This document shows positions 1-64,000 of a stretch of DNA of 64,000 nucleotides, one piece after another; within the stretch, counting starts at the first letter, position 1; every line of letters begins with the position of its first letter. A program made the position numbers and the translations under genes. Under the pieces are notes generated by a model, which did not search any database, was not told the DNA's origin, and saw nothing but the letters and a program-made list of their open reading frames with translations. This stretch comes from Candidatus Saccharimonadota bacterium (GTDB lineage Bacteria > Patescibacteriota > Saccharimonadia > Saccharimonadales > Saccharimonadaceae), in the NCBI GenBank assembly GCA_027492255.1, contig JAPUFB010000004.1:62001-126000 (forward strand), written 5' to 3'.

Positions 1-530
1 TCAGGTCGTGCTTTGATCTGCTCGATCATTTTTGCATACTGATTGAAGCTACCGCCTTCGGCTGTGGGAAAATCATGAAACGCTGCGCCATATGAACCTG
101 GACCAAGATCACCAAGCTCTAACCCACGTTTTTGGGCCTTGGCCGCGTCACTCGTCCAAGGCTTCCAGAAATTGCAACCATACGCCTCGAGTTCTTCTTG
201 TGTCCTTGCGCCATTCATGAAAGCTATAATTTCTGCCAATGACTGTCTGGCAGGGCCGGCAATTCTACGGTGTTTAACCCAGGGTTTATAGTTCTCAATA
301 ATCTCATCTGTCGTTCCGCGAGTCAGATCTCGTTCCGTAATGAGTGGAAAGCCATCTTCTACGAAATCAAACTCCATCATATGACCAACAATCTCATATG
401 ATTTATCATCCATTCCAGACATCGCGATTTTGCCGTGGCGACGAATTCGATCGAGTAATTCATGATACTGCCAATTCGGCGCTCGGTTTGGATTTACCTC
501 AACTGGAGAGACATGGTTTTCGATTGACAC
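1..530 (-). CDS. thyA: Thymidylate synthase ThyA (N-terminal part, runs off the window)
   Basis: The minus-strand frame reads in from the left edge. It contains the ThyA-type stretch ELEAYGCNFWKPW, then LGDLGPGSYGAAFHDFP and GGSFNQYAKMIEQIKARP, which match the central part of thymidylate synthase (dUMP to dTMP using methylene-tetrahydrofolate). The C-terminal part lies outside the window. I place the start at a GTG at 530, because an in-frame TAA lies just upstream; a GGAGAAGG stretch sits about 14 nt before it, a long spacing. The next gene upstream in the same direction is folA, which recycles the dihydrofolate that ThyA makes. The N-terminal half is divergent, so the exact start is uncertain. 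Confidence 0.8.
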   Translation of the reverse strand, partial: MSIENHVSPVEVNPNRAPNWQYHELLDRIRRHGKIAMSGMDDKSYEIVGHMMEFDFVEDGFPLITERDLTRGTTDEIIENYKPWVKHRRIAGPARQSLAEIIAFMNGARTQEELEAYGCNFWKPWTSDAAKAQKRGLELGDLGPGSYGAAFHDFPTAEGGSFNQYAKMIEQIKARP

Positions 531-587
531 CTTGCGTTAAATATCCTTCTCCCACACCGCTATATAGTACTAATAAGTATACTATAC

Positions 588-1094
588 CTATTGAACAGAC
601 TTCCGTTCATATATGACAAACTCATACTCAAAAGGATTTTTGTCATCACCTTCATGTGGATCACGGGAGATTTCCGTCCAATCAGCCTCTTCAATAGCAG
701 GAAAATATACATCGCCCTCTGGTTTGGTATGTACTTCCGTAATAACCAATTTCCTTGCTGCGCCAAACAATTCACGGTAGATTTCACCTCCACCAATACC
801 AAACGCTTCTTCATTATCGCGGCCGAGTGCAGTGAGTATCCTATTAATTTCATCAATCGAATGCACAATATGCGCGCCAGGAAATGTATAGTTTTCGTCA
901 CGCGTAAGGACAATGCTGTCGCGCCCGGGAAGAATTTTTCCGATCGACTCAAGGGTTTTCCGGCCCATAACTATTGCATGACCGGTCGTCGTTTCTCGAA
1001 AATGTTTCAGGTCAGCCGGAAGATAAAAGGGAAGTTCGCCGCTATTTCCAATAACGCCGTTATCAGCGACTGCCGCAATAAGTGTCATACTCAT
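588..1094 (-). CDS. folA: Dihydrofolate reductase
   Basis: 168 residues, the usual DHFR length. It reduces dihydrofolate to tetrahydrofolate with NADPH. The N-terminus MSMTLIAAVADNGVIGNSGE is typical; the substrate loop reads LPFYLPADLKHFRE, where most DHFRs have LPWHLP, so the usual Trp is Phe. VMGRKTLESIG and FGIGGGEIYRE are the cofactor-binding segments. It lies 57 nt upstream of thyA, forming a dTMP-synthesis pair. A TATAAT (minus strand, 1107-1102) ends 7 nt before the ATG at 1094, so the mRNA is probably leaderless; that supports ATG 1094 over the second ATG at 1088. Confidence 0.95.
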   Translation of the reverse strand: MSMTLIAAVADNGVIGNSGELPFYLPADLKHFRETTTGHAIVMGRKTLESIGKILPGRDSIVLTRDENYTFPGAHIVHSIDEINRILTALGRDNEEAFGIGGGEIYRELFGAARKLVITEVHTKPEGDVYFPAIEEADWTEISRDPHEGDDKNPFEYEFVIYERKSVQ

Positions 1095-1102
1095 AAAACG
1101 TA

Positions 1103-1954
1103 TTATACAGTATCAACGACAGCGTCGGCCGGTTCCATGACCAAAAATATCGCCGTATCAATGCGGGTAACTATATCCTTACCGCTCTCGGTATACATCC
1201 AGCGTTCAATATGTTTCATCTCATTATTACTAATTGGGCCGTCTGGTCCTTCACTTGCGCGAGGATACATCGCATCTAATCCATGTTGTATAACGCTCTT
1301 TTGGTGAAAATGAACGTCTTCGAAAAACGGCTTTGAAAGTGCGATATTCGTCTCCTTATAGAGATGCATTGTGTAGCGTACGTTATTGATTGTCGTCTCT
1401 GTCGAAACAAATGGACGAATACGGGTAATAAGAACGTGGTCACCTACGTATTCATACGTCATCCAACGACTACTCCTAAGACGATCGACGACGTTTTCAA
1501 AATCACCGTCCTCAGGGTTTTCATCATCATCTGATCCAATATCGTCAGAATATGTTGCATCATCAAGCGGGAGTTCAGCGACGTGACTGAGTGGCCCTTT
1601 GGTTTTTGCCCAATACATGAAATCCTTCATCTCTTTAAACATCTTGAGCGACGCATCTTTTTCGCTATGATCTGTTTCGGCTAGTCGTGTGACACATACC
1701 TTACCTAAAAACTCAGGTGAAACAGCAAGTTCAAAACACTCGCCAATATTTAACCCTTTCTTTTTCTCAAGGAAATCCTGCTTTAACTGTTCAGCCTCAG
1801 AAGGGTATAGTTCAGCATGTCGTGGATCCACAAGAAAATCACGGTCCAACTCTTCTTGGCGCCGTTCATGTATCATCTCGAGACATTGTCGCTTAAAGGC
1901 GTATCGTCTTCCGAGTTCAAAATATTCTTGGGTGTTGCCTGTTTCAATGGTCAT
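1103..1954 (-). CDS. Hypothetical protein, acidic middle region
   Basis: 283 residues from ATG 1954; the open frame extends 25 codons further upstream, but those codons look like AT-rich promoter sequence, with TAAAAT about 19 nt before the ATG. I do not recognise a family. The N-terminal third is helical and charged; residues about 140-160 form a very acidic linker (DDIGSDDDENPEDGDFEN); the C-terminal half has alternating beta-like segments (TYEYVGDHVLITRIRPF, RYTMHLYKETNIAL). No signal peptide or membrane segment. It ends 8 nt before folA starts, but folA has its own -10 box there, so co-transcription is not certain. Confidence 0.7.
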   Translation of the reverse strand: MTIETGNTQEYFELGRRYAFKRQCLEMIHERRQEELDRDFLVDPRHAELYPSEAEQLKQDFLEKKKGLNIGECFELAVSPEFLGKVCVTRLAETDHSEKDASLKMFKEMKDFMYWAKTKGPLSHVAELPLDDATYSDDIGSDDDENPEDGDFENVVDRLRSSRWMTYEYVGDHVLITRIRPFVSTETTINNVRYTMHLYKETNIALSKPFFEDVHFHQKSVIQHGLDAMYPRASEGPDGPISNNEMKHIERWMYTESGKDIVTRIDTAIFLVMEPADAVVDTV

Positions 1955-2012
1955 AGTGTGTATCCAACAGAGTATTTTACCATAATTTATAGAGATATAC
2001 AATAGGGTAGTA

Positions 2013-2042
2013 TTGACATATGCATGCAATTTGTGCTATAAT
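2013..2042 (+). promoter_or_regulatory. Consensus promoter, leaderless start for 2050 gene
   Basis: TTGACA (2013-2018), an 18-nt spacer, then TATAAT (2037-2042). The ATG at 2050 falls about where transcription should begin, so the transcript would have essentially no 5' UTR. Confidence 0.75.
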
Positions 2043-2049
2043 AATAAAC

Positions 2050-2319
2050 ATGTTATTGCGATACCAATACAGTCCGGATCATACTACTCCCGAGGGACAT
2101 TTATGTGATATTGGATGCGATCGTCATTACGAAATATCCGTTGCGCAACGGATAAAGAACCCGTTAGCCAGCGCAGCCTTCACGTTTATACACCCTGATC
2201 GTGCGGCCGGTGATTCAGCTCAACCACGACGGGCACTCATGGTTGAACCACCGTTAGAGATTGAGACAACTACAGTCCTCGATATGGCTCAAGATTCTTC
2301 CGACCTCTTGGCAGTATAG
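2050..2319 (+). CDS. Small hypothetical protein
   Basis: 89 residues from ATG 2050, chosen because it sits 7 nt after a perfect -10 box; an upstream in-frame ATG at 2020 lies inside the promoter spacer and cannot be used. The sequence (LLRYQYSPDHTTPEGHLCDIGCDRHYE... RAAGDSAQPRRALMVEPP) has no family I recognise. It has two cysteines, no membrane segment, and a Thr/Asp-rich C-terminus. The 3' end overlaps the rplJ promoter. Confidence 0.5.
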   Translation: MLLRYQYSPDHTTPEGHLCDIGCDRHYEISVAQRIKNPLASAAFTFIHPDRAAGDSAQPRRALMVEPPLEIETTTVLDMAQDSSDLLAV

Positions 2320-2336
2320 GTATTTTGTGCTACAAT
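2308..2336 (+). promoter_or_regulatory. Promoter of rplJ-rplL operon
   Basis: TTGGCA (2308-2313), 17-nt spacer, TACAAT (2331-2336). Transcription would start near 2343, giving a leader of about 175 nt before rplJ. Confidence 0.65.
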
Positions 2337-2339
2337 TGT

Positions 2340-2455
2340 CCCTAGTCGTTACCAGAGACAGTAGCTGCTCCAAAAGAGCTTAATCCGCTACCGAGGCAAC
2401 AAACCCCTTTACTTGGGTTCGTTAGCTCTGGCTCACGCCGGAGTTTCTTTGTAAC
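2340..2455 (+). ncRNA. Ribosomal protein L10 leader (autoregulatory mRNA element)
   Basis: The long leader directly upstream of rplJ folds around a closing helix CCAGAG (2352-2357) with CTCTGG (2426-2431), enclosing AACAAACCC / GGGTTCGTT and the AG-rich segment typical of L10 leaders. In other bacteria L10(L12)4 binds this leader and represses its own operon. A short CTC/GAG hairpin followed by TTTCTTT comes after it. Position and pairing support the call; I could not run a covariance-model search. Confidence 0.75.
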
Positions 2456-2519
2456 AGACCGAAATTTAACATATCAGGCATTTACTAACAACGTAAGTTT
2501 ATAAGGAGTTAGTCACACT

Positions 2520-3041
2520 ATGGCTATTTCTCGCGATAAAAAACATGCGTTGGTAACAGATTTTAGCTCCGCCCTTGGCACCGCCAAGATGACGGTAGCT
2601 GCTAAGTACGATGGTACGAGTGTTGCAGATCTACAAAACCTTCGTCGCAAAGCACGTGAACAGGGCGTGACTATTAAAGTCATCAAAAACCGCCTCGTTC
2701 GAACTGCTATGCAGCAGACAAAAGGTTTCGAGAAGACCGATACGGCTCTTCTTGTAGGTCAGCTACTCTACGCGATGAGCACTGAAGACGAAGTCGCTCC
2801 GGCACAAGTCATCAATGCATTCGCTAAAGATCATCCAACACTTGATCTCGTTGCTGGTTTTGATAACTCTGGTGCAATTCTTGAGACCGCTGATGTGAAG
2901 GCGCTTGCTAGCTTACCAAGCAAGAATCAACTCATCGCAGAAACAATTGCCCAGCTACTCTCACCAGTTCACGATGTTACCAATGCACTTTCTGGCAATT
3001 TGCACGCGCTGCTTGACGGCGTTGAAGCAAAAGCCGCTTAA
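2520..3041 (+). CDS. rplJ: 50S ribosomal protein L10
   Basis: 173 residues, normal length. L10 anchors L7/L12 dimers to the ribosomal stalk. The N-terminus [19 protein letters not shown], then [13 protein letters not shown]-like [17 protein letters not shown] and [36 protein letters not shown] are characteristic. AAGGAG lies about 11 nt before ATG 2520. It is followed by rplL 35 nt downstream, and preceded by an L10 leader. Confidence 0.97.
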
Positions 3042-3076
3042 TTAATACAAGTACGACTTATAAGGAGTTAAATTAT

Positions 3077-3451
3077 ATGGCAGATGTTAAAAAGCTCGCT
3101 GAAGAGCTAACAAAACTGACTGTTCTTGAAGTTAATGAACTCAAGAATGTCCTCAAAGACGAATACGGTATCGAGCCAGCTGCAGCAGCAGTGGCCGTTG
3201 CTGGTCCAGTTGCAGCCGGTGCAGTAGAAGAAGATGTAAAGAGCGAGTACACCGTCACCCTTAAAGACGCCGGTGCTCAAAAAGTTGCTGTGATCAAAGC
3301 TGTGAAAGAACTCACTGGCCTTGGTCTCGGTGAAGCAAAAGCTATCGTTGACGGCGCACCAGCACCAGTCAAGGAAAAAGTTTCTAAAGAAGACGCTGAA
3401 GCTGCTAAAAAAGCTCTTGAAGAAGCTGGCGCAACCGTCGAGCTTAGCTAA
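3077..3451 (+). CDS. rplL: 50S ribosomal protein L7/L12
   Basis: 124 residues. N-terminal dimerisation domain ([28 protein letters not shown]), Ala/Gly-rich hinge (residues about 34-52), and the C-terminal factor-binding domain ([27 protein letters not shown]). It recruits translation GTPases. Strong Shine-Dalgarno AAGGAGTT. Last gene of the L10 operon; a clear terminator follows. Confidence 0.97.
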
Positions 3452-3479
3452 TCAAATTGCCTGATATCGTTACCAAACT

Positions 3480-3510
3480 AAATACCCGCGACTAATCTCC
3501 GGGTATTTTT
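3480..3510 (+). terminator. Rho-independent terminator after rplL
   Basis: AAATACCCG and CCGGGTATTT arms followed by T5. Confidence 0.85.
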
Positions 3511-3609
3511 GGTACATAGAAAATTTAAAGCCTGATGTCAAACACAATATTAACAACAGTTTTCCGATAACCCCTGATATACCTGTGGAAACAAAAGTTA
3601 TCCCACACA

Positions 3610-3638
3610 TTGACACGAAACTCTTGCAATGCTAAGCT
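3610..3638 (+). promoter_or_regulatory. Promoter of 3689 gene
   Basis: TTGACA (3610-3615), 17-nt spacer, TAAGCT (3633-3638). The gap 3511-3688 otherwise holds only this promoter. Confidence 0.55.
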
Positions 3639-3688
3639 GACTATGTTATCAATCACCATAAAAACAGACAAGGAATTGCGAGTAACAT

Positions 3689-4198
3689 ATGTCTGACTTA
3701 CCCGAAAAACAAGTCAAGCGACTCCGATCGCTGATTCAAGAGGCAGAAACAAATCTAGCTGCCGCAAAAGAACTCCTCATCAGTATTATCGGCGAGGACG
3801 ATACAATTATTAACACCAACACCGAAGAGGTTGCCGGTAAAGTCATCGAGGGCGTATTCGATGGCCAGAGCATGGTTGGGCCTGACGGTAAAAACTATCC
3901 CGTACCAGCAAACTACGCCAGTAAATCAAAGCTGATCGAAGGGGATATTCTAAAGCTCACGATCGCTGACGATGGCGGTTTTATATACAAGCAAATCGGT
4001 CCAGTTGCACGCCGCCAAATAATCGGCACGCTTATGCAGCATGACGGTGCGTATTACGTTGAAGCAAATGGTCGTGAATATCGCGTCCTCCTTGCAAGCG
4101 TTACGTATTTCAAGGCTCGTGTTGGCGATCAAGTTTCTATCGTTGTTCCAGAAGATAATCGCGAAGCGGTGTGGGCAGCGGTAGAGGCGGGGCTTTAG
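3689..4198 (+). CDS. Conserved-looking hypothetical protein with N-terminal helix and beta-rich body
   Basis: 169 residues. Residues about 5-35 form a heptad-like helix (KQVKRLRSLIQEAETNLAAAKELL); the rest is beta-rich with KVIEGVFDGQSMVGPDGKNYPVPANYASKSKLIEGDILKLTI, then GVARRQ-like GPVARRQIIGTLMQ and a C-terminal VGDQVSIVVPEDN. The layout looks like a coiled-coil plus a small OB- or TRAM-like barrel, but I do not recognise a named family. No membrane segment. It stands alone with its own promoter. Confidence 0.75.
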   Translation: MSDLPEKQVKRLRSLIQEAETNLAAAKELLISIIGEDDTIINTNTEEVAGKVIEGVFDGQSMVGPDGKNYPVPANYASKSKLIEGDILKLTIADDGGFIYKQIGPVARRQIIGTLMQHDGAYYVEANGREYRVLLASVTYFKARVGDQVSIVVPEDNREAVWAAVEAGL

Positions 4199-4410
4199 AT
4201 AACTGAGACACCCTCGCGAGCTTAAGGCTCGCGTTGGTTTCTCGTCGCGCAGGGAAAACAGAATAGTTTTCTCTGGCTGCTCTTCTGCAGGATACTGTAA
4301 AAATAATCGCGAAGTAAATTCGACGATTATTTTTAATTTATCTTTTAACCGCTCGGCCTCCCCCTTAGTTATAACCAAAAAGACCGGAGTAAATCCGGAT
4401 GTTTTATTTA
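4199..4410 (+). other. Intergenic region with a run of stem-loops
   Basis: No convincing gene. Four hairpins in a row: CGCGAGC/GCTCGCG (4215-4233), GGGAAAAC/GTTTTCTC (4251-4274), AAAAATAATCG/CGATTATTTTT (4299-4334), and CCGGA/TCCGG (about 4385-4399) followed by a T-rich run on both strands, which works as a bidirectional terminator. It could be a processed 3' UTR or a small structured RNA. Confidence 0.4.
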
Positions 4411-4501
4411 TATGTTTATCGACTTGTCAGGAAAATTAACATATAGATGCTCATGCTTGCGTTTTAGGGATACTTCAAAGTATTCGAAGCTTTGACGGAT
4501 G

Positions 4502-4521
4502 CTCTACCCGCCAGGGTAGAG
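4502..4521 (+). promoter_or_regulatory. Leader stem-loop before 4543 gene
   Basis: CTCTACCC / GGGTAGAG with a 4-nt loop, between the likely promoter and the Shine-Dalgarno sequence of the 4543 gene. Confidence 0.5.
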
Positions 4522-4542
4522 ACGAACCTGGAAAGAGGACTA

Positions 4543-5007
4543 ATGCCAAGTCAACCGAAACCTAGCACCTTTGAGGCGCTCGTGGAGCAAGAGCGTGAGT
4601 GGCTAACAATCAAGTCAGTTCCGAGAATCGATGATTACCAACAACACGTGCGTGGCATCATCATGGGACGTATTAATGGTTATTGGGATCAGTGGACTAA
4701 TATGCTGCTCAACAAGCTTGAGGAAGATCCGTTCGTGTACTTCAGGGACCACATGAGTGATCTCGCTAACTTCCGTCGATTCGTCGGAGACTTGCAGTCA
4801 TTCGAGGATGCGTGTCAGGTCGCGGAGAATCGTTTTAACGATACCATGGGAATTCCGGCAAATGCGGTAGGAGATTATCGAATAATGCTTCAGCGGATTG
4901 TGAGAGCCCTGAACGATTCACCTGAACTGCATGGGCTATTCCTCGATGTTGGCTGGTCAGCCGCATCTAAGAACGACCCTGATTACTCATGGGTTCGCAT
5001 CAGGTGA
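4543..5007 (+). CDS. Hypothetical protein (first of a two-gene unit)
   Basis: 154 residues from ATG 4543, preceded by AAAGAGG; the frame extends back to a TTG at 4492, but that stretch is the leader hairpin. The protein is helical and charged (FEALVEQEREWLTIKSVPRIDDYQQHVRGIIMGRINGYWDQWTNMLLNKLEEDP) and I do not recognise it. No membrane segment. GC content and AAG/GAC codon use are higher than in neighbours. The partner gene starts 26 nt downstream and a terminator follows it. Confidence 0.7.
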   Translation: MPSQPKPSTFEALVEQEREWLTIKSVPRIDDYQQHVRGIIMGRINGYWDQWTNMLLNKLEEDPFVYFRDHMSDLANFRRFVGDLQSFEDACQVAENRFNDTMGIPANAVGDYRIMLQRIVRALNDSPELHGLFLDVGWSAASKNDPDYSWVRIR

Positions 5008-5033
5008 CCCAACACAAGGCAAAAGGAGTAGCT

Positions 5034-5429
5034 ATGTCTACTAAGAAGAAGATGACAGAAGCGGATCTCCAGGATGCTTTTGATGAAAGCCGAAACAAGT
5101 GCCATGAAGCGTTGATCATGGCGGCAACAATCGACGCTATGGAACAAATCCTCGCGTTGCAGCGCTGGCACTGTTACTCAGTTCTTAACCACGGCGTGAG
5201 ACGTCGGAAGTGGCTCAAGCTCCGTGTTAATTGCGGGTACAGAGACACTCCTCTCACACGCTATGTCAACATATCGGGCCCAAAGTACGTCCGAGACGTA
5301 CTGAACCGAGAGCTCTCGAAACAACCACTACTGAATGGCTCCGAAGTACACGTGAGCCTTGGTAACCGGCAAGGTGATTCGCACATCCTAGTGCTCAAGG
5401 TTACCTCGCCCATCTACCCCCGCATCTGA
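5034..5429 (+). CDS. Hypothetical protein (second of a two-gene unit)
   Basis: 131 residues from ATG 5034 with AAAAGGAG just upstream; the frame extends back to 4989, but the Shine-Dalgarno decides. N-terminal helix (MTEADLQDAFDESRNKCHEALIMAATIDAMEQILALQRW) then a basic beta-like half (RRRKWLKLRVNCGYRDTPLTRYVNI) and VLKVTSPIYPRI at the end. Unknown family. It shares the higher-GC composition of the 4543 gene and ends just before a strong terminator. Confidence 0.65.
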   Translation: MSTKKKMTEADLQDAFDESRNKCHEALIMAATIDAMEQILALQRWHCYSVLNHGVRRRKWLKLRVNCGYRDTPLTRYVNISGPKYVRDVLNRELSKQPLLNGSEVHVSLGNRQGDSHILVLKVTSPIYPRI

Positions 5430-5441
5430 CCTCCGGTCGAG

Positions 5442-5476
5442 CCCCGCTCCTGGTGGAATCAGGAGCGGGGTGTTTG
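5442..5476 (+). terminator. Terminator of 4543-5429 unit
   Basis: CCCCGCTCCT (5442-5451) pairs perfectly with AGGAGCGGGG (5461-5470), followed by TGTTT. Confidence 0.85.
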
Positions 5477-5572
5477 CTTATGAAGAGCTTTTCTTGAGTA
5501 TTACACGCTTTATCTTACTGATGTGATAACTACTTTCGAAAATCCCAAACAAACAGCTATAATTAATGAGTT

Positions 5573-6970
5573 ATGGGGAGAGCGTTATATAGGACGTACC
5601 GTTCGCGGTCGTTAGATGAAGTTGTTGGTCAAGAACATGTGACCGACCTTCTTAAGAATGCGCTTAAAAATGGCCGCATCTCACATGCATACCTCCTTAC
5701 TGGCCCTAGAGGCGTTGGTAAGACGAGTGTAGCCAGAATCATCGCTCATGAAATCAACCAAATTCCGTATAGTGAAGACCCGAAACTGGATATCATCGAG
5801 ATAGATGCAGCGAGTAACCGCCGTATTGATGACATTCGCGATCTTCGTGAAAAAGTTCATATCGCACCTGTTTCAGCAAAATACAAAGTATATATCATTG
5901 ACGAAGTTCATATGCTTACCGGCGAGAGTTTCAATGCGCTTCTCAAAACTCTTGAGGAGCCGCCCGAACATGTCGTCTTCATCCTTGCAACAACTGAACT
6001 CCATAAAGTTCCCGCTACGATTATCAGCCGCACACAACGTTTTCATTTTCGTCCCGTCGCGCATTCAAAAGTTATTCAGCATTTACAATTTATTGCCAAA
6101 AAAGAAAAGATTGAAATCGATGATAATGCCCTCGATATCATTGCCGAGCATGGTGGAGGCAGCTTCCGTGACAGTATCAGCCTGCTTGACCAGCTCGCAA
6201 ACCTCGCCGATCATATTACGAAACCTCTTGTAGAATCAGTCCTCGGACGCGCTAGCTCTGAAAGGGTTGAATCTCTCATAGCAGCAATCGCCACAAATGA
6301 CAGTGAAGCCATCCGAAGTATTCTTGTCGAGTGTGAACAAGAGGGAATAGCCGCCCCTACATTGGCTGAGCAGTTACTACGTACACTTCTTGCCGAAAAA
6401 CGAGAAGGGGCTCATTGGTATCAAATAGCCGACGGGCTAATGGATATTAGCAAAGCTCATTTTCCATACCTCAAACTTATGACGCTTCTCCTCGGTAGTT
6501 ATCAGATTGAAACAGTGGTTTCACCCATCAAAACATCACCCGCAGCACCGAAACCACTCATAGAAAAACCTGAACCCCACCAGCCAGCAGAGCAAAAAGC
6601 TGAAGTTCCCGTACCAGCACCTGAGCCGAAGAAAGAATCAGCGAAAAGCACTAAGCCAACTGGTGAATTTAATTGGGACACAGTGCTCGATGCTGCCCAA
6701 AAGCATGATCCGCCGCTCAACAGTATTATTTCTCGCGCTAAAGCGTCATACGCCAATGAAACCCTTTCGCTTGATTTTCAATATACCCTCCACCGGACGA
6801 AGATGAAACAAGCGGCTTATCAAAACAAGCTTTCAAGCCTCATTCGGGAAGTGTGCGGCTTGAGCCCAAATATTCATGTTACCGAACCTGGAGAAGTAAA
6901 TATAGCGGAAGACAAGACGACGAAGGCAGTTGCTGATATTATGGGTGGTGGAGAAGTGGTGGAGCCATAA
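5573..6970 (+). CDS. dnaX: DNA polymerase III subunit gamma/tau, zinc module missing
   Basis: 465 residues. Clamp-loader AAA+ ATPase: Walker A GPRGVGKTS (about 44-52), IEIDAASNRRIDDIRDLREKV, Walker B IIDEVHML, LLKTLEEPPEHVVFILATTE, and sensor/Arg-finger segment TIISRTQRFHF. A Pro/Glu/Lys-rich linker (about 320-365) leads to a short C-terminal domain. Between Walker A and IEIDAAS the usual four-cysteine zinc-binding insert is replaced by a short HEINQIPYSEDPKLD with no cysteine. TATAAT at 5558-5563 lies 9 nt before ATG 5573. dnaB follows. Confidence 0.93.
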   Translation: MGRALYRTYRSRSLDEVVGQEHVTDLLKNALKNGRISHAYLLTGPRGVGKTSVARIIAHEINQIPYSEDPKLDIIEIDAASNRRIDDIRDLREKVHIAPVSAKYKVYIIDEVHMLTGESFNALLKTLEEPPEHVVFILATTELHKVPATIISRTQRFHFRPVAHSKVIQHLQFIAKKEKIEIDDNALDIIAEHGGGSFRDSISLLDQLANLADHITKPLVESVLGRASSERVESLIAAIATNDSEAIRSILVECEQEGIAAPTLAEQLLRTLLAEKREGAHWYQIADGLMDISKAHFPYLKLMTLLLGSYQIETVVSPIKTSPAAPKPLIEKPEPHQPAEQKAEVPVPAPEPKKESAKSTKPTGEFNWDTVLDAAQKHDPPLNSIISRAKASYANETLSLDFQYTLHRTKMKQAAYQNKLSSLIREVCGLSPNIHVTEPGEVNIAEDKTTKAVADIMGGGEVVEP

Positions 6971-7051
6971 TGCGTAAAGTAACATGTTTCAAGTATCAAG
7001 TGACAAGTGACTGCCGATCAGCCAATTTACCAAGAGAACAGAAAGAATAAT

Positions 7052-8404
7052 ATGCCATCAAAGCCTAGGTCATCACAAGCCGGAAAAGTACCCCCACAAA
7101 ATCTCGATGCTGAGATGAGTTTACTCGGTGCAATTTTAATTAGCGAAGAAGTGCTCGCTGATGTAAGCGATAAATTGAAACCTGTCGATTTCTATGACCG
7201 ACGTCATGAAACAATTTTTGAGGCGATGTTCAAACTCTATGAACGCCACCGTCCTGTTGACCTCTTAACACTAAGTGACGAGCTAAGCAAAAAGGATGAG
7301 CTCGAGGGTATAGGCGGTTCTGCGTACCTTACTGAACTCACCAATTATGTTCCAACTGCCGCTCACGCAACAACCTACGCGGAAATGATCGCGCAAAAAG
7401 CCGTGAGACGACGCCTCATCAAAGCCAGCACCGACATTGCCGAGCTTGGGTTTGACGAGGAGCGCAATATTCAAGAATTACTCGAAACCGCAGAGGCCGA
7501 GTTATTTTCAGTGTCAGAAGCAGGAGTGAAGCAAGATCTTGTCAGCCTTGAACAAATCCTCACGGAAAGCTTTGATCGTATCGAAGAACTTCATCGTGAC
7601 AAAGGAACAATGCGGGGCATTAAGACTGGTTATCGTGATCTCGATAATCTCACGGCTGGCCTTCAAAAATCTGACCTTCTCATCCTCGCCGCCCGTCCAG
7701 CTATGGGTAAATCAACGTTTGCTCTCAATCTCGCGTACAATATTGCCACAAAATCAAAACAGGCTGTTTTAGTCTTCAGCCTCGAGATGAGCAAAGAACA
7801 ACTTGTCGATCGTATGCTCGCGGAAGCAGCTGGTGTTGATGCGTGGAATATCCGTACTGGAAACTTAAGCGACGATGATTTTGAAAAACTGTCGAACGCG
7901 ATGGGCGAAATGGCCGAAGCACCGATCTACATCGATGATACGCCAGGCCTCAGCGTTCTTGAGATGCGCACCAAAGCCCGCCGCGTCGCTCACTCACAAC
8001 CACTCGGACTCGTGATTGTTGACTACCTCCAACTTATGAGCGGATCACGCGGTATGGGCGGGGATTTCAACCGTGTACAAGAAATTAGCGAAATTTCTCG
8101 TGGCCTAAAACTTATTGCTCGTGAACTTAACGTCCCAGTTATTGCGCTTTCTCAGCTCAGTCGTGCAGTCGAAAGTCGAAATCCACAGATTCCACAACTT
8201 GCCGACCTTCGTGAATCAGGTTCAATCGAGCAAGACGCCGATATCGTTATGTTCCTCTACCGTGAAGATTACTACAATCCTGAAACTGACCGTCAGCATA
8301 TCACTGACCTTATTATTGCAAAACATCGCAATGGCCCGACCGGACGAATTGAACTCTACTTCCATCCAGAACGCCTCCGCTTTATGTCTCTCGATAAGAA
8401 ATAG
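7052..8404 (+). CDS. dnaB: Replicative DNA helicase DnaB
   Basis: 450 residues from ATG 7052 (AGAAAG upstream); an in-frame GTG at 7007 is possible but gives a tail unlike DnaB. N-terminal helical domain PPQNLDAEMSLLGAIL, then the RecA-like core: GIKTGYRDLDNLTAGL, Walker A RPAMGKST, FSLEMS, VIVDYLQLM and LADLRESGSIEQDAD. Hexameric 5'-3' helicase that opens the replication fork. It follows dnaX by 81 nt, so the two form a replication pair. Length and motifs are normal; no intein. Confidence 0.96.
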   Translation: MPSKPRSSQAGKVPPQNLDAEMSLLGAILISEEVLADVSDKLKPVDFYDRRHETIFEAMFKLYERHRPVDLLTLSDELSKKDELEGIGGSAYLTELTNYVPTAAHATTYAEMIAQKAVRRRLIKASTDIAELGFDEERNIQELLETAEAELFSVSEAGVKQDLVSLEQILTESFDRIEELHRDKGTMRGIKTGYRDLDNLTAGLQKSDLLILAARPAMGKSTFALNLAYNIATKSKQAVLVFSLEMSKEQLVDRMLAEAAGVDAWNIRTGNLSDDDFEKLSNAMGEMAEAPIYIDDTPGLSVLEMRTKARRVAHSQPLGLVIVDYLQLMSGSRGMGGDFNRVQEISEISRGLKLIARELNVPVIALSQLSRAVESRNPQIPQLADLRESGSIEQDADIVMFLYREDYYNPETDRQHITDLIIAKHRNGPTGRIELYFHPERLRFMSLDKK

Positions 8405-8447
8405 AGAAGGGCCCACCCTCCCTATACTGTATAATAATGTATAAGCT

Positions 8448-9917
8448 ATGTTTTCACGCCTCGCGTTTCTTCGCCAAGCTACTCTGTACCGCTATCGGTT
8501 CTTTTTAGGGTACGGTATCTTGATTGCGCTCGGTATATATATCAGTACCGTCGACCTTAGTTCTATTCCACGCGGCATCTCTCAGTCAGAGATGAATTCT
8601 GCAGTCGCTAGCAATTTTATGTCGCTCAACCTCGGACTTGACTGGGTGGTGAATGCACCATATCATCTCCTGCAGAAATTCTCGATGATGCTATTTGGCG
8701 CGAGTCAGTTTTCAATCGTCTTACCTTCGGTTGTTATCGGAGTTCTGACGGTAATTATTATGACCTTGATGCTTCGTCGCTGGTTCAAGGAGAGCGTCGC
8801 TATCATTGCCGCAATTATCGTCCTGACGTCATCATCATTTATGAATATGATGCGTGATGGGACACCGACAATCATGCTGGCTTTCTGGACAATGCTCCTC
8901 CTATATTCAAGTGTCGAATTTTTGATGCAACATGAAAAAGCCTTTATATGGAAAATTCTCATGACCATTGCAGTTGCAGGACTAATGTATACACCACTCG
9001 GTCCGTACTCGTTATTCATACTTGTCGGCAGTGGTCTCTTACATCCTCATATTCGCGCACGCTATCGAAGTGTGAAGTTGTACCGTCACATAATATTGGC
9101 TACACTTGCGGGAATCCTTCTTGCACCGCTGCTCATACGATTATTCATCTCACCAAATGAAACAATCACGGCAATTCTAGGACTCAGTGCCTTGCCGCAT
9201 AGTCTTGGGGATATTAAAAACAACCTCGTGTTTGTCTTTGAAGCATTCTTTAATTTCTCGCGTACCGAAATCCTTGGCGGTGTTGTCACACCAGTATATG
9301 GTACCGCGTCAGCAGCGCTTATCTTGCTTGGATTCTTCAAGCTCGTTCGAGATCGTTTTACAGCTCGTGCCTATACACTGCTTTCATGGATGGCAATTGT
9401 TTTACTATTGATCGTACTAATGGCAGGGTTTGCTATACCCCTTATTCTGGCACCTGCAATGCTGCTTATAGCAATCGGCATCGAATTTCTTATCAATGAA
9501 TGGTATCGTATATTTCCATTTAATCCCTATGCACGTATCGTCGGACTTATCCCGCTGAGTGTTCTTTTCTTACTACTAACGATTGGCAATCTAACAGCAT
9601 ACTTCAACGCCTACCGATACACGTCTTACGATGGCTATTACGACCAGCTCGGCGCTGTCCGTAGCGCGCTTCATAATTATTACTCACTGCCGCATAGTAG
9701 CGGTGCCACACTTATCGTACCTGCCCAGCAAACGGCGTTTTATGACATTTTACGAAAAACGTACAAAGATCTTGGCGTCTCCTCAACACTGCCTGCTGAT
9801 ACGAAAGGAACGATCATTGTTATATCTCCGGTTACTATACCTGAAAAAATTCCAACCCGGATTTACACAAATGACCTCACTAAAAAAGACAGTACCCTGG
9901 TGAGGGTATACAAGTAA
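8448..9917 (+). CDS. Multi-spanning membrane protein, GT39/PMT-like glycosyltransferase fold
   Basis: 489 residues with about 11 hydrophobic segments. The early loop SSIPRGISQSEMNSAVASNFMSL resembles the acceptor loop of dolichyl/undecaprenyl-phosphate-sugar-dependent (GT-C) transferases, but the usual Asp-Glu is Ser-Glu. A C-terminal soluble region (about 410-489) ends TKKDSTLVRVYK. By family it would transfer sugars on the outer face of the membrane; substrate unknown. TATAAT lies about 12 nt before the ATG. It could also be a non-catalytic homologue. Confidence 0.65.
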   Translation: MFSRLAFLRQATLYRYRFFLGYGILIALGIYISTVDLSSIPRGISQSEMNSAVASNFMSLNLGLDWVVNAPYHLLQKFSMMLFGASQFSIVLPSVVIGVLTVIIMTLMLRRWFKESVAIIAAIIVLTSSSFMNMMRDGTPTIMLAFWTMLLLYSSVEFLMQHEKAFIWKILMTIAVAGLMYTPLGPYSLFILVGSGLLHPHIRARYRSVKLYRHIILATLAGILLAPLLIRLFISPNETITAILGLSALPHSLGDIKNNLVFVFEAFFNFSRTEILGGVVTPVYGTASAALILLGFFKLVRDRFTARAYTLLSWMAIVLLLIVLMAGFAIPLILAPAMLLIAIGIEFLINEWYRIFPFNPYARIVGLIPLSVLFLLLTIGNLTAYFNAYRYTSYDGYYDQLGAVRSALHNYYSLPHSSGATLIVPAQQTAFYDILRKTYKDLGVSSTLPADTKGTIIVISPVTIPEKIPTRIYTNDLTKKDSTLVRVYK

Positions 9918-9972
9918 AGAAACACGGATTTTGCTATAATATTCTCTAGAAATAACAGAAGGGACAGTTTGT

Positions 9973-10260
9973 ATGTTTGATCAAGCCAAAATGGTGATGC
10001 AGCTTAAGAAAGCGCAAAAAGAATTAGCCAATGAAATCGTAGAAGTATCTGCCGGTGATGATGCCGTAATCGTTCAGGTCAATGGCGAATTGAAACTCAA
10101 GAAAGTAACAATCGACGCATCGCGTGTTGATGTTGATGATATCCATGAACTCGAACAATGGATTGAAGTTGCCGTACGTGACGCACTGCAACGCGCTCAA
10201 GAATTAGCTGCTGAAAAGATGAAGCCACTCATGGGTGGACTGGGCAAGTTAGGTCTCTAA
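9973..10260 (+). CDS. YbaB/EbfC-family nucleoid-associated protein
   Basis: 95 residues. MFDQAKMVMQLKKAQKELANEIVEV (helix), VQVNGELKLKKVTID (beta core) and a long C-terminal helix, the standard YbaB arrangement. Members form dimers that bind DNA. A GGGA Shine-Dalgarno precedes the ATG, with TATAAT near 9933. recR follows after 7 nt, the usual ybaB-recR pairing in bacteria. Confidence 0.92.
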   Translation: MFDQAKMVMQLKKAQKELANEIVEVSAGDDAVIVQVNGELKLKKVTIDASRVDVDDIHELEQWIEVAVRDALQRAQELAAEKMKPLMGGLGKLGL

Positions 10261-10267
10261 AGACTGT

Positions 10268-10873
10268 ATGCTACCACAACCGCTCCTCGATCTTATCGAC
10301 GCGCTCGGTGCCTTGCCGGGTGTTGGTCCACGCACGGCTGAGCGGTATGCCTATTATCTATTGAAAAGCGACATGCATGTCACTAATCGACTTTCGGAAA
10401 GTATCGAACAGATACACGGAAGGATAAAAACATGTCCGGTTACCTATGCACTCATCGATGCTGATAACGATGTATCAGAACTTTATAGTGATTCAAGCCG
10501 CGATAAATCACTCATCGCGGTCGTTGAAGAGCCGCTTGATATCATCGCTCTTGAACGTACAAAACATTTTAACGGTACGTATCACGTTCTTGGCGGAGCG
10601 ATGAGCCCTATCGATGGCATCGGCCCAGAGCAGCTCCATATTCCCGAACTGCTAAACCGTATTAAAAATGACGCCGTCAAGGAAATTATTCTCGCCACCA
10701 ATGCAAGTGTCGAAGGAGAGTCAACTGCACTCTTTATTCAAAAACAAATTGAAGAAAGCGGCCTTGAGGTTTCAGTAACCCGACTGGCTCGCGGCATTCC
10801 GGTCGGCGTCGACCTCGAATATGCCGATATGATCACGTTGACCCACGCGTTACAAGGCCGACGAAAATTATAG
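10268..10873 (+). CDS. recR: Recombination protein RecR without its zinc finger
   Basis: 201 residues. N-terminal helix-hairpin-helix (LIDALGALPGVGPRTAERYAYYLL), then the Toprim domain (LIAVVEEPLDIIALERTKHFNGTYHVLGGAMSPIDGIGPEQLHI, EIILATNASVEGESTA) and the conserved ARGIPVGVDLEYADMITLTHAL. RecR loads RecA at gaps with RecO/RecF. The four-cysteine zinc motif after residue 56 is degenerate: it reads TCPVTYALIDADNDVSELYSD with only one cysteine. Length is normal. It follows ybaB. Confidence 0.93.
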   Translation: MLPQPLLDLIDALGALPGVGPRTAERYAYYLLKSDMHVTNRLSESIEQIHGRIKTCPVTYALIDADNDVSELYSDSSRDKSLIAVVEEPLDIIALERTKHFNGTYHVLGGAMSPIDGIGPEQLHIPELLNRIKNDAVKEIILATNASVEGESTALFIQKQIEESGLEVSVTRLARGIPVGVDLEYADMITLTHALQGRRKL

Positions 10874-10881
10874 CTATATAT

Positions 10882-10927
10882 CTCGCGAACAAAATCTTCG
10901 AAATATTTCAAAAACTTTGTTCGCGAG
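10882..10927. terminator. Inverted repeat after recR, probable bidirectional terminator
   Basis: CTCGCGAACAAA (10882-10893) and TTTGTTCGCGAG (10916-10927) are perfect 12-nt arms. The 22-nt loop contains its own palindrome GAAATATTTC. It lies between converging genes (recR and the 10963 gene), but the U-tract is weak and the loop long. Confidence 0.5.
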
Positions 10928-10962
10928 GCAGGAGAGAAAATCCCTGACACTCGCGGTGATGA

Positions 10963-11433
10963 TCACCCCGAAATGAATACTTCCGGGTGGTCATCTTTCC
11001 ACTGCTGCCAGTCTTCGTCGTCGCGCTCGATGTAGTCGAGCAGTTCGACCAGATCGAAGTACTGCTTCGGCTCTCCGAGGAACGGACGTGGTCCGTGCAA
11101 CGTCCAGGTTAAGTAGCAGTAATGCCAGCCACCAGTCCTGCTGCTTTTGAAGAACGTGCGAGTATTGACGCCGTTGTCAATGTCGTATGGACCAGCAACG
11201 AGCATTGACTCGATGTAGCGCTCGTTATACATCTGACGCAGCCAGTAATCCTTGTACGAAGCAAGTACGGCGATGTCGTCATCAGTCGGCAATGAAGCGT
11301 GCATGTGGTCATTGTCATCGGTTGGGATGACGACGACGACGTGGTAGCCGAAATTGTGCATCCATAACCTTACGGCAGGGATGCGGTAGTCAGCTGACCA
11401 CGGAGTGGTCGGTAAGACATCAGAAACAATCAT
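10963..11433 (-). CDS. Hypothetical protein
   Basis: 156 residues, unknown family. Rich in aromatic and acidic residues (YKDYWLRQMYNERYIESMLVAGPYDIDNG, GGWHYCYLTWTLHGPRPFLGEP, LLDYIERDDEDWQQWKDDHPEVF). No signal or membrane segment. The ATG at 11433 follows AGGAAAGAG. A leader of roughly 95 nt separates it from a full promoter and contains the hairpin CCACCC/GGGTGG (11458-11475). Composition is GC-richer than the neighbouring recR and DHH genes. Confidence 0.65.
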   Translation of the reverse strand: MIVSDVLPTTPWSADYRIPAVRLWMHNFGYHVVVVIPTDDNDHMHASLPTDDDIAVLASYKDYWLRQMYNERYIESMLVAGPYDIDNGVNTRTFFKSSRTGGWHYCYLTWTLHGPRPFLGEPKQYFDLVELLDYIERDDEDWQQWKDDHPEVFISG

Positions 11434-11528
11434 GATTCTCTTTCCTGCCTTTCAACTCCACCCATGAGCGGGTGGCTCAAATGGATGGGACTAGTCCACA
11501 CTTAGGAAATAAGTGAGATTACGTATTT

Positions 11529-11557
11529 ATTATAGCATTTTTTATAATATTATGCAA
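11529..11557 (-). promoter_or_regulatory. Promoter of 11433 gene
   Basis: On the minus strand: TTGCAT (11557-11552), 17-nt spacer, TATAAT (11534-11529). It is divergent from the DHH gene's own -10 box TACAAT (11565-11570, plus strand). Confidence 0.65.
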
Positions 11558-11577
11558 TATCTGTTACAATAAAACAG

Positions 11578-12588
11578 ATGTATGAATCTATAAATAATCG
11601 AATTGACGCCGCCAAACGTATTGTTATTGTGCAGCCGGAAAACCCTGACGCTGATAGCCTGGGGACTTCGGTGGCGCTTGAAGAAATCCTTAGCGTACAA
11701 GGCAAAGACGTTACAATGTTCTGCGCAATCGACATGCCAAAATACCTCCGCTACATCGCTGGCTGGGATAGGGTAGAAAAGGACTGGACCGGTCAATACG
11801 ACCTTGCAATTATCGTTGATACGTCTGCTGAAAATCTGCTTTTGAAAGCCCTCGAGACTCCTGGATTCCGACACTTTTGTGAAACCCATCCTGTCTTGAT
11901 ATTTGATCACCACATCGAAGGCGATGAAGGCGGAGATAGCCTCAGTTTTCCTCATGAACTTACTCTTGATGACGCGTCAGCATCCACGAGCGAACTGCTC
12001 ATGCAAATTGCCAAAGAACTGAACTGGAACATCACCAAACCAGCCGCTGAAGCAATGATGATTTCCATCATGGGCGACACAATGGGACTTAGTACGCCGA
12101 GTGTGACGCGTCGCACGATGCAAACTGTGCTTGATCTTATGGATCGCGATGCACATCCAGCTGAAATCGAACAAAAGCGTCGACAATATATGAAGAAGCC
12201 TGCAGATATCCTCACTTACAAAGGACAGTTGATTGAGCGAATCGAATATTTTTGCGATGGCCGTCTGGCACTCGTCCATATCCCATGGGAAGATATTGAA
12301 ACCTATAGTGACAGGTACAACCCTAGCATCCTTGTGCTAGACGAAATGCGTCTTGTTGAGGGAGTTGATATCGCAATTGCAATTAAGACCTATCCAGATG
12401 AAAAACTTACTGGCAAGATCCGCACGAATATTCCTGTTGGCGATAAATTGGCTGGATATTTCGGTGGTGGTGGACATGCCTATAGCGCAGGTTATAAAAT
12501 TTATGAAACATATGACACAGCCGTACGAGAGTTGATTGAGGCAACAGGAAAGATTTTGAAGGATTTCGATCATGATCAAACTGCATAA
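11578..12588 (+). CDS. DHH-family phosphoesterase (NrnA-like)
   Basis: 336 residues. N-terminal DHH domain: VIVQPENPDADSLGTSVAL (motif I), DLAIIVDTSAE (motif II), LIFDHHIEGDEGG (the DHH motif), SIMGDTMGLSTPS; C-terminal DHHA1 domain ending GYFGGGGHAYSAGYKI. NrnA-type enzymes degrade very short RNAs and pAp with manganese. Motif I has N where many have H. TACAAT ends 7 nt before the ATG, so it is probably leaderless. Its 3' end overlaps cysS by 17 nt. Confidence 0.88.
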   Translation: MYESINNRIDAAKRIVIVQPENPDADSLGTSVALEEILSVQGKDVTMFCAIDMPKYLRYIAGWDRVEKDWTGQYDLAIIVDTSAENLLLKALETPGFRHFCETHPVLIFDHHIEGDEGGDSLSFPHELTLDDASASTSELLMQIAKELNWNITKPAAEAMMISIMGDTMGLSTPSVTRRTMQTVLDLMDRDAHPAEIEQKRRQYMKKPADILTYKGQLIERIEYFCDGRLALVHIPWEDIETYSDRYNPSILVLDEMRLVEGVDIAIAIKTYPDEKLTGKIRTNIPVGDKLAGYFGGGGHAYSAGYKIYETYDTAVRELIEATGKILKDFDHDQTA

Positions 12589-14026
12589 TTCACTAACAAA
12601 GCAAATCGAAGAATTTATCCCGACTAATGATCAACATGTTCGTATCTACAGCTGCGGACCAACTGTCTATGATCGTGTGCATATCGGCAATCTTAGCGCG
12701 TTTATATTCGCAGACCTGCTACGTCGTATGCTGAGCGGGCACGGGCTAAAGGTTACTCACGTCATGAATTTGACTGACGTTGACGATAAAACTATTCGAA
12801 GATCTCGCGAAGAACAGCCTGATGATGATGCCCACGAGGCGCTACAAAAAACTACCGAGCGCTACGGAGCAGCTTTCTTTAAGGATTTTGAAACAGTAGG
12901 AAATGATCTCAGTGCTTATACGTTCATAAAAGCAACCGATGAACAATCAATTGATGCGATGCAAACGATGATTCGGGAGCTATTAGAACAGGGCTTTGCC
13001 TATGTTGCTGAAGATGGAATTTATTTTAGTATCGATGCATACAAGAAGTCAGGGAAAACCTACGGACAGCTCGTTTCGATCACCGCCGAAAACACTGCTG
13101 AAGCGCGTATCGCTAACGACGAATACGATAAAGAGTCTGCTCATGACTTTGCCCTTTGGAAAAAACAAGAAGACGGTGAGCCTGCATGGGATTTTATGGT
13201 CAACGGCGAAAATATTGCTGGACGTCCAGGCTGGCACATAGAGTGTTCCGCCATGAGTCGTATGAAAATCGGACAACCTTTTGATATTCATACCGGGGGC
13301 GTTGATCTCAAGTTTCCTCATCACGAAAATGAAATTGCGCAGAGTACTGCGGGTAATGATAACTCTACGTATGCCAAAGTATTCCTTCATAACGAACATG
13401 TTCTTGTCGACAACCGCAAAATGAGCAAGAGTCTTGGGAATTTTTATACACTAGAGAATCTGATAGAAAAAAATATCGATCCTATGGCATTCCGCCTATT
13501 AGTACTGCAGTCACACTATAGCAATCAAACTAATTTTAGCTTCGATAATGTTGTTTCAGCAACAAATCGATTAAAACGATGGCGCGATATCGCATCATTG
13601 CGATGGCAGACTCACGATACTCTAACGGATGACGACGACAAAGATACGAGCTTTAACGTCAATGGTACAATCCTCGCCGCTCCGCACGCAATTCGTGAAG
13701 CATTGGCCAATAATCTTGATACGCCTACCGCGCTCGTAGCCGTCGAAGCAGCCCTTGACGCTATAGAAACCGCCCGTCTTGATGCACTACAGCATGATGC
13801 GTTAGTCGCCCTCATAGATGCAATTGATGCACTCCTTGGACTACAGCTTGCCATATCAACACCTGATATACGTGACGAACAAAAACAGTTCATCATCAAA
13901 CGTGAGCGAGCTCGTGAAGAAAAGAATTGGCCCCGTAGTGATGAGTTACGTGACCAACTAGCCGCACAGGGTATTGTTCTCCGGGATACAAACGGACGAA
14001 CAATCTGGACGAGAAACGAGCCTTAG
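12572..14026 (+). CDS. cysS: Cysteinyl-tRNA synthetase
   Basis: 484 residues. Class I signatures: YSCGPTVYDRVHIGN (HIGH motif as HIGN), MNLTDVDDKTI, RPGWHIECSAMS, DIHTGGVDLKFPHHENEIAQS and KMSKSLGN. The cysteine and histidines that bind the substrate-selecting zinc (C in YSCGPT, C in HIECSA, H and E in HHENE) are present. AAGGA precedes the ATG inside the end of the DHH gene, so the two are translationally coupled. It ends 4 nt into the convergent PerM gene. Confidence 0.97.
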   Translation: MIKLHNSLTKQIEEFIPTNDQHVRIYSCGPTVYDRVHIGNLSAFIFADLLRRMLSGHGLKVTHVMNLTDVDDKTIRRSREEQPDDDAHEALQKTTERYGAAFFKDFETVGNDLSAYTFIKATDEQSIDAMQTMIRELLEQGFAYVAEDGIYFSIDAYKKSGKTYGQLVSITAENTAEARIANDEYDKESAHDFALWKKQEDGEPAWDFMVNGENIAGRPGWHIECSAMSRMKIGQPFDIHTGGVDLKFPHHENEIAQSTAGNDNSTYAKVFLHNEHVLVDNRKMSKSLGNFYTLENLIEKNIDPMAFRLLVLQSHYSNQTNFSFDNVVSATNRLKRWRDIASLRWQTHDTLTDDDDKDTSFNVNGTILAAPHAIREALANNLDTPTALVAVEAALDAIETARLDALQHDALVALIDAIDALLGLQLAISTPDIRDEQKQFIIKRERAREEKNWPRSDELRDQLAAQGIVLRDTNGRTIWTRNEP

Positions 14027-15168
14027 CTTTCTTTCAGCTTTTTCACTAACTTTTCAATATGTTGTTTTTCGTGAGCAGTCTTTTGTTTGCGTTTTTTAGC
14101 CGCATAGTCGAGATAATCAACTAACAAAACACGGACACAGCCTGCAAGTGGAATAGCAACTAGTCCACCAAGAAGACCGAAGAGGCTAGTACCAATCAGG
14201 ATCGCAACAAGGATCATTAGGACCGAGAGATCAATTGCTCGTGCTTGGATAGTTGGTGTGATGAAATTGTTATCAATTTGCTGATACGTCACAAAGAAAA
14301 TCGCAAATACAAGTGCTGCAAGCGGAGAGTTCAGAAGCAGCACAAGCGAGACAAGTACACAACCAAGGGTTGTACCGATCATAGGAATAAGTGCTGACAA
14401 GAACAGTAGGGTTGCAAGTGGAAGCGCAAGATTTGCAGGAATACCGAGTTGAGGTATAAAGCTCATAACAAGGAGGCCTACAAACGATACGACGCCACCA
14501 ATTGCAGCAACCGTTACTTGGCCGCCAACAAAACCGGTCACGACGCGGTACATCTTGTTTACAAGACTGCGATGTCGTTCCAGCTTATCCGGATCATCAT
14601 ACAATCCCCAAATTTTACTGAGCCATTCAGGACCTTCGATAAGCATAAAGAAGGTGAGGATAAGGACAAACATAAGTGTAATAATCCCGCCAAAGGTTGC
14701 AGTTGCGCTATTGACGACGATGCTTCCGAGTTCGGTTGAGACAGCAGCCGCTTGATTTTTCGTATCTTCAATAGCTTTATCAACCGTCGAGCGAAGGTTG
14801 TAGCGATTGATGAAATCATCAAAAATGCTGCGTTTTGAGGCAACATTATCGATAAGTTGCGGTACGGTTTTTGCAAACTTAGCAGACTGTTCAATCACAG
14901 GTGGAACAAAGGCAAAAAGGAAAGTTGCAAGAAGTGTCACAACGACCAGGTATGATATTGCGCTGGCACCAGTTCGGCTTTTCCCAGGAAGTTTTTTCGC
15001 AAGCCAGCTCACGGCCGGGTTAAGCGCTAAAGCTAAAAATAGCGCGATTATTATCGTTACCAGTGCCCCTTGTGCCACAAAAATCGCACCAATTGCGGCT
15101 ATAAAACCTAGTAACACCATACCAAATCGAACAAATGTTCTTGTCTCAATATCAATCTTTACTTTCAT
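14023..15168 (-). CDS. AI-2E family transporter (PerM/UPF0118)
   Basis: 381 residues with about 8 membrane segments: paired hydrophobic helices at the N-terminus, a soluble middle (AKFAKTVPQLIDNVASKRSIFDDFINRY), and the C-terminal GTSLFGLLGGLVAIPLAGCVRVLL typical of the family. Members export small molecules or act as Na+/H+ antiporters; substrate here unknown. The lysine-rich C-terminal tail is cytoplasmic. CATACT ends 8 nt before the ATG, suggesting a leaderless start. Confidence 0.85.
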   Translation of the reverse strand: MKVKIDIETRTFVRFGMVLLGFIAAIGAIFVAQGALVTIIIALFLALALNPAVSWLAKKLPGKSRTGASAISYLVVVTLLATFLFAFVPPVIEQSAKFAKTVPQLIDNVASKRSIFDDFINRYNLRSTVDKAIEDTKNQAAAVSTELGSIVVNSATATFGGIITLMFVLILTFFMLIEGPEWLSKIWGLYDDPDKLERHRSLVNKMYRVVTGFVGGQVTVAAIGGVVSFVGLLVMSFIPQLGIPANLALPLATLLFLSALIPMIGTTLGCVLVSLVLLLNSPLAALVFAIFFVTYQQIDNNFITPTIQARAIDLSVLMILVAILIGTSLFGLLGGLVAIPLAGCVRVLLVDYLDYAAKKRKQKTAHEKQHIEKLVKKLKES

Positions 15169-15237
15169 ATCTTAAGAGTATGAGCGAAAGACACCAAAAA
15201 AACAACTAGCTAACAAATGCGTGATAGCTCGTGGTGA

Positions 15238-15387
15238 TTATTTACTAAAATACAGACCCATAAACGAGAAAAGGGTCAATGAAAGCACCGATATAACAGA
15301 TATAACAAATGTTACTTTAGTCGGTTCAAAATTTTCAACTTTGGTTGATCGTTTTGTGCTTTTTTTAGGTGTTGCTTTTTTCTTCAT
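15238..15387 (-). CDS. Small single-pass membrane protein, basic N-terminus
   Basis: 49 residues: a Lys/Arg/Thr-rich N-terminus (MKKKATPKKSTKRSTKVENF) followed by one hydrophobic helix (about residues 27-46) and a two-residue tail. Likely inserted with the N-terminus inside. TATAGT (minus strand, 15399-15394) ends exactly 6 nt before the ATG, a clean leaderless start that supports the gene. Unknown family. Confidence 0.6.
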   Translation of the reverse strand: MKKKATPKKSTKRSTKVENFEPTKVTFVISVISVLSLTLFSFMGLYFSK

Positions 15388-15439
15388 ATAGCTACTATAC
15401 CATGAGCATTATAGTAATAAAACTTGTTTTCAGGTAGAT

Positions 15440-15955
15440 TTATTGCTGTGCAGCTCGAAGTATTGCTGCGTCGCGACGGGACATAAATACCACTTCTATA
15501 TCCTCATGATCAACATTGGCTTCAACTAATTTAATTGCTTCGTCTATCGTATCAATCCAGTGCAAAGCGAACTCTTCCTCTATTTCACTCTCAGTTAGCT
15601 GAGGTATTCCGGGTTCGCCTACTAAAGATGCTCTAAATGCATACGATGTTTGTTTCATTTTGCAAAAATCACGCCATTCCACAACTCGTCCGAGCTCATC
15701 ACCAATATTCGCTTCTGATCCAGTCTCTTCTATTAGTTCCCGGGTCAACGCTTCGCTCAAAACTTCACCGTCATCAACGCCGCCTCCAGGAAGCTTATAG
15801 TAACCTCTTTGTCCAGCATATATCAACGCAATACGACCACTATGATCGATAAACACGGCGCGTACGGCATTTCGCATGTAGTAGTTTTCTCTGTTGCTTA
15901 TATCAACAGACTGGTCCATCTCGCGCTGATCAAGTGTCAGTATCGTTGTGTTCAT
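15440..15955 (-). CDS. Nudix hydrolase
   Basis: 171 residues. The Nudix box begins GGGVDDGEVLSEAL and continues TRELIEETG (G-x5-E-x7-RE-x2-EE-x-G pattern satisfied). The N-terminal segment (AVRAVFIDHSGRIALIYAGQRGYYKLPGGG) is the usual first sheet. It hydrolyses nucleoside diphosphate-linked compounds; substrate not predictable. TATCAT ends 6 nt before ATG 15955, so it is likely leaderless. Confidence 0.88.
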   Translation of the reverse strand: MNTTILTLDQREMDQSVDISNRENYYMRNAVRAVFIDHSGRIALIYAGQRGYYKLPGGGVDDGEVLSEALTRELIEETGSEANIGDELGRVVEWRDFCKMKQTSYAFRASLVGEPGIPQLTESEIEEEFALHWIDTIDEAIKLVEANVDHEDIEVVFMSRRDAAILRAAQQ

Positions 15956-16040
15956 GTATGTATGATAGCAAAATATACTTTCTTATGCTTTTGTTTTATT
16001 GGTGTCCCATGTAGAATCATAGATAACTAAGGAGTTATAT

Positions 16041-17075
16041 ATGGCTGAAACACTACGATTGGTTGATTTTAAGTCAGAAATGGCCGGACGAAGAGTCGGC
16101 TGGGTCTCTTTGGATAATGTAAGAGATCGCGAAAATAACGAAACACCTCTTGTGTCTGTAAATGTCGTTACCGCTACAGTTGGCCAGGAGGGTGCATGGT
16201 ATGGCCATACTATTGATAAACGATTCTTTTCGCCCGAGCCTGAGCAACAAGGGTTCCTAGCTGTTGCCGCTTTTTCGGCGATCCTTACCTCACCAACAGA
16301 TAGTCCATGGGAAGAGGAGTTTAATCTCATCTATTTAAGCCAGGCAAACAGAGATGCTATACAATTACTCGATAAGGGTGTTGATCGGGGTGTGTACGGT
16401 GGCACTGGGGATCCGACAAGTGATTGGGCAACAAACCCTGCAGAGTTGCTCGACCAACTAAAAGAAAAACTTAGTGATGTAGGGTTCAAAGAACGATACG
16501 CACAACTATACTACTGGCTGAACGGAGCAATTGCTCGGCCAAAAATGGGGTATGAGCTCACCCCAAAAGAATTTGAAAGCATGAAAATCGATGAGCTGTT
16601 ATTGCCTGATCAAACGATGAAGACAACAACGAAAGAGCAGCTCGCACACGCACGATCAATCGTCGATCAACTTGGACAATCAGCAAAAAGCGATGAAACT
16701 ATGCGTAAACGTTTAACAGTGTTTTCAGATATTCCTGTAACTGATGTACCTGATACGTTTGTCGAGAACCGTCACCTTGTTGCAAAAGGAGAAAAGGAAA
16801 TCGGGAAACATGTTTCAAAACTTGCCGTCCGCCAACTCGTTTATTTGCCAATTGGCAATAGATCAGGAGGACGAACGTGGCCATACATGGACGCAAGCGC
16901 AACAGATGAAGATGTAGCTTTTGGACGAGAACTAAATGGACTAAGAAGGGGCAGTATCGAGCCGGCAAATCGTGAACTTGGCCGAGAGATAGACGAGCTC
17001 GTAATGCGACAACAATACGCCCAACAAGGCGTGAGGCGCTTTAGTGAAATCTCTCACGCTGAAGCTGCTCTGTAG
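16041..17075 (+). CDS. Hypothetical protein
   Basis: 344 residues, no family recognised. Starts MAETLRLVDFKSEMAGRRVGWV after AAGGAGTTATAT. Predicted soluble: a mixed N-terminal domain (about 1-110) and a mainly helical C-terminal half (KEQLAHARSIVDQLGQSAKSDETMRKRL, LGREIDELVMRQQYAQQGVRRFSEI). No signal peptide or membrane segment. It stands alone between convergent genes. Confidence 0.75.
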   Translation: MAETLRLVDFKSEMAGRRVGWVSLDNVRDRENNETPLVSVNVVTATVGQEGAWYGHTIDKRFFSPEPEQQGFLAVAAFSAILTSPTDSPWEEEFNLIYLSQANRDAIQLLDKGVDRGVYGGTGDPTSDWATNPAELLDQLKEKLSDVGFKERYAQLYYWLNGAIARPKMGYELTPKEFESMKIDELLLPDQTMKTTTKEQLAHARSIVDQLGQSAKSDETMRKRLTVFSDIPVTDVPDTFVENRHLVAKGEKEIGKHVSKLAVRQLVYLPIGNRSGGRTWPYMDASATDEDVAFGRELNGLRRGSIEPANRELGREIDELVMRQQYAQQGVRRFSEISHAEAAL

Positions 17076-17095
17076 AGTAAGCTATTGTCGATTGT

Positions 17096-17785
17096 TTATG
17101 TAGTAATTGTCAGAACCATCGGCAAATGGTCGGATATCTCGTTGTTATCAACATCAAAATTATTGAGCGTAACTTTGTCGTTTAGGAATACATAGTCAGA
17201 GAAATACATCTTGTTATCTGGATACCTATCCCAGGCAAGATGATTGCGGGTTGTAGGGATATTATGTTCTTTAATCAGATCCCTATAGCTATGATTCTCA
17301 AACATGCGTAAACTTTCGGTAGTCGGTTCAATATTGAAATCACCCCCGATCACTACCGGCGTGTTTTTGTCTTGGAAAAACTCTATTATTTTCTGAGAAA
17401 ATTTCAGTCTATCGGGATTATCTAATTTATCGGAAGGGCGTGAGCGACCATGAACATTGCACACATACATGTTCTTGTCGCCAATCTTCAGTTCAGCATA
17501 CATAGCAAGCCCGATTGTCATATCATCACCAAATAATGTCCCTGACGATAGCAGCTCAATATCATTTCGAATAAACATGGTCTGGGGAAAATTATCATTA
17601 TGATCGATAAATTTATAGTCAGAAATTTCTACGTACCCATTCAGTACGCGAGCACATGCCTCTTTTGCATTTGGGGTGGCTTCCTGTAGACAAAATACAT
17701 CAGTATTAAGCGCTTGTTCCTTGATATAGGGAACAAGTCCCTCTGTCATATGACTACCCCAGATATTGAGAAAAACTATCTTCAT
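17096..17785 (-). CDS. Endonuclease/exonuclease/phosphatase (EEP) family protein
   Basis: 229 residues. EEP fold motifs: MKIVFLNIWGSH (Asn), VFCLQEATPNA (catalytic Glu), VCNVHGRSR, PVVIGGDFNIEP (GDFN motif), and the terminal SDYVFLNDK ... ISDHLPMVLTI (SDH motif). All catalytic positions are present. Members cleave phosphodiester or phosphomonoester bonds in DNA, lipids or inositol phosphates; substrate unknown. No signal peptide. TATACT ends 8 nt before ATG 17785. Confidence 0.85.
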   Translation of the reverse strand: MKIVFLNIWGSHMTEGLVPYIKEQALNTDVFCLQEATPNAKEACARVLNGYVEISDYKFIDHNDNFPQTMFIRNDIELLSSGTLFGDDMTIGLAMYAELKIGDKNMYVCNVHGRSRPSDKLDNPDRLKFSQKIIEFFQDKNTPVVIGGDFNIEPTTESLRMFENHSYRDLIKEHNIPTTRNHLAWDRYPDNKMYFSDYVFLNDKVTLNNFDVDNNEISDHLPMVLTITT

Positions 17786-17884
17786 CTCGATCTAGTATAG
17801 CAAGTGCATTATAAAATCTCAGAACTATACATCTATATTGAATGAAGATAAAAGATAAGTAATATTATACCCAGAAATTTAAGT

Positions 17885-17923
17885 GAGGCTGCACCACTGT
17901 TTTTTAAACAGCGATGCAGCCTC
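17885..17923 (-). terminator. Terminator of PurM-like gene
   Basis: GAGGCTGCA / TGCAGCCTC arms (9 nt, perfect) with an inner ACTGTTT/AAACAG stem. It lies directly downstream of the minus-strand gene. Confidence 0.75.
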
Positions 17924-17939
17924 GTGGCCTTACGACTGC

Positions 17940-19097
17940 TTACTCGGCAGCAAAGACCAATTTCTCACGCTTGTAGTGAGCTTTGTACTTCTTGTACTTG
18001 GAACTGACCGTCACCGTGGTTTGTTTCGAATCCTCGATCCTCCCGCAGACCCGTGCTTCGATACCAAACTGACGGGCCAGCCTCCGGAATGCATCAACCT
18101 GATGCGGAGGAATCACAGCCAGCACGCCTTGTCCGCCGTTCCAGGTAGTGTAGACTTCACGGTCAGTCATGCCTCGCCAATCGGCGCATTTACGCATGAT
18201 CGCTGGCAGATCAAAGAGGTCATCCAGAACCGCAGAAAGTCCACTTGGCTTCAAAAGCTCAACGAACTTACCAATCCCTCCGCCCGTAATATGGGCAATC
18301 AGACGAACATCGATCAGCGGCTGAAGACTAGCCTCATACCAACCATTAGCTGTTGTCAGGAACTTGTCATACAGTGCCGACGGCCTCGCGGCGAGCATGA
18401 GATCATTGCGAGCCAGAGAATTCCTGTAGAAATCTGGCCCATATTGTATCTCAAATGCCTTTCGCACTGAACTGATGCCATTGCTTCGGAACCCCTCTTC
18501 GCGAAGCGCAACGACGACATCTCCTGCTTCGACTTGGTCTCCGTAGATAATCTTGTCTTCCCTAAACAGTCCGAGTGCGACGCCAGACCAATTGAATGGT
18601 GCGTTGCCGCCGGCATTATCGAACGAACCGACGCACGGCCCCAGTTCAGCAGTCTCTCCCTTATGAATCACCACTCCTTGTTCGTTACCTGCGGCCACAA
18701 GCTCATCAATGGTTCGGATGAACAACTCGAAGCGAGGAGTTCCAGGCTCCCCGATACTATGAGGATCAAGGACGTTCCAGAAAACTGCAGGCAAACCACC
18801 AAAGCGTGTAATATCTCCGATAGTCATTGCCAATAGATCACGGGCAGCGAAGGGATGGGTCATGAGTGCATCGTGGATAAAGACCTTTGTGCCAACACCG
18901 TCTGGTCCGGCATCGAAGAGAAAATCTCCCTTGACGCGGAATGGACGAGGACCACGAAAGTTGCCCTTCGAAAGATCAAGAACCTCGATATACGGGCAAT
19001 TGAAGTACGTCGTTGCGACCTTCTTTCCTACAATCGATGAAAATGTATCGCCCGCTACCACATTCACGCCGTCTTGGGCGTATCGATCAAGTTGCAC
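17940..19097 (-). CDS. PurM-like protein (AIR synthase homolog)
   Basis: 385 residues. PurM hallmarks: GPDGVGTKVFIHDA (DGVGTK), DLLAMTIGDITRFGG in place of ALCVNDI, HKGETAELGP for GGETAEMPG, REEGFRSNGISSVRKAFE, and AHITGGGIGKF. PurM closes the imidazole ring in purine synthesis, but no other pur gene is in the window and the ATP-binding segments are divergent, so a different AIR-synthase/SelD-superfamily reaction is possible. Start is GTG 19097 after GGAG. A terminator follows. Composition is GC-richer than the neighbours, in line with the SD-led gene class. Confidence 0.75.
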   Translation of the reverse strand: MQLDRYAQDGVNVVAGDTFSSIVGKKVATTYFNCPYIEVLDLSKGNFRGPRPFRVKGDFLFDAGPDGVGTKVFIHDALMTHPFAARDLLAMTIGDITRFGGLPAVFWNVLDPHSIGEPGTPRFELFIRTIDELVAAGNEQGVVIHKGETAELGPCVGSFDNAGGNAPFNWSGVALGLFREDKIIYGDQVEAGDVVVALREEGFRSNGISSVRKAFEIQYGPDFYRNSLARNDLMLAARPSALYDKFLTTANGWYEASLQPLIDVRLIAHITGGGIGKFVELLKPSGLSAVLDDLFDLPAIMRKCADWRGMTDREVYTTWNGGQGVLAVIPPHQVDAFRRLARQFGIEARVCGRIEDSKQTTVTVSSKYKKYKAHYKREKLVFAAE

Positions 19098-19306
19098 CGT
19101 GTCTCCTAGTGAGATGAGTTGTCAATGAGCACAAAAAGGAAGAGGCTCCTCCGCGCACGATGATATAACAAAGTAAAAATTGGTGCAATGTTCTGTCGTA
19201 ATATACAAAAAAACGTAACGCTACGATTTGCAGCATATACCCGATATAATCTGAAGCGCCCTGGCATGTGATATGATAGAACAGATATAAAACAGATTGG
19301 AAAAAT

Positions 19307-19387
19307 ATGGCTAAACAAAGAAACAAGCACGGCGCGTCATATAAGCGACTCGTGAAGAAGAAGGCGAAAGAAGCCGCGAAAAAGTAA
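19307..19387 (+). CDS. 26-residue highly basic peptide
   Basis: MAKQRNKHGASYKRLVKKKA followed by KEAAKK: 12 Lys/Arg and one acidic residue in 26. TATGAT lies about 30 nt upstream and a hairpin plus T6 follows, so it has its own transcription unit. Size and charge suggest binding to RNA, for example the ribosome, but that is only inference. Confidence 0.5.
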   Translation: MAKQRNKHGASYKRLVKKKAKEAAKK

Positions 19388-19414
19388 CTCTTTCCTGGAG
19401 ATACTGACAAAAAT

Positions 19415-19438
19415 ATGGTCCGCAAGGATCATTTTTTG
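19415..19438 (+). terminator. Terminator after 26-residue gene
   Basis: ATGGTCC / GGATCAT (one G-T pair) with a 4-nt loop, then TTTTTTG. Confidence 0.65.
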
Positions 19439-19545
19439 TACACATTATTCTGAATTACAAAAAGTTATATAGATATGGAGACACCCTCGGCGAGGGGCTC
19501 CATTTCTGGTGCACATCCTGCCAAGGGCGTAAGGGTTGAGAAGGA

Positions 19546-19800
19546 TCAGCTCAGCTCGAGGTAGTCGCCTTCACGCTGATCAGGGTGAAGCTCGCACTTC
19601 CAGTCGAACTCCTCGTTCTGGTAGGTCTCGATAGCGCGGCTGATAACGTGTCGAGGATAGCCGTTGGTCGAAAGCGTGATCTGTCTGCCAGTACCTGCGT
19701 TTGCGGCAATCGCCTCGTCGATCTCTTCACAAAGCTTCTCGAACATCTTCTTATCTCGCTGCTCGGCACTCTTCAGTGCGTCCTTTTTCGCGACAGGCAT
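19546..19800 (-). CDS. Small charged hypothetical protein
   Basis: 84 residues from ATG 19800, preceded by TAGGAACG; an upstream in-frame Met at 19842 lies in the leader. Helical N-terminus (KKDALKSAEQRDKKMFEKLCEEIDEAIAANA), then a beta-like RQITLSTNGYPRHVISRAIETY and an acidic end (CELHPDQREGDYLELS). Unknown family. The leader carries the hairpin GTCTCTG/CAGAGAC (19817-19838). GC-rich relative to its surroundings; a CCCTC/GAGGG hairpin follows near 19484-19497. Confidence 0.6.
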   Translation of the reverse strand: MPVAKKDALKSAEQRDKKMFEKLCEEIDEAIAANAGTGRQITLSTNGYPRHVISRAIETYQNEEFDWKCELHPDQREGDYLELS

Positions 19801-19949
19801 TTTTTCGTTCCTACCCGTCTCTGAGATAGAGCAGAGACACACTCAATCCTCATTAATGAGAAACTATTTATAGAATGATACATTGACGAGAAAAAGTCAA
19901 TACTAATGACACTGTCTTAAGAATATACCTATACGGTATGATGACTAAG

Positions 19950-20435
19950 CTATTTAAGTGGCGGAAGAGGAGGGTGAATGGCTAAAGATCTTGGAGCACG
20001 TGATCGGCAGAATACTTTATGAAACCCTAAGAAGGAAACTTCTAATGCGCCCCAGCAGCCATCAGTTTGCAGTGCAACTTCGTTATCAGCAAGTTCGGTC
20101 ATGAAGTCACTCACCTCACCAGCAAAGGCTTCCGCTCGTCGATTTTGCATTTCCATTTCCCGAGTCGCTTCTTCCAGATTGGCATACAGTTGCTTTGCCT
20201 CCCGGACATCAGACTCAGCGATAATTCCTTTTTCAGCACGATCCAGCATATCAGCATACATCTCGTCAGCCATAACCCTCATTCGTTCTATCTCATTTTG
20301 TCGTGCTATGTGCCTTAAGTTATCCTGAATTTGCGCATCTTCAAGACGACTCGTCATCGCATCACGCGACACTTGCCACTCTTGAAGTCGAGGACAGTTC
20401 GCACATTTTGGATATTGCTCCGCATAGTTGGCCAT
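19950..20435 (-). CDS. Hypothetical protein with CxxC and long helix
   Basis: 161 residues from ATG 20435; the longer frame to 20771 runs through sequence that does not look coding. Begins MANYAEQYPKCANCPRLQEW (one CxxC), followed by a long helical stretch to about residue 120 (DNLRHIARQNEIERMRVMADEMYADMLDRAEKG...LEEATREMEMQNRRAEAFAG), likely a coiled coil, and a Pro-rich end. TATATA ends 6 nt before the ATG. No family recognised. Confidence 0.6.
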   Translation of the reverse strand: MANYAEQYPKCANCPRLQEWQVSRDAMTSRLEDAQIQDNLRHIARQNEIERMRVMADEMYADMLDRAEKGIIAESDVREAKQLYANLEEATREMEMQNRRAEAFAGEVSDFMTELADNEVALQTDGCWGALEVSFLGFHKVFCRSRAPRSLAIHPPLPPLK

Positions 20436-20529
20436 ATTATGTATATAATAACATTTTATGTAGTTAATTGCAATATTTCCCGCTTCTGTATCAAAAATAT
20501 ACCTACTACAAGACCCATGACGAGTACGC

Positions 20530-20679
20530 ATGCATACGCTCACAACCGTAGCCGATCGACGCTGCGCAGAAATCTGTCCATCAGTCGAGGAGATTGGGGC
20601 TAAAGCGTCTGGTGATCGACAGTACCAGCGGTGGCTCGAGGAATGTCGACCAGACCGGAAGCTCACGTTGCCGTTTTGA
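20530..20679 (+). CDS. Possible 49-residue protein
   Basis: ATG 20530 opens 49 codons (MHTLTTVADRRCAEICPSVE, then EIGAKASGDRQYQRWLEECRPDRKLTLPF). Amino-acid composition looks coding, with three cysteines. No clear Shine-Dalgarno, and the promoter is weak. It fills an otherwise empty 320-nt gap; it may be spurious. Confidence 0.35.
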   Translation: MHTLTTVADRRCAEICPSVEEIGAKASGDRQYQRWLEECRPDRKLTLPF

Positions 20680-20754
20680 TAATTTGTAGTATTCCTTATT
20701 TCAGTATATAATTTGCGTATTGTTGCCCTATCGTCTACCTGGAATTGAGGAACA

Positions 20755-21663
20755 ATGTACTTCTGGATCATCGGCGGTATTTTGCTCGCCGTCTACATTA
20801 CTGCGAGTGTTGTGCGTCGACATCGAGAGAATGATCGTCGACAGGCTAGCTATGATGCCTGGTGCATCGAAGAGCGTACTAAGTGGCTGAAAACCTTTGA
20901 CAACGCAAAGCGTGGCAATCGACTTGACTGGGCTCATATCTCCGAACCTTCCGAGAAGTGGAAGAATGAGGAAGTTGTCGCCGCACTGCAGGAAATTGCG
21001 GATGCAAAGGATCGTGCACAAAAGGAAATGCTCGCTGATCAGCGTAGGCAAGCCGTAATGTTCTATAACTCACTGCGCAAGCTCACTGAAGCACGCGAGC
21101 GTTGGATATGGCTATCGAGGGCACCCGGTGCAACGTCTTGGATTCATGACGGCGACGTCACACTCAAGGAATACAAGATCGAAGCACTCGGTCCATATAT
21201 CGAACTGTTGCTCCAGGAAGCCCGTAGTGGTAATTTCCAGAGCTTTGCGGATCTCTACAAAATCGTCAAGCATTCCAGTGATAGTGTCTTCTATGGTCAT
21301 CTGATGGGCACTTCGTATGTCTACCCGGATGACTGGGATGAAATGCTTGTCGGCTTCTATAAGGATCCGACGGTCGAGCAGTTCCACAATCAGCCCGACT
21401 TCGCCCCTAGCCAGATCCTACTGGTTGCCACGGAGGCTGCCCGTATGAAGGACTTCGTAAGAGCGAAGCTGGTTCTCGCATACTGCACGAAGTCCGAGAA
21501 GCACAACTCTGGCTACGGAGATCACTCTCACAGCCAGCTGTACTGGCCATACCGTGACGCGGTCGGTGTAAATCTTTTCACCGAGCTCGCGGCCTTTGTG
21601 GATGCTGTTCACGTAGAGCGCCACCTCTTCCAGGAGAGCGCAGCGATGTCCATCGTCGAGTAG
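20755..21663 (+). CDS. Membrane-anchored hypothetical protein
   Basis: 302 residues. One N-terminal membrane helix (MYFWIIGGILLAVYITASVV) then RRHRENDRR on the cytoplasmic side, so the large soluble domain faces the cytoplasm. The soluble part is helical with an internal charged coil (EIADAKDRAQKEMLADQRRQ). No family recognised. TATAAT near 20702 gives a leader of about 50 nt; GAGGAAC precedes the ATG. GC-richer than neighbours, with its own terminator. Confidence 0.7.
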   Translation: MYFWIIGGILLAVYITASVVRRHRENDRRQASYDAWCIEERTKWLKTFDNAKRGNRLDWAHISEPSEKWKNEEVVAALQEIADAKDRAQKEMLADQRRQAVMFYNSLRKLTEARERWIWLSRAPGATSWIHDGDVTLKEYKIEALGPYIELLLQEARSGNFQSFADLYKIVKHSSDSVFYGHLMGTSYVYPDDWDEMLVGFYKDPTVEQFHNQPDFAPSQILLVATEAARMKDFVRAKLVLAYCTKSEKHNSGYGDHSHSQLYWPYRDAVGVNLFTELAAFVDAVHVERHLFQESAAMSIVE

Positions 21664-21677
21664 CTTCGATGATACAA

Positions 21678-21715
21678 AGGGGTGACCGAGATCCGTCTCG
21701 GTCACCCCTGAAACA
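21678..21715 (+). terminator. Terminator of 20755 gene
   Basis: AGGGGTGACCGAG (21678-21690) and CTCGGTCACCCCT (21697-21709), 13 perfect pairs. Confidence 0.85.
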
Positions 21716-21779
21716 CCTTTTGGTGTTATTTTTTATAGTTTTGAACCGGGTCCTGTTGTTTATTCATCACATTTCACCT

Positions 21780-21799
21780 GGCTGGGGAGGAGGGATTTG
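21780..21799 (-). repeat. Copy A of tRNA-Gln 3' end
   Basis: GGCTGGGGAGGAGGGATTTG is identical to the 3' terminal 20 nt (T-arm to CCA) of the tRNA-Gln gene at 22659-22733, in the same orientation. The flanking TGG also matches the CCA end. Confidence 0.8.
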
Positions 21800-21913
21800 T
21801 GAACCTACTATTCAATGTGTCATTAGCATAATAGTATATAAATAAATCACCCTGGCTCAGATGGAGACATATTGCTTTTATGCGCTAGTTGTGCTACTAT
21901 GTAAATATCAAGA

Positions 21914-21955
21914 CGAAAAGAGTTCCGAACGGCTGATTACCTAAGGAGCTCTTTT
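21914..21955 (-). terminator. Terminator of NYN gene
   Basis: GAAAAGAG / CTCTTTTC arms, with TTCC/GGAG partly continuing the stem. It lies just past the minus-strand stop. The gap 21716-21956 otherwise holds only the tRNA-end copy at 21780. Confidence 0.6.
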
Positions 21956-21956
21956 C

Positions 21957-22469
21957 TTATTTCTTACGATGCGCTATTTTTCGTTTTACATCTTTATCGT
22001 CTAGATAGGCAAAGTAGGGTGCGCCTATTTGCTTGTAGAGCGATGATCGAAATTTCTTGTTAGGAAAGAGGATTTTTTCTAGTTTAGACTCTTCAATAAG
22101 GTAGTCAATGAGCATCTTATAATCCCCATCGCCCGAAACAAGTAGTATCTTATCGAAATCTGAATCTTTTTGTAGACGTTTCATTACTGAAAATATAATA
22201 TCCGAATCAACGTTACCTTTTTTGTTTCCGATCATTGCAGAATTATGTTGTCTAAATACGAGAATAAAGCCTGCATTCTGGATATTCTCATAGAGTTGTT
22301 CGATCTTTAGACCTTCTTGAACGTATCCAAGATAGTAAAATGCTTTTTCTACGTTATATTTCTCTCGAAGATAAATTCTAAACTTATATAGATCAATATT
22401 CCACGGAGGTTCAGCGCTAGCCGTACCAAGGTGTAGGTTCTGACCATCAATATAGCAATAGTTCTTCAT
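21957..22469 (-). CDS. NYN-domain (PIN-like) RNase, DUF88 family
   Basis: 170 residues. Acidic active-site motifs of NYN domains: YCYIDGQNLH (first Asp and GQN), GNVDSDIIFSVMKRL (second acidic pair), and KILLVSGDGDYKMLIDYLIEE (SGDGDY). Basic C-terminus (KDVKRKIAHRKK). Metal-dependent RNA cleavage is known for the family. TATAAT lies 10 nt before ATG 22469. It is flanked by two copies of the tRNA-Gln 3' end, so it may sit in a small inserted segment. Confidence 0.85.
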   Translation of the reverse strand: MKNYCYIDGQNLHLGTASAEPPWNIDLYKFRIYLREKYNVEKAFYYLGYVQEGLKIEQLYENIQNAGFILVFRQHNSAMIGNKKGNVDSDIIFSVMKRLQKDSDFDKILLVSGDGDYKMLIDYLIEESKLEKILFPNKKFRSSLYKQIGAPYFAYLDDKDVKRKIAHRKK

Positions 22470-22520
22470 ACCTGCACTAATTATACCACCGGGGGCGGTG
22501 TTATTTTACCTAGCTTACTG

Positions 22521-22540
22521 GGCTGGGGAGGAGGGATTTG
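22521..22540 (-). repeat. Copy B of tRNA-Gln 3' end
   Basis: A second perfect 20-nt copy of the tRNA-Gln 3' terminus (GGCTGGGGAGGAGGGATTTG), 741 nt from copy A and 139 nt from the functional gene. No T-stem partner follows, so it is a fragment. Confidence 0.8.
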
Positions 22541-22621
22541 CTTTCGTCGCTCAAGCTCCGAAAGTGCCGGGGAGCAAAGACTTTTGCTCCCGTTCAAATC
22601 TCGCTCACTCACAACTATAGA

Positions 22622-22653
22622 AAATATCTCAGACCACAAGGACCTGAGATATT
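22622..22653. terminator. Inverted repeat next to tRNA-Gln
   Basis: AAATATCTCAG / CTGAGATATTT, 11 perfect pairs, directly downstream of the minus-strand tRNA; it can end transcription in either direction. Confidence 0.6.
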
Positions 22654-22658
22654 TACTA

Positions 22659-22733
22659 TGGCTGGGGAGGAGGGATTTGAACCCCCGAATGCATGGACCA
22701 AAACCATGTGCCTTACCACTTGGCGACTCCCCA
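22659..22733 (-). tRNA. tRNA-Gln (anticodon TTG)
   Basis: On the minus strand: acceptor TGGGGAG / CTCCCCA, D-arm GCCAAGTGGTAAGGC, anticodon stem CATGG/CCATG with loop TTTTGGT (anticodon TTG), variable CATTC, T-arm GGGGG TTCAAAT CCCTC, discriminator G and an encoded CCA. Complete cloverleaf. Confidence 0.93.
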
Positions 22734-22826
22734 ATATATATGAACCGAGACTTTCAGAAGCCTCCAGCTAGTAAGGTTTTGGTCCAGGACTGTTTTATAT
22801 TTACTCGCGCTTTGCGCTCGAACAGC

Positions 22827-22860
22827 CATGCACCTTACCACTTGGCGACTCCCCAATATA
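22827..22860 (-). pseudogene. Partial tRNA-Gln copy (5' half)
   Basis: Near-identical (two differences) to the 5' acceptor strand plus D-arm of the tRNA-Gln gene, including the AT-rich flank, but with no anticodon arm, T-arm or 3' half following. An inverted piece of the anticodon arm (GGTTTTGGTCCA) lies at about 22776-22787. Confidence 0.65.
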
Positions 22861-23040
22861 CTATGTGCAAGAACAGATGAAATTGTAGCAAGAAATCATC
22901 TTGATCTCAAGTAGACACTATTATTTAAGTATTCTCTAAGCTTGACCGTAGATAGTAGATCATAGCTTTTCACGGTATTCCGCGCAAAAGTTGCCGAACT
23001 CGAGCGGCACAATTAACCCTTAAACGAGGAGATTAGCCTT

Positions 23041-23487
23041 ATGAATGATAAAAAACTTATTATCCCAGCTATCGTTGCTATCACGGCAGCAGTTGGCTTT
23101 GGTGCAGGTGCACTCACAAATGGTGCAACAGCAAATGCCGAATCAGCGTCATCCACCACTTCAACCTCATCAACAATGTCAGTTCGCGATGAATCAAAGG
23201 GAGGACACCAAGCAAATGGTAAAACCGAAACTTTATTGACGGGAGATAACCTATCAAAAGCATCAGCTGCGGCACAGGCTGCCGTATCAGGCGGTACTGT
23301 ACTTCGAGCTGAAACTGAAGTCGATGGCAATGGCACCTACGAAGTCCATATGACCAAGAGCGACGGTTCACGCGTTACCGTATACCTTGATGACAATTTC
23401 AAGGTGACAAGCACTGAAGCCGGGCCAAACGGCGGACCAAATCATGACTCAGATACCTCATCATCTTCAACGACGTCAAGCAATTAA
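23041..23487 (+). CDS. Secreted or membrane-anchored PepSY-like protein
   Basis: 148 residues. N-terminal signal/anchor helix (KKLIIPAIVAITAAVGFGAG), a Ser/Thr-rich linker (about 35-50), then a PepSY-like unit: LSKASAAAQAAVSGGTVLRAETEVDGNGTYEVHMTKSDGSRVTVYLDDNFKV, and a second Ser/Thr-rich tail. PepSY domains are thought to modulate extracellular peptidases. ATG 23041 follows GAGGAGATT, giving a Shine-Dalgarno start. Cell-surface location is likely. Confidence 0.75.
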   Translation: MNDKKLIIPAIVAITAAVGFGAGALTNGATANAESASSTTSTSSTMSVRDESKGGHQANGKTETLLTGDNLSKASAAAQAAVSGGTVLRAETEVDGNGTYEVHMTKSDGSRVTVYLDDNFKVTSTEAGPNGGPNHDSDTSSSSTTSSN

Positions 23488-23558
23488 TAACTGACGTTCA
23501 CTACTCACTTTTAAGGTGTCGGAGCTTTCCTCCGGCATCTTTGCTATACTAAAGGCCA

Positions 23559-24980
23559 ATGAAACAACCTCATAACGAAACAATCGTATTATCCAAAATT
23601 GTCGGTGGCGGCCAAGCCATGGGCGTACTTGAAAGTGGCAAGAAAGTATTTGTGTGGGGTGGCTTGCCGGATGAAACCGTCGAAGTACAGATTACAAAAT
23701 CAAAATCCAAGCTGGCCGAAGGTATCGTGACGGATGTTGTGACACCAAGTCCCGAGCGCATCACACCAATAGATCCTGAGAGTTATATGTCGACCAGTCC
23801 ATGGCAAATTATGAATTTTGATGCCGAGCAACATTATAAATCAGCCCTCATCGAAGAAGCCTTTGAACTCCACGATATCGTTTTACCGGATAGTATCGAT
23901 ATCTTTACCAACGGCAATATAGATCACTACCGCAATAAAGTTGAGTTTAGTTGGTGGGGTGATACTGATAGCGATGGCAATGAAACGCTTGATCTCGCAT
24001 TTTTCAGGCGTGGAACGAGCGGAAAGATTCCTGTCGAAGGCACCAGCCTCGCTCATCATGCAATTAACATGCTTGCACAGGCTATCCGCGATCATCTACG
24101 TGCCAATGGTGTCTCAGCCCGTCGACTCAAAACACTACTTATCCGCTCCAATCAACAAGGAGAATGCGTCTGGCAACTATACGCCAAAGATAAACATATT
24201 GCCGGTGCGATCGATACCGCAACCGCGCTATCATTCCCAGCTCAGGGCGGGGAGGTTATATACAGCGACCCAAAAAGCCCCGCCAGCCGAATCACTGAAC
24301 GATTAACAAGTTTCGGTGATGTCGTCCTCAAAGACTCAATCCTCGATATTCCATTTCGCTATGCCTGCGAAGGTTTTTTCCAAGTCAATATTCCAGTCTA
24401 CGAACAAGCTTTGAAGGATATGCAAAACTGGGTTAACGGGCGACGATTCACGGATAACGGCATCGACGACTATCTGCAGCCCGAGCTTTCCCCGTTGCAA
24501 GCACGAGGGAAGCACGGCGCGAAGCCAGGAGACGATGGCGATAGCCGAGAAACCGTAACCCCACAAGAAGTTATTGACCTCTACTCAGGTGTCGGAAGCA
24601 TAGGCCTCACGATCGGTGGCGACGGTGTCACGCTTGTCGAAATTAGCGAAGATGCTGTGCGTGAAATGCGTGAAAACGTGGCCAGGCTCAACAAAAAAGC
24701 CGAAGTCGTTCTCGCACCAAGCGAAAAAGCCCTCGACTATATCACGAGTGACAAAATCATTATCGTTGACCCACCACGAGCCGGCCTTCATCCTGCTGTT
24801 ATAGAACGACTACTCGAAACTGTGCCAGAGCGTATCATTTATCTCAGCTGTAACCCGGTCACACAAGCCCGCGACGTAGCATTGCTAGCCGGAAAATACG
24901 GCATCGCGTATCACCGCGGCTATAATTTCTTTCCTCGCACACCCCATATAGAACACCTTGTCGTATTGACAAAAGTGTAA
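23559..24980 (+). CDS. RlmD/TrmA-type RNA uracil-5-methyltransferase without the Fe-S cluster
   Basis: 473 residues. N-terminal TRAM-like domain (about 1-60), then the SAM methyltransferase: YACEGFFQVN, VIDLYSGVGSIGLTI, IIVDPPRAGLHP, and the catalytic YLSCNPVTQARD. It methylates C5 of uridine in rRNA or tRNA. The cysteines that bind the 4Fe-4S cluster in RlmD/RumA are missing: the region reads ESYMSTSPWQIMNFDAEQH. An unusual polar insert (about 300-335) precedes motif I. TATACT ends 8 nt before the ATG. Confidence 0.85.
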   Translation: MKQPHNETIVLSKIVGGGQAMGVLESGKKVFVWGGLPDETVEVQITKSKSKLAEGIVTDVVTPSPERITPIDPESYMSTSPWQIMNFDAEQHYKSALIEEAFELHDIVLPDSIDIFTNGNIDHYRNKVEFSWWGDTDSDGNETLDLAFFRRGTSGKIPVEGTSLAHHAINMLAQAIRDHLRANGVSARRLKTLLIRSNQQGECVWQLYAKDKHIAGAIDTATALSFPAQGGEVIYSDPKSPASRITERLTSFGDVVLKDSILDIPFRYACEGFFQVNIPVYEQALKDMQNWVNGRRFTDNGIDDYLQPELSPLQARGKHGAKPGDDGDSRETVTPQEVIDLYSGVGSIGLTIGGDGVTLVEISEDAVREMRENVARLNKKAEVVLAPSEKALDYITSDKIIIVDPPRAGLHPAVIERLLETVPERIIYLSCNPVTQARDVALLAGKYGIAYHRGYNFFPRTPHIEHLVVLTKV

Positions 24981-24995
24981 TTTATATGCTATAAT
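24966..24995 (+). promoter_or_regulatory. Promoter of 25003 gene, inside the end of the previous gene
   Basis: TTGACA (24966-24971), 18-nt spacer, TATAAT (24990-24995); ATG 25003 is 7 nt further on, so the start is leaderless. Confidence 0.7.
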
Positions 24996-25002
24996 AGCAT
25001 AT

Positions 25003-25494
25003 ATGACAGTCACAGATGTTACTGAGAGCCTATATATTATTCCAGGAACACCGGAAACCTTAAGTAGCGATTTGCCAGAATATTACGAGACCGATCGCCT
25101 GCGTATCCTGCCTGATACTACACCCGATCTTCGCCGAGAAGACTGGATTCCTGAGTGCCCAGAGCTTTTTTATGATGTACACCTAAAAGACGGTACACCA
25201 ATTGGTGATGTGTCTGTATTCTATGATTATGAAAGTAAACTAATGCAAGTCGGAAGTGTAAATATCTATGATGACTTCAAAAATAAAGGGTATGGTATAG
25301 AAATCTATGCTTCTATCCCATCAATGCGACTTCCTGACGGAAAAACTTTTGATGAATCTGGTTTTGCATTTGTAACCGAATATCATAGTGATGAGGCGGA
25401 ACGTGTTTGGAGCTCTTTTGAGCGTCATCAACTTGCAGTGAATGTAGGCAAGAGCGCTTATTGGTGGATTGGTCACAACCCCAGTAATTCTTAG
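25003..25494 (+). CDS. Small protein, possibly GNAT-like
   Basis: 163 residues. YETDRLRILPDTTPD near the start and VGSVNIYDDFKNKGYGIEIYASI in the middle resemble the first strand and the acetyl-CoA loop of GNAT acyltransferases, and ERVWSSFERHQLAVNVGKSAYWWIG would be the C-terminal part. The similarity is weak, so function is uncertain. Leaderless start. It overlaps the convergent Nudix gene by 4 nt. Confidence 0.55.
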   Translation: MTVTDVTESLYIIPGTPETLSSDLPEYYETDRLRILPDTTPDLRREDWIPECPELFYDVHLKDGTPIGDVSVFYDYESKLMQVGSVNIYDDFKNKGYGIEIYASIPSMRLPDGKTFDESGFAFVTEYHSDEAERVWSSFERHQLAVNVGKSAYWWIGHNPSNS

Positions 25495-26198
25495 AACTCT
25501 TCTTTCGTATATTCCTCGATATGATCCAGGAACGCATTGCCTTGTATGCCCGCTGCCATCTCCTCGTAAAACCCTTTATATTTCTTCGGTTCTACTTTCA
25601 TATCCTGCATTGTCCGCCACGCATTACGACCGCCATCAAATATCTCTTTTAATTTTCCAGAAATATTGTTAGTGAACATGAGGTGGAAAATCTTATCTTC
25701 CACTATTTCGCCAGTATCAATATGTCGCACCCGTTCATGATTAATACCACGATACTCAAATTCTGCTGTGAGTCCAGTTTCTTCCATCAACTCTCGCGCG
25801 GCAGTTTCGAGAATCGATTCACCCCAGCGAATTTTACCAGTCGGCGCGCCCCAATACCCAAAATAAGGATGTTTTCGACGCTCCTGTAGAAGGTATTCCT
25901 TCACTCCGTCACGTTCACGCTCAATGATGAGCAGGACGGCAACTTTTGGTTGTCGCTCAATTACCCCTGCGTCGGTATCAAGTTTGTTAGCGTACTCTTT
26001 ACCCTTGACGCTCAGTTTATACTTTGTGCCACTCTTTTCGACATACCCAAGCTCAACTAAGCGCTTGATATGAAATTTTACATGGTCACTCTCAAGCCCG
26101 CTCACTTTTTGCAGATCAGCAAAATTTGTTTCCGGTAAAAAGAGGAGTTCTCTCAGAATTTTCGTTTGTGCTTCGTGGATTTGGACTTCGTGACTCAT
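25491..26198 (-). CDS. Winged-helix plus Nudix hydrolase
   Basis: 235 residues. N-terminal winged helix (EAQTKILRELLFLPETNFADLQKVSG, SDHVKFHIKRLVELGYVEK), as in ArsR-type regulators, fused to a Nudix domain with box beginning GKIRWGESILETAA and continuing RELMEETG. Such fusions often sense a sugar- or nucleotide-phosphate and bind DNA. AAGGAG precedes ATG 26198. Substrate and target unknown. Confidence 0.85.
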   Translation of the reverse strand: MSHEVQIHEAQTKILRELLFLPETNFADLQKVSGLESDHVKFHIKRLVELGYVEKSGTKYKLSVKGKEYANKLDTDAGVIERQPKVAVLLIIERERDGVKEYLLQERRKHPYFGYWGAPTGKIRWGESILETAARELMEETGLTAEFEYRGINHERVRHIDTGEIVEDKIFHLMFTNNISGKLKEIFDGGRNAWRTMQDMKVEPKKYKGFYEEMAAGIQGNAFLDHIEEYTKEEF

Positions 26199-26313
26199 AT
26201 ATTCTCCTTATTGCCCATACTGTATACAATTCAAAATCATAATACTAGGGAAGTGTACTTCCGTGGATTAAATATTTGACTTATTAAAATATTTATGCTA
26301 ATGTTTTCATATT

Positions 26314-26418
26314 ATGAGTAATCGTAACACCCCATCTGTGACCAATCAGAACATCGTTAAGGCGATGTATCTTGGCCTTGGCGTCGCAAACACAGATGTG
26401 GCTCGAACGATTTTCTAA
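26314..26418 (+). CDS. 34-residue small protein
   Basis: MSNRNTPSVTNQNIVKAMYL continuing GLGVANTDVARTIF, ending TAA at 26416. The C-terminal part has helix-turn-helix-like spacing (IVKAMYLGLGVANTDVART). TTGACT near 26277 and TATGCT upstream form a promoter, and a perfect hairpin terminator follows 29 nt after the stop. It could also be a leader peptide for the GNAT gene at 26564. Confidence 0.5.
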   Translation: MSNRNTPSVTNQNIVKAMYLGLGVANTDVARTIF

Positions 26419-26447
26419 CTTCTCACAAATTTTGAATCGATAGCGAG

Positions 26448-26468
26448 CCTCCGAATCGGAGGTTTTTT
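26448..26468 (+). terminator. Terminator after 34-residue ORF
   Basis: CCTCCG AAT CGGAGG followed by TTTTTT. It could also act as an attenuator upstream of the GNAT gene. Confidence 0.8.
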
Positions 26469-26563
26469 CGTAAAAAAGATCAACAACACCCACTCGGAGA
26501 CTCACTTTCGCTCCTAAACCAGGAAGCGAAGTTAATACAAACCAACTACAAAGGAGCGTATCA

Positions 26564-27229
26564 ATGTTCGGTACCATCATGCAGCTCAAAGTCGGGTCGA
26601 TGACTATTAGGCTGGCCCCGTTTACTCGGGAAGAGATTGGCGAGTTCGTAAAAAACGGTGGGATGCAGTCGCATATTATCATCCGTTACCTCGGTCACCA
26701 CAATGCATTCGTGCTCGACGATGAACTTGAGTGGTTTGATCATACACGTAAAGATAAGCTGAAAATCGTATGGGGAATCTGGGACTACACTGACCCCGAC
26801 CATCCCGTATTGATCGGTAATACATCCCTCACCGATATCACGCAACATCCTATGTGTCAGGCAGTGTCTGGCTCGATGATCTTCCGTCAAGAATACTGGG
26901 GAAAGGGAATTGCAACGGCAATTCACAAAGCCCGCACTCGTTACGGATTCCTCGAGATGAATCTCGACAGGATCAAATCGGCTGTTACGTTTCCGAACAC
27001 GGCAAGCCGCAAAGCATTGGAGCATAGCGGCTACAATATCCATAGTATCGAGAGAAACTTTGAATTCACCGATGGGCAATTGCTTCATCGCTACAATCTT
27101 GAATGTATCAATCCTGCGTCGTGGAGCACATGGTGGCACAGTGATACACCATCTCAGGCTGCGAAAAATGCACGTCCTCGCGTTCAAGAAGCGATAGAGT
27201 GGGCAAAGCAAAACGTTACTTTTGTCTAG
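26564..27229 (+). CDS. GNAT-family N-acetyltransferase
   Basis: 221 residues. The GNAT core is seen in LIGNTSLTDI, SGSMIFRQEYWGKGIATAIHKAR (acetyl-CoA loop WGKGIA), FPNTASRKALEHSGYNIHSIE. Most like RimJ/RimL-type acetyltransferases, which acetylate protein N-termini or amino sugars; substrate unknown. AAAGGAG 8 nt before the ATG. The leader contains TTCGCT/AGCGAA (26507-26530). GC-richer than neighbours; own terminator. Confidence 0.85.
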   Translation: MFGTIMQLKVGSMTIRLAPFTREEIGEFVKNGGMQSHIIIRYLGHHNAFVLDDELEWFDHTRKDKLKIVWGIWDYTDPDHPVLIGNTSLTDITQHPMCQAVSGSMIFRQEYWGKGIATAIHKARTRYGFLEMNLDRIKSAVTFPNTASRKALEHSGYNIHSIERNFEFTDGQLLHRYNLECINPASWSTWWHSDTPSQAAKNARPRVQEAIEWAKQNVTFV

Positions 27230-27243
27230 AAGTTGTATTGATG

Positions 27244-27273
27244 CCCCGTCAGCAGCCAGCTGGCGGGGTTTTC
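27244..27273 (+). terminator. Terminator of GNAT gene
   Basis: CCCCGTCAG / CTGGCGGGG (one G-T pair) followed by TTTTC. Confidence 0.8.
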
Positions 27274-27276
27274 ATA

Positions 27277-27765
27277 TTATTGTGTGACGATCTGTTTATA
27301 CGTAAATTTTGCGGCAGTACGCCACTGCGAACTATCATGTGAATCAAACTGTTTTATCACTCCGCCGTCAATCGCGTCAATCTTCACAAGGGCAGGGTTG
27401 TACGGCGCAAGCAGCTTATAAAATCGTAGTTCGCTTTCGTCGACATTATGACGACTCGGAAAAACTGCTCGAAATTTTTCGCGCGATATCGCATCAAAAT
27501 AATCTCCGTTATGATGTGGCGGCAGATAGGCTTCAATAATCAGCCCCATACGTTTGCACATCTTTCGGACATCCCCTAGTGCCATCGGTGCTTTTGCTTG
27601 CAATAGACCAAAGAGTTGGTGTTTGGGCGTCAAAAATACAGTTGCAATCGCCGTGTGACTGATTGGGATTTCGCGGACAATTACTTGCTTGACATCAACC
27701 TGCAAGCCAAATTCAGCCTTCACTAGCTGTTCTATGGCGAGGTCATTAAATATTTCGTCGTTCAT
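27277..27765 (-). CDS. Hypothetical protein
   Basis: 162 residues, unknown. Alternating alpha/beta pattern (VDVKQVIVREIPISHTAIATVFLTPKHQLFGLL, LGDVRKMCKRMGLIIEAYLPP, SELRFYKLLAPYNPALVKIDAI). Soluble, no cysteine motif beyond one Cys. A TAAAAT box and an AAGGTGAG stretch precede ATG 27765. Convergent with the GNAT gene. Confidence 0.65.
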   Translation of the reverse strand: MNDEIFNDLAIEQLVKAEFGLQVDVKQVIVREIPISHTAIATVFLTPKHQLFGLLQAKAPMALGDVRKMCKRMGLIIEAYLPPHHNGDYFDAISREKFRAVFPSRHNVDESELRFYKLLAPYNPALVKIDAIDGGVIKQFDSHDSSQWRTAAKFTYKQIVTQ

Positions 27766-27827
27766 CTCACCTTATTTTACTCTACTATTTTAACCCTGCA
27801 AAACCCCTGTTATACTAGTGCTTAAAT

Positions 27828-29201
27828 ATGTACTATGTATCTTCAGTTCTTACTGCTCCTCTAGATTTTTTTGCCCGTAGTGGTGGAGGTGGCTCAAGTA
27901 GTAGCGGTGGCGGTGATATGGCTATCGGAGTGGCTATTGGCTACGGTATTGGCTATGCGATCGCCTGGGTTCTAAAGAAGATAGTGGGACGCGACACGGC
28001 TATGATTCCATCTATTATCTTGTGCGTACTGTTGTCGATTGCACTCGGAATCGCACCGATGTTCAGCGATAGCGGATTATTGATCGTACTCGGTATAGAA
28101 GCAGCTGTAGGTATTTGGATTGGATGGAGCGCAGTTATGTTTAGTCTTTTTGAAAAAATGAAGAAAAGCTTTAAAAAAGCTGACACAGATATTGCTCTTG
28201 CCGCACAGACGGATCCAGCCTGGGATGAAACAATCTTTAAACAACGCGCGACAGACGTATTTATGCGGTATCAACAAGACTGGTCAAATCGAGACAGTAG
28301 TCATTTTGCAGAATATATGACACCATATTATGCCCAGCATGCCACTCTTATGTTGCGTGCACTTACGGAGCTAAAGCGTTTCGACCGTATGACAAATGTT
28401 GTCATTAAAAGTATGGAGGTCAGCTCTATCCATGACGACACCGATATGACTCTCGATACATTCACAATGTTCATTGTTGCTTCAAGCCAAGACCAACTCA
28501 TCGATGAAGTGACAAATTCTGTCGTGTTTACAGATGCCAGCGACTTCATGGAAGAATGGACATTCCAGCGAACAGATACCTCATGGCAGTTAGCGCACAT
28601 CGATCAAGTCACGGCCAATAAGCTCTCAGAGAAAACCACCCTTAAGGACTTTGCTAAAGCCAATAGTATGTTCTATAGCCTCGACTATGGATGGTTATTA
28701 ATCCCTCGATCTGGTGAACTTGTGAAAGATGGCGGCTTCGGAAAAAGTGATATAAATAACCATGTCATCGGTACCTACCACAGTATTCTTGCTCAGATGT
28801 ACACCTACAGTAACAATAAGGATATCCAAAACAATAAGCCGCCTTATCTTGTTGGGCAAATCAATCTCCCAAAGAGTTATGGCGGTATCTTAATTCGCAG
28901 CAAAAAAGGTCTACTAACCTCACTGTTTATCAATTGTCCAAGAGGATATCAAAAGTACGAATTTGAATGGCCTGACTTTAATAAACGCTATCATGTGTGT
29001 GCCACTGATGCCGATAGGCTTGCCGCATTCGAGCTGCTAAACCCAGGCTATATGGCCTTTTTGTACGATAATTTCGAAGCACTCAACATCGAAGTAATCG
29101 ACAATATCGTGTATTTCTATACACAGATGAATACATCTATAACTGAATATGAAAAACTTTTAGGCGTACTAACCCGGGCTTTCAAGGAATTACAGCTATA
29201 A
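27828..29201 (+). CDS. Membrane protein with Tim44-like soluble domain
   Basis: 457 residues. Gly/Ser stretch (SGGGGSSSSGGG, about 18-29), two to three hydrophobic segments to about residue 108, then a soluble domain containing ETIFKQRATDVFMRYQQDWSNRDSSHFAEYMTP and the EEWTFQRTDTSWQLAHID core seen in Tim44-like domains. The remainder (about 270-457) is a separate mixed domain. Exact role unknown; the layout suggests an inner-membrane scaffold. TATACT is near 27812. Confidence 0.65.
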   Translation: MYYVSSVLTAPLDFFARSGGGGSSSSGGGDMAIGVAIGYGIGYAIAWVLKKIVGRDTAMIPSIILCVLLSIALGIAPMFSDSGLLIVLGIEAAVGIWIGWSAVMFSLFEKMKKSFKKADTDIALAAQTDPAWDETIFKQRATDVFMRYQQDWSNRDSSHFAEYMTPYYAQHATLMLRALTELKRFDRMTNVVIKSMEVSSIHDDTDMTLDTFTMFIVASSQDQLIDEVTNSVVFTDASDFMEEWTFQRTDTSWQLAHIDQVTANKLSEKTTLKDFAKANSMFYSLDYGWLLIPRSGELVKDGGFGKSDINNHVIGTYHSILAQMYTYSNNKDIQNNKPPYLVGQINLPKSYGGILIRSKKGLLTSLFINCPRGYQKYEFEWPDFNKRYHVCATDADRLAAFELLNPGYMAFLYDNFEALNIEVIDNIVYFYTQMNTSITEYEKLLGVLTRAFKELQL

Positions 29202-29248
29202 TTTACCTCTGTTAATACAATAATTGTATGGAATATGTGAAAAAAGTA

Positions 29249-29277
29249 TTGACATAATATAGTTTATGGTATATAAT
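29249..29277 (+). promoter_or_regulatory. Consensus promoter for noncoding RNA 1
   Basis: TTGACA (29249-29254), 17-nt spacer, TATAAT (29272-29277): a perfect consensus. Transcription should begin near 29284. Confidence 0.85.
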
Positions 29278-29283
29278 GTTTTC

Positions 29284-29915
29284 CATCGTCACTGTTGTAC
29301 TCCACCGAGAGTAGGCGAATAGCCTCGACCGTGACGACTGGTAATGGTTGGTGGCATTAGCGGTCAGCGGTTTTTTGCCGCACAGGACCCAGGGCAACGA
29401 GTCGCCCGTGTCACCGTTCGCAAGGGTATCAGATTCCCCAGGGAAGAACGGTACTCCCGCGCTGAGATGCGCGGTGGCCCACCCGGGCCTCTAGTGAAAA
29501 CCCCAGTGGGGTATGCGTGTCTGCCACGACAAGGATAGTGACAGCAATCGCTGGATCGACCAGCAACGCACTTCCTCAGTTACCACCTGGCGAAAGAGAG
29601 ATGACGACAATGGTGGGTCGTCGTTGCGGGGTCATCCCAATCTCTCAAGTAGGATGCGTGTACTAATCAAGCGCATTTTGGCCCCTTTCTTGGAGTCAAC
29701 TCTGATCGATGCTGATAACATCTGGACCCCTGAAGACGTGCTTGTATGCCTTAAATGCGTACAACCTACGACATTCGAAAGGGACCGCCCTACTAAGAGA
29801 CTTGGCCCGATTAACTTCGGACATCCAGGATCTGGTGAGGGCAAACCCCGGCAAGGGCTGGTGCGTGCAGCAATGCACAATCCAGCCCCCCGGGGTATTT
29901 CTTATGCTAAAAAAT
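29284..29915 (+). ncRNA. Candidate large structured noncoding RNA 1
   Basis: About 630 nt with no credible gene; open frames here overlap on both strands and show no protein-like pattern. It starts at a perfect promoter and is full of local pairings: CGTCAC/GTGACG (29287-29336), GCGG/CCGC, ACCGTTC/GAACGGT, CCGCGC/GCGCGG, GGCCC/GGGCC, ACCCC/GGGGT, GAGAGAT/ATCTCTC, and a final long stem CCCCGG..GGGCTGG / CCAGCCC..CCGGGG (about 29845-29895). GC is higher than in neighbours. I looked for RNase P, tmRNA, SRP and group I/II signatures and found none. The end point is an estimate. Confidence 0.65.
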
Positions 29916-29918
29916 CTA

Positions 29919-29946
29919 TTGACAACACTTCCCGAGAACTTATACT
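29919..29946 (+). promoter_or_regulatory. Promoter for noncoding RNA 2
   Basis: TTGACA (29919-29924), 16-nt spacer, TATACT (29941-29946), in the short gap between the two RNA candidates. Start expected near 29953. Confidence 0.7.
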
Positions 29947-29952
29947 TGGTAG

Positions 29953-30331
29953 TACCTGAACGCCACGAGCGTTCGGGCACCGCAGCCGGCAAGAAGCAGT
30001 GCCGGCCAAATCGGTCCTCGCACACAACTGAGGACCGCATGTCCCACCTGCAACAACCTGATAGCAACCAAGCACCCGGCGCAGTCTGCGCATATCAGGA
30101 ATCTGGCTCTTGTTCCGAAGTCATCAGCGTGAGAAGCAGAGGATCGAAGGTAAAACGATCTATGAACGGTAGATATCTCCCCAGGGTGATATCACAACGT
30201 CTCTATACACTCTGAGCTCAACGTTCAATCGGAACTCCGTCCCCGCACCCTCAAGTCCTACACGGACACTCTACGGAGTTATAAATTGGGGCTGCGGGGG
30301 CGACCAACCCCTGATTTTCGGGGGTTTTCCT
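29953..30331 (+). ncRNA. Candidate structured noncoding RNA 2
   Basis: About 380 nt from its own promoter to a T-rich terminator. Perfect hairpins in order: GAACGC/GCGTTC, GCCGGC/GCCGGC, CGGTCCTC/GAGGACCG, CCTGAT..GCGCAG/CTGCGC..ATCAGG, GATCG/CGATC, GATATC/GATATC, AACTCCGT/ACGGAGTT with inner GTCC/GGAC. CCCCGCA (about 30241-30247) can also pair with TGCGGGG (30293-30299), a possible pseudoknot. Size and density resemble catalytic or tmRNA-class RNAs, but I found none of their signatures. It may also be read through from RNA 1. Confidence 0.65.
30306..30331 (+). terminator. Terminator of noncoding RNA 2
   Basis: AACCCC / GGGGGTT with an 8-nt loop, followed by TTTTCC. Confidence 0.7.
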
Positions 30332-30368
30332 TTATCCCGCTTTCTTAGTTATTGCTATACTAGTAGTA

Positions 30369-33300
30369 ATGGAGTTTCAAAAAAGGTACAAGGCGCTCAA
30401 CGAAGCGCAAAAGTTGGCTGTCGATACACTCGACGGGCCAGTGATGATTGTGGCCGGTCCAGGAACTGGTAAGACTGAATTATTGAGCGTACGCGTCGCC
30501 AATATCTTACAAAAAACCGATGCGCTGCCAGGAAACATCTTGTGTCTCACATTTACTGAAAGTGGTGCAACTGCCATGCGCGAACGTCTTATTGGCCTTA
30601 TAGGCCCCGAAGCCCACAAAGTCGCCATTCATACTTTCCATAGTTTCGGCAGCGACATCATCAACCAAAACGGCGAATATTTCTATAACGGTGCACATTT
30701 CCGTCCGGCTGACGAGCTCAGTTCATATGAGATTTTAAGCAGTATCATGGAACGCCTGCCGCACAGCAGTCCACTGGCCAGTACAATGAACGGACAATTC
30801 ACCTATCTGCGGGATATTCAAACGAGTATTTCAGAACTTAAAAAAAGCGGCCTCACGCCAGATGAACTAGTAAAAATTCTTGATCACAATGACGCATTTA
30901 TCAGCTGGTCACAGTCATTGTTCGCTAATGTATTCGCTGAAAAATTAAGTAAAAAAATACTTCCCCGAATAGCGAAACTGAGCGATGATCTAAAGATGTA
31001 TTCTGAACCACCCCTAGAGTTAATAGGGTATCTTCCATTATCGGAGCTAGTAATCGGAAGTCTCGAAGATGCAGTAAATGAAGCAGTGATGGAGGATTCA
31101 ACAAAACCAATTACTGCGTGGAAGAAAGAGTACCTCGAGAAAGATGGGGAGGGCACGCAAGTATTAAAAGATGCGAAACGCAGTGTGAAACTCAGAGCAC
31201 TCAGTGGAGTCTACTACGACTATCTTATCGCTATGCAAGAACATGAGCTGTATGATTACGATGACATGATTCTCCGTGTCGTCCATGCGATGGAAGTCTT
31301 CAATGATCTGCGCCTTAATCTACAGGAGACGTATCACTATATCCTCGTTGATGAGTTTCAGGATACGAACGATGCGCAAATGCGCCTTGTTTGGAATCTC
31401 ACGAATAATCCAGTAAGCGAGGGTCGACCAAATCTTATGGTAGTCGGCGATGACGATCAAGCGATTTACCGTTTTCAAGGCGCGCTCCTTAGTAATATTA
31501 TTGATTTCACGAAGCGGTACCAGGATGTCAAAGTTATTACACTCACGGATAATTATCGTTCGGCACCAGACGTGCTAAAGCTGGCGCGCGACGTCATCGT
31601 ACAGGGTACTGAACGGCTCGAAAATATGCTTGAAACCGTTAATAAGACCCTGACACCGCATCATATGCCGGCTTCCTCTGAGTTAGCTGCCCACCGGTAT
31701 GAAACAACTCGTGAAGCGTATTATTCACTGGCGGCATTAATCGAAAAAAATCACCGTGAAAATTCAAAATTTTCACGAGCCGTCATCGCACGCAATCACC
31801 GCCAACTTGTAGGATTTTTACCATATCTTCAGCATACCGGACTACCGATGCGCTATGAACGCCAGGAGGATATGCTCGAAAGCGAGCCCATTCGCCAACT
31901 TGAGCTGGTTGTACGAGTTGTTCATGCAATTGCGACTCAACAATTCGATGAAGCGAACGAAGCGCTCAGCGAACTTCTTGCGCATCAAGCGTGGAATATC
32001 CCGCCCACTGAATTATGGCAATTAAGTTTAAGAGCTTGGCGTGATAAGAAATTCTGGCTAGAGTCAATGCTTGATAGTAATGAAGATCTTAAAAATATCG
32101 CCGAGTGGTTGATCGTCGCAAGCAATCTTAGTAAAACCGAACCACTCGAATACATGCTCGACCATCTATTTGGCGTTGTTGATAATCAAGCGAGCGAAAC
32201 AAGCAGTGATGAATCCAAGCCTTTTGGAAGTTCGATGAAAAACAGCTTTTCGTCACCACTCCGACAGTATTTTTTCAATGAGCAAAAACGAGCTATTCAA
32301 CCCGCAGTGTACCTTGAGCATCTTGCTGCATTACAGAAAATACGCTCAGCGCTACGCGAATACCGTCCTCAGAAAACCCTACACCTAGAAGATTTTGTCG
32401 AATTTATTAACCTGCACCACGAGCTCGATCTACCAGTGCAGGGAAGTGGTGAGATTGATACCGGCGAACAGGCTGTGCAATTACTTACTGCACATAAAGC
32501 CAAGGGGCTTGAATTTGATGAGGTATACATAATCGACGCTGAAGAAAATATCTGGGGTCATGGTGCACGCACAAAAAGCCGCATAATCAAATTTTCGAGC
32601 AATTTACCCCTGTCACCCTCGGGAGATAGTGACGATGAAAGACTGCGCTTATTGTACGTCGCACTTACGCGAGCTAAGAGTCGTCTTATACTTGTCGGTG
32701 CTCGATCGAGCGATAACGGAAAAGAGATGTTGCCGGTCGGAGCCATCGGTGAACAAATGCTTTCATGGCTTCACCATGAGCCGCTCGATATACACGAGCT
32801 TACACAATCACTTCGCATCGACTGGCGGGCTCCGTTGTTTACAGTCACCTCAACTGATCAAAAACGACTTCTAATGCCACGACTCGAGCACTATAAATTA
32901 AGTGCGACGCATCTCAATAATTTTCTTGATATAAGCAGGGGTGGGCCAACTCTTTTCCTTCTTCACAATCTCCTTCGTTTCCCGCAGGCAATATCGCCAC
33001 ACGCGGCCTATGGCTCAGCAATTCATGCCGCTCTCCAGCACGCCCATCAGCATTTCGCCGCGCACAAAAAGAAGCGTCCAGTTGAAGATATCCTGCACGA
33101 CTTTGAGAAAAATCTGCACGAGCATCAATTATCAGAACTTGACTATGTAAAATTCTTAGAGCAGGGGACCGAAGTACTTACGCATTACCTCGCTGAGCGT
33201 TACGATACCTTTACGCTATCGCAAAATGTCGAGCATAATTTTGGAAGTGAACACGTAGTGCTTAATGGTGCAGTAATTACTGGTGCTATCGATCTAATGG

Positions 33301-33692
33301 AGATTGATAAAAAAGCAAAAACGATTGTCGTAACTGACTACAAAACTGGTTCACCGGTAGGAAATTGGAAAGGCACAACCGACTATGAAAAAATTAAACT
33401 GCATCATTATCGCCAACAATTGTTATTCTATAAACTTCTGATCGAACATTCTCGCAGTTTTGCAGGCTACACGGTAACAAAAGGTATTCTGCAGTTCGTT
33501 GAGCCTGACAAATCAGGACATATTATTTCGCTGGAGCTGGAATATGACCAGTCAGAACTTGATGAATTCACTCATCTTATCGGTGCAGTATGGAAACGAA
33601 TTGTTGATCTCGACTTTTCAGTCGCAGACGACTACGAATTAAATCTCAAAGGCATCCACTCTTTCGAACAGTTTTTACTTAATCACTCTTGA
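30369..33692 (+). CDS. UvrD/RecB-type helicase with C-terminal PD-(D/E)XK nuclease
   Basis: 1107 residues. SF1 helicase motifs: LNEAQKLAVDTLDGPVMIVAGPGTGKTE (Q motif and Walker A), CLTFTESGATAMRER, ILVDEFQDTNDAQ (motif II), GDDDQAIYRFQGA, TDNYRSAP, LTAHKAKGLEFDEVYI, YVALTRAKSRLI (motif VI). The C-terminal 250 residues hold a RecB-like nuclease: YGSAIHAALQHAH, ITGAIDLMEID, IVVTDYKTGS. Likely processes DNA ends for recombination in place of RecBCD/AddAB. TATACT ends 7 nt before the ATG. No Fe-S cysteines near the nuclease. Confidence 0.93.
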   Translation: MEFQKRYKALNEAQKLAVDTLDGPVMIVAGPGTGKTELLSVRVANILQKTDALPGNILCLTFTESGATAMRERLIGLIGPEAHKVAIHTFHSFGSDIINQNGEYFYNGAHFRPADELSSYEILSSIMERLPHSSPLASTMNGQFTYLRDIQTSISELKKSGLTPDELVKILDHNDAFISWSQSLFANVFAEKLSKKILPRIAKLSDDLKMYSEPPLELIGYLPLSELVIGSLEDAVNEAVMEDSTKPITAWKKEYLEKDGEGTQVLKDAKRSVKLRALSGVYYDYLIAMQEHELYDYDDMILRVVHAMEVFNDLRLNLQETYHYILVDEFQDTNDAQMRLVWNLTNNPVSEGRPNLMVVGDDDQAIYRFQGALLSNIIDFTKRYQDVKVITLTDNYRSAPDVLKLARDVIVQGTERLENMLETVNKTLTPHHMPASSELAAHRYETTREAYYSLAALIEKNHRENSKFSRAVIARNHRQLVGFLPYLQHTGLPMRYERQEDMLESEPIRQLELVVRVVHAIATQQFDEANEALSELLAHQAWNIPPTELWQLSLRAWRDKKFWLESMLDSNEDLKNIAEWLIVASNLSKTEPLEYMLDHLFGVVDNQASETSSDESKPFGSSMKNSFSSPLRQYFFNEQKRAIQPAVYLEHLAALQKIRSALREYRPQKTLHLEDFVEFINLHHELDLPVQGSGEIDTGEQAVQLLTAHKAKGLEFDEVYIIDAEENIWGHGARTKSRIIKFSSNLPLSPSGDSDDERLRLLYVALTRAKSRLILVGARSSDNGKEMLPVGAIGEQMLSWLHHEPLDIHELTQSLRIDWRAPLFTVTSTDQKRLLMPRLEHYKLSATHLNNFLDISRGGPTLFLLHNLLRFPQAISPHAAYGSAIHAALQHAHQHFAAHKKKRPVEDILHDFEKNLHEHQLSELDYVKFLEQGTEVLTHYLAERYDTFTLSQNVEHNFGSEHVVLNGAVITGAIDLMEIDKKAKTIVVTDYKTGSPVGNWKGTTDYEKIKLHHYRQQLLFYKLLIEHSRSFAGYTVTKGILQFVEPDKSGHIISLELEYDQSELDEFTHLIGAVWKRIVDLDFSVADDYELNLKGIHSFEQFLLNHS

Positions 33693-33717
33693 TAGCCGTT
33701 GTATATCGTGCTATTAT
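33689..33717 (+). promoter_or_regulatory. Promoter of Cys-rich peptide and structured region
   Basis: TTGATA (33689-33694, overlapping the helicase stop codon), 17-nt spacer, TATTAT (33712-33717). The leader carries GGGATG/CATCCC (33730-33746). Confidence 0.6.
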
Positions 33718-33768
33718 ACTCGTCACGCAGGGATGATCAGCATCCCTAGAACCCAAGATAGGTGAGTC

Positions 33769-33891
33769 ATGGCTAACGATAAGGCCTGTACTGCTTGCAA
33801 TGGCAAGGGTGGCTTCGGCATCGGTGGCTGTGGCGCCATCACACACTCGTGCTGCGCCAACTGTGCGTGCACAGGACGCGTCAAGGCATAG
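33769..33891 (+). CDS. 40-residue Cys-rich (DnaJ-type zinc finger-like) peptide
   Basis: MANDKACTACNGKGGFGIGG, then CGAITHSCCANCACTGRVKA. CTACNGKG and CANCACTGR resemble the CxxCxGxG repeats of the DnaJ zinc-binding domain, so it probably binds one zinc. AGGTGAG upstream. Below the size of most gene callers. It sits on the same transcript as the structured region that follows. Confidence 0.65.
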   Translation: MANDKACTACNGKGGFGIGGCGAITHSCCANCACTGRVKA

Positions 33892-33892
33892 C

Positions 33893-34365
33893 ACTCCATC
33901 CCGCGTATGCGTGGACTCTGCTTCTTCTCCGCAGAGTTCGCCACCCACGTGTTTGTAGCGCGACCGCTGACACGATCATGTCGATGGCTATTTTAACAAA
34001 CACGTGCAAGGGGGCGGTCGAGAGGTGAATTCCGTTAGGGTCATACCCTGACTTTTCGCCACAACCTCTCGACCGCCCCACCCCCCCCAGAACGTCTCGA
34101 CCAGAGTGCAGAGCACTGTGATGTCTAGGGGTGAGACATCTAGTCTACCTCTGGGCGAGGCGCGAGCGGTGGTGTCCACCGGACATGTGAACCCGTTACC
34201 CCAAGAACGAGGCAGTAACGCGGTGGACACCACCTAAAGCTTCGATGATAATCCATATCGTCACAGCAGCTCAACGATGAGCGTGCTCCGAAACTGGATT
34301 CAGTCCCTGGTACTGTGAGCATCTGCTCTCATCATTCCGCCGTCTCCTCGTGAGACGGCGTTTAA
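33893..34365 (+). ncRNA. Structured region downstream of the Cys-rich peptide (candidate RNA 3)
   Basis: No convincing gene in 590 nt up to dus. Long perfect pairings: ACTCTGC/GCAGAGT (about 33912-33936), CACGTGTTTGT (33946-33956) / ACAAACACGTG (33996-34006), GGGGCGGTCGAGAGGT / ACCTCTCGACCGCCCC (about 34012-34079), GATGTCT/AGACATC, GGTGGTGTCCACC / GGTGGACACCACC (about 34170-34234) enclosing CGTTAC/GTAACG, then a terminator at 34338. It could be the 3' part of the peptide's mRNA or an independent RNA. Confidence 0.5.
34338..34365 (+). terminator. Terminator of structured region
   Basis: CGCCGTCTC / GAGACGGCG, 9 pairs, 5-nt loop, then TTTAAAT. Confidence 0.8.
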
Positions 34366-34479
34366 ATTGGCTATATTTTCTATTCCATTCGGCATACGTT
34401 AAAAAGACGTAGGAGAAGTCGATTCTCTAAAAGATGCCATTATAAAAATGTTCGATCCTGTGACATAATTGTATCTGTT

Positions 34480-35427
34480 ATGAAATCATTTTGGGATACG
34501 CTTGAGAAACCTTTTTTTATCTTGGCACCGATGGAAGCTGTAACGGACGTTGTTTTTCGCCATGTTATTAAAAAGGCTGGTTCACCAGATGTTTTTTTCA
34601 CGGAATTCGCCAATGCGACAGGCTGGGTTCACGCGGGTGAACGCGCTATTGCTGGACGCTTAGTCAAAACAGATGATGAATACCCGATTGTCGCTCAAAT
34701 CTGGGGCGGAGAACCTGGTGATATGGCTGCATTTGCGCAGTACTGTGCTGCACAAAAATTCGATGGTATCGACATCAATATGGGATGCCCGGCAAAAAGC
34801 GCCATAAAAAGTGGTGGATCCGCGTTAATACTAAAGCCCGAAGTGGCAATTGCCTCGATCGCAGCCGCCAAAACCGCCGGGCTACCCGTCAGCGTGAAGA
34901 CGCGCCTCGGTTATTCAACGACAGAGGAGTGGCGCTCATGGCTCACGACACTGCTTGAACAAAATATCGCTGCACTCACTATTCACCTCCGGACAAAGAA
35001 GGAGATGAGTAAAGTTCCAGCTCACCATGAACTTATAGACGATATTAAGCAACTACGCGATGACATTGCGCCACATACCCTCCTTATCATAAACGGCGAC
35101 GTACGTGACCGTGCACATGGTCTGGAACTCGCAGAACGCTCTGGTGTCGATGGGGTTATGATCGGCCGTGGAGTATTTGCGAACCCATTTGCTTTTTCCC
35201 AACTTCCAGACGAACATACTAAAGAATCGCTAATCGAGCTCTTACGTTATCATCTCGATATGTATGACTTATATAGCGATGATACGTCACGACCATACGA
35301 TACTCTCAAGCGTTTTTTCAAAATCTACATCCGTGATTTTGATGGTGCGAGCGAGTTGAGGGATATGTTCATGCATACCAAATCAACCACAGAAGCCCGT
35401 TTACTACTCAAAAACTCAAAACTATAG
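34480..35427 (+). CDS. tRNA-dihydrouridine synthase (Dus family)
   Basis: 315 residues. FILAPMEAVTDVVFRHV (FMN-binding start), IDINMGCPAKSAIKSGGSALI with the catalytic Cys, VSVKTRLGY, ALTIHLRTKKEMSKVPA, LLIINGDVRDRAHGLEL and GVDGVMIGRGVFANPFAF. It reduces uridine to dihydrouridine in the tRNA D-loop using FMN/NADPH. Length and motifs are normal. CATAAT lies 10 nt before the ATG. Confidence 0.93.
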   Translation: MKSFWDTLEKPFFILAPMEAVTDVVFRHVIKKAGSPDVFFTEFANATGWVHAGERAIAGRLVKTDDEYPIVAQIWGGEPGDMAAFAQYCAAQKFDGIDINMGCPAKSAIKSGGSALILKPEVAIASIAAAKTAGLPVSVKTRLGYSTTEEWRSWLTTLLEQNIAALTIHLRTKKEMSKVPAHHELIDDIKQLRDDIAPHTLLIINGDVRDRAHGLELAERSGVDGVMIGRGVFANPFAFSQLPDEHTKESLIELLRYHLDMYDLYSDDTSRPYDTLKRFFKIYIRDFDGASELRDMFMHTKSTTEARLLLKNSKL

Positions 35428-35482
35428 ATGTTTATTAGTCCAATATGTGGTAATATAAACAAACACCGAGGAGGTGAGAGTG

Positions 35483-35569
35483 ATGGCCGAAAAGCCCAAG
35501 TGTCCGGTATGCGGCATGATGTTGCCGCCGAACGGCGTGTGTCCAGCATGCAAGATCGCCAAAAAGTAA
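35483..35569 (+). CDS. 28-residue zinc-ribbon microprotein
   Basis: MAEKPKCPVCGMMLPPNGVC followed by PACKIAKK: two knuckles CPVCG and CPAC 12 residues apart, a minimal zinc ribbon. A very strong GAGGAGGTG precedes ATG 35483, and a 12-bp perfect terminator follows 11 nt after the stop. A real gene despite its size. It stands alone. Confidence 0.75.
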   Translation: MAEKPKCPVCGMMLPPNGVCPACKIAKK

Positions 35570-35580
35570 GCCACCATCCC

Positions 35581-35607
35581 GGGCAGGGCGACACAGTCGC
35601 CCTGCCC
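35581..35607. terminator. Terminator between zinc ribbon and atpC
   Basis: GGGCAGGGCGAC / GTCGCCCTGCCC, 12 perfect pairs, 3-nt loop. It lies between convergent units and may serve both. Confidence 0.85.
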
Positions 35608-35628
35608 AAATAACCACATTTTTGCGTA

Positions 35629-36054
35629 TCAACATCGTCGTCGACGTCTATGAAGATCAGCAACCTTAATCCGAACCATGTGCCTATCAACAAGCTGGTG
35701 GGCTTTCTCGAGCTCAATCTGATCCTTAGCTTCATCGCGCATCTTTATAGCTCGCTCCAAGGCAGCCTGGCTTTCAGCTTCAACAATATCCTCACCGTGA
35801 TCAGCCTCGTCAACGAGAATTTTTACCCTTTTACCTGACACTTCAACGACACCACCACTAGTTGCAAAGTATTCCAGATCATCGTCAGTATCCTGCCTGT
35901 TTTTTCGCACGATAAGCATACCAGGTACTGCAACCGTAATAAGTGGCATGTGACTAGGGTAAATAGAGATTTCGCCTTCGACTGTCGGTACGACAACGGA
36001 ATAGATTTCTTCATCTACCTTCACACCGCCAAGTGTTATGAGTTGCAACTGCAT
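35629..36054 (-). CDS. atpC: ATP synthase epsilon subunit
   Basis: 141 residues. N-terminal beta-sandwich (LITLGGVKVDEEIYSVVVPTVEGEISIYPSHMPLITVAVPG) and C-terminal helical hairpin (AESQAALERAIKMRDEAKDQ), ending in an Arg-rich tail HRRRRRC. Rotor subunit that links gamma to the c-ring and can inhibit ATP hydrolysis. Last gene of the operon; it starts 3 nt after atpD. Confidence 0.93.
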   Translation of the reverse strand: MQLQLITLGGVKVDEEIYSVVVPTVEGEISIYPSHMPLITVAVPGMLIVRKNRQDTDDDLEYFATSGGVVEVSGKRVKILVDEADHGEDIVEAESQAALERAIKMRDEAKDQIELEKAHQLVDRHMVRIKVADLHRRRRRC

Positions 36055-36057
36055 TGA

Positions 36058-38268
<2,211 letters not shown>

Positions 38269-38272
<4 letters not shown>

Positions 38273-39138
38273 TTCATCGCCTCCGAACCGCCGCTAATCT
38301 CGGCCAGTTCTTGTGTAATTGCACCTTGACGCGCCTTGTTCATCTCAAGCGTGAGGTCATCAACGAGATCACTTGCGTTGTCGGTTGCATTTTTCATCGC
38401 CATCATGCGCATACTATGTTCACTAGCTCGGGAATCAAGTAGCGCCTGATATAACTGTGCCCCGACCAGGCGGTAGGCTACGGCATCAAGTACTTCATTT
38501 GCACCTGGTTCAAATGTTGCTTCCTGAACATCTTCCGATACTTCTGTTTCGGCTGAAAACCCAGCCGGTAGCAATCGACGGCGAACTGCAATCTGATTAA
38601 TACTACTTTTAAAACGCGTAAAGATGATGTCAACTTCATCGGTTTCCTTATCAACGAAATGACTGACGATCGTATTAAGAATAGCGTGGAACTGTGCTCC
38701 TTCGACTTCATCTGGTAAATCTTCGTACGTTCCAAGTACCTCAGTATCCTTGAGACGCGACACAAACTGCGAAGCCTTACGACCAATCGCAATAGTTTTA
38801 TTGTGCACGTGTTGTCGGTCATCCTCGCGAAGTATTTCGAGATATTTTCGCATAATATTGGAATTAAATGCTCCCGCAAGCCCTTTGTCGCTGGCGATCA
38901 CAACAAGCAGCCGTGCTTTTACTGGCCGGGTCTGAAAGAGTGGGTGATCGTTTGTCGCGCCTTGTCCAGCAAGATACGCAAAGAGTTCGCTTGCAGAAAA
39001 TACATATTGCTCTGAAGATTTAGTAGCATCCTGACTGCGCCGCATCTTACTCGCTGCAACCATTTGCATAGCCTTCGTAATTTGCTTCGTCGATTTAACG
39101 GAGCGGATACGAGATTTTAGTTGCTGGGTACTAGCCAT
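38269..39138 (-). CDS. atpG: ATP synthase gamma subunit
   Basis: 289 residues from the MASTQQLKSRIRSVKSTKQITKAMQMVAASKMRR start (ATG 39138); a longer frame begins at 39159 but adds residues not usual for the family. C-terminal ASEHSMRMMAMKNATDNASDLVDDLTLEMNKARQGAITQELAEISGG is the conserved coiled-coil. Central stalk that rotates in F1. It overlaps upstream X1 by 8 nt. Confidence 0.95.
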
Positions 39139-39583
39139 CGATTCCATCTCCAGCTGCAATTACTCCTTGTGAGCGCCAGACACCCGCAACGTAGATGGCA
39201 AGATCGGTTTCAACTTGCTGTCGTAATTCAGGCGTCAGTAGTTCGAGCCATCTATAAGGAGATTGCCCATAAGACGTATAGCCCATTCTGTCATAATAAG
39301 CCCAAGCTATATCAAGCAACTCTGGAGTGCCTTGCATCGTGATTAAGTCGTATGTGTGTGCAACAATATCACGACCAAGAACACCAAAAAAGCCAGCTTT
39401 TTCGGTTTCAGAAGGGTAAAGTCCGGCCTCGAGTATCTCCTTAGCGCCACTAATACGTTCTGTTCGTTGTTGACGTTCTGCTGCGAGCATAGCTTCTCGT
39501 TTCTCACGCTCTCGGCTTGCGGCAAATAATCGACTACTCTCGGGTGTCAGTGGAGGAAATGTGTATTCTATGGTCTGACCCAT
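39131..39583 (-). CDS. Unknown protein encoded inside the ATP synthase operon (X1)
   Basis: 150 residues between atpA and atpG. Its ATG shares one base with the atpA stop (TAATG) and its end overlaps atpG, so expression is coupled to the F1 subunits. Helical, charged N-terminal half (SRLFAASREREKREAMLAAERQQRTERISGAKEILEAG), then AWAYYDRMGYTSYGQSPYRWLELLTPELRQQVETDLAIYV. No family recognised, no membrane segment. Confidence 0.75.
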   Translation of the reverse strand: MGQTIEYTFPPLTPESSRLFAASREREKREAMLAAERQQRTERISGAKEILEAGLYPSETEKAGFFGVLGRDIVAHTYDLITMQGTPELLDIAWAYYDRMGYTSYGQSPYRWLELLTPELRQQVETDLAIYVAGVWRSQGVIAAGDGIDG

Positions 39584-41118
39584 TATCCCTCAAATCCTTT
39601 CGCAGCCACATTTGCAACCTTGATAATAATCTTTTTTGCATCTTCCATCTCATCGATTTTCTTATCGCCCTTATTAAGCTCACGCATAATATCTTTGTGC
39701 TCACTCCATAACTTCGTGAGGAACGCTTCTTGAGCGGGCTTGATCTTTATAGTTGGAACCCGGTCAAAACACCCTTCATTGACGGCAACAATACTTGCAA
39801 CTTGTTCCCAAATGCTCATTGGCTGGTATTGTGGTTGTTTCAATAGTTCCGTAAGTCGTTGACCGCGATCGATCTGCTTCTTCGTGTCCTCGTCAAGGTC
39901 ACTACCGAATTGGGCAAATGAAGCAAGTTCGCGAAATTGACTAAGTCCAAGTTTGAGATTACCGGAAACAGATTTCACGAGTTTTGTCTGCGCATCACCA
40001 CCAACGCGAGAAACGGATAATCCGGCTGAAATCGCGGGACGAATACCTTGGTAGAAAAGGTCGGTTTCCATGAAAATCTGACCGTCCGTAATTGAAATAA
40101 CATTAGTTGGAATATACGCCGAGATATCGCCCGCCTGCGTTTCAATGATAGGCAAGGCAGTCAACGATCCGGCTCCAAGCTCATCAGACAATTTCGCAGA
40201 TCGCTCAAGAAGACGGGAATGAAGATAGAATACATCACCAGGAAAAGCCTCGCGTCCCGGTGGGCGGCGAAGCAAGAGTGACATCTGACGATAGGCAACT
40301 GCGTGTTTCGTAAGATCATCGTAAATCATCAACGCATGACGGCTGCTGTCACGGAAATATTCACCCATCGCAGTTCCGGCGTACGGTGCAAGATAAAGCA
40401 GGGAAGCCGGATCACTTGGTCCAGTCGCGACAACAATCGTCTGCTCCATCACACCCTCGCTCTTAAGACGCTCAACAAGACGAGCAACTTTTGATAGCTT
40501 CTGGCCAATTGCAACATACACGTTTACGACGCCGGTTTTTTGCTTGGCCTGGTTAATCATCGTATCAAGTGCAATCGCCGTTTTACCAGTTTGACGGTCA
40601 CCGATGATAAGCTCACGCTGTCCTCGGCCAATAGGAAACATAGCATCAATGCTCATAAGTCCGGTCATAAGTGGTTCATGAACGCCTTTTCGGCCCATGA
40701 CACCGATGGCTTCGCGCTCAATGCGTCCCATTTGGGTCGTAGTAATTGGTCCACCACCGTCAAGAGGAATACCGAGTGGATTCACGACACGTCCAAGCAG
40801 CTCTTCGCCAACCGGAACACTAAGGACTTCGCCTTTTAACTTCACATTGTCGCCAGCGGCAACTTTCTCATCACTGCCGAGCAATACGGCACCAATCTCA
40901 TCTTCCATAAGATTTAGCGCGAATGCTTCCACGATGCCGTGGCGTGTTTCGATTTCCAGCACTTCGCTGTATCCTGCGCTTCGCAGCCCATGCACCCAAG
41001 CAACACCATCGCCGACACGAGTCACGACACCAACACGCTCCAGTCCGGTTGTTGCTTCAAGTCCAGCAATAGCTTTACGTAAATCTGCCGAAAGTTCTTG
41101 TACTGATAATTTATTCAC
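39583..41118 (-). CDS. atpA: ATP synthase alpha subunit
   Basis: 511 residues. N-terminal beta-barrel, nucleotide-binding domain with Walker [71 protein letters not shown], and the C-terminal helical domain. Non-catalytic subunit of F1. Normal length and motifs. Confidence 0.98.
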
Positions 41119-41132
41119 GTCTTATCCTTCCT

Positions 41133-41519
41133 TTATCTCTTCAGTGCGCTGAGCGCAGTTAGTTTTCGCCGTACAGACGTATCAAGCAGTTGATCGGGGA
41201 GTACAATTTTCATGCCGCCTATAAGTAATGGATCGACAGTTGTTCGAATCACTACTTGTGTGGAATCAGTTTCTTTTTTCAGTAGTGAAATAATTTCTTC
41301 TTCCAGTGCTTTATCCAGTGTATGTGCCGTCGTTACGTCTGCAACGAGTATGCCTTTGTCGGACATAATTTGTTCGATATCACGTACAAGTAATTCACTT
41401 TCTCGTTCACGACCAGAAGCGATTAAGTACGCAGCAAGTTCTTGCACAATAGATGTATCTCCATCAAGTAGTCGGTCTGTGGCATGTATTGCAAGTTTGC
41501 GTCGGGAAAGCTCTGGCAT
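41133..41519 (-). CDS. atpH: ATP synthase delta subunit (short)
   Basis: 128 residues against about 175-180 usual. The C-terminal part VVIRTTVDPLLIGGMKIVLPDQLLDTSVRRKLTAL is the family signature that binds the b-subunit; the N-terminal helical bundle that caps alpha is shortened. Peripheral stalk component. It starts 3 nt after atpF. Confidence 0.85.
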   Translation of the reverse strand: MPELSRRKLAIHATDRLLDGDTSIVQELAAYLIASGRERESELLVRDIEQIMSDKGILVADVTTAHTLDKALEEEIISLLKKETDSTQVVIRTTVDPLLIGGMKIVLPDQLLDTSVRRKLTALSALKR

Positions 41520-41522
41520 ACG

Positions 41523-42074
41523 CTACTTCTTTGAGACTCCTGCGATACTGTTAGTAATTTCGTTCTTATCTACTGATTTCGTCAATGCCTTTGACGTTAC
41601 TTTCTCGGTTGCTAGTGTCACTAAATCAATCAGTTCATTGTGTAGTGAGATACGAGCACGCTCGACTTCCTTCGTGATGTCTTCGTGAGCTGTTTCGATA
41701 ATTCTCTCAGCTCTGTCTTTGGCTTTTTTATCACTGTCACTAGCAAGCTTTTCGGCCTGCTCTTTTGCAGTCGTGACAATATCCGCAGCCTGTGTCCGTG
41801 CTTCCTGAAGCATTTCTTTCATTTTTTCTTCAGCTTCTGCTGCATGTTTTGATGCATCGTGAGCGGCTCGCTGACTTTCTTCGATCGCTTGTTCACGGTC
41901 GTCAATTGTCTTTGTGAGTACCGGAAAAACATACTTGTTCAAAAGCCATAACAACGCCAAGAAGGCGACGGTTTGCATAAGGAGCATCTTCCAGTCAATA
42001 CCGAGAGACTCAAACAAGCCGGGCTTCTGACCGACAGTTTCAGTTGAGGCGAAATATAGTTGATATACAGTCAT
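41523..42074 (-). CDS. atpF: ATP synthase b subunit
   Basis: 183 residues. A membrane helix at about 31-48 (LLMQTVAFLALLWLLNKYVF) followed by a long, Ala/Glu/Lys-rich coiled coil (IDDREQAIEESQRAAHDASKHAAEAEEKMKEML...). Peripheral stalk. The N-terminus has an extra soluble segment of about 25 residues. Normal position between c and delta. Confidence 0.93.
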   Translation of the reverse strand: MTVYQLYFASTETVGQKPGLFESLGIDWKMLLMQTVAFLALLWLLNKYVFPVLTKTIDDREQAIEESQRAAHDASKHAAEAEEKMKEMLQEARTQAADIVTTAKEQAEKLASDSDKKAKDRAERIIETAHEDITKEVERARISLHNELIDLVTLATEKVTSKALTKSVDKNEITNSIAGVSKK

Positions 42075-42087
42075 GCCTACGTGAACC

Positions 42088-42318
<231 letters not shown>

Positions 42319-42350
42319 TTACCATTATTTATTACTCAAAAATTGATATA

Positions 42351-43175
42351 TCATTCTGCGACCGTTTCCTTCTTATGGGATGGGGCAGGGGAATGATCGG
42401 GTGAACTATGGTCTCCGTGTGAGACCGTACCAAGGGATATAAATACCGTTGTCAACATAAAGAACACGTAGGCTTGGATCGAGCCGATGAAGAGCTCGAA
42501 AATCATAAACGGCAAAAGCGCGATCGACGCAAGATACGCTGTCAAATATCCGACAACGATAATCAGAATCTCACCAGCAAAAACGTTGCCGAACAGACGC
42601 AAGCTCAACGCGAGCAGGCGAGAAAACTCCGCTACGAGCTCTAAGATTCCTTCAAATGCGCCTGCTGGATCTTTAAATGGATTACGTAGATAGCGGCCGA
42701 TATTTCCAAAGAAGCCGTGCGTGCGAATAGCGTATATTTGTGCCATTACCATGCTGATAATCGCCATCGCAAACGTTACATTCATGTCAGCTACCATACC
42801 GCGGAATAGTGGGGCACCGTTCCATGTAAGCGGCCCGACAAACGGCAAGATACCCATCCAGTAATTCACGATAATAACAAAGAAGAGTGTAATAGACAGA
42901 GGAGCAATCCGTTTTGCGAGAGCATAGTTGCCAACAACTTGTTGTACGGTAGAAAACAGCATGTCGTATATCCACAGTACGACGCCCGTCACATACCCAC
43001 GCTTACCGGTCTTCACCGCATGCGCAGTCGCAAACATTAACCAGATAACAAGCGAATACCCAATAATACCGAGGAGCATTGAATTGGTAATTGGCAACGG
43101 CCCTAAATGAAACAGAGTTTCGGCTTTAATCTCAATATGCGGTCCAGCAGCAGCAATAGTACTAAGCGGTATCAT
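42351..43175 (-). CDS. atpB: ATP synthase a subunit
   Basis: 274 residues with about 6 membrane helices. The essential Arg is in LLALSLRLFGNVFAGEILI; QAYVFFMLTTVFISLG is the conserved last helix. Conducts protons to the c-ring. The C-terminal tail is His/Ser/Pro-rich. It overlaps the atpI/atpZ-like gene by 4 nt. Confidence 0.95.
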   Translation of the reverse strand: MIPLSTIAAAGPHIEIKAETLFHLGPLPITNSMLLGIIGYSLVIWLMFATAHAVKTGKRGYVTGVVLWIYDMLFSTVQQVVGNYALAKRIAPLSITLFFVIIVNYWMGILPFVGPLTWNGAPLFRGMVADMNVTFAMAIISMVMAQIYAIRTHGFFGNIGRYLRNPFKDPAGAFEGILELVAEFSRLLALSLRLFGNVFAGEILIIVVGYLTAYLASIALLPFMIFELFIGSIQAYVFFMLTTVFISLGTVSHGDHSSPDHSPAPSHKKETVAE

Positions 43176-43429
43176 TTGCCACCCTTACTTTTGACATTTT
43201 TAAGCTGCATGAATACAAGTAGGACTGCAATAACGATACCAAGGCACATCCCGATAAGGATGCCAATCGGTCGTGTTGCCGCAAGCTTATCAACCCCATA
43301 CCCAATAAGCGTCAAACTAAGAACAGGGATAAACATGCGAAACGTCGTGTCAGCAATCGTCCCATAAACCAGCACCCACGGCTTATCAGAGCCGGTGTCC
43401 TGTACTGGCGTGTGTTTTTCCTCCGTCAT
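43172..43429 (-). CDS. AtpI/AtpZ-like ATP synthase accessory protein
   Basis: 85 residues from ATG 43429; the longer frame reaches back into the divergent gene. Two hydrophobic segments (WVLVYGTIADTTFRMFIPVLSLTLIGYGVDKL, RPIGILIGMCLGIVIAVLLVFMQL), as in AtpI/AtpZ proteins that help c-ring assembly and Mg/Ca handling. First gene of the operon. TATACT lies 10 nt before the ATG and drives the operon. Confidence 0.75.
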   Translation of the reverse strand: MTEEKHTPVQDTGSDKPWVLVYGTIADTTFRMFIPVLSLTLIGYGVDKLAATRPIGILIGMCLGIVIAVLLVFMQLKNVKSKGGK

Positions 43430-43483
43430 ATCTGTTTCTAGTATACCAGCCAGCCACTCCGTATGACAAGGTATAATAAGGAT

Positions 43484-43693
43484 ATGGCACGTATTCGAAA
43501 ACCGCTTGCTCGAAATTTTAACGCTCCCAAAAAGTGTGGGGGCAAATATTGCTACAGCTCTCGAATCGAAGCAGATCAAGTAATGGAAGAAAAAGCGATC
43601 ACAAATCCTGAAGTCGCGCTTGCCACCTATCACTGCGTTTCGTGCGGAAGCTATCATCTCACACAAACAAACAAAGATTCATTGAAGATTTGA
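43484..43693 (+). CDS. Small zinc-ribbon-like protein
   Basis: 69 residues from ATG 43484. CGGKYCYSS and YHCVSCGSYHLT make a Cys4-type site, and the YHLT ending resembles short CPR proteins with a CPHCGxWHLT-like motif. Basic N-terminus (MARIRKPLARNFN). TATAAT (43472-43477) ends exactly 6 nt before the ATG. Divergent from the ATP synthase operon. Confidence 0.7.
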   Translation: MARIRKPLARNFNAPKKCGGKYCYSSRIEADQVMEEKAITNPEVALATYHCVSCGSYHLTQTNKDSLKI

Positions 43694-43816
43694 ACTAATT
43701 TATCGAAAGAATTTGTTTAAGAATTACACTAACATTCTGAAACGTTAGGTATTGTAACCGCAACATATATCTCATGGCTTCAAGTATACTGTTTGTATAA
43801 GCGAAGGGAGAATTTG

Positions 43817-44392
43817 ATGAATATCGGTATTATTGTTGCCAGTACACGGCCAAATCGCTTCGGCGGTCAAATCGGTGACTGGGTAATGAACGAGGCAAAA
43901 AAGCGCTCAGCAGCACACTATACTCTTCTCGATCTCATGGAAATTAATCTGCCATTTCTTGACGAGCCAAAATTACCAGCTCAAGGTGATTATGAACACG
44001 AATCAACAAAGCAATGGGCGAAAATGATCGGTGATCAAGACGGATTTCTCATCGTCACGTGCGAATATAATCATAGTGCACCCGGGAGCCTCAAAAACGC
44101 GCTTGATACACTTTTTCATGAGTGGCAGAATAAACCTGTCAGCTTTGTTGGCTATGGCGCTATGGGTGGTACTAGAGCTATTGAGGACCTTACGCGTATC
44201 ACGACGAATCTTGATATGATTCCCCAAAATTCAAGCGGGAAGGGTACGCATATCATGCTCTTCCAAAACCTTGATGAAAACGGCAAATTTAGCGCAAATG
44301 CCCATCACGTTGCATCGCTTGCAAAAACCCTCGATAATCTCGAGAAATGGACATCAATCCTCAAAGAAGTTCGTCCAAAGTTGTATACTTAA
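43817..44392 (+). CDS. NADPH-dependent FMN reductase family protein
   Basis: 191 residues from ATG 43817 (AGGGAG upstream). Flavodoxin-like fold: MNIGIIVASTRPNRFGGQIGDWV (phosphate loop), FLIVTCEYNHSAPGSLKNALD (flavin-contacting), FVGYGAMGGTRAIEDL. Reduces quinones, azo compounds or flavins. The glutaredoxin gene starts 4 nt after it, with its own -10 box inside this gene. Confidence 0.85.
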   Translation: MNIGIIVASTRPNRFGGQIGDWVMNEAKKRSAAHYTLLDLMEINLPFLDEPKLPAQGDYEHESTKQWAKMIGDQDGFLIVTCEYNHSAPGSLKNALDTLFHEWQNKPVSFVGYGAMGGTRAIEDLTRITTNLDMIPQNSSGKGTHIMLFQNLDENGKFSANAHHVASLAKTLDNLEKWTSILKEVRPKLYT

Positions 44393-44395
44393 TAG

Positions 44396-44677
44396 GTGAA
44401 ATTGTTGCCTAAGACTGTTCGCAGAAAAGTCGTGGTATATACGACACATTGGTGCGGGTATTGTCGTGCAACAAAAGTCTATCTAAGAAGTAAAAATATT
44501 CCATTTATCGAAAAAGATATTGAGGTCGATGGTGCGGCACGTGCCGCACTCATACGCAGAACTGGCACGTATCGGGGCGTTCCTGTTCTGGATATTGACG
44601 GAACTATTATCCTTGGCTTTGATCGCCCGGCAATCGATGAGGTACTCGCAGGTCATTCTGCCAGGAAGAGCACGTAA
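44396..44677 (+). CDS. Glutaredoxin-like protein
   Basis: 93 residues with a GTG start at 44396. Thioredoxin fold: VVVYTTHWCGYCRATKVYLRSKNIPF (CGYC active site), cis-Pro region YRGVPVLDIDGTIILGFDRP. Dithiol/disulfide exchange. TATACT (44384-44389) ends exactly 6 nt before the GTG, so the start is leaderless even though it follows another gene closely. Confidence 0.85.
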   Translation: MKLLPKTVRRKVVVYTTHWCGYCRATKVYLRSKNIPFIEKDIEVDGAARAALIRRTGTYRGVPVLDIDGTIILGFDRPAIDEVLAGHSARKST

Positions 44678-44678
44678 T

Positions 44679-45200
44679 ATGGGTGAAGTCATCGTATTTC
44701 CAGGCTCGCATGAAGCAGGTGACAAAGAGGTCCGTAAAGCCCATGAACGTCGTGAAACACTGTTTGCTGATACTCTTACTGATTTTGAAATTCTTGAACG
44801 TTTTCGCGACGCTATACATCATACACGTACTATCCCTCTTGATGTGTATGAAATACTAACTCGTCTTGGTCTTATGGTTTCAATCGATGATGCGATGCCG
44901 ATACATGGTAAGATTCGAAAAGATCTCGACCCGCGCGATGGCGCACGACTGCGTGAAATTGTTGAACTTCTAGGGGATGCTACGTCAGAACTTGACCACC
45001 TCAATAACGGTGAAGATGCAACAAAACATCTCGTACTCACAGCTGTTGGTCTACGAAATACCTCAGAGGAGGAAGTGCTCGAAAGTGATATTTACAGAGC
45101 CTCCGTCTTGCTTCTTGAGAAAATCGGTCCAGAGTTCCAGCCGACCTACGAACTTCTCCAGATTATGATTGGTTTGCACGCCAGCAATATCGAACTCTAA
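44679..45200 (+). CDS. Hypothetical protein
   Basis: 173 residues from ATG 44679, directly after the glutaredoxin stop. Helical and acidic (KEVRKAHERRETLFADTLTDFEILERFRDAIHHTRTIPLDVYEILTRLGL, LREIVELLGDATSELDHLNNGEDATKHL). No family recognised. It overlaps the convergent ABC-F gene by 4 nt. Confidence 0.65.
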   Translation: MGEVIVFPGSHEAGDKEVRKAHERRETLFADTLTDFEILERFRDAIHHTRTIPLDVYEILTRLGLMVSIDDAMPIHGKIRKDLDPRDGARLREIVELLGDATSELDHLNNGEDATKHLVLTAVGLRNTSEEEVLESDIYRASVLLLEKIGPEFQPTYELLQIMIGLHASNIEL

Positions 45201-46858
45201 ACGCGAGTGATATCAACAACTTCGCCACCGATTGCTTTTTGGAAATAGCTATCGTGACTAACGTAGATAATCGCACCCTTGTAGCGGGCGAGAGCGTTTT
45301 CTAGCTCCTCAATACTTGGAAGATCAAGATGGTTTGTTGGTTCGTCAAGAATAAGTAGAGATGGATTATGCGCCAGCATCTGTATGAGCTGGAGCCGCGC
45401 TTTTTGCCCCCCACTCAACCGTTCGACAATAAGCCCCATATCGCTGCCCTCAAAGAGATAATCAGCGAGCAGTTGACGAATTTTTGTTTCATTAATTGGC
45501 AGGTGCCGGTTGAGGTATATTTTTTCGACTGCTTGACCAAGCGTAAGACTAAATAGGTCGTGATTAACCTCTTGTTCGTATACGCCGATCGATGCTTTGT
45601 TATCAATGTCGATATAGCCGTCAAAACTCTTAATTGCTGTTGATGGAATAATTCCCGCTGTCTCTAGTAGTTTTCGTATTAACGTCGTTTTTCCTGCGCC
45701 ATTCCGTCCACGAAGCTCAACTCGCTCACCTTCGCGCAGTTCGAATTTGATACCTGTAAATAACGGTATGTCATAGCCAAGACTGAGTGTTTTTACTTCA
45801 ACAAGCAATCGTGAATGTCCCTCGACATCCTTCACGCCATGAATACGAATGTTTTTGGATTTGTATTTCTCATACCGTACGCCAGCCGACAATCCGAGTG
45901 ATTCAACCGAATCTTTATCAATCCAAAAACTTGGACGTTCAATTTTCAGAAGTTCATCGCGCTCCTTTTTCGCTCTTGTTTCCATCACGACAAATGGGTT
46001 GCGCTTGTCCGCCGTCCCGCTCCATTTTGGTTTCATACTTTTTGCATAGGCAATTTGCTTTGTAAGATTGGCGATCTGCCGTTGCACAACCTCATACTCG
46101 TGCATACCACTGCTCGTGCGTTCGGCATTGAGCGCGAGATACTGGTCATAACTGCCATTGTATATATGTGCTTCACCGTCTTTGATCTCAATAATACGAT
46201 CAACTTGTGCCAGCACATCACGGTCGTGAGTAATAATCAACATCGCCGCACGTGAACTCTTCATCCATTCGATAAACTTCGCTTTCGCGACATAATCCAT
46301 ATGGTTCGTTGGCTCATCAACTAGCGCCAGATGAGCACCAGAGTGCATAATCTTTACGACTTCAACCAACCGTTTCTGCCCACCACTGAGCGCCCTGAGT
46401 AGTGAATGCGCCATTGTTTCACTAATCTGCACACGCTTCAGATCTTCGAGTATGACACCTTCGTTGTCGTAATATCCCAGATTTCCAAAGCGTTCAAGCG
46501 CCTCGGTATATTCGCCGATCTTCTTAACGTTCTCACCCATGGTTTCAGGATATGTTTCGATGATATGGGAAAGGACAGCGTACTCAGGTAAATCACCAAG
46601 GATGTATTCGAGAACAGTTTTATCCTCATGACCATGATGCTCCTGGCGCGAGCTGACGATACTGACACCGCGGCGCCAGACGATATCACCTGTAAAATCC
46701 GTGTCAGTTCCGGCCAAGATGCCAAGAAGGGTCGATTTGCCAACACCGTTGCGGCCCACAACCCCTATTTTTTCGCCATCACGAATTGAGAACGAAAGGT
46801 TTTTGTATAAACTTTTCGGACCAAAGGATTTTTCGGTAATCGTGATATCGGCAATCAT
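45197..46858 (-). CDS. ABC-F family ATPase
   Basis: 553 residues with two ABC domains in one chain and no membrane segment: Walker A GRNGVGKST and GRNGAGKTT, signatures LSGGQKRLVEV and LSGGQKARLQL, Walker B LALVDEPTNH and LLILDEPTNHLD. The linker (about 245-300) carries KQIAYAKSMKPKWSGTADKRNP. ABC-F proteins act on stalled or antibiotic-bound ribosomes. TATACT ends 7 nt before the ATG. Confidence 0.93.
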   Translation of the reverse strand: MIADITITEKSFGPKSLYKNLSFSIRDGEKIGVVGRNGVGKSTLLGILAGTDTDFTGDIVWRRGVSIVSSRQEHHGHEDKTVLEYILGDLPEYAVLSHIIETYPETMGENVKKIGEYTEALERFGNLGYYDNEGVILEDLKRVQISETMAHSLLRALSGGQKRLVEVVKIMHSGAHLALVDEPTNHMDYVAKAKFIEWMKSSRAAMLIITHDRDVLAQVDRIIEIKDGEAHIYNGSYDQYLALNAERTSSGMHEYEVVQRQIANLTKQIAYAKSMKPKWSGTADKRNPFVVMETRAKKERDELLKIERPSFWIDKDSVESLGLSAGVRYEKYKSKNIRIHGVKDVEGHSRLLVEVKTLSLGYDIPLFTGIKFELREGERVELRGRNGAGKTTLIRKLLETAGIIPSTAIKSFDGYIDIDNKASIGVYEQEVNHDLFSLTLGQAVEKIYLNRHLPINETKIRQLLADYLFEGSDMGLIVERLSGGQKARLQLIQMLAHNPSLLILDEPTNHLDLPSIEELENALARYKGAIIYVSHDSYFQKAIGGEVVDITRV

Positions 46859-46891
46859 GCTTCATAGTATACCACGACCCCTGTTCATATA

Positions 46892-46920
46892 TTGACAGTA
46901 TTTGTTAATATTGCTATAAA
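46892..46920 (+). promoter_or_regulatory. Promoter of 46964 gene
   Basis: TTGACA (46892-46897), 17-nt spacer, TATAAA (46915-46920). The leader holds GATGC/GCATC (46928-46944) before AAGGAG. Confidence 0.75.
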
Positions 46921-46963
46921 TACAGTTGATGCACCTGCCGCATCCTAAGCTCAAGGAGATGCA

Positions 46964-47176
46964 ATGACACACGAAGCAACACCTGGAGTAAAACTGGGCC
47001 TCAAGGGATGGGTGCTCCGAACAACGATTCGAGCAGTTGTAGCTCTCGAGGAAGAGTCCAAGAACACCGGAGGTTGGCCGAGTACGTGGACCAAGATCCG
47101 TGCAACGTTCTGGGCCGCCGTGAGCAGGGGGTTCTTCGGCATCACTGACGAGGAATTCCTCGGCAAAGTCGCGTGA
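46964..47176 (+). CDS. 70-residue hypothetical protein
   Basis: MTHEATPGVKLGLKGWVLRT continuing TIRAVVALEEESKNTGGWPSTWTKIRATFWAAVSRGFFGITDEEFLGKVA. Amphipathic helices, rich in Trp, Gly and basic residues; no clear membrane span. Strong Shine-Dalgarno (AAGGAG), consensus promoter and terminator mark it as a real unit. Higher GC than its surroundings. Unknown family. Confidence 0.65.
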   Translation: MTHEATPGVKLGLKGWVLRTTIRAVVALEEESKNTGGWPSTWTKIRATFWAAVSRGFFGITDEEFLGKVA

Positions 47177-47177
47177 G

Positions 47178-47243
47178 AAAAGGCAAGTGGAGAGCGTCCA
47201 ATAGAGATGCTCCCTGGCCGTTCTCCACGCGGCCTTTTCTTTT
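47178..47243 (+). terminator. Extended hairpin terminator after 46964 gene
   Basis: GAAAAGGC / GCCTTTTC outer arms with inner GTGGAGA / TCTCCAC, then TTTTTCT. The loop of about 25 nt makes it longer than usual. Confidence 0.7.
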
Positions 47244-47255
47244 TCTATAAATACG

Positions 47256-47297
47256 CTACTGGTAGTGTATTTATACTATACTATACGCTACCTGTAG
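47256..47297. promoter_or_regulatory. Pair of palindromic operator-like sites
   Basis: CTACTGGTAG (47256-47265) and CTACCTGTAG (47288-47297): two CTAC-N2-GTAG palindromes 32 nt apart (about three helical turns) within a TATA-rich stretch, upstream of the 47368 gene. Confidence 0.4.
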
Positions 47298-47367
47298 TTA
47301 TTATTACCATATACATACTGCTCCTAATGCGCTTATACTAAATCACAAAGCAATAAGGGGGCACAGT

Positions 47368-47520
47368 ATGACTGGAGAGCAAGATGTTCTTTTCGGAGAA
47401 CCGGAATGGGTTCAGGATCAATTGGATTTTACGGAACTAGATGACCCGAGTATTACTAACGAAGGGGATATAGATCCTAGAGCTCGTTTGGGGATTCAAT
47501 CTCTAGGGAGCATACTATAA
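47368..47520 (+). CDS. 50-residue acidic protein
   Basis: MTGEQDVLFGEPEWVQDQLD, then FTELDDPSITNEGDIDPRARLGIQSLGSIL. Strongly acidic, soluble. AAGGGGGC lies 9 nt before ATG 47368. It ends 3 nt before the CobO-like gene, so the two are probably co-transcribed. Unknown family. Confidence 0.6.
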   Translation: MTGEQDVLFGEPEWVQDQLDFTELDDPSITNEGDIDPRARLGIQSLGSIL

Positions 47521-47523
47521 GCC

Positions 47524-48090
47524 ATGGCATTTGAAGATTTTACCACTAAAGAAAGTGTGTTAGTCGTTTACACCGGAGAAGGCAAAGGGAAAACCAGCGC
47601 GAGCCTAGGACTAATGGCACGCGCACTTGGGGCAGGATGGCGCGTCGCATATGTGCAATTTATCAAGATGTGGGAAGTTAATGAACATAAATTCGTAAAA
47701 AAGATCGCCCCACTCTTCGACGACCAGCTCACATTTTATAAAGGCGGAGCAGGATTTTTTGATGCTGGTGAAATCAGCTCAAAGGCAAGCAAACAGGAAC
47801 ATCTCGACCACGCCCGGGCAACCTATGATTTTGCCCTGAACTGTGCAACAAGCGGCAACTATGACCTCGTGATCTGCGATGAAATCAACAACGCCGTCCA
47901 CGATGGTCTCCTCACAGAAACTGATCTTAAAAACCTCATGACAAAACGAGCGCCAACTACTAGTCTCTGTATTACCGGACGGAATTTTCCTGAAAAACTA
48001 CTGCGCTATGCCGATATCGCAACTAATATGACGAAGATTAAACATCATTACGACGATAAATACCTCGCAAATAAAGGAATTGATTACTAG
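47524..48090 (+). CDS. CobO/BtuR-type corrinoid adenosyltransferase-like protein
   Basis: 188 residues. P-loop VVYTGEGKGKTSASLGLMARALGAGWRVAYVQFIKMWE, LVICDEINNAVHDGLL and CITGRNFPEKLLRYADIATNMTKIKHHYD are the family hallmarks. CobO transfers adenosyl from ATP to cob(I)alamin. No corrinoid-dependent enzyme is in the window, so salvage for an enzyme elsewhere, or another role for this fold, cannot be told apart. Confidence 0.85.
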   Translation: MAFEDFTTKESVLVVYTGEGKGKTSASLGLMARALGAGWRVAYVQFIKMWEVNEHKFVKKIAPLFDDQLTFYKGGAGFFDAGEISSKASKQEHLDHARATYDFALNCATSGNYDLVICDEINNAVHDGLLTETDLKNLMTKRAPTTSLCITGRNFPEKLLRYADIATNMTKIKHHYDDKYLANKGIDY

Positions 48091-48093
48091 CAC

Positions 48094-49464
48094 CTACTTG
48101 GTCATAAACATGCGAAGTGGTTTTTTGAGGAGACGCTTACCTCGACTCAGAACTGAATTGTGACGCTCGGCTAATATCTTTTCGGCATGATCAAGAATAA
48201 CGTCATGGTATAATTTTTCAAGCTTTTTCATCTGTTTTTTCTCAGTATACGCCATAGCAAGCTGCTTACTACGCTCACCGAATTTCCGCCGCTTTGCTGG
48301 GCTCGAAAGAAGTGCAGTAACTTTATTCGCAAAATCAGTTGGTTGATTTTTGGCATAGTAACCATTTTCACCGTCATGCACAACTTCGCTCACCTCGGTA
48401 TCGATTAATACGATTGGTCGATGTGCTTGGGCGGCTTCGTGAAGTACCCAGCCCTGAGTATCTTTCAGGGAAGGAAAGGTGAACACATCCATAACCTCAT
48501 AGGCCACACCAAGCTGCTCGCGTGGAATTGAACCCGTAAAGATGATTCTGTCAGGATATTTCGATGCGGCGGCCATCGCCTCGAGCGTCTTGCGATATTC
48601 AAAATCACCCACAAAGAGTAGTTTTGCCGCTGGCCGGGCTTTACCAACACGATCAAATGCCTTAATAAGAATTGGCAAATTTTTCTCTTCACCCAGACGG
48701 CCAACAAATCCAAAAACTTCGTCTTTTTTACTCAGCCCCCATGTAGTACGAAAGGCACGTAAAGCCGCCTCCGAAGGATGCGGAATTGCATTGACCCCAT
48801 TTGGCATGAGCGTCAGATCATAGCGATAATGTTTGTCCTGCCAGCTTTTTAACTGTCGTTCACTCTTGCGGCTCAATACGATCACAGCATCAGCTTTGCT
48901 GTAGAGCATCGTCATAGCCTTGGCGACAATATCCTGGTTCCATTTCATAATTTTTGTACGTGGCCGGTACAGTTTTATGATCTCACGTATGTCTTTGCCC
49001 TTTAACTTAACGCTCATAGGAAAGACGATACCCACGAGGGCAAGGATGCCAGGAAGGACATTTGGATAATTCTCGACGAATTGGTATAGATCTGTACTGT
49101 GCTGTGTGATGAATGGCGTATTGTTTTTAATCGCTGCATTGATACCGAGCAGGCCTACTTGCGACGGAGTAAAAATATGGATCACATCCAATTCCATCTC
49201 TTCGATTTGATGCATGATGCGTGGCGGGAAGAACAATGTAAAATCAAAATCCGTAAAGAGGCCACTGGGAAAACTCGGAAAGCGTATGATATGGTCGTCT
49301 TCAGCTGTCAGAACGAGTCGCTTACTAAGACTCATCGTGCGGGCAGGACAAAACACATACACTTCATGACCCATCGCCTCAAGATTATTTTTAAGCGATT
49401 CCACGACAAACGTAATACCGTTGATAGTTGGTCGATATGTGTCAGTGAAAAGTCCTATGCGCAT
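48094..49464 (-). CDS. GT4-family glycosyltransferase
   Basis: 456 residues from ATG 49464 (MRIGLFTDTYRPTINGITFVVESLKNNLEAMGHEVYVFCP); upstream frame extension is non-coding in character. C-terminal GT-B domain: VFGFVGRLGEEKNLPILIKAFDRV, FTFPSLKDTQGWVLHEAAQAHRPIVLIDTE. Uses nucleotide-sugars to build glycolipid or cell-surface glycan. TATAAT lies about 12 nt upstream. It follows the next GT4 gene by 28 nt. Confidence 0.9.
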   Translation of the reverse strand: MRIGLFTDTYRPTINGITFVVESLKNNLEAMGHEVYVFCPARTMSLSKRLVLTAEDDHIIRFPSFPSGLFTDFDFTLFFPPRIMHQIEEMELDVIHIFTPSQVGLLGINAAIKNNTPFITQHSTDLYQFVENYPNVLPGILALVGIVFPMSVKLKGKDIREIIKLYRPRTKIMKWNQDIVAKAMTMLYSKADAVIVLSRKSERQLKSWQDKHYRYDLTLMPNGVNAIPHPSEAALRAFRTTWGLSKKDEVFGFVGRLGEEKNLPILIKAFDRVGKARPAAKLLFVGDFEYRKTLEAMAAASKYPDRIIFTGSIPREQLGVAYEVMDVFTFPSLKDTQGWVLHEAAQAHRPIVLIDTEVSEVVHDGENGYYAKNQPTDFANKVTALLSSPAKRRKFGERSKQLAMAYTEKKQMKKLEKLYHDVILDHAEKILAERHNSVLSRGKRLLKKPLRMFMTK

Positions 49465-49492
49465 AAACTGTGTGTCATTATAGCAAACACGG

Positions 49493-50686
49493 TCACTTTC
49501 GTGCTTCCTTAAGGGCAAAATGATAAAAATCGAGAAACGCCTTGTAACTGCTAGCGTGTGAGTGATGATCGAGTATGTATTGTCGTGAGTAGTTGGCAAA
49601 TCGCTCTTGAAGCTCTGGATCACCCGTAATCTTCAAGATAGCATCAGAACAGGCTTCGATATCGTTGAGTGGGATGAGATAGCCATTTTTACCCGTATGG
49701 CAAAGCTCATGGAGAGCGGCAATATCAACAGCGATAACTGGTAGTCCACAGGCCATCGCTTCCATTGTGGCGATGCTCTGTAACTCAGCAGGAGAGGTGA
49801 TGATATATAGCTGTGCGTGCTGTAGAAGTGCGACCTTTTCCTCGTCCGATACCAGCCCCGTGAAGAGCACCTTCTCTGCGACACCGAGTTCTTCACATTG
49901 TTTCTGCAGCTGCGTGACACGATTACCCTTACCGGCAATAACCATGCCGAGACCAGAATCTTTTTTGAGCGCTGCGGCAAATCCATCAACAGTCATATCG
50001 ATACGCTTTTCAGCATTAACACGGCCAAGATAAATGATATAGCGTTCACTTGGAAGCGTAAATCGCTGCAGCCGCACATCCTTACTTGGCAAACTTTTAT
50101 CCTTGATTGGATGGTATTGCTCAGTATCAACTCCATTGCTAATTGCAAATAAAGGACGTGTTAATCCGTGCTCCTTAAGGAGCTGGATGGCACTTGGAGT
50201 AGGACTGGAAACCGCCAAGAAATTCTCATGAAAACGAACAAGCTGCCTCCAAAAGAGGTTCTCAGCCCGCTTGCTCCGCTGAACGAACTTCGGAAAACTC
50301 ATAAAGATATTCTCCGGCATCAAATGATTTGTGGCGACGAGCGGGATACCCAACTTCTTCGCATAACGCCTAAGTACTTCTCCGGTAATCGCCATCGTGT
50401 TGATATGTATAATATCGGGCTTAAATTCATGCAACACTTTTTTCACCTGTGAGGCAGCATAGTACGTGATGCGATATCCATCTTTATTGAGTGGCAAGGG
50501 CATCGAGGCGGTGCGATAAATATGCGATCCATTATGATCTTCTTCATATTTTCGCCATTTTACTCCTGGCACTAACACGCAGACTTTATGACCATCGGCT
50601 ATGAGCTGACCAACGAGACGCTCTTCAAAGACAGCTCCTCCGTCTTTATTTGGCCAATAGCTCTCACTAGATATCAAAACCTTCAT
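49493..50686 (-). CDS. GT4-family glycosyltransferase
   Basis: 397 residues. MKVLISSESYWPNKDGGAVFEERL, IIYLGRVNAEKRIDMTVDGFAAAL, and the donor-binding SPAELQSIATMEAMACGLPVIAVDIAALHELC (E-x7-E). Acceptor and sugar unknown. GAAAGGAAG precedes the ATG. It is between the debranching-like gene and the second GT4, all on the same strand. Confidence 0.93.
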   Translation of the reverse strand: MKVLISSESYWPNKDGGAVFEERLVGQLIADGHKVCVLVPGVKWRKYEEDHNGSHIYRTASMPLPLNKDGYRITYYAASQVKKVLHEFKPDIIHINTMAITGEVLRRYAKKLGIPLVATNHLMPENIFMSFPKFVQRSKRAENLFWRQLVRFHENFLAVSSPTPSAIQLLKEHGLTRPLFAISNGVDTEQYHPIKDKSLPSKDVRLQRFTLPSERYIIYLGRVNAEKRIDMTVDGFAAALKKDSGLGMVIAGKGNRVTQLQKQCEELGVAEKVLFTGLVSDEEKVALLQHAQLYIITSPAELQSIATMEAMACGLPVIAVDIAALHELCHTGKNGYLIPLNDIEACSDAILKITGDPELQERFANYSRQYILDHHSHASSYKAFLDFYHFALKEARK

Positions 50687-50700
50687 GGTCTTCCTTTCGT

Positions 50701-52278
50701 TTATCGTAACGTCATAGACTGTTTCATATAGTATAGCGCTGTTTTTGCGAGCGCGGTAAAACGGGTAAATCGCACCGGAATTATCTCGAATTGATCACGA
50801 GCCTTCTTGGGTTCAACTCTATCGATGTGTGGAATTTTCTGTAATATATCATCCTCAAGCGATCGCTTCCATGACGCTTCGGGAATACGCTCTTCTTTGT
50901 TATTCCGCCTGTAGGCAAGAACCATCATCGGAACGACCGTAAAGGCGATGAAGGCTTCCGGAGGAAATTGGATAGGTAGTTTTCGTGCCTTTGGATCAGC
51001 TGAGGGGGTAAAAACTTTTTGATCGTGGTCAATGATATAAAACTCTTGAAAAAAACCGACGGCATTTGCAGCATTGATGAGACGGTTCTCAAGTTGCTCC
51101 GCAAGACGAAACAAGCCATGACGCCGTAAACCCTCGATAAACATGAATGTAAACATCGGCCATACCGTTTGAGATCCGTGATAGTCAACCAGTGTTCCAA
51201 GTGGCTCAGGGTAATTCATAGAACGCGTTCGGATACCCGCTGCCGTGAGAAAATCATCTGCAAATAGACGACGAATAATACCCGATAACTTTTCCTGATA
51301 GACCATTTCAGGAAGATCATCCCAAAAACTATTATTGAGCGTCCAGCCAGCCGAAAGATTCGGTACATCAGATTGGAGGCGCGTATGATTTTTATAACTC
51401 ATCGTACTGGCGAAACATTGTTGATCCTCATCCCAAAAATCACGTAGAAGCGCTTCTGTCATCTTTGCCGCAACCTTCTTCCACTCACTGGAGTGTAAGG
51501 GTAACATATACGCCGCATCCTGAAGTGCATCAATCGTGTACGCCTGTACTTCGACAAATGAAATCGGATGTTTAAAGTTAATCGCCGAACGGTCTGCCCA
51601 TGCATAGGACGAGACTGAGTCTTCAAATGTTCCGTAAGGATGCGCAGTTTTATTGGTCCGCGTAAGACATATGCAGTCATATTCATCCGTCTGAGTAATC
51701 ATCCATTCAACTGCTCGCTCGACAGTCTCGCCGATCGTCACTGTAGTGCCTTTGATGCGCACTGTCTGCTCAAGAATATGTGCATCAATATGCATGAAAT
51801 ATTTATGCACCAATCGAATATATAGCGCAGTAGTATCGATAGCAAAATAGGTAGTTATCGTACTATCTGTAACACCCCAAAACCACCCAGCAATATGCAT
51901 TGTCATTTGCTGCAGCCAGGTTCCACGCCAACTGTCGAGATGGCGATGCTCATGAATAATACGACCCAATGCTTCGCCTGTTTTAGCGTGACTCGTGGTG
52001 CCCTGTAATTCGGCCAGAGCAACAATTGCGCTATGCGATACTTCCTGGTCAAAATCAGAAACGAATTTTGCACTCATCGCGGCGTCACGCCCGAACAGTG
52101 TGTGATTATAGAATTGGCCATTGCTTGTGTATATGCCGAAATTTTTTATGTCACGCAGACCTAAGTATGCGTCAACCACGCCACTAACACGGCGATCAAG
52201 TTCATCGGCATCTTTAAGGAAATTCATTACCATAAGCGTAGCATTTTTATGATCATAGAAAAAGCCGTCCGTTCCCAT
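50701..52278 (-). CDS. Glycogen-debranching/glucoamylase-like (alpha/alpha)6 protein
   Basis: 525 residues from ATG 52278. HTLFGRDAAMSAKFV, ALAELQGTTSHAKTGEALGRIIHEHRH, and TTAYFAIDTTALYIRL-like DSTITTYFAIDTTALYIRLVH match the (alpha/alpha)6 barrels of amylo-1,6-glucosidase and related glycosidases. The frame stays open to 52428, but that part overlaps the membrane-protein gene, so the true N-terminus is uncertain; a start directly after 52320 with AAAAAGGGA is possible. Likely acts on an alpha-glucan with the two GT4 genes. Confidence 0.75.
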   Translation of the reverse strand: MGTDGFFYDHKNATLMVMNFLKDADELDRRVSGVVDAYLGLRDIKNFGIYTSNGQFYNHTLFGRDAAMSAKFVSDFDQEVSHSAIVALAELQGTTSHAKTGEALGRIIHEHRHLDSWRGTWLQQMTMHIAGWFWGVTDSTITTYFAIDTTALYIRLVHKYFMHIDAHILEQTVRIKGTTVTIGETVERAVEWMITQTDEYDCICLTRTNKTAHPYGTFEDSVSSYAWADRSAINFKHPISFVEVQAYTIDALQDAAYMLPLHSSEWKKVAAKMTEALLRDFWDEDQQCFASTMSYKNHTRLQSDVPNLSAGWTLNNSFWDDLPEMVYQEKLSGIIRRLFADDFLTAAGIRTRSMNYPEPLGTLVDYHGSQTVWPMFTFMFIEGLRRHGLFRLAEQLENRLINAANAVGFFQEFYIIDHDQKVFTPSADPKARKLPIQFPPEAFIAFTVVPMMVLAYRRNNKEERIPEASWKRSLEDDILQKIPHIDRVEPKKARDQFEIIPVRFTRFTALAKTALYYMKQSMTLR

Positions 52279-52319
52279 CTTGTCTTGCGACAATACGGTA
52301 CTTGGACGGTATCCCTTTT

Positions 52320-52940
52320 TCAGCGTTTTTCCCAGATCGGCTTCCAGCTCTCGACATGGGCGTTCTCGATGCGTTGCTGCCTCGTCTGATCGGAGGAATA
52401 TCGTTCTCCGAAGAGACAAGCAAGCCACAGGACGATCGGAGCGATGGCACAGAGCAGCATAGTGTTGAACTGCTTGCCAGCGACAAGCGCGACGAACGTT
52501 GCAACTGACAGGTATCCGTATCCTCCGTAGAGCAGGAAGTTATGGAACACCTTGGTCGGACTGCGAAGCGCGCGAGCCGGGAAAGCGTACGGCGCGGATG
52601 GATCTGCAAGCAGCTCCATCCGTGTCATCATGACCGCTACCCCAAGGGCAACCGTCAGGACGATACCGTGCCACCAGACACTGTTGTACCAGTGCTTCTC
52701 GTGCGGTAGGTTCTGCGCCAGTACCAGCATGTTCGCAACCGCCCAGCTGAGGAAAAGATCGCCAGGAAGGAACGACAAGTACTGGTGCCATGGGTCGATC
52801 GGCAGGAGACGGCTCTCACCAACGATCCCAACGACGAACATCATGCCCGGCGTGATCGCCAGACAGAGCAGCACCGTGAGCCACCACGAGTGGTTGGTCA
52901 GGTACGAGAATGGCCAGAACAGGCCGGTGACAGGGTCCAT
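52320..52940 (-). CDS. Multi-pass membrane protein, unknown
   Basis: 206 residues and about 6 hydrophobic segments (HSWWLTVLLCLAITPGMMFVVGIVG, YLSFLPGDLFLSWAVANMLVLAQ, SVWWHGIVLTVALGVAVMM, VFHNFLLYGGYGYLSVATFVALVAG, LLCAIAPIVLWLACLFG). Family unknown. Start placed at ATG 52940 (MDPVTGLFWPF) with AAAGG upstream; the longer start at 53015 lies inside the -10 box and cannot be used. The leader has GGGCGA/TCGCCC (52961-52976). Strongly GC-richer than its neighbours. Confidence 0.7.
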   Translation of the reverse strand: MDPVTGLFWPFSYLTNHSWWLTVLLCLAITPGMMFVVGIVGESRLLPIDPWHQYLSFLPGDLFLSWAVANMLVLAQNLPHEKHWYNSVWWHGIVLTVALGVAVMMTRMELLADPSAPYAFPARALRSPTKVFHNFLLYGGYGYLSVATFVALVAGKQFNTMLLCAIAPIVLWLACLFGERYSSDQTRQQRIENAHVESWKPIWEKR

Positions 52941-53013
52941 CAGGACGCCTTTCTGAAAAGGGGCGATGCGTCGCCCGAGAAGTTGTAGCGCCCCAGGCAA
53001 GGCTATCTTTATC

Positions 53014-53043
53014 ATTATATCACATAATGTACCTATTTGTCAA
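53014..53043 (-). promoter_or_regulatory. Consensus promoter of 52940 gene
   Basis: Minus strand TTGACA (53043-53038), 18-nt spacer, TATAAT (53019-53014). This excludes an ATG at 53015 as the start codon. Confidence 0.8.
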
Positions 53044-53072
53044 CTTTCTACCTCTGGTGTAGTATAGGTTAT

Positions 53073-53525
53073 ATGAAGAAAAAAGCTTCGCGACCGTCCG
53101 TAATCGTCAATCGCCGCGCCAGGTTCGACTATGAACTTGGGGAGGATTTGGTTGTGGGGCTTAGTTTAAATGGCCGAGAGGTGAGGGCTGCCCGTCAAGG
53201 ACACGTGCAATTACGGGGCGCCTATGTCACGATTCGCGACGAAGAACTCTGGCTCAACAATGCTAGTTTTAGTATCGTCAATAACGAAAAAGGTACCCAT
53301 GGTGCCCCGACAGTTGATTCGAGTGTTCGCAAACTTCTTGCTAAACGAAAGCAAATCGACCACCTGGCCGATAGTAAAAAACAGGGGATGACAATTATTC
53401 CAACGAAACTATTGACCGAAGGTCGCTTTATCAAGCTGGTAATAGCCCTTGGTAAGGGTAAAAAGAATTGGGATAAACGACAGACAATTAAAAAACGTGA
53501 TCTTGAACGCGAATCTAGGCGCTAG
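53073..53525 (+). CDS. smpB: SsrA-binding protein SmpB
   Basis: 150 residues from ATG 53073. VIVNRRARFDYELGEDLVVGLSLNGREVRAARQGHVQLRGAYV and the basic C-terminal tail GKGKKNWDKRQTIKKRDLERESRR are the SmpB signatures. It carries tmRNA to stalled ribosomes. The OB-fold residue usually written GTEVKSLR reads GREVRAAR. No tmRNA gene was recognised in the window. Normal length. Confidence 0.92.
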   Translation: MKKKASRPSVIVNRRARFDYELGEDLVVGLSLNGREVRAARQGHVQLRGAYVTIRDEELWLNNASFSIVNNEKGTHGAPTVDSSVRKLLAKRKQIDHLADSKKQGMTIIPTKLLTEGRFIKLVIALGKGKKNWDKRQTIKKRDLERESRR

Positions 53526-53531
53526 AGTAGT

Positions 53532-54665
53532 CTACGAGACATATTGGATTTCTGGAACCGGCAAGCGGTTGAAATTCGTCATGTACGACTGAGTATACGC
53601 GCCACTCAGCCCAAACAGTATCTGATCGCCCATTTTCATATCCTTAGGCAGAAAGCATCTTCCAATAACATCTTCGCCATCACAAGAAGGCCCAGCGAGA
53701 ATATACTCAGTGAGTTGATCATCATCCATACTGCAAAGTTTGTAAACAGGTTGAAGAAGACGGCCGTATTCTTTCGATTCGAATAACCCGCTAAATATGC
53801 CCATGTCGAGATAGAGCCAATTAATACCCGCACGCAGCTCGCACCCAATAACATTGCTGACATGACTCGCTGTATTTGCAACCAATGCTCGTCCCGGTTC
53901 TGCAACCACAGTAATATCTTCTGAAATATATTCATCAAGAGCGGAGCGAATTTTATCAATCGCAATACCTTGCGTACGCGTATCTGAGTATGAAACCGGT
54001 AAACCGCCACCAATATTCAGGACACTGAGTGATATACCGGCTTGACGTGCGGACGCCAATAATTCTGATGCTGTCTTAATCGCGCGATTCCAAAGATAAG
54101 GGTTCTCCATCTGAGAGCCTATACTAAATGTAATCCCAATCGGGTCAAGGCCTTGTTTCTCTGCAAATTGCAAAAGCGAGAGCACATCACCACGATCAGC
54201 ACCGAACTTTCTGGTAAATTTTTCAGCCATTTGATCATCTTCGCTCTCGATATGAAAACGTATGAGCACTTTAGATCCAGGCGCGCATTCAGCAATCTTT
54301 TTCAGCTCATCCGAAGACTGGGCGGTATAACCTTCCACGCCACGGCTATAGGCATACTCAATATCACTCCTAATTTTTACGGGATTCGACATCCAAATAG
54401 TATGAGGGTCAATACCTAAGTCCAATAGTTCCTTGAGCTCACCCGAACTAGCAATATCAAAACCGTCAACCACATCCTTAAGTTCCGCGATGATACGTGC
54501 GTCACTAAATGCTTTATAGGCAAAGTACATATGAACTCTTGGAAGAAGTGCCTTTATATGCAACGCATTTTCACGAGCGATTTCTGGACACACGAGCATT
54601 GTCGGACGATCAGCAGGGAATATCGCAGCCTGAAGTGCGCCTAGTAAGCGCGTATCTATATTCAT
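53532..54665 (-). CDS. Ornithine/lysine decarboxylase-like, alanine-racemase fold (type IV PLP)
   Basis: 377 residues. PLP lysine in MYFAYKAFSDARII, FDIASSGELKELLDLG, LNIGGGLPVSY, TVVAEPGRALVA, catalytic cysteine in LAGPSCDGEDVIGR and GLSGAYTQSYMTNFN. This pattern fits ornithine decarboxylase, giving putrescine. The His that stacks on PLP (FHVGS) reads FSIGS. It overlaps speE by 4 nt, so the three genes form one operon. Confidence 0.88.
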   Translation of the reverse strand: MNIDTRLLGALQAAIFPADRPTMLVCPEIARENALHIKALLPRVHMYFAYKAFSDARIIAELKDVVDGFDIASSGELKELLDLGIDPHTIWMSNPVKIRSDIEYAYSRGVEGYTAQSSDELKKIAECAPGSKVLIRFHIESEDDQMAEKFTRKFGADRGDVLSLLQFAEKQGLDPIGITFSIGSQMENPYLWNRAIKTASELLASARQAGISLSVLNIGGGLPVSYSDTRTQGIAIDKIRSALDEYISEDITVVAEPGRALVANTASHVSNVIGCELRAGINWLYLDMGIFSGLFESKEYGRLLQPVYKLCSMDDDQLTEYILAGPSCDGEDVIGRCFLPKDMKMGDQILFGLSGAYTQSYMTNFNRLPVPEIQYVS

Positions 54666-55525
54666 AGTATTTGATCCTTGAGATAAGGTGGGAGAGACAT
54701 AGACGCCAGGTACATCGAGTAGTCGAGATACTGATTATTATCCTGGATATTAGCTAGACGAGTATTAAATTCTACCTCGTCAAGAACGGATAATGGTTGA
54801 TCGGAAGCCATAATAAATCCAAAAGTAGTGAGTTGATAGGTTGGAACGACCGCCGTATGGAGCCGAGCAGATGCGAAAAGCAGTTTCATCTCTGCGAGTT
54901 GAGCCTTAACTTCTGCGGGTTGCAGAAGCAATGAACCGCACTGCATCATAACGATGCCGCTTGGTGCGAGAATCTTTTTGACAGAGCGAATGAATTCTGG
55001 CTGGAAGAGGCGTTCAGCTGGGCCGTCGGGCACAGGATCAGTCAGATCGAGGACGATAATATCGAATGTTTCTTTGGTGGTATTTACAAAATTATAGGCG
55101 TCCTCGTATATCAGTCGTGAACGCGTATTGTGAAACGCCCCCTCGCTAACTTTCGGCAGATATTTAGCACAGAGTTCCGAGACGGTATTATCTATTTCAA
55201 CTTGGGTTGACTGCTCGATGCTATTTACTCGCAGAGAGTGTTTCAGTGCACCGCCGTCACCACCGCCAATAATTAAAATGTTCTTTGGGTTTCCGTATTG
55301 AATCGATGGAAGAACGGTCATCATCTCGTGATAGATAAATTCATCAGATTCTGATACTTGAATAATCCCGTCGATGGCGAGCATTCGTCCAAAAAATGCA
55401 GTATCAAATACTTGCAGGTGTGCCCACTCTGACTGCTCGTCAAACAACACATCCGTCACTTTAACGGATATTTTTATACCGTCTTTGGAAAGCGGGAGAG
55501 CTGCTTCAGTAAACCAACTAGACAT
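54662..55525 (-). CDS. speE: Spermidine synthase
   Basis: 287 residues from ATG 55525 (MSSWFTEAALPLSKDGIKISVKV); an upstream frame to 55690 is inside speD. Typical motifs: FFGRMLAIDGIIQVSESDEFIYHEMM, ILIIGGGDGGALKHSLR, IIVLDLTDPVPDGPAERLF, VVPTYQLTTFGFIMAS. Transfers aminopropyl from decarboxylated AdoMet to putrescine. It overlaps speD by 8 nt and the decarboxylase by 4 nt. Confidence 0.95.
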   Translation of the reverse strand: MSSWFTEAALPLSKDGIKISVKVTDVLFDEQSEWAHLQVFDTAFFGRMLAIDGIIQVSESDEFIYHEMMTVLPSIQYGNPKNILIIGGGDGGALKHSLRVNSIEQSTQVEIDNTVSELCAKYLPKVSEGAFHNTRSRLIYEDAYNFVNTTKETFDIIVLDLTDPVPDGPAERLFQPEFIRSVKKILAPSGIVMMQCGSLLLQPAEVKAQLAEMKLLFASARLHTAVVPTYQLTTFGFIMASDQPLSVLDEVEFNTRLANIQDNNQYLDYSMYLASMSLPPYLKDQIL

Positions 55526-55910
55526 GCATGCCTCGTTCAAGTGTCGTGTTTTGTTCGTCATGTGCTTCAAGGGCGGCGCGAAGATAGTCAACGGCTTTTT
55601 GAGGATCCATGTTCGGCCCACAGGTAAATACGTCAATTGCCGCATAGTCATGTTCTGGCCAGGTATGTATGGATATGTGTGATTCGGCAAGAAGGAGCAG
55701 TGTCGTCACCCCGTGTGGCTGGAACTTATGCTCGCAGATTCCAAGGACCGTCGCATTGGCGTGCTTTGCGGCTTTGACTAAAGTATCTCGTAAATACTGC
55801 GGGTCATCTAGATACGATTTTTTGCAACCATAAAAATCTACGCAAATATGCACACCTCTGATAGGTGCATTGTTGTCATATGCTTGTGACTTCATATCTT
55901 TCACGACCAT
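55518..55910 (-). CDS. speD: S-adenosylmethionine decarboxylase proenzyme
   Basis: 130 residues, the short prokaryotic form. The self-cleavage site is in LLLLAESHISIHTWPEHDYAAIDVFTCG: Ser after Glu becomes the pyruvoyl group; the His and Cys that assist are present. It makes decarboxylated AdoMet for speE. First gene of a speD-speE-decarboxylase operon. It starts about 255 nt from the divergent lipoprotein gene. Confidence 0.95.
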   Translation of the reverse strand: MVVKDMKSQAYDNNAPIRGVHICVDFYGCKKSYLDDPQYLRDTLVKAAKHANATVLGICEHKFQPHGVTTLLLLAESHISIHTWPEHDYAAIDVFTCGPNMDPQKAVDYLRAALEAHDEQNTTLERGMHV

Positions 55911-55996
55911 AATTGATTAAAACTATAGACTATAATACTTGTTATGTCAATAGTATTTATCAGATAGGGAATTATGCTTACCCTTATAATTATATA

Positions 55997-56025
55997 TTGA
56001 CTCATCTATACTTTTGTGCTATAAG
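55997..56025 (+). promoter_or_regulatory. Promoter of lipoprotein/ATP-grasp operon
   Basis: TTGACT (55997-56002), 17-nt spacer, TATAAG (56020-56025). The leader of about 130 nt includes the hairpin GGCTTA/TAAGCC (56042-56058). Confidence 0.65.
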
Positions 56026-56165
56026 TTACGCAATGGTTTCAGGCTTACACCCTAAGCCCTGAGGAGCTTATATACGGCAATAAATAGATTGCATAAGAAC
56101 TGAGCAATGCTCACCACGAAACTTGACAACTAGCACGTTCAAACAACACCTGAAGGAGATGGGAC

Positions 56166-56633
56166 ATGGCAACAGGAAAATCGGGGAAGAACATTCCTCC
56201 GATGCTCGTTGCAGCTGCGGCACTCGCATTCGGCGCAACCCTCTCGGGCTGCTCGACTGAACCCGAGGACGACCGTGTTGCGTACTGCGTCGATGAGAAC
56301 GACAAGATCATTGACGAGAAGTACTGCGACGCAGACGGCGAAGATCACAGGACGTACGTCGGCGGTGGACACTCCGTGTTCATCTGGTACGGTAACTACC
56401 CCGCGGGACTGCCCATGGGCACTAACGTGACGACCTACAACAACACCACCGTCAACGGCGGCACCGTGAGTGGAACGCGCGTCAGCGCATCCGACCCGGT
56501 GGCTCGCGCCAATGCCGGGCTTCCCTCGAACGGCAAGGTTGCCACCGGTAAGACCGGCGGCATCGGAACCGGCAAGGGAGCAGGCGGCAAGGCTGGCGGC
56601 GGTACAGGCGGAAAGGGCGGAGGCGCAAGCTGA
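56166..56633 (+). CDS. Lipoprotein (DUF1190/YjfM-like)
   Basis: 155 residues. Signal with lipobox LSGC (about residues 26-29): the protein should be lipid-anchored outside. YCVDENDKIIDEKYCDADGEDHRTY with two cysteines, then a Gly/Lys-rich low-complexity tail (about 125-155). The YjfM resemblance rests on gene order rather than a domain match. AAGGAG 8 nt before the ATG. Its TGA overlaps the next ATG (TGATG). Confidence 0.7.
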   Translation: MATGKSGKNIPPMLVAAAALAFGATLSGCSTEPEDDRVAYCVDENDKIIDEKYCDADGEDHRTYVGGGHSVFIWYGNYPAGLPMGTNVTTYNNTTVNGGTVSGTRVSASDPVARANAGLPSNGKVATGKTGGIGTGKGAGGKAGGGTGGKGGGAS

Positions 56634-58171
56634 TGAGGAGAAACTCGAATGTTCCCATCCGTGATGGATGGGAAGAGAAGATCAAACTTCAAGGACTTGT
56701 TTACTCGCCCACCATGCTTCCGAACGGTACTGTTATGCAGTACTGGAAGGAAGGTGCTGTCTACGACATCACCATGGCGGACGTCGAAGCGATGGAAGAG
56801 GCGGCCAAGGCCGTCTTTGCTATGCTCGACTTCGCCGGTGAATGGATCCTTGACAACCCTCGTTACATGTACAAGATGGGCATACCCAAATTTGCCCAGG
56901 CCATGGTGGCCAAGTCTTGGCGAGACCAGATCGATGGTCAGGAGTTTGGAAGCGTCTACGGACGATTCGATTTCCGCTTCGGTGGAGTCAATCATCCTGA
57001 CGAATCCATGCGGACTCCCAAGTTGTACGAATACAACGCCGACACGCCTACGTGCCTCGTTGAGTCGGCTTGGGTACAGTGGCAATGGCTGCAGGATACC
57101 GCTCACGGCCCCGATCAGTGGAACCTCATGCAGGAACTGCTGATTGAGGCGTGGAAACGTAACCTCGGCCTCATCGAGCAGCGGCTCGGCCACAAGCCTG
57201 TCATTTACTTTAGCTACACAGAGGATGAGTACTCCGGCGAAGACGCAATGAACACGTACTACATCCAGGACTGCTGTGCGCAAGCTGGATACGATACGAG
57301 AAACCTCTACGTCGAGGAGATCATGCTTGGGGATGACGGGTTGTTCTACACCGGTGACGGCAAGGAACATATCGAAGTCATCTTCAAACTGTATCCCTGG
57401 GAATTCATGATGGAACAGCGTTTCGCTAAGGCCATCGTGAAGGATCAGCTGCGCGAAGAGCCGGTCACAACCGTCCAGGGAAACCAGACGCTGGGTACTA
57501 TCTGGATCGAGCCCCCTTACAAGATGCTGTGGAGCAATAAGGGGATTCTTCCGATCCTGTGGGACCTGTTCGGCAACAAGAAGTCCAAGCACTACGATGC
57601 TGAGAAGGCGAAATACCTCCTCCCGACATGGTTTGCGGGAGAAGAGCCCAAGGGCCTCAAGACATACGTCAAGAAGCCCTTACTCGGTCGTGAAGGTGCC
57701 TGCGTCAAGATCGTCAAGGACGGAGAAGTTCTCGAGGAGTATGCCGGTAATTACGGAAAGGAAGGCTACGTCGTTCAGGCGTTTGCCCCACTTCCTGCGT
57801 TCTCGACTGATGACTCGGATCAGCCTGTTCACCCGGTGATGGGAGTCTGGATGATTGATGGCGAGCCCGCTGGGCTTGCTATCCGTGAAGCAACAACGCT
57901 AGTGACGGACAACGTCTCCAGCTTCGTTCCTCATTGCATCATTGACTCGCCATATCGGAAGGTGCCTCTCGAGCCGACGTTCGGCAACGACGACACCTTT
58001 GATACGTACCGTGAGGTACCTCCTGTCGAAGCACCCCAACCGGCTCCGCCGACTTTTGCGTCATACCTCTCTGCTCGAGAAGGAGCGCAGATTCGGGCAG
58101 CCGCGTCTGCAGAATTCACGATCCAGTACAGCCAACCGCCCAAGCCCACCACACCTCCCACGAAGGAGTAG
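56633..58171 (+). CDS. Glutathionylspermidine synthase-like ATP-grasp ligase (YjfC-like)
   Basis: 512 residues. GspS C-terminal-domain hallmarks: LYEYNADTPTCLVESAWVQWQW, IYFSYTEDEYSGEDAMNTYYIQDC, FKLYPWEFMM, IEPPYKMLWSNKGILPILWDLF, VKKPLLGREGACVKIV and VMGVWMIDGEPAGLAIREATTLVTDN. By family it joins an amine such as a polyamine to a carboxyl group using ATP; the amidase domain of E. coli Gss is absent. A Pro-rich tail of about 50 residues follows. Translationally coupled to the lipoprotein; 9 nt before the DUF350 gene. Confidence 0.9.
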   Translation: MRRNSNVPIRDGWEEKIKLQGLVYSPTMLPNGTVMQYWKEGAVYDITMADVEAMEEAAKAVFAMLDFAGEWILDNPRYMYKMGIPKFAQAMVAKSWRDQIDGQEFGSVYGRFDFRFGGVNHPDESMRTPKLYEYNADTPTCLVESAWVQWQWLQDTAHGPDQWNLMQELLIEAWKRNLGLIEQRLGHKPVIYFSYTEDEYSGEDAMNTYYIQDCCAQAGYDTRNLYVEEIMLGDDGLFYTGDGKEHIEVIFKLYPWEFMMEQRFAKAIVKDQLREEPVTTVQGNQTLGTIWIEPPYKMLWSNKGILPILWDLFGNKKSKHYDAEKAKYLLPTWFAGEEPKGLKTYVKKPLLGREGACVKIVKDGEVLEEYAGNYGKEGYVVQAFAPLPAFSTDDSDQPVHPVMGVWMIDGEPAGLAIREATTLVTDNVSSFVPHCIIDSPYRKVPLEPTFGNDDTFDTYREVPPVEAPQPAPPTFASYLSAREGAQIRAAASAEFTIQYSQPPKPTTPPTKE

Positions 58172-58180
58172 GAACACACG

Positions 58181-59044
58181 ATGATCAAGAACTACGCAAT
58201 GGGTCTGCCCGACACGATGCTTGCACTCGCGTGCATGATCGCGTTCGCGATCGGCTTCTGGCTCCTCATCAATCGGCTCACGCCGTTCGATGACGGGGCC
58301 GAGTACCGAGACAAGAACAACTCAGCCTACGCGCTTCGGCGCGGCGGCATCCTCGTCGGCCAGGCCATCGCCATGAGCAGTGCGATCTCGATCTACGGAG
58401 CGAACCAGACGGCTGCCAACTTCGGTTGGTTCCTGCTGGCACTCGCGTGGATCTGTGTGGCGCTCATGGTGTCGATGTTCGCCGTGGACAAGCTCGTGCT
58501 CGTCCGGGTCGACAACCTGAAGCTGCTTCGTGAGGGGAATCTCGCGGTCGGCTTCACCGAAGCCGGTGCCTACATCGGCATCGGCATGATCCTCGGCAGC
58601 TCGCTGATCGGGAGTGGGCACTCGATGCTCACCACCATGGCAAGCGCCGTGGTGTTCTTCCTCCTCGGTCTACTGCTCATCTGCGCGGCGTTCTGGCTCC
58701 TCGAGCTGGCGACGCCGTACAGGCTGCACGACTGGCTCGTGGCTGGGAAGACGACGGCAGGGATCGAGACCGGCCTCGCGCTGGTGGCGATCTCCTACGC
58801 GGCCTCGCCGTCCGTTGCGGGCGACGTCGTCAGCTGGGGGGCTAGTCTGTCAGGCTTCGGCCTGACAGCACTGGTGTCTGTTGTCCTGTTGATCGGATCC
58901 TGGCTGCTCGTCGAGCGCTTCGGACCCGGCCACGGGGCCCAGCAGACCCATGAGCAGGACAATGTGGCGATGTCGGTCGCGCGAAGCGCCTTCATCGTCA
59001 TGCTCAGCATCGCCGTCAACGCGGCGATCGTGAACGTGCTGTAA
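58181..59044 (+). CDS. DUF350 membrane protein (YjfL-like)
   Basis: 287 residues and about 8 hydrophobic segments in two repeats, each opening with a similar pattern (TMLALACMIAFAIGFWLLINRLTPFDDGAEY; then AFWLLELATPYRLHDWLVAGKT). DUF350 proteins lie next to GspS-like ATP-grasp genes in many bacteria, as in E. coli yjfL-yjfM-yjfC. Function not established. Very GC-rich compared with the rest of the window. A large hairpin terminator follows. Confidence 0.85.
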   Translation: MIKNYAMGLPDTMLALACMIAFAIGFWLLINRLTPFDDGAEYRDKNNSAYALRRGGILVGQAIAMSSAISIYGANQTAANFGWFLLALAWICVALMVSMFAVDKLVLVRVDNLKLLREGNLAVGFTEAGAYIGIGMILGSSLIGSGHSMLTTMASAVVFFLLGLLLICAAFWLLELATPYRLHDWLVAGKTTAGIETGLALVAISYAASPSVAGDVVSWGASLSGFGLTALVSVVLLIGSWLLVERFGPGHGAQQTHEQDNVAMSVARSAFIVMLSIAVNAAIVNVL

Positions 59045-59049
59045 CACTC

Positions 59050-59096
59050 GCCCCAGGGCTCGGCCTGCAGTTTACTGCAGCGCTGAGCCCTGGGGC
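59050..59096 (+). terminator. Terminator of lipoprotein/ATP-grasp/DUF350 operon
   Basis: GCCCCAGGGCTC (59050-59061) pairs with GAGCCCTGGGGC (59085-59096), with an inner CTGCAG/CTGCAG stem. Confidence 0.8.
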
Positions 59097-59185
59097 ACGC
59101 ACCTTTGGAGTATTCCTTCAAAGGTGTAATAAATGCTTCCATAGATGCGTATCTATGCTGATGAGCTGAAAACAGCGAAAAGCAA

Positions 59186-59215
59186 TTGACTAAACTTGAT
59201 ATTTGGTGTTATAAT
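59186..59215 (+). promoter_or_regulatory. Promoter of K+ channel gene
   Basis: TTGACT (59186-59191), 18-nt spacer, TATAAT (59210-59215). Confidence 0.75.
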
Positions 59216-59252
59216 ATATCTCAACTTTGGCCCAACGACTATGGAGGGATTC

Positions 59253-59696
59253 ATGAGGCGAAGTATTCGAGTTGCTCGGCGTATTCTCAATAAGGCACGC
59301 TGGGTGTTCGGGGTGATTGTTGCGTGGTTCATCCTGGCTGCTACTGCCTTTTCCGTCCTAGAGGGGAAATCCTTCGGCGACAGTGCATGGTGGGTAGTAG
59401 TCACAGGATTTACCATCGGCTACGGTGATCTCTTCCCTGTTACAGCAGGGGGCAGGTTCATCGCCGGAACATTCATGATTTTCTCATTCCTGTTGCTTGC
59501 AATCGCGAGTGGCCACATCACCGTTGCCATCCTCGAAGACAAGAACATCTTCTCCCACGAAGAGCAGGAAAGGAACGAGGCGGCCATGCTTGCGATCTGC
59601 AAGAAGCTCGACATCGTTCCTATCGAGTTCAATGAACTACCCCCCACATCATGGTGGGAACAGAAGACGGGGTTCGATGAGCACGGCGAGGAATAA
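59253..59696 (+). CDS. Two-helix potassium channel
   Basis: 147 residues from ATG 59253 after GGAGGG; ATG 59241 is a possible alternative. TM1 (about 12-32), pore helix and filter WWVVVTGFTIGYGDLFPVT (TIGYGD is the K+ filter), TM2 FIAGTFMIFSFLLLAIASGHI, and a charged cytoplasmic tail of about 50 residues with no RCK domain. It follows the ATP-grasp/DUF350 operon and has its own promoter and terminator. Likely a tetrameric K+ channel. Confidence 0.88.
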   Translation: MRRSIRVARRILNKARWVFGVIVAWFILAATAFSVLEGKSFGDSAWWVVVTGFTIGYGDLFPVTAGGRFIAGTFMIFSFLLLAIASGHITVAILEDKNIFSHEEQERNEAAMLAICKKLDIVPIEFNELPPTSWWEQKTGFDEHGEE

Positions 59697-59707
59697 CTTA
59701 CATTGTG

Positions 59708-59727
59708 GCGGGGGCTTCGGCCCCCGC
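59708..59727 (+). terminator. Terminator of K+ channel gene
   Basis: GCGGGGGC TTCG GCCCCCGC: perfect stem with UUCG tetraloop. Confidence 0.85.
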
Positions 59728-59804
59728 TCATCCTCTAACTACTCCTAGTTTGTAATCCTAAAAGCCCTACGGGGCATTTTTTAATACCCTGATATAATTG
59801 ATCC

Positions 59805-60602
59805 ATGAAATTATATAGCTGGAACGTCAACGGAATTCGAGCAGTACTCAATAAAGGCGATTTTCAAAAGTTTATCGCTGAACATGACCCAGATATCCTC
59901 TGCCTTCAGGAAACAAAGGCCGAGCGAGGACAAGTCGAACTTGATATGCCCCAGTATCATGAACATTTTTTTAGTGCGGTCAAAAAGGGCTATAGTGGCA
60001 CGGCGATATTTAGCAAGACACCCGCTATCCAATATATTGACGGTTTTCCGGACGATATCGTTACTCGGTTTAATGTTACTGGTGACACCTATGGTAATCC
60101 AAACAAGGAAGGGCGGGTGATCGCCGCAGAGTTTGATGAATTTTGGGTTGTCACCGTCTATACGCCGAACAGCAAAGGGGACCTTTCGAGGCTGAAACTC
60201 CGCTATGATTGCTGGGACCGCGCGTTTCTCGCCTATGTTCAACAGCTCGAGAAATCAAAACCGGTAGTATTTTGTGGTGACCTCAACGTTGCACATGCAG
60301 AAATCGACCTCGCGAATCCGAAAGCAAATATTGGCAAACATGGGTTTACGAACGAAGAACGCGAACGATTTGATGATTTTGAAAAAGCAGGTTTCATCGA
60401 TACCTTCCGACACGCATACCCAGACAAAAAAGAGGCCTACTCCTGGTGGACACACTGGGCGAATGCCCGGGCGCGCAATGTCGGCTGGCGTATCGATTAC
60501 TGGCTTGCCTCGAAATCTGTCGCCCCTCGTGTAAAAAATCCGCAGATCCACCCCGACGTTATGGGAAGTGACCACTGTCCAGTAAGTATAGAGCTAGCTT
60601 AG
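59805..60602 (+). CDS. Exodeoxyribonuclease III (AP endonuclease)
   Basis: 265 residues. Xth signatures: LYSWNVNGIRAVL, ILCLQETKAERGQVE, GRVIAAEFDEFWVVTVYTPNS, FCGDLNVAHAEIDL, ARNVGWRIDYWLAS and GSDHCPVSIEL, with all catalytic residues. Removes abasic sites in DNA repair. TATAAT ends 6 nt before the ATG, so it is leaderless. Confidence 0.95.
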   Translation: MKLYSWNVNGIRAVLNKGDFQKFIAEHDPDILCLQETKAERGQVELDMPQYHEHFFSAVKKGYSGTAIFSKTPAIQYIDGFPDDIVTRFNVTGDTYGNPNKEGRVIAAEFDEFWVVTVYTPNSKGDLSRLKLRYDCWDRAFLAYVQQLEKSKPVVFCGDLNVAHAEIDLANPKANIGKHGFTNEERERFDDFEKAGFIDTFRHAYPDKKEAYSWWTHWANARARNVGWRIDYWLASKSVAPRVKNPQIHPDVMGSDHCPVSIELA

Positions 60603-60618
60603 ACGAGTATATCGGTAT

Positions 60619-61029
60619 ATGACATACGAATCTCCACCACATATGCTCGCCTGGGAGCACTATAAACCGCCACTTACCAGGCTTCAGAAGGTAGGTCTTC
60701 GTATTTTTCTGAAAGTGATAAAACCGACGATCGAATCACTTGAAGATCATGCCTATGATCATCCAAGAGATGATCTGCCCGCACGTGTCACTGATCACGT
60801 CAATATATTGCGAGAACGACAAGCATGGGTAGAGCTTTATGGTGAAAAAGGTCTCGAACTAGCAGCAAAACGGTCACTTGGAAATAGTGCATTGCTTGGA
60901 AGTCATCATGGCACGAAGGAATTAATTAAGATAATCCGTACAAAACCCGATACAAGACGCCGAAGAAGGGTACTTGGCTATATGATCACCGAAAAAAATA
61001 AATTAGATCACGCGTCGGATCCTGAATAG
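60619..61029 (+). CDS. Hypothetical protein, basic C-terminus
   Basis: 136 residues, unknown. Helical (LTRLQKVGLRIFLKVIKPTIESLEDHAYD, HVNILRERQAWVELYGEKGLELAAKRSL), then a basic patch TKPDTRRRRRVLGYM. Possibly nucleic-acid binding. TATATC ends 5 nt before the ATG. It lies 16 nt after the exonuclease III gene. Confidence 0.6.
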   Translation: MTYESPPHMLAWEHYKPPLTRLQKVGLRIFLKVIKPTIESLEDHAYDHPRDDLPARVTDHVNILRERQAWVELYGEKGLELAAKRSLGNSALLGSHHGTKELIKIIRTKPDTRRRRRVLGYMITEKNKLDHASDPE

Positions 61030-61060
61030 CTCATAGACATGCCTGGCGTATAATAGCCAT

Positions 61061-61852
61061 ATGGACAGTAGTGATTGGCGACAACAGAAATCTCCGACCC
61101 CGCTTTTCCCTGATATTGAATGGAATAAGCCCGAGCAACGCTCCCGTGCGGGAAAATTAGCAATTATTGGCGGAAATAAGCTCGGATTTATCGCTGTTGC
61201 GGAGAGTTATTCAGTTTCGCATGAGCTTGGCGCAGGACAAATCCGTGCAATTCTTCCTGATGTCTTGAAGAAGTCACTTCCACCAACTATTACCGATACT
61301 CTCTATATCGCAAGTAATATATCGGGCGGCTTTAGCAGGGAAGCGTTACCAGAACTATTAGCCGCTGCCGCCTGGGCTGATGTCTGTTTACTGATTGGTG
61401 ATACTGGACGCAACTCAGAAACTGCCATGGCATTCGAGCAGCTACTCACAACATATCATGGCCATCTCGTAATTACTCGTGATGCCGTTGATCTTCTCCG
61501 TGCGGTTTCGCCTCAAATTGTTAGCAGGGAGAAAACAACGCTTATCGTATCTTTTGCTCAGTTACAGAAATTATTCCAAAACGTCTATTATCCAAAAATT
61601 CTCAGTTTTTCCATGCAACTCATGCAGCTCGTCGATATCCTGCATAAATTTACCATCACGTACCCCGTGACAATCGTCACATTCCATCAAAATCAGCTAA
61701 TCGTCGCCCATGAAGGCAAGATTATTACACAAGAGTACGATGAACCAATGCTTATCTGGCGGGGAGTTACTGCAGCTCGCGTCGCAAGCTATCTCCTCTG
61801 GAATCCCACAAAACCTCTTGAAGCAATTACGACGAGTTTTATTACTTCTTGA
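61061..61852 (+). CDS. Possible YjeF C-terminal/NnrD-like (ribokinase fold) protein, divergent
   Basis: 263 residues. RAGKLAIIGGNKLGFIAVAESYSVSHELGAGQIRAILPDVLKKSLPP resembles the start of NAD(P)H-hydrate dehydratase domains, and AAAWADVCLLIGDTGRNSETA the later loop, but the usual catalytic GTGDVLAG motif is not present. Hence an inactive or altered member of the fold, or a chance likeness. TATAAT ends 6 nt before the ATG. Confidence 0.5.
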   Translation: MDSSDWRQQKSPTPLFPDIEWNKPEQRSRAGKLAIIGGNKLGFIAVAESYSVSHELGAGQIRAILPDVLKKSLPPTITDTLYIASNISGGFSREALPELLAAAAWADVCLLIGDTGRNSETAMAFEQLLTTYHGHLVITRDAVDLLRAVSPQIVSREKTTLIVSFAQLQKLFQNVYYPKILSFSMQLMQLVDILHKFTITYPVTIVTFHQNQLIVAHEGKIITQEYDEPMLIWRGVTAARVASYLLWNPTKPLEAITTSFITS

Positions 61853-61880
61853 TTGACTGTTGTAATATTTATGCTATAAT
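61853..61880 (+). promoter_or_regulatory. Promoter of L,D-transpeptidase gene
   Basis: TTGACT (61853-61858), 16-nt spacer, TATAAT (61875-61880); leader of about 40 nt with AAAGGAGAGG before ATG 61928. Confidence 0.75.
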
Positions 61881-61927
61881 ATTAATGTTGGCTAGATATT
61901 CTGCCACGTGATCTGAAAGGAGAGGAG

Positions 61928-62692
61928 ATGACACTCCTCCAGAAGTTCAGGTACCTCAAGACCTGGCAGAAGATCGTCGCGGCCATCGTTGTCGTCATGA
62001 TCCTCATCGCCAGCGGTATCGGGTACATCAACTACAACTACCCGACGTTGCGCCGTGATAGCGAGAGTTACCGTGTCGCTGAGCTGCAGCAGCTCCTCGC
62101 GAACAACTACCTGAAGACGTATCTCCCCAAGAACTTCGTGACATCGAAGAAGCTTGGCGTAGAGACAAGTCAGGCGTTGTTCCAATGGGAGACTGCCAAC
62201 AAGCTGGCGCATCACAGCATTGTCAAGGTCGACGGCACTATCAAGGTCAATTCGGATGAATGGTACTTACTGAGCAGTCAGCGCATACCCGCAACTCCGA
62301 AAGACCTCGATCAGAGATGTTACTCGAACGGAAGGGTGTTCTGCGCCGACAAGACAACCGAGAAACTCTGGTTCATCGTCGACGGCGAAGCCCGTGTCGT
62401 TACTGACGCTCGCTTCGGCAGTACGGAAAATCCGACCCAGGAAGGCTCGTTCACTATCCAGCGCAAAGAAGCGGACAGTTGGAGTCAACCCTACCAGGTC
62501 GAGATGCCGTTCAGCCTCTACTTCTACAAGGGTGAAGCAATTCACTACTCGCAGCAGTTTGAGGATGCGAAGCCCGAGAACCCTGGCGCTTCGGCCGGAT
62601 GTATCAATCTGAAGGACTTCGAGAAGGCCGGTTGGCTCTTCTCGCAGACCAAGGTCGGCGACCGTGTCATCGTCTACCGATCCAAGCCCTAA
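61928..62692 (+). CDS. L,D-transpeptidase (YkuD domain)
   Basis: 254 residues. N-terminal membrane anchor (KIVAAIVVVMILIASGIGYI), a peptidoglycan-binding-like segment (ESYRVAELQQLLANNYLKTYLPKNFVTSKKLGVETSQALFQWETAN), and a YkuD catalytic core with AIHYSQQ and the active-site Cys in NPGASAGCINLKDFEKAGWLF. It cross-links peptidoglycan outside the cell. Strong Shine-Dalgarno and promoter; GC-richer than its neighbours. Confidence 0.88.
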   Translation: MTLLQKFRYLKTWQKIVAAIVVVMILIASGIGYINYNYPTLRRDSESYRVAELQQLLANNYLKTYLPKNFVTSKKLGVETSQALFQWETANKLAHHSIVKVDGTIKVNSDEWYLLSSQRIPATPKDLDQRCYSNGRVFCADKTTEKLWFIVDGEARVVTDARFGSTENPTQEGSFTIQRKEADSWSQPYQVEMPFSLYFYKGEAIHYSQQFEDAKPENPGASAGCINLKDFEKAGWLFSQTKVGDRVIVYRSKP

Positions 62693-62710
62693 CCGCTCCC
62701 GGTTAGGCCG

Positions 62711-62742
62711 CCCCGCTTTTAGTTTACTAGAGGCGGGGTTTC
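62711..62742 (+). terminator. Terminator of L,D-transpeptidase gene
   Basis: CCCCGC / GCGGGG arms followed by TTTC. Confidence 0.7.
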
Positions 62743-62800
62743 ACATTTATAACTGAGGTGATGTGTTGTATATTATTACTATTTGTTGTATTATATTAAG

Positions 62801-63469
62801 ATGTCTCAACCGAGTAATCTTCCTCGTTCTGCCGTGTTTCGCGCGGTCGCTCAAGAATATACAGAAGAAATCCTTAGACTCCAGGATACTCTCGTTGATA
62901 GCTTTCCAGGATTTATTAAGCGAGTAGCTTCACCTCACCTGACGATTGCGGCAGGGAGGCGAGCGATTACCGATCGAAAAATAAGTGAATTACGACCACC
63001 ACAATCAACAGGAAGACAACTAGCACTTGAAACGGCTAGCACGTCACTTCTGGGAACTCGTATGGGTGTCTGTGCGGTGTCATTAATTATTGTCAGTAAA
63101 GACGGTACCCCAGAAGATGAACATACGTACTACCAAAAGAGGTTGTATGAGCACCCGACTTCTCGGTATCGGCCACATATCACTCTTGGCCGCATCTCAG
63201 CACAGCACGCGACTATAGAAATGCTTGAGTATATTGATGCAAATAAGCCTCCGATCATCGTATTCGATCTCCCACATACGAACGATGGGCGTTCAATTTT
63301 CCGGCCACTAAAACCCCAGGCGCTGCCATCAGAAATCGTATATCCCAAAACTGAAACGCCGCCTATAGATATCGGTCGATACGAAGGGAATCTAAGAATA
63401 CCCCGAGAATTCCTCCAAAAAGTAAATGGTCTTGTCGTTAACAGTCATGCGCAAAATAGCTCTGACTAG
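62801..63469 (+). CDS. 2H phosphoesterase-like (LigT/2'-5' RNA ligase fold)
   Basis: 222 residues from ATG 62801. Two His-x-Thr motifs: VASPHLTIAAG and RYRPHITLGRI, spaced as in the 2H superfamily. Members cleave 2',3'-cyclic phosphates. The C-terminal 45 residues form a separate tail (DIGRYEGNLRIPREFLQKVNG). TATTAT (62789-62794) ends 6 nt before the ATG. Confidence 0.7.
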   Translation: MSQPSNLPRSAVFRAVAQEYTEEILRLQDTLVDSFPGFIKRVASPHLTIAAGRRAITDRKISELRPPQSTGRQLALETASTSLLGTRMGVCAVSLIIVSKDGTPEDEHTYYQKRLYEHPTSRYRPHITLGRISAQHATIEMLEYIDANKPPIIVFDLPHTNDGRSIFRPLKPQALPSEIVYPKTETPPIDIGRYEGNLRIPREFLQKVNGLVVNSHAQNSSD

Positions 63470-63583
63470 CATGTAAAATATGTCGTATTGGTGGGCGGGA
63501 AGGAACCATCACTCCGCTCTTTTGTTATTAGATTTTGGCGTAGCGAAGCGGAGAAGCGAGGTTATACCAAGCGCTGTCTAACG

Positions 63584-63706
63584 AAGCATTGATGTTTGGT
63601 GCCGCGGGCCGGACTTGAACCGGCACGTCCTAATGGACATCAGATTTTGAGTCTAACGTGTCTACCAATTCCACCACCGCGGCACAAACATCAATGCTTG
63701 TTTCGT
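63584..63706. repeat. Inverted repeat extending the tRNA-Leu acceptor stem
   Basis: AAGCATTGATGTTTG immediately precedes the tRNA gene on the plus strand, and its reverse complement CAAACATCAATGCTT follows it. Together with the acceptor stem they form a helix of about 22 pairs with one unpaired base. Confidence 0.75.
63597..63683 (-). tRNA. tRNA-Leu (anticodon CAA)
   Basis: Minus strand: acceptor GCCGCGG/CCGCGGC, D-arm TGGTGGAATTGGTAGACAC, anticodon stem TTAGA/TCTGA with loop CTCAAAA (anticodon CAA), long variable arm GTCC/GGAC, T-arm GCCGG TTCAAGT CCGGC, discriminator A and encoded CCA. 87 nt including CCA. Confidence 0.93.
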
Positions 63707-63715
63707 GAAACGAAA

Positions 63716-63745
63716 CCGTATACCAATTCCGCCACTCGCCCATCC
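63716..63745 (-). pseudogene. Partial tRNA (5' half, tRNA-Leu-like)
   Basis: The minus strand reads GGGCGAGTGGCGGAATTGGT followed by ATACGG, the acceptor/D-arm part of a tRNA-Leu-type gene, but no anticodon arm, variable arm or 3' half follows. Confidence 0.6.
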
Positions 63746-63829
63746 ATACGATATATTTTTAAATTTCTTTCCCGGAAACCATAAGTCCATTTGAGATAGA
63801 ACGCATACAATTGTACAATAAAGAGGTCT

Positions 63830-64000
63830 ATGCAACCAAATGATACCCAGGATCCTCGGCCCGTACATATACCGCCTCGTGATCAGAATCAACCACTCCA
63901 GACTCCCGCACGAGACACGGCAGTCCGCTTAATGCGTGAACAGATCGACACTATTTATGATGATCCGGCAGCAACAACAATCCATGATGTTGAAACAGTA
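63830..64000 (+). CDS. Unknown protein, truncated by window end
   Basis: 57 codons are visible (MQPNDTQDPRPVHIPPRDQN... RLMREQIDTIYDDPAATT). Pro/Gln/Asp-rich, disordered-looking N-terminus, as in cytoplasmic tails of membrane proteins. TACAAT (63814-63819) ends 10 nt before ATG 63830. Confidence 0.6.
   Translation, partial: MQPNDTQDPRPVHIPPRDQNQPLQTPARDTAVRLMREQIDTIYDDPAATTIHDVETV

Follow-up and report, generated by a model that had tools for sequence, protein, structure and literature searches.

Location and transcription signals of the uvrD-upstream interval

The window, i.e., the whole stretch of 64 kb that was analysed, comprises positions 62001-126000 of contig C4 of G000, a genome assembly of 854,584 bases of which the relatives are Saccharibacteria. 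It contains an interval of 1167 nt between open reading frames (29202-30368), delimited by the stop of the preceding ORF at 29201 and the start of a uvrD-like ORF at 30369. On basis of its sequence signals, this interval probably accommodates two RNAs in tandem, designated RNA1 and RNA2, and the following features were assigned to it and to the adjoining gene:

29249-29277, + strand: promoter of RNA1, TTGACA-17-TATAAT, 12/12 consensus bases (promoter scan, shuffles)
29284-29908, + strand: RNA1, candidate structured non-coding RNA (no Rfam, no Pfam, folding z -4.2; ends inferred)
29284-29711, + strand: multi-branched domain of RNA1 with a predicted, interrupted closing stem of 26 bp (helix mean P 0.73-0.98; equalled by 19/150 shuffles)
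29650-29680, + strand: 10-bp hairpin of RNA1, also drawable in the unit of congener G002 (L007 1110-1141; one pair changed on both sides, marginal alignment)
29845-29896, + strand: strong 3' hairpin of RNA1 followed by TATTTCTT, putative end (P 0.98-1.0; not in the terminator scan)
29919-29946, + strand: promoter of RNA2, TTGACA-16-TATACT (promoter scan)
29953-30330, + strand: RNA2, second candidate structured RNA (folding z -5.6; 9-bp 5' hairpin at 29955-29977)
30306-30326, + strand: terminator-like hairpin of RNA2 (terminator scan)
30369-33692, + strand: UvrD-like helicase with a C-terminal PD-(D/E)XK nuclease domain, a conserved neighbour (ORF list, Pfam)

The RNA1 promoter, reported as exact in the preliminary description, is the sole 12/12 match within the window, and matches with at most one mismatch are overrepresented (3 observed versus 0.50 expected, with none of 100 shuffles reaching 3). 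The hairpin at 29845-29896 lies just 5' of the second promoter and is a plausible terminator, giving RNA1 a length of approximately 625 nt, in agreement with the earlier estimate of about 630 nt; since the automatic terminator scan omitted this hairpin, the 3' end is counted as inferred. The second promoter, together with the terminator-like hairpin which precedes the uvrD-like start codon by 42 nt, points to RNA2 as a tandem transcript, and the extents of both RNAs were derived from the sequence by combining the stable hairpin with the second promoter.

The approximately 625 nt that follow the RNA1 promoter are devoid of a recognisable ORF. Four of the longest frames gave no Pfam match at E 0.01, no Shine-Dalgarno sequence was seen by eye before the start codons of the RNA1 frames, and a codon model trained on the G000 genome left 29202-30368 non-coding, which is consistent with the initial view that no credible ORF is present. 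Among the listed non-coding gaps in the 224 kb sampled this is the third largest, and one of the two larger gaps is clipped by the sample edge and appears partly coding. No Rfam family matched RNA1 at the gathering threshold, and cmscan with an E limit of 5, run against 4227 Rfam models, returned only two chance-level small RNAs, with OLE, ROOL, and GOLLD absent from the matches. By these models RNA1 is therefore not RNase P, tmRNA, SRP RNA, an intron, rRNA, OLE, ROOL, or GOLLD, which extends the earlier failure to match it to most of these classes; the Infernal run against all Rfam models that had been suggested as a check thus placed RNA1 in no family. Neither a full-length Rfam match nor a conserved ORF together with an absence of covarying pairs, the two outcomes named beforehand as speaking against a structured RNA, was encountered. 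RNA1 contains no tRNA, the nearest being located at 22659-22733. An origin of RNA1 as an rRNA-derived mosaic was considered and rejected, as 13-mers shared with the 16S and 23S of three relatives were not in excess.

Folding and predicted structure

The folding stability of RNA1 exceeds that of dinucleotide-shuffled sequences, with a z of -3.7 over 632 nt and -4.2 over 625 nt, while RNA2 reached -5.6 (20 shuffles each for the values of -4.2 and -5.6); such shuffles control composition, albeit not every bias. In 160-nt windows the mean z was -2.0 in the gap versus -0.4 in 271 windows elsewhere (p 0.0005, which is optimistic because overlapping windows are not independent). These data sustain the earlier impression of dense local stems.

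The closing long stem proposed in the preliminary description was recovered as a prediction. Long-range helices totalling 26 bp connect 29284-29316 with 29681-29711, and they enclose approximately 430 nt instead of the entire unit; a predicted local 5' hairpin at 29286-29337 is the alternative to this stem. Moreover, long-range pairing from the 5' end was as high in 19 of 150 dinucleotide shuffles, placing the closing stem within chance, and for that reason it is not evidence by itself; in the same test applied to the unit of congener G002, 17 of 150 shuffles performed as well.

Units in related genomes and elsewhere in the same genome

Searches with blastn in 101 genomes and in 394 genomes of the family yielded promoter matches or chance-level similarities only and no convincing homologue of RNA1; eleven weak matches in the 394 genomes were near the expected level and were mostly located within long open frames. 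No match was found among phage records or plasmids. One viral contig matched exactly over 18 nt, which was dismissed as being at about chance level and without similarity beyond it, and UvrD peptide patterns gave no match in genome contigs.

The sole candidate homologue occupies the same slot in congener G002, where a unit of 627 nt has both a terminator hairpin and a TTGACA/TATAAT promoter of its own, and folds at z -3.4. Local alignment with RNA1 gave p values of 0.03-0.07 in three scoring schemes and 0.30 in a fourth, which have to be discounted because several schemes and comparisons were tried; end-to-end alignment revealed no similarity. One aligned block corresponds to the same hairpin in both units, in which both partners of one base pair differ. 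Orthology of the two units is plausible from their position, with weak support from their sequences. A covariance model built from these two sequences was searched over 297 genomes and found no convincing homologue: it recovered its own two sequences, one G002 match inside xseA (gene assigned by eye), and eight further matches at E 0.02-0.06. Congener G001 has no unit upstream of uvrD, and across approximately 55 relatives uvrD is preceded either by an empty interval or by differing ORFs. In L073 and L012 this interval holds GC-rich units without evident gene, as judged by eye, with z values of -11.3 and -4.8.

Inspection of gaps, which is not a blind test, revealed further GC-rich, strongly folding, and apparently non-coding units in the G000 genome, including two in tandem at L003 (C3 84675-86377) and one each at C4 155560-156075 and C3 119640-119890, with z values of -10.5, -7.6, -11.9, and -5.0. 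The L003 units resemble RNA1 in promoter type, 5' hairpin, high folding stability, and the tandem arrangement of two RNAs. They differ from RNA1 in that their closing stems exceed those of shuffles, whereas that of RNA1 does not, and similarity is confined to the promoter; none of the units at L003, C4, and C3 shares sequence similarity with RNA1. Their layout and folding nevertheless suggest that these units and RNA1 may form one class. A 20-nt motif common to one of the L003 units (L003a) and L013 was discarded, since in 101 genomes it occurred only in those two and in one coding match. Beside the L003 units, a small, GC-rich, signal-peptide-like ORF was observed.

Many members of the family carry a unit on the other side of uvrD, i.e., downstream of the gene and on its strand, with variable contents and a promoter close to the stop of uvrD (L009, L010, L011, L013, L079, L085, L087, L090, L093, L097, and others; the units of L008, L010-L013, L015, L019, L020, L023, and L024 likewise lie downstream of uvrD). 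In about half of the genera that have such a unit, it is closed by a 13-bp stem (GACAGGAATAGTG/CACTATTCCTGTC or variants thereof), the arms of which are approximately 260-660 nt apart. Arms were found by a search requiring at least 11/13 pairs and at least 8/13 consensus letters, after which clear cases were kept by hand. In an alignment of nine distinct arm pairs, 95.7% of cells were paired, and 6 stem pairs were changed on both sides across genera versus 1.9 in shuffles (0/500 reaching 6), although the search criteria and the hand selection favour such two-sided changes. The same pattern would be expected of a terminal inverted repeat at the DNA level; the constant strand, the promoter before the stem, and the terminator after it are the reasons for reading it as RNA. 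Eleven of these loci gave no match in Rfam. Exact matches to the 3' end of the unit occurred in five records, all from Saccharibacteria or Saccharimonadia, and none was found in viral contigs.

The window itself contains such a unit at 33693-34479, with a promoter, a Cys-rich ORF of 40 aa (33769-33891), and a highly structured tail with a z of about -5 in 160-nt windows, and without the 13-bp closing stem. Like RNA1 with its putative end, uvrD-downstream units combine a strong promoter, a 5' hairpin, a structured and variable interior, and a terminator, and adjoin uvrD on the same strand. Unlike RNA1, many contain the covarying stem and often small ORFs or tRNA-like parts, all of which RNA1 lacks, and they reside on the opposite side of the gene; no inverted repeat of the GACAGGAATAGTG type or a variant was found in the RNA1/RNA2 stretch (29240-30360).

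Several additional properties of the uvrD-downstream units were observed. Elements resembling tRNAs occur in L074, L079, L020, L024, L015, L082, and L093, several of which have abnormal anticodon loops according to ARAGORN, and large D-arm insertions were seen by eye in L074 and L024. The next gene in several genomes encodes a dus-like tRNA dihydrouridine synthase (34480-35427 in the window). Enzymes of this type modify D arms, and a connection between the dus-like gene and the tRNA-like elements with D-arm insertions is a matter of speculation. Small proteins of two kinds are encoded, one of approximately 50 aa with a QSVKN-like motif and one Cys-rich of 40-70 aa (L008, L020, L023, L079; L010, L011, L073, L074, L077, L081, L083), and three of these that were compared with NCBIfam gave no match.

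Interpretation of RNA1

The exact promoter, the excess folding, the absence of Pfam and Rfam matches, the same-slot unit in G002, and the unrelated but similar units elsewhere in the genome support RNA1 as an RNA, and it is likely that RNA1 is a real structured transcript, whatever its role. Counting against a functional RNA are the closing stem that lies within chance, the lack of a unit in G001, and the fact that GC-rich DNA folds well regardless; for a functional RNA that acts in trans the chances are considered even. The earlier designation as a large structured non-coding RNA is thus retained in the sense of a large, probably structured, and apparently non-coding unit outside the Rfam families, and as a functional RNA it is a candidate.

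In the proposed mechanism, RNA1 would be transcribed from its strong promoter as a folded non-coding RNA, in tandem with RNA2, within the interval of varying content that separates uvrD from a small, conserved gene, and the hairpins near both of its ends would slow its decay. It may act in trans, as an RNA or as an RNA-protein scaffold or sponge, rather than via regulation of uvrD, a proposal whose sole ground is that no sign of a leader function was seen, and it would be one of a group of fast-evolving RNAs specific to the lineage.

The main competing explanation is that the gap represents GC-rich DNA without function or of foreign origin, left over from an acquisition or from a decayed gene in an insertion-prone slot; it would fold well, and any transcription of it would be noise. 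The contents of the slot differ between genera or are absent, RNA1 is without homologue in 394 family genomes, and the GC content of the gap is 0.52 versus 0.47 for coding DNA. Against this, two promoters, the first of them perfect, and a terminator frame the stretch, its folding exceeds that of composition-matched shuffles, and neither a gene trace in Pfam nor a match in phages or plasmids was detected, so that an insert of this kind is regarded as unlikely while still deserving serious weight. A role of RNA1 and RNA2 as cis-acting leader or attenuator of uvrD would agree with their position directly upstream of the gene on the same strand, which is also found in G002. Such a role is improbable in view of the terminators and the lack of conservation: RNA2 has its terminator 42 nt before uvrD, RNA1 has its own putative end, a second promoter lies in between, and uvrD orthologues in most relatives, including G001, are without such a unit.

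RNA1 could also be an mRNA that encodes at least one small protein and has a structured untranslated portion, resembling the uvrD-downstream units in this respect, and other units at uvrD indeed encode proteins of 40-60 aa. Little probability is assigned to this explanation, as no RNA1 frame matches a family, no ATG with a Shine-Dalgarno sequence was seen, and the start codons at 29604 and 29709 are located in or beside predicted stems. Finally, RNA1 being a far-diverged member of a known family such as OLE, ROOL, GOLLD, or similar is very improbable, as it is favoured by the size range and the multi-branched predicted fold only, and the Rfam comparison at E 5 speaks against it.

OLE, ROOL, and GOLLD are large structured bacterial RNAs with poorly understood functions, and ROOL and GOLLD are described as residing in phage and prophage genomes, frequently close to tRNA islands (PMC12286853). 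RNA1 shares with these RNAs a length of over approximately 600 nt, a bacterial origin, and an elaborate predicted fold, and is an unassigned candidate for this kind of RNA. The likeness noted earlier holds for the size range, and no defining feature of these RNAs was recognised in RNA1. The known RNAs constitute families supported by covariation, and their Rfam models fail to match RNA1. With regard to the phage or prophage and tRNA-island context of ROOL and GOLLD, RNA1 adjoins uvrD, contains no tRNA, and matches no phage record. Homo-oligomeric complexes are a further property of OLE, ROOL, and GOLLD.

A broader and tentative proposal, possible though rather doubtful, is that Saccharibacteria possess large structured RNAs specific to their lineage, hypervariable and driven by strong promoters, with several unrelated ones per genome. 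All would be built alike, from a consensus promoter, a 5' hairpin, in many cases a closing stem, and a terminator, while their interiors would be replaced almost entirely from one species to the next. RNA1 and RNA2 would be two members, and the uvrD-downstream units, with their tRNA-like parts and microproteins, would be a branch with a conserved closing stem. A literature search, covering mostly open-access journal papers, retrieved no recognisable paper on structured RNAs of Saccharibacteria. If RNA1 and its like are expressed, these small genomes devote space and strong promoters to large RNAs that change faster than their proteins, an expenditure that needs a reason, such as phage or host conflict. 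In the uvrD-downstream units, with their covarying stem, this question can be tested directly.

Several observations concern other parts of the window and the genome. In the G000 assembly, with a stated completeness of 99.45, no 16S or 23S rRNA genes were found when looked for. An L10 leader (RF00557) precedes rplJ at 2334-2458, barely exceeding the gathering score. At approximately 22450-22860, the tRNA-Gln gene (22659-22733) has incomplete copies of its own end on either side, e.g., ACTTGGCGACTCCCCAATATA again near 22850 (by eye), which could be an integration scar. A GC-rich cluster at 56166-59696 (up to 0.66 versus about 0.46) encodes glutathionylspermidine-synthase-like and DUF350 proteins and looks acquired.
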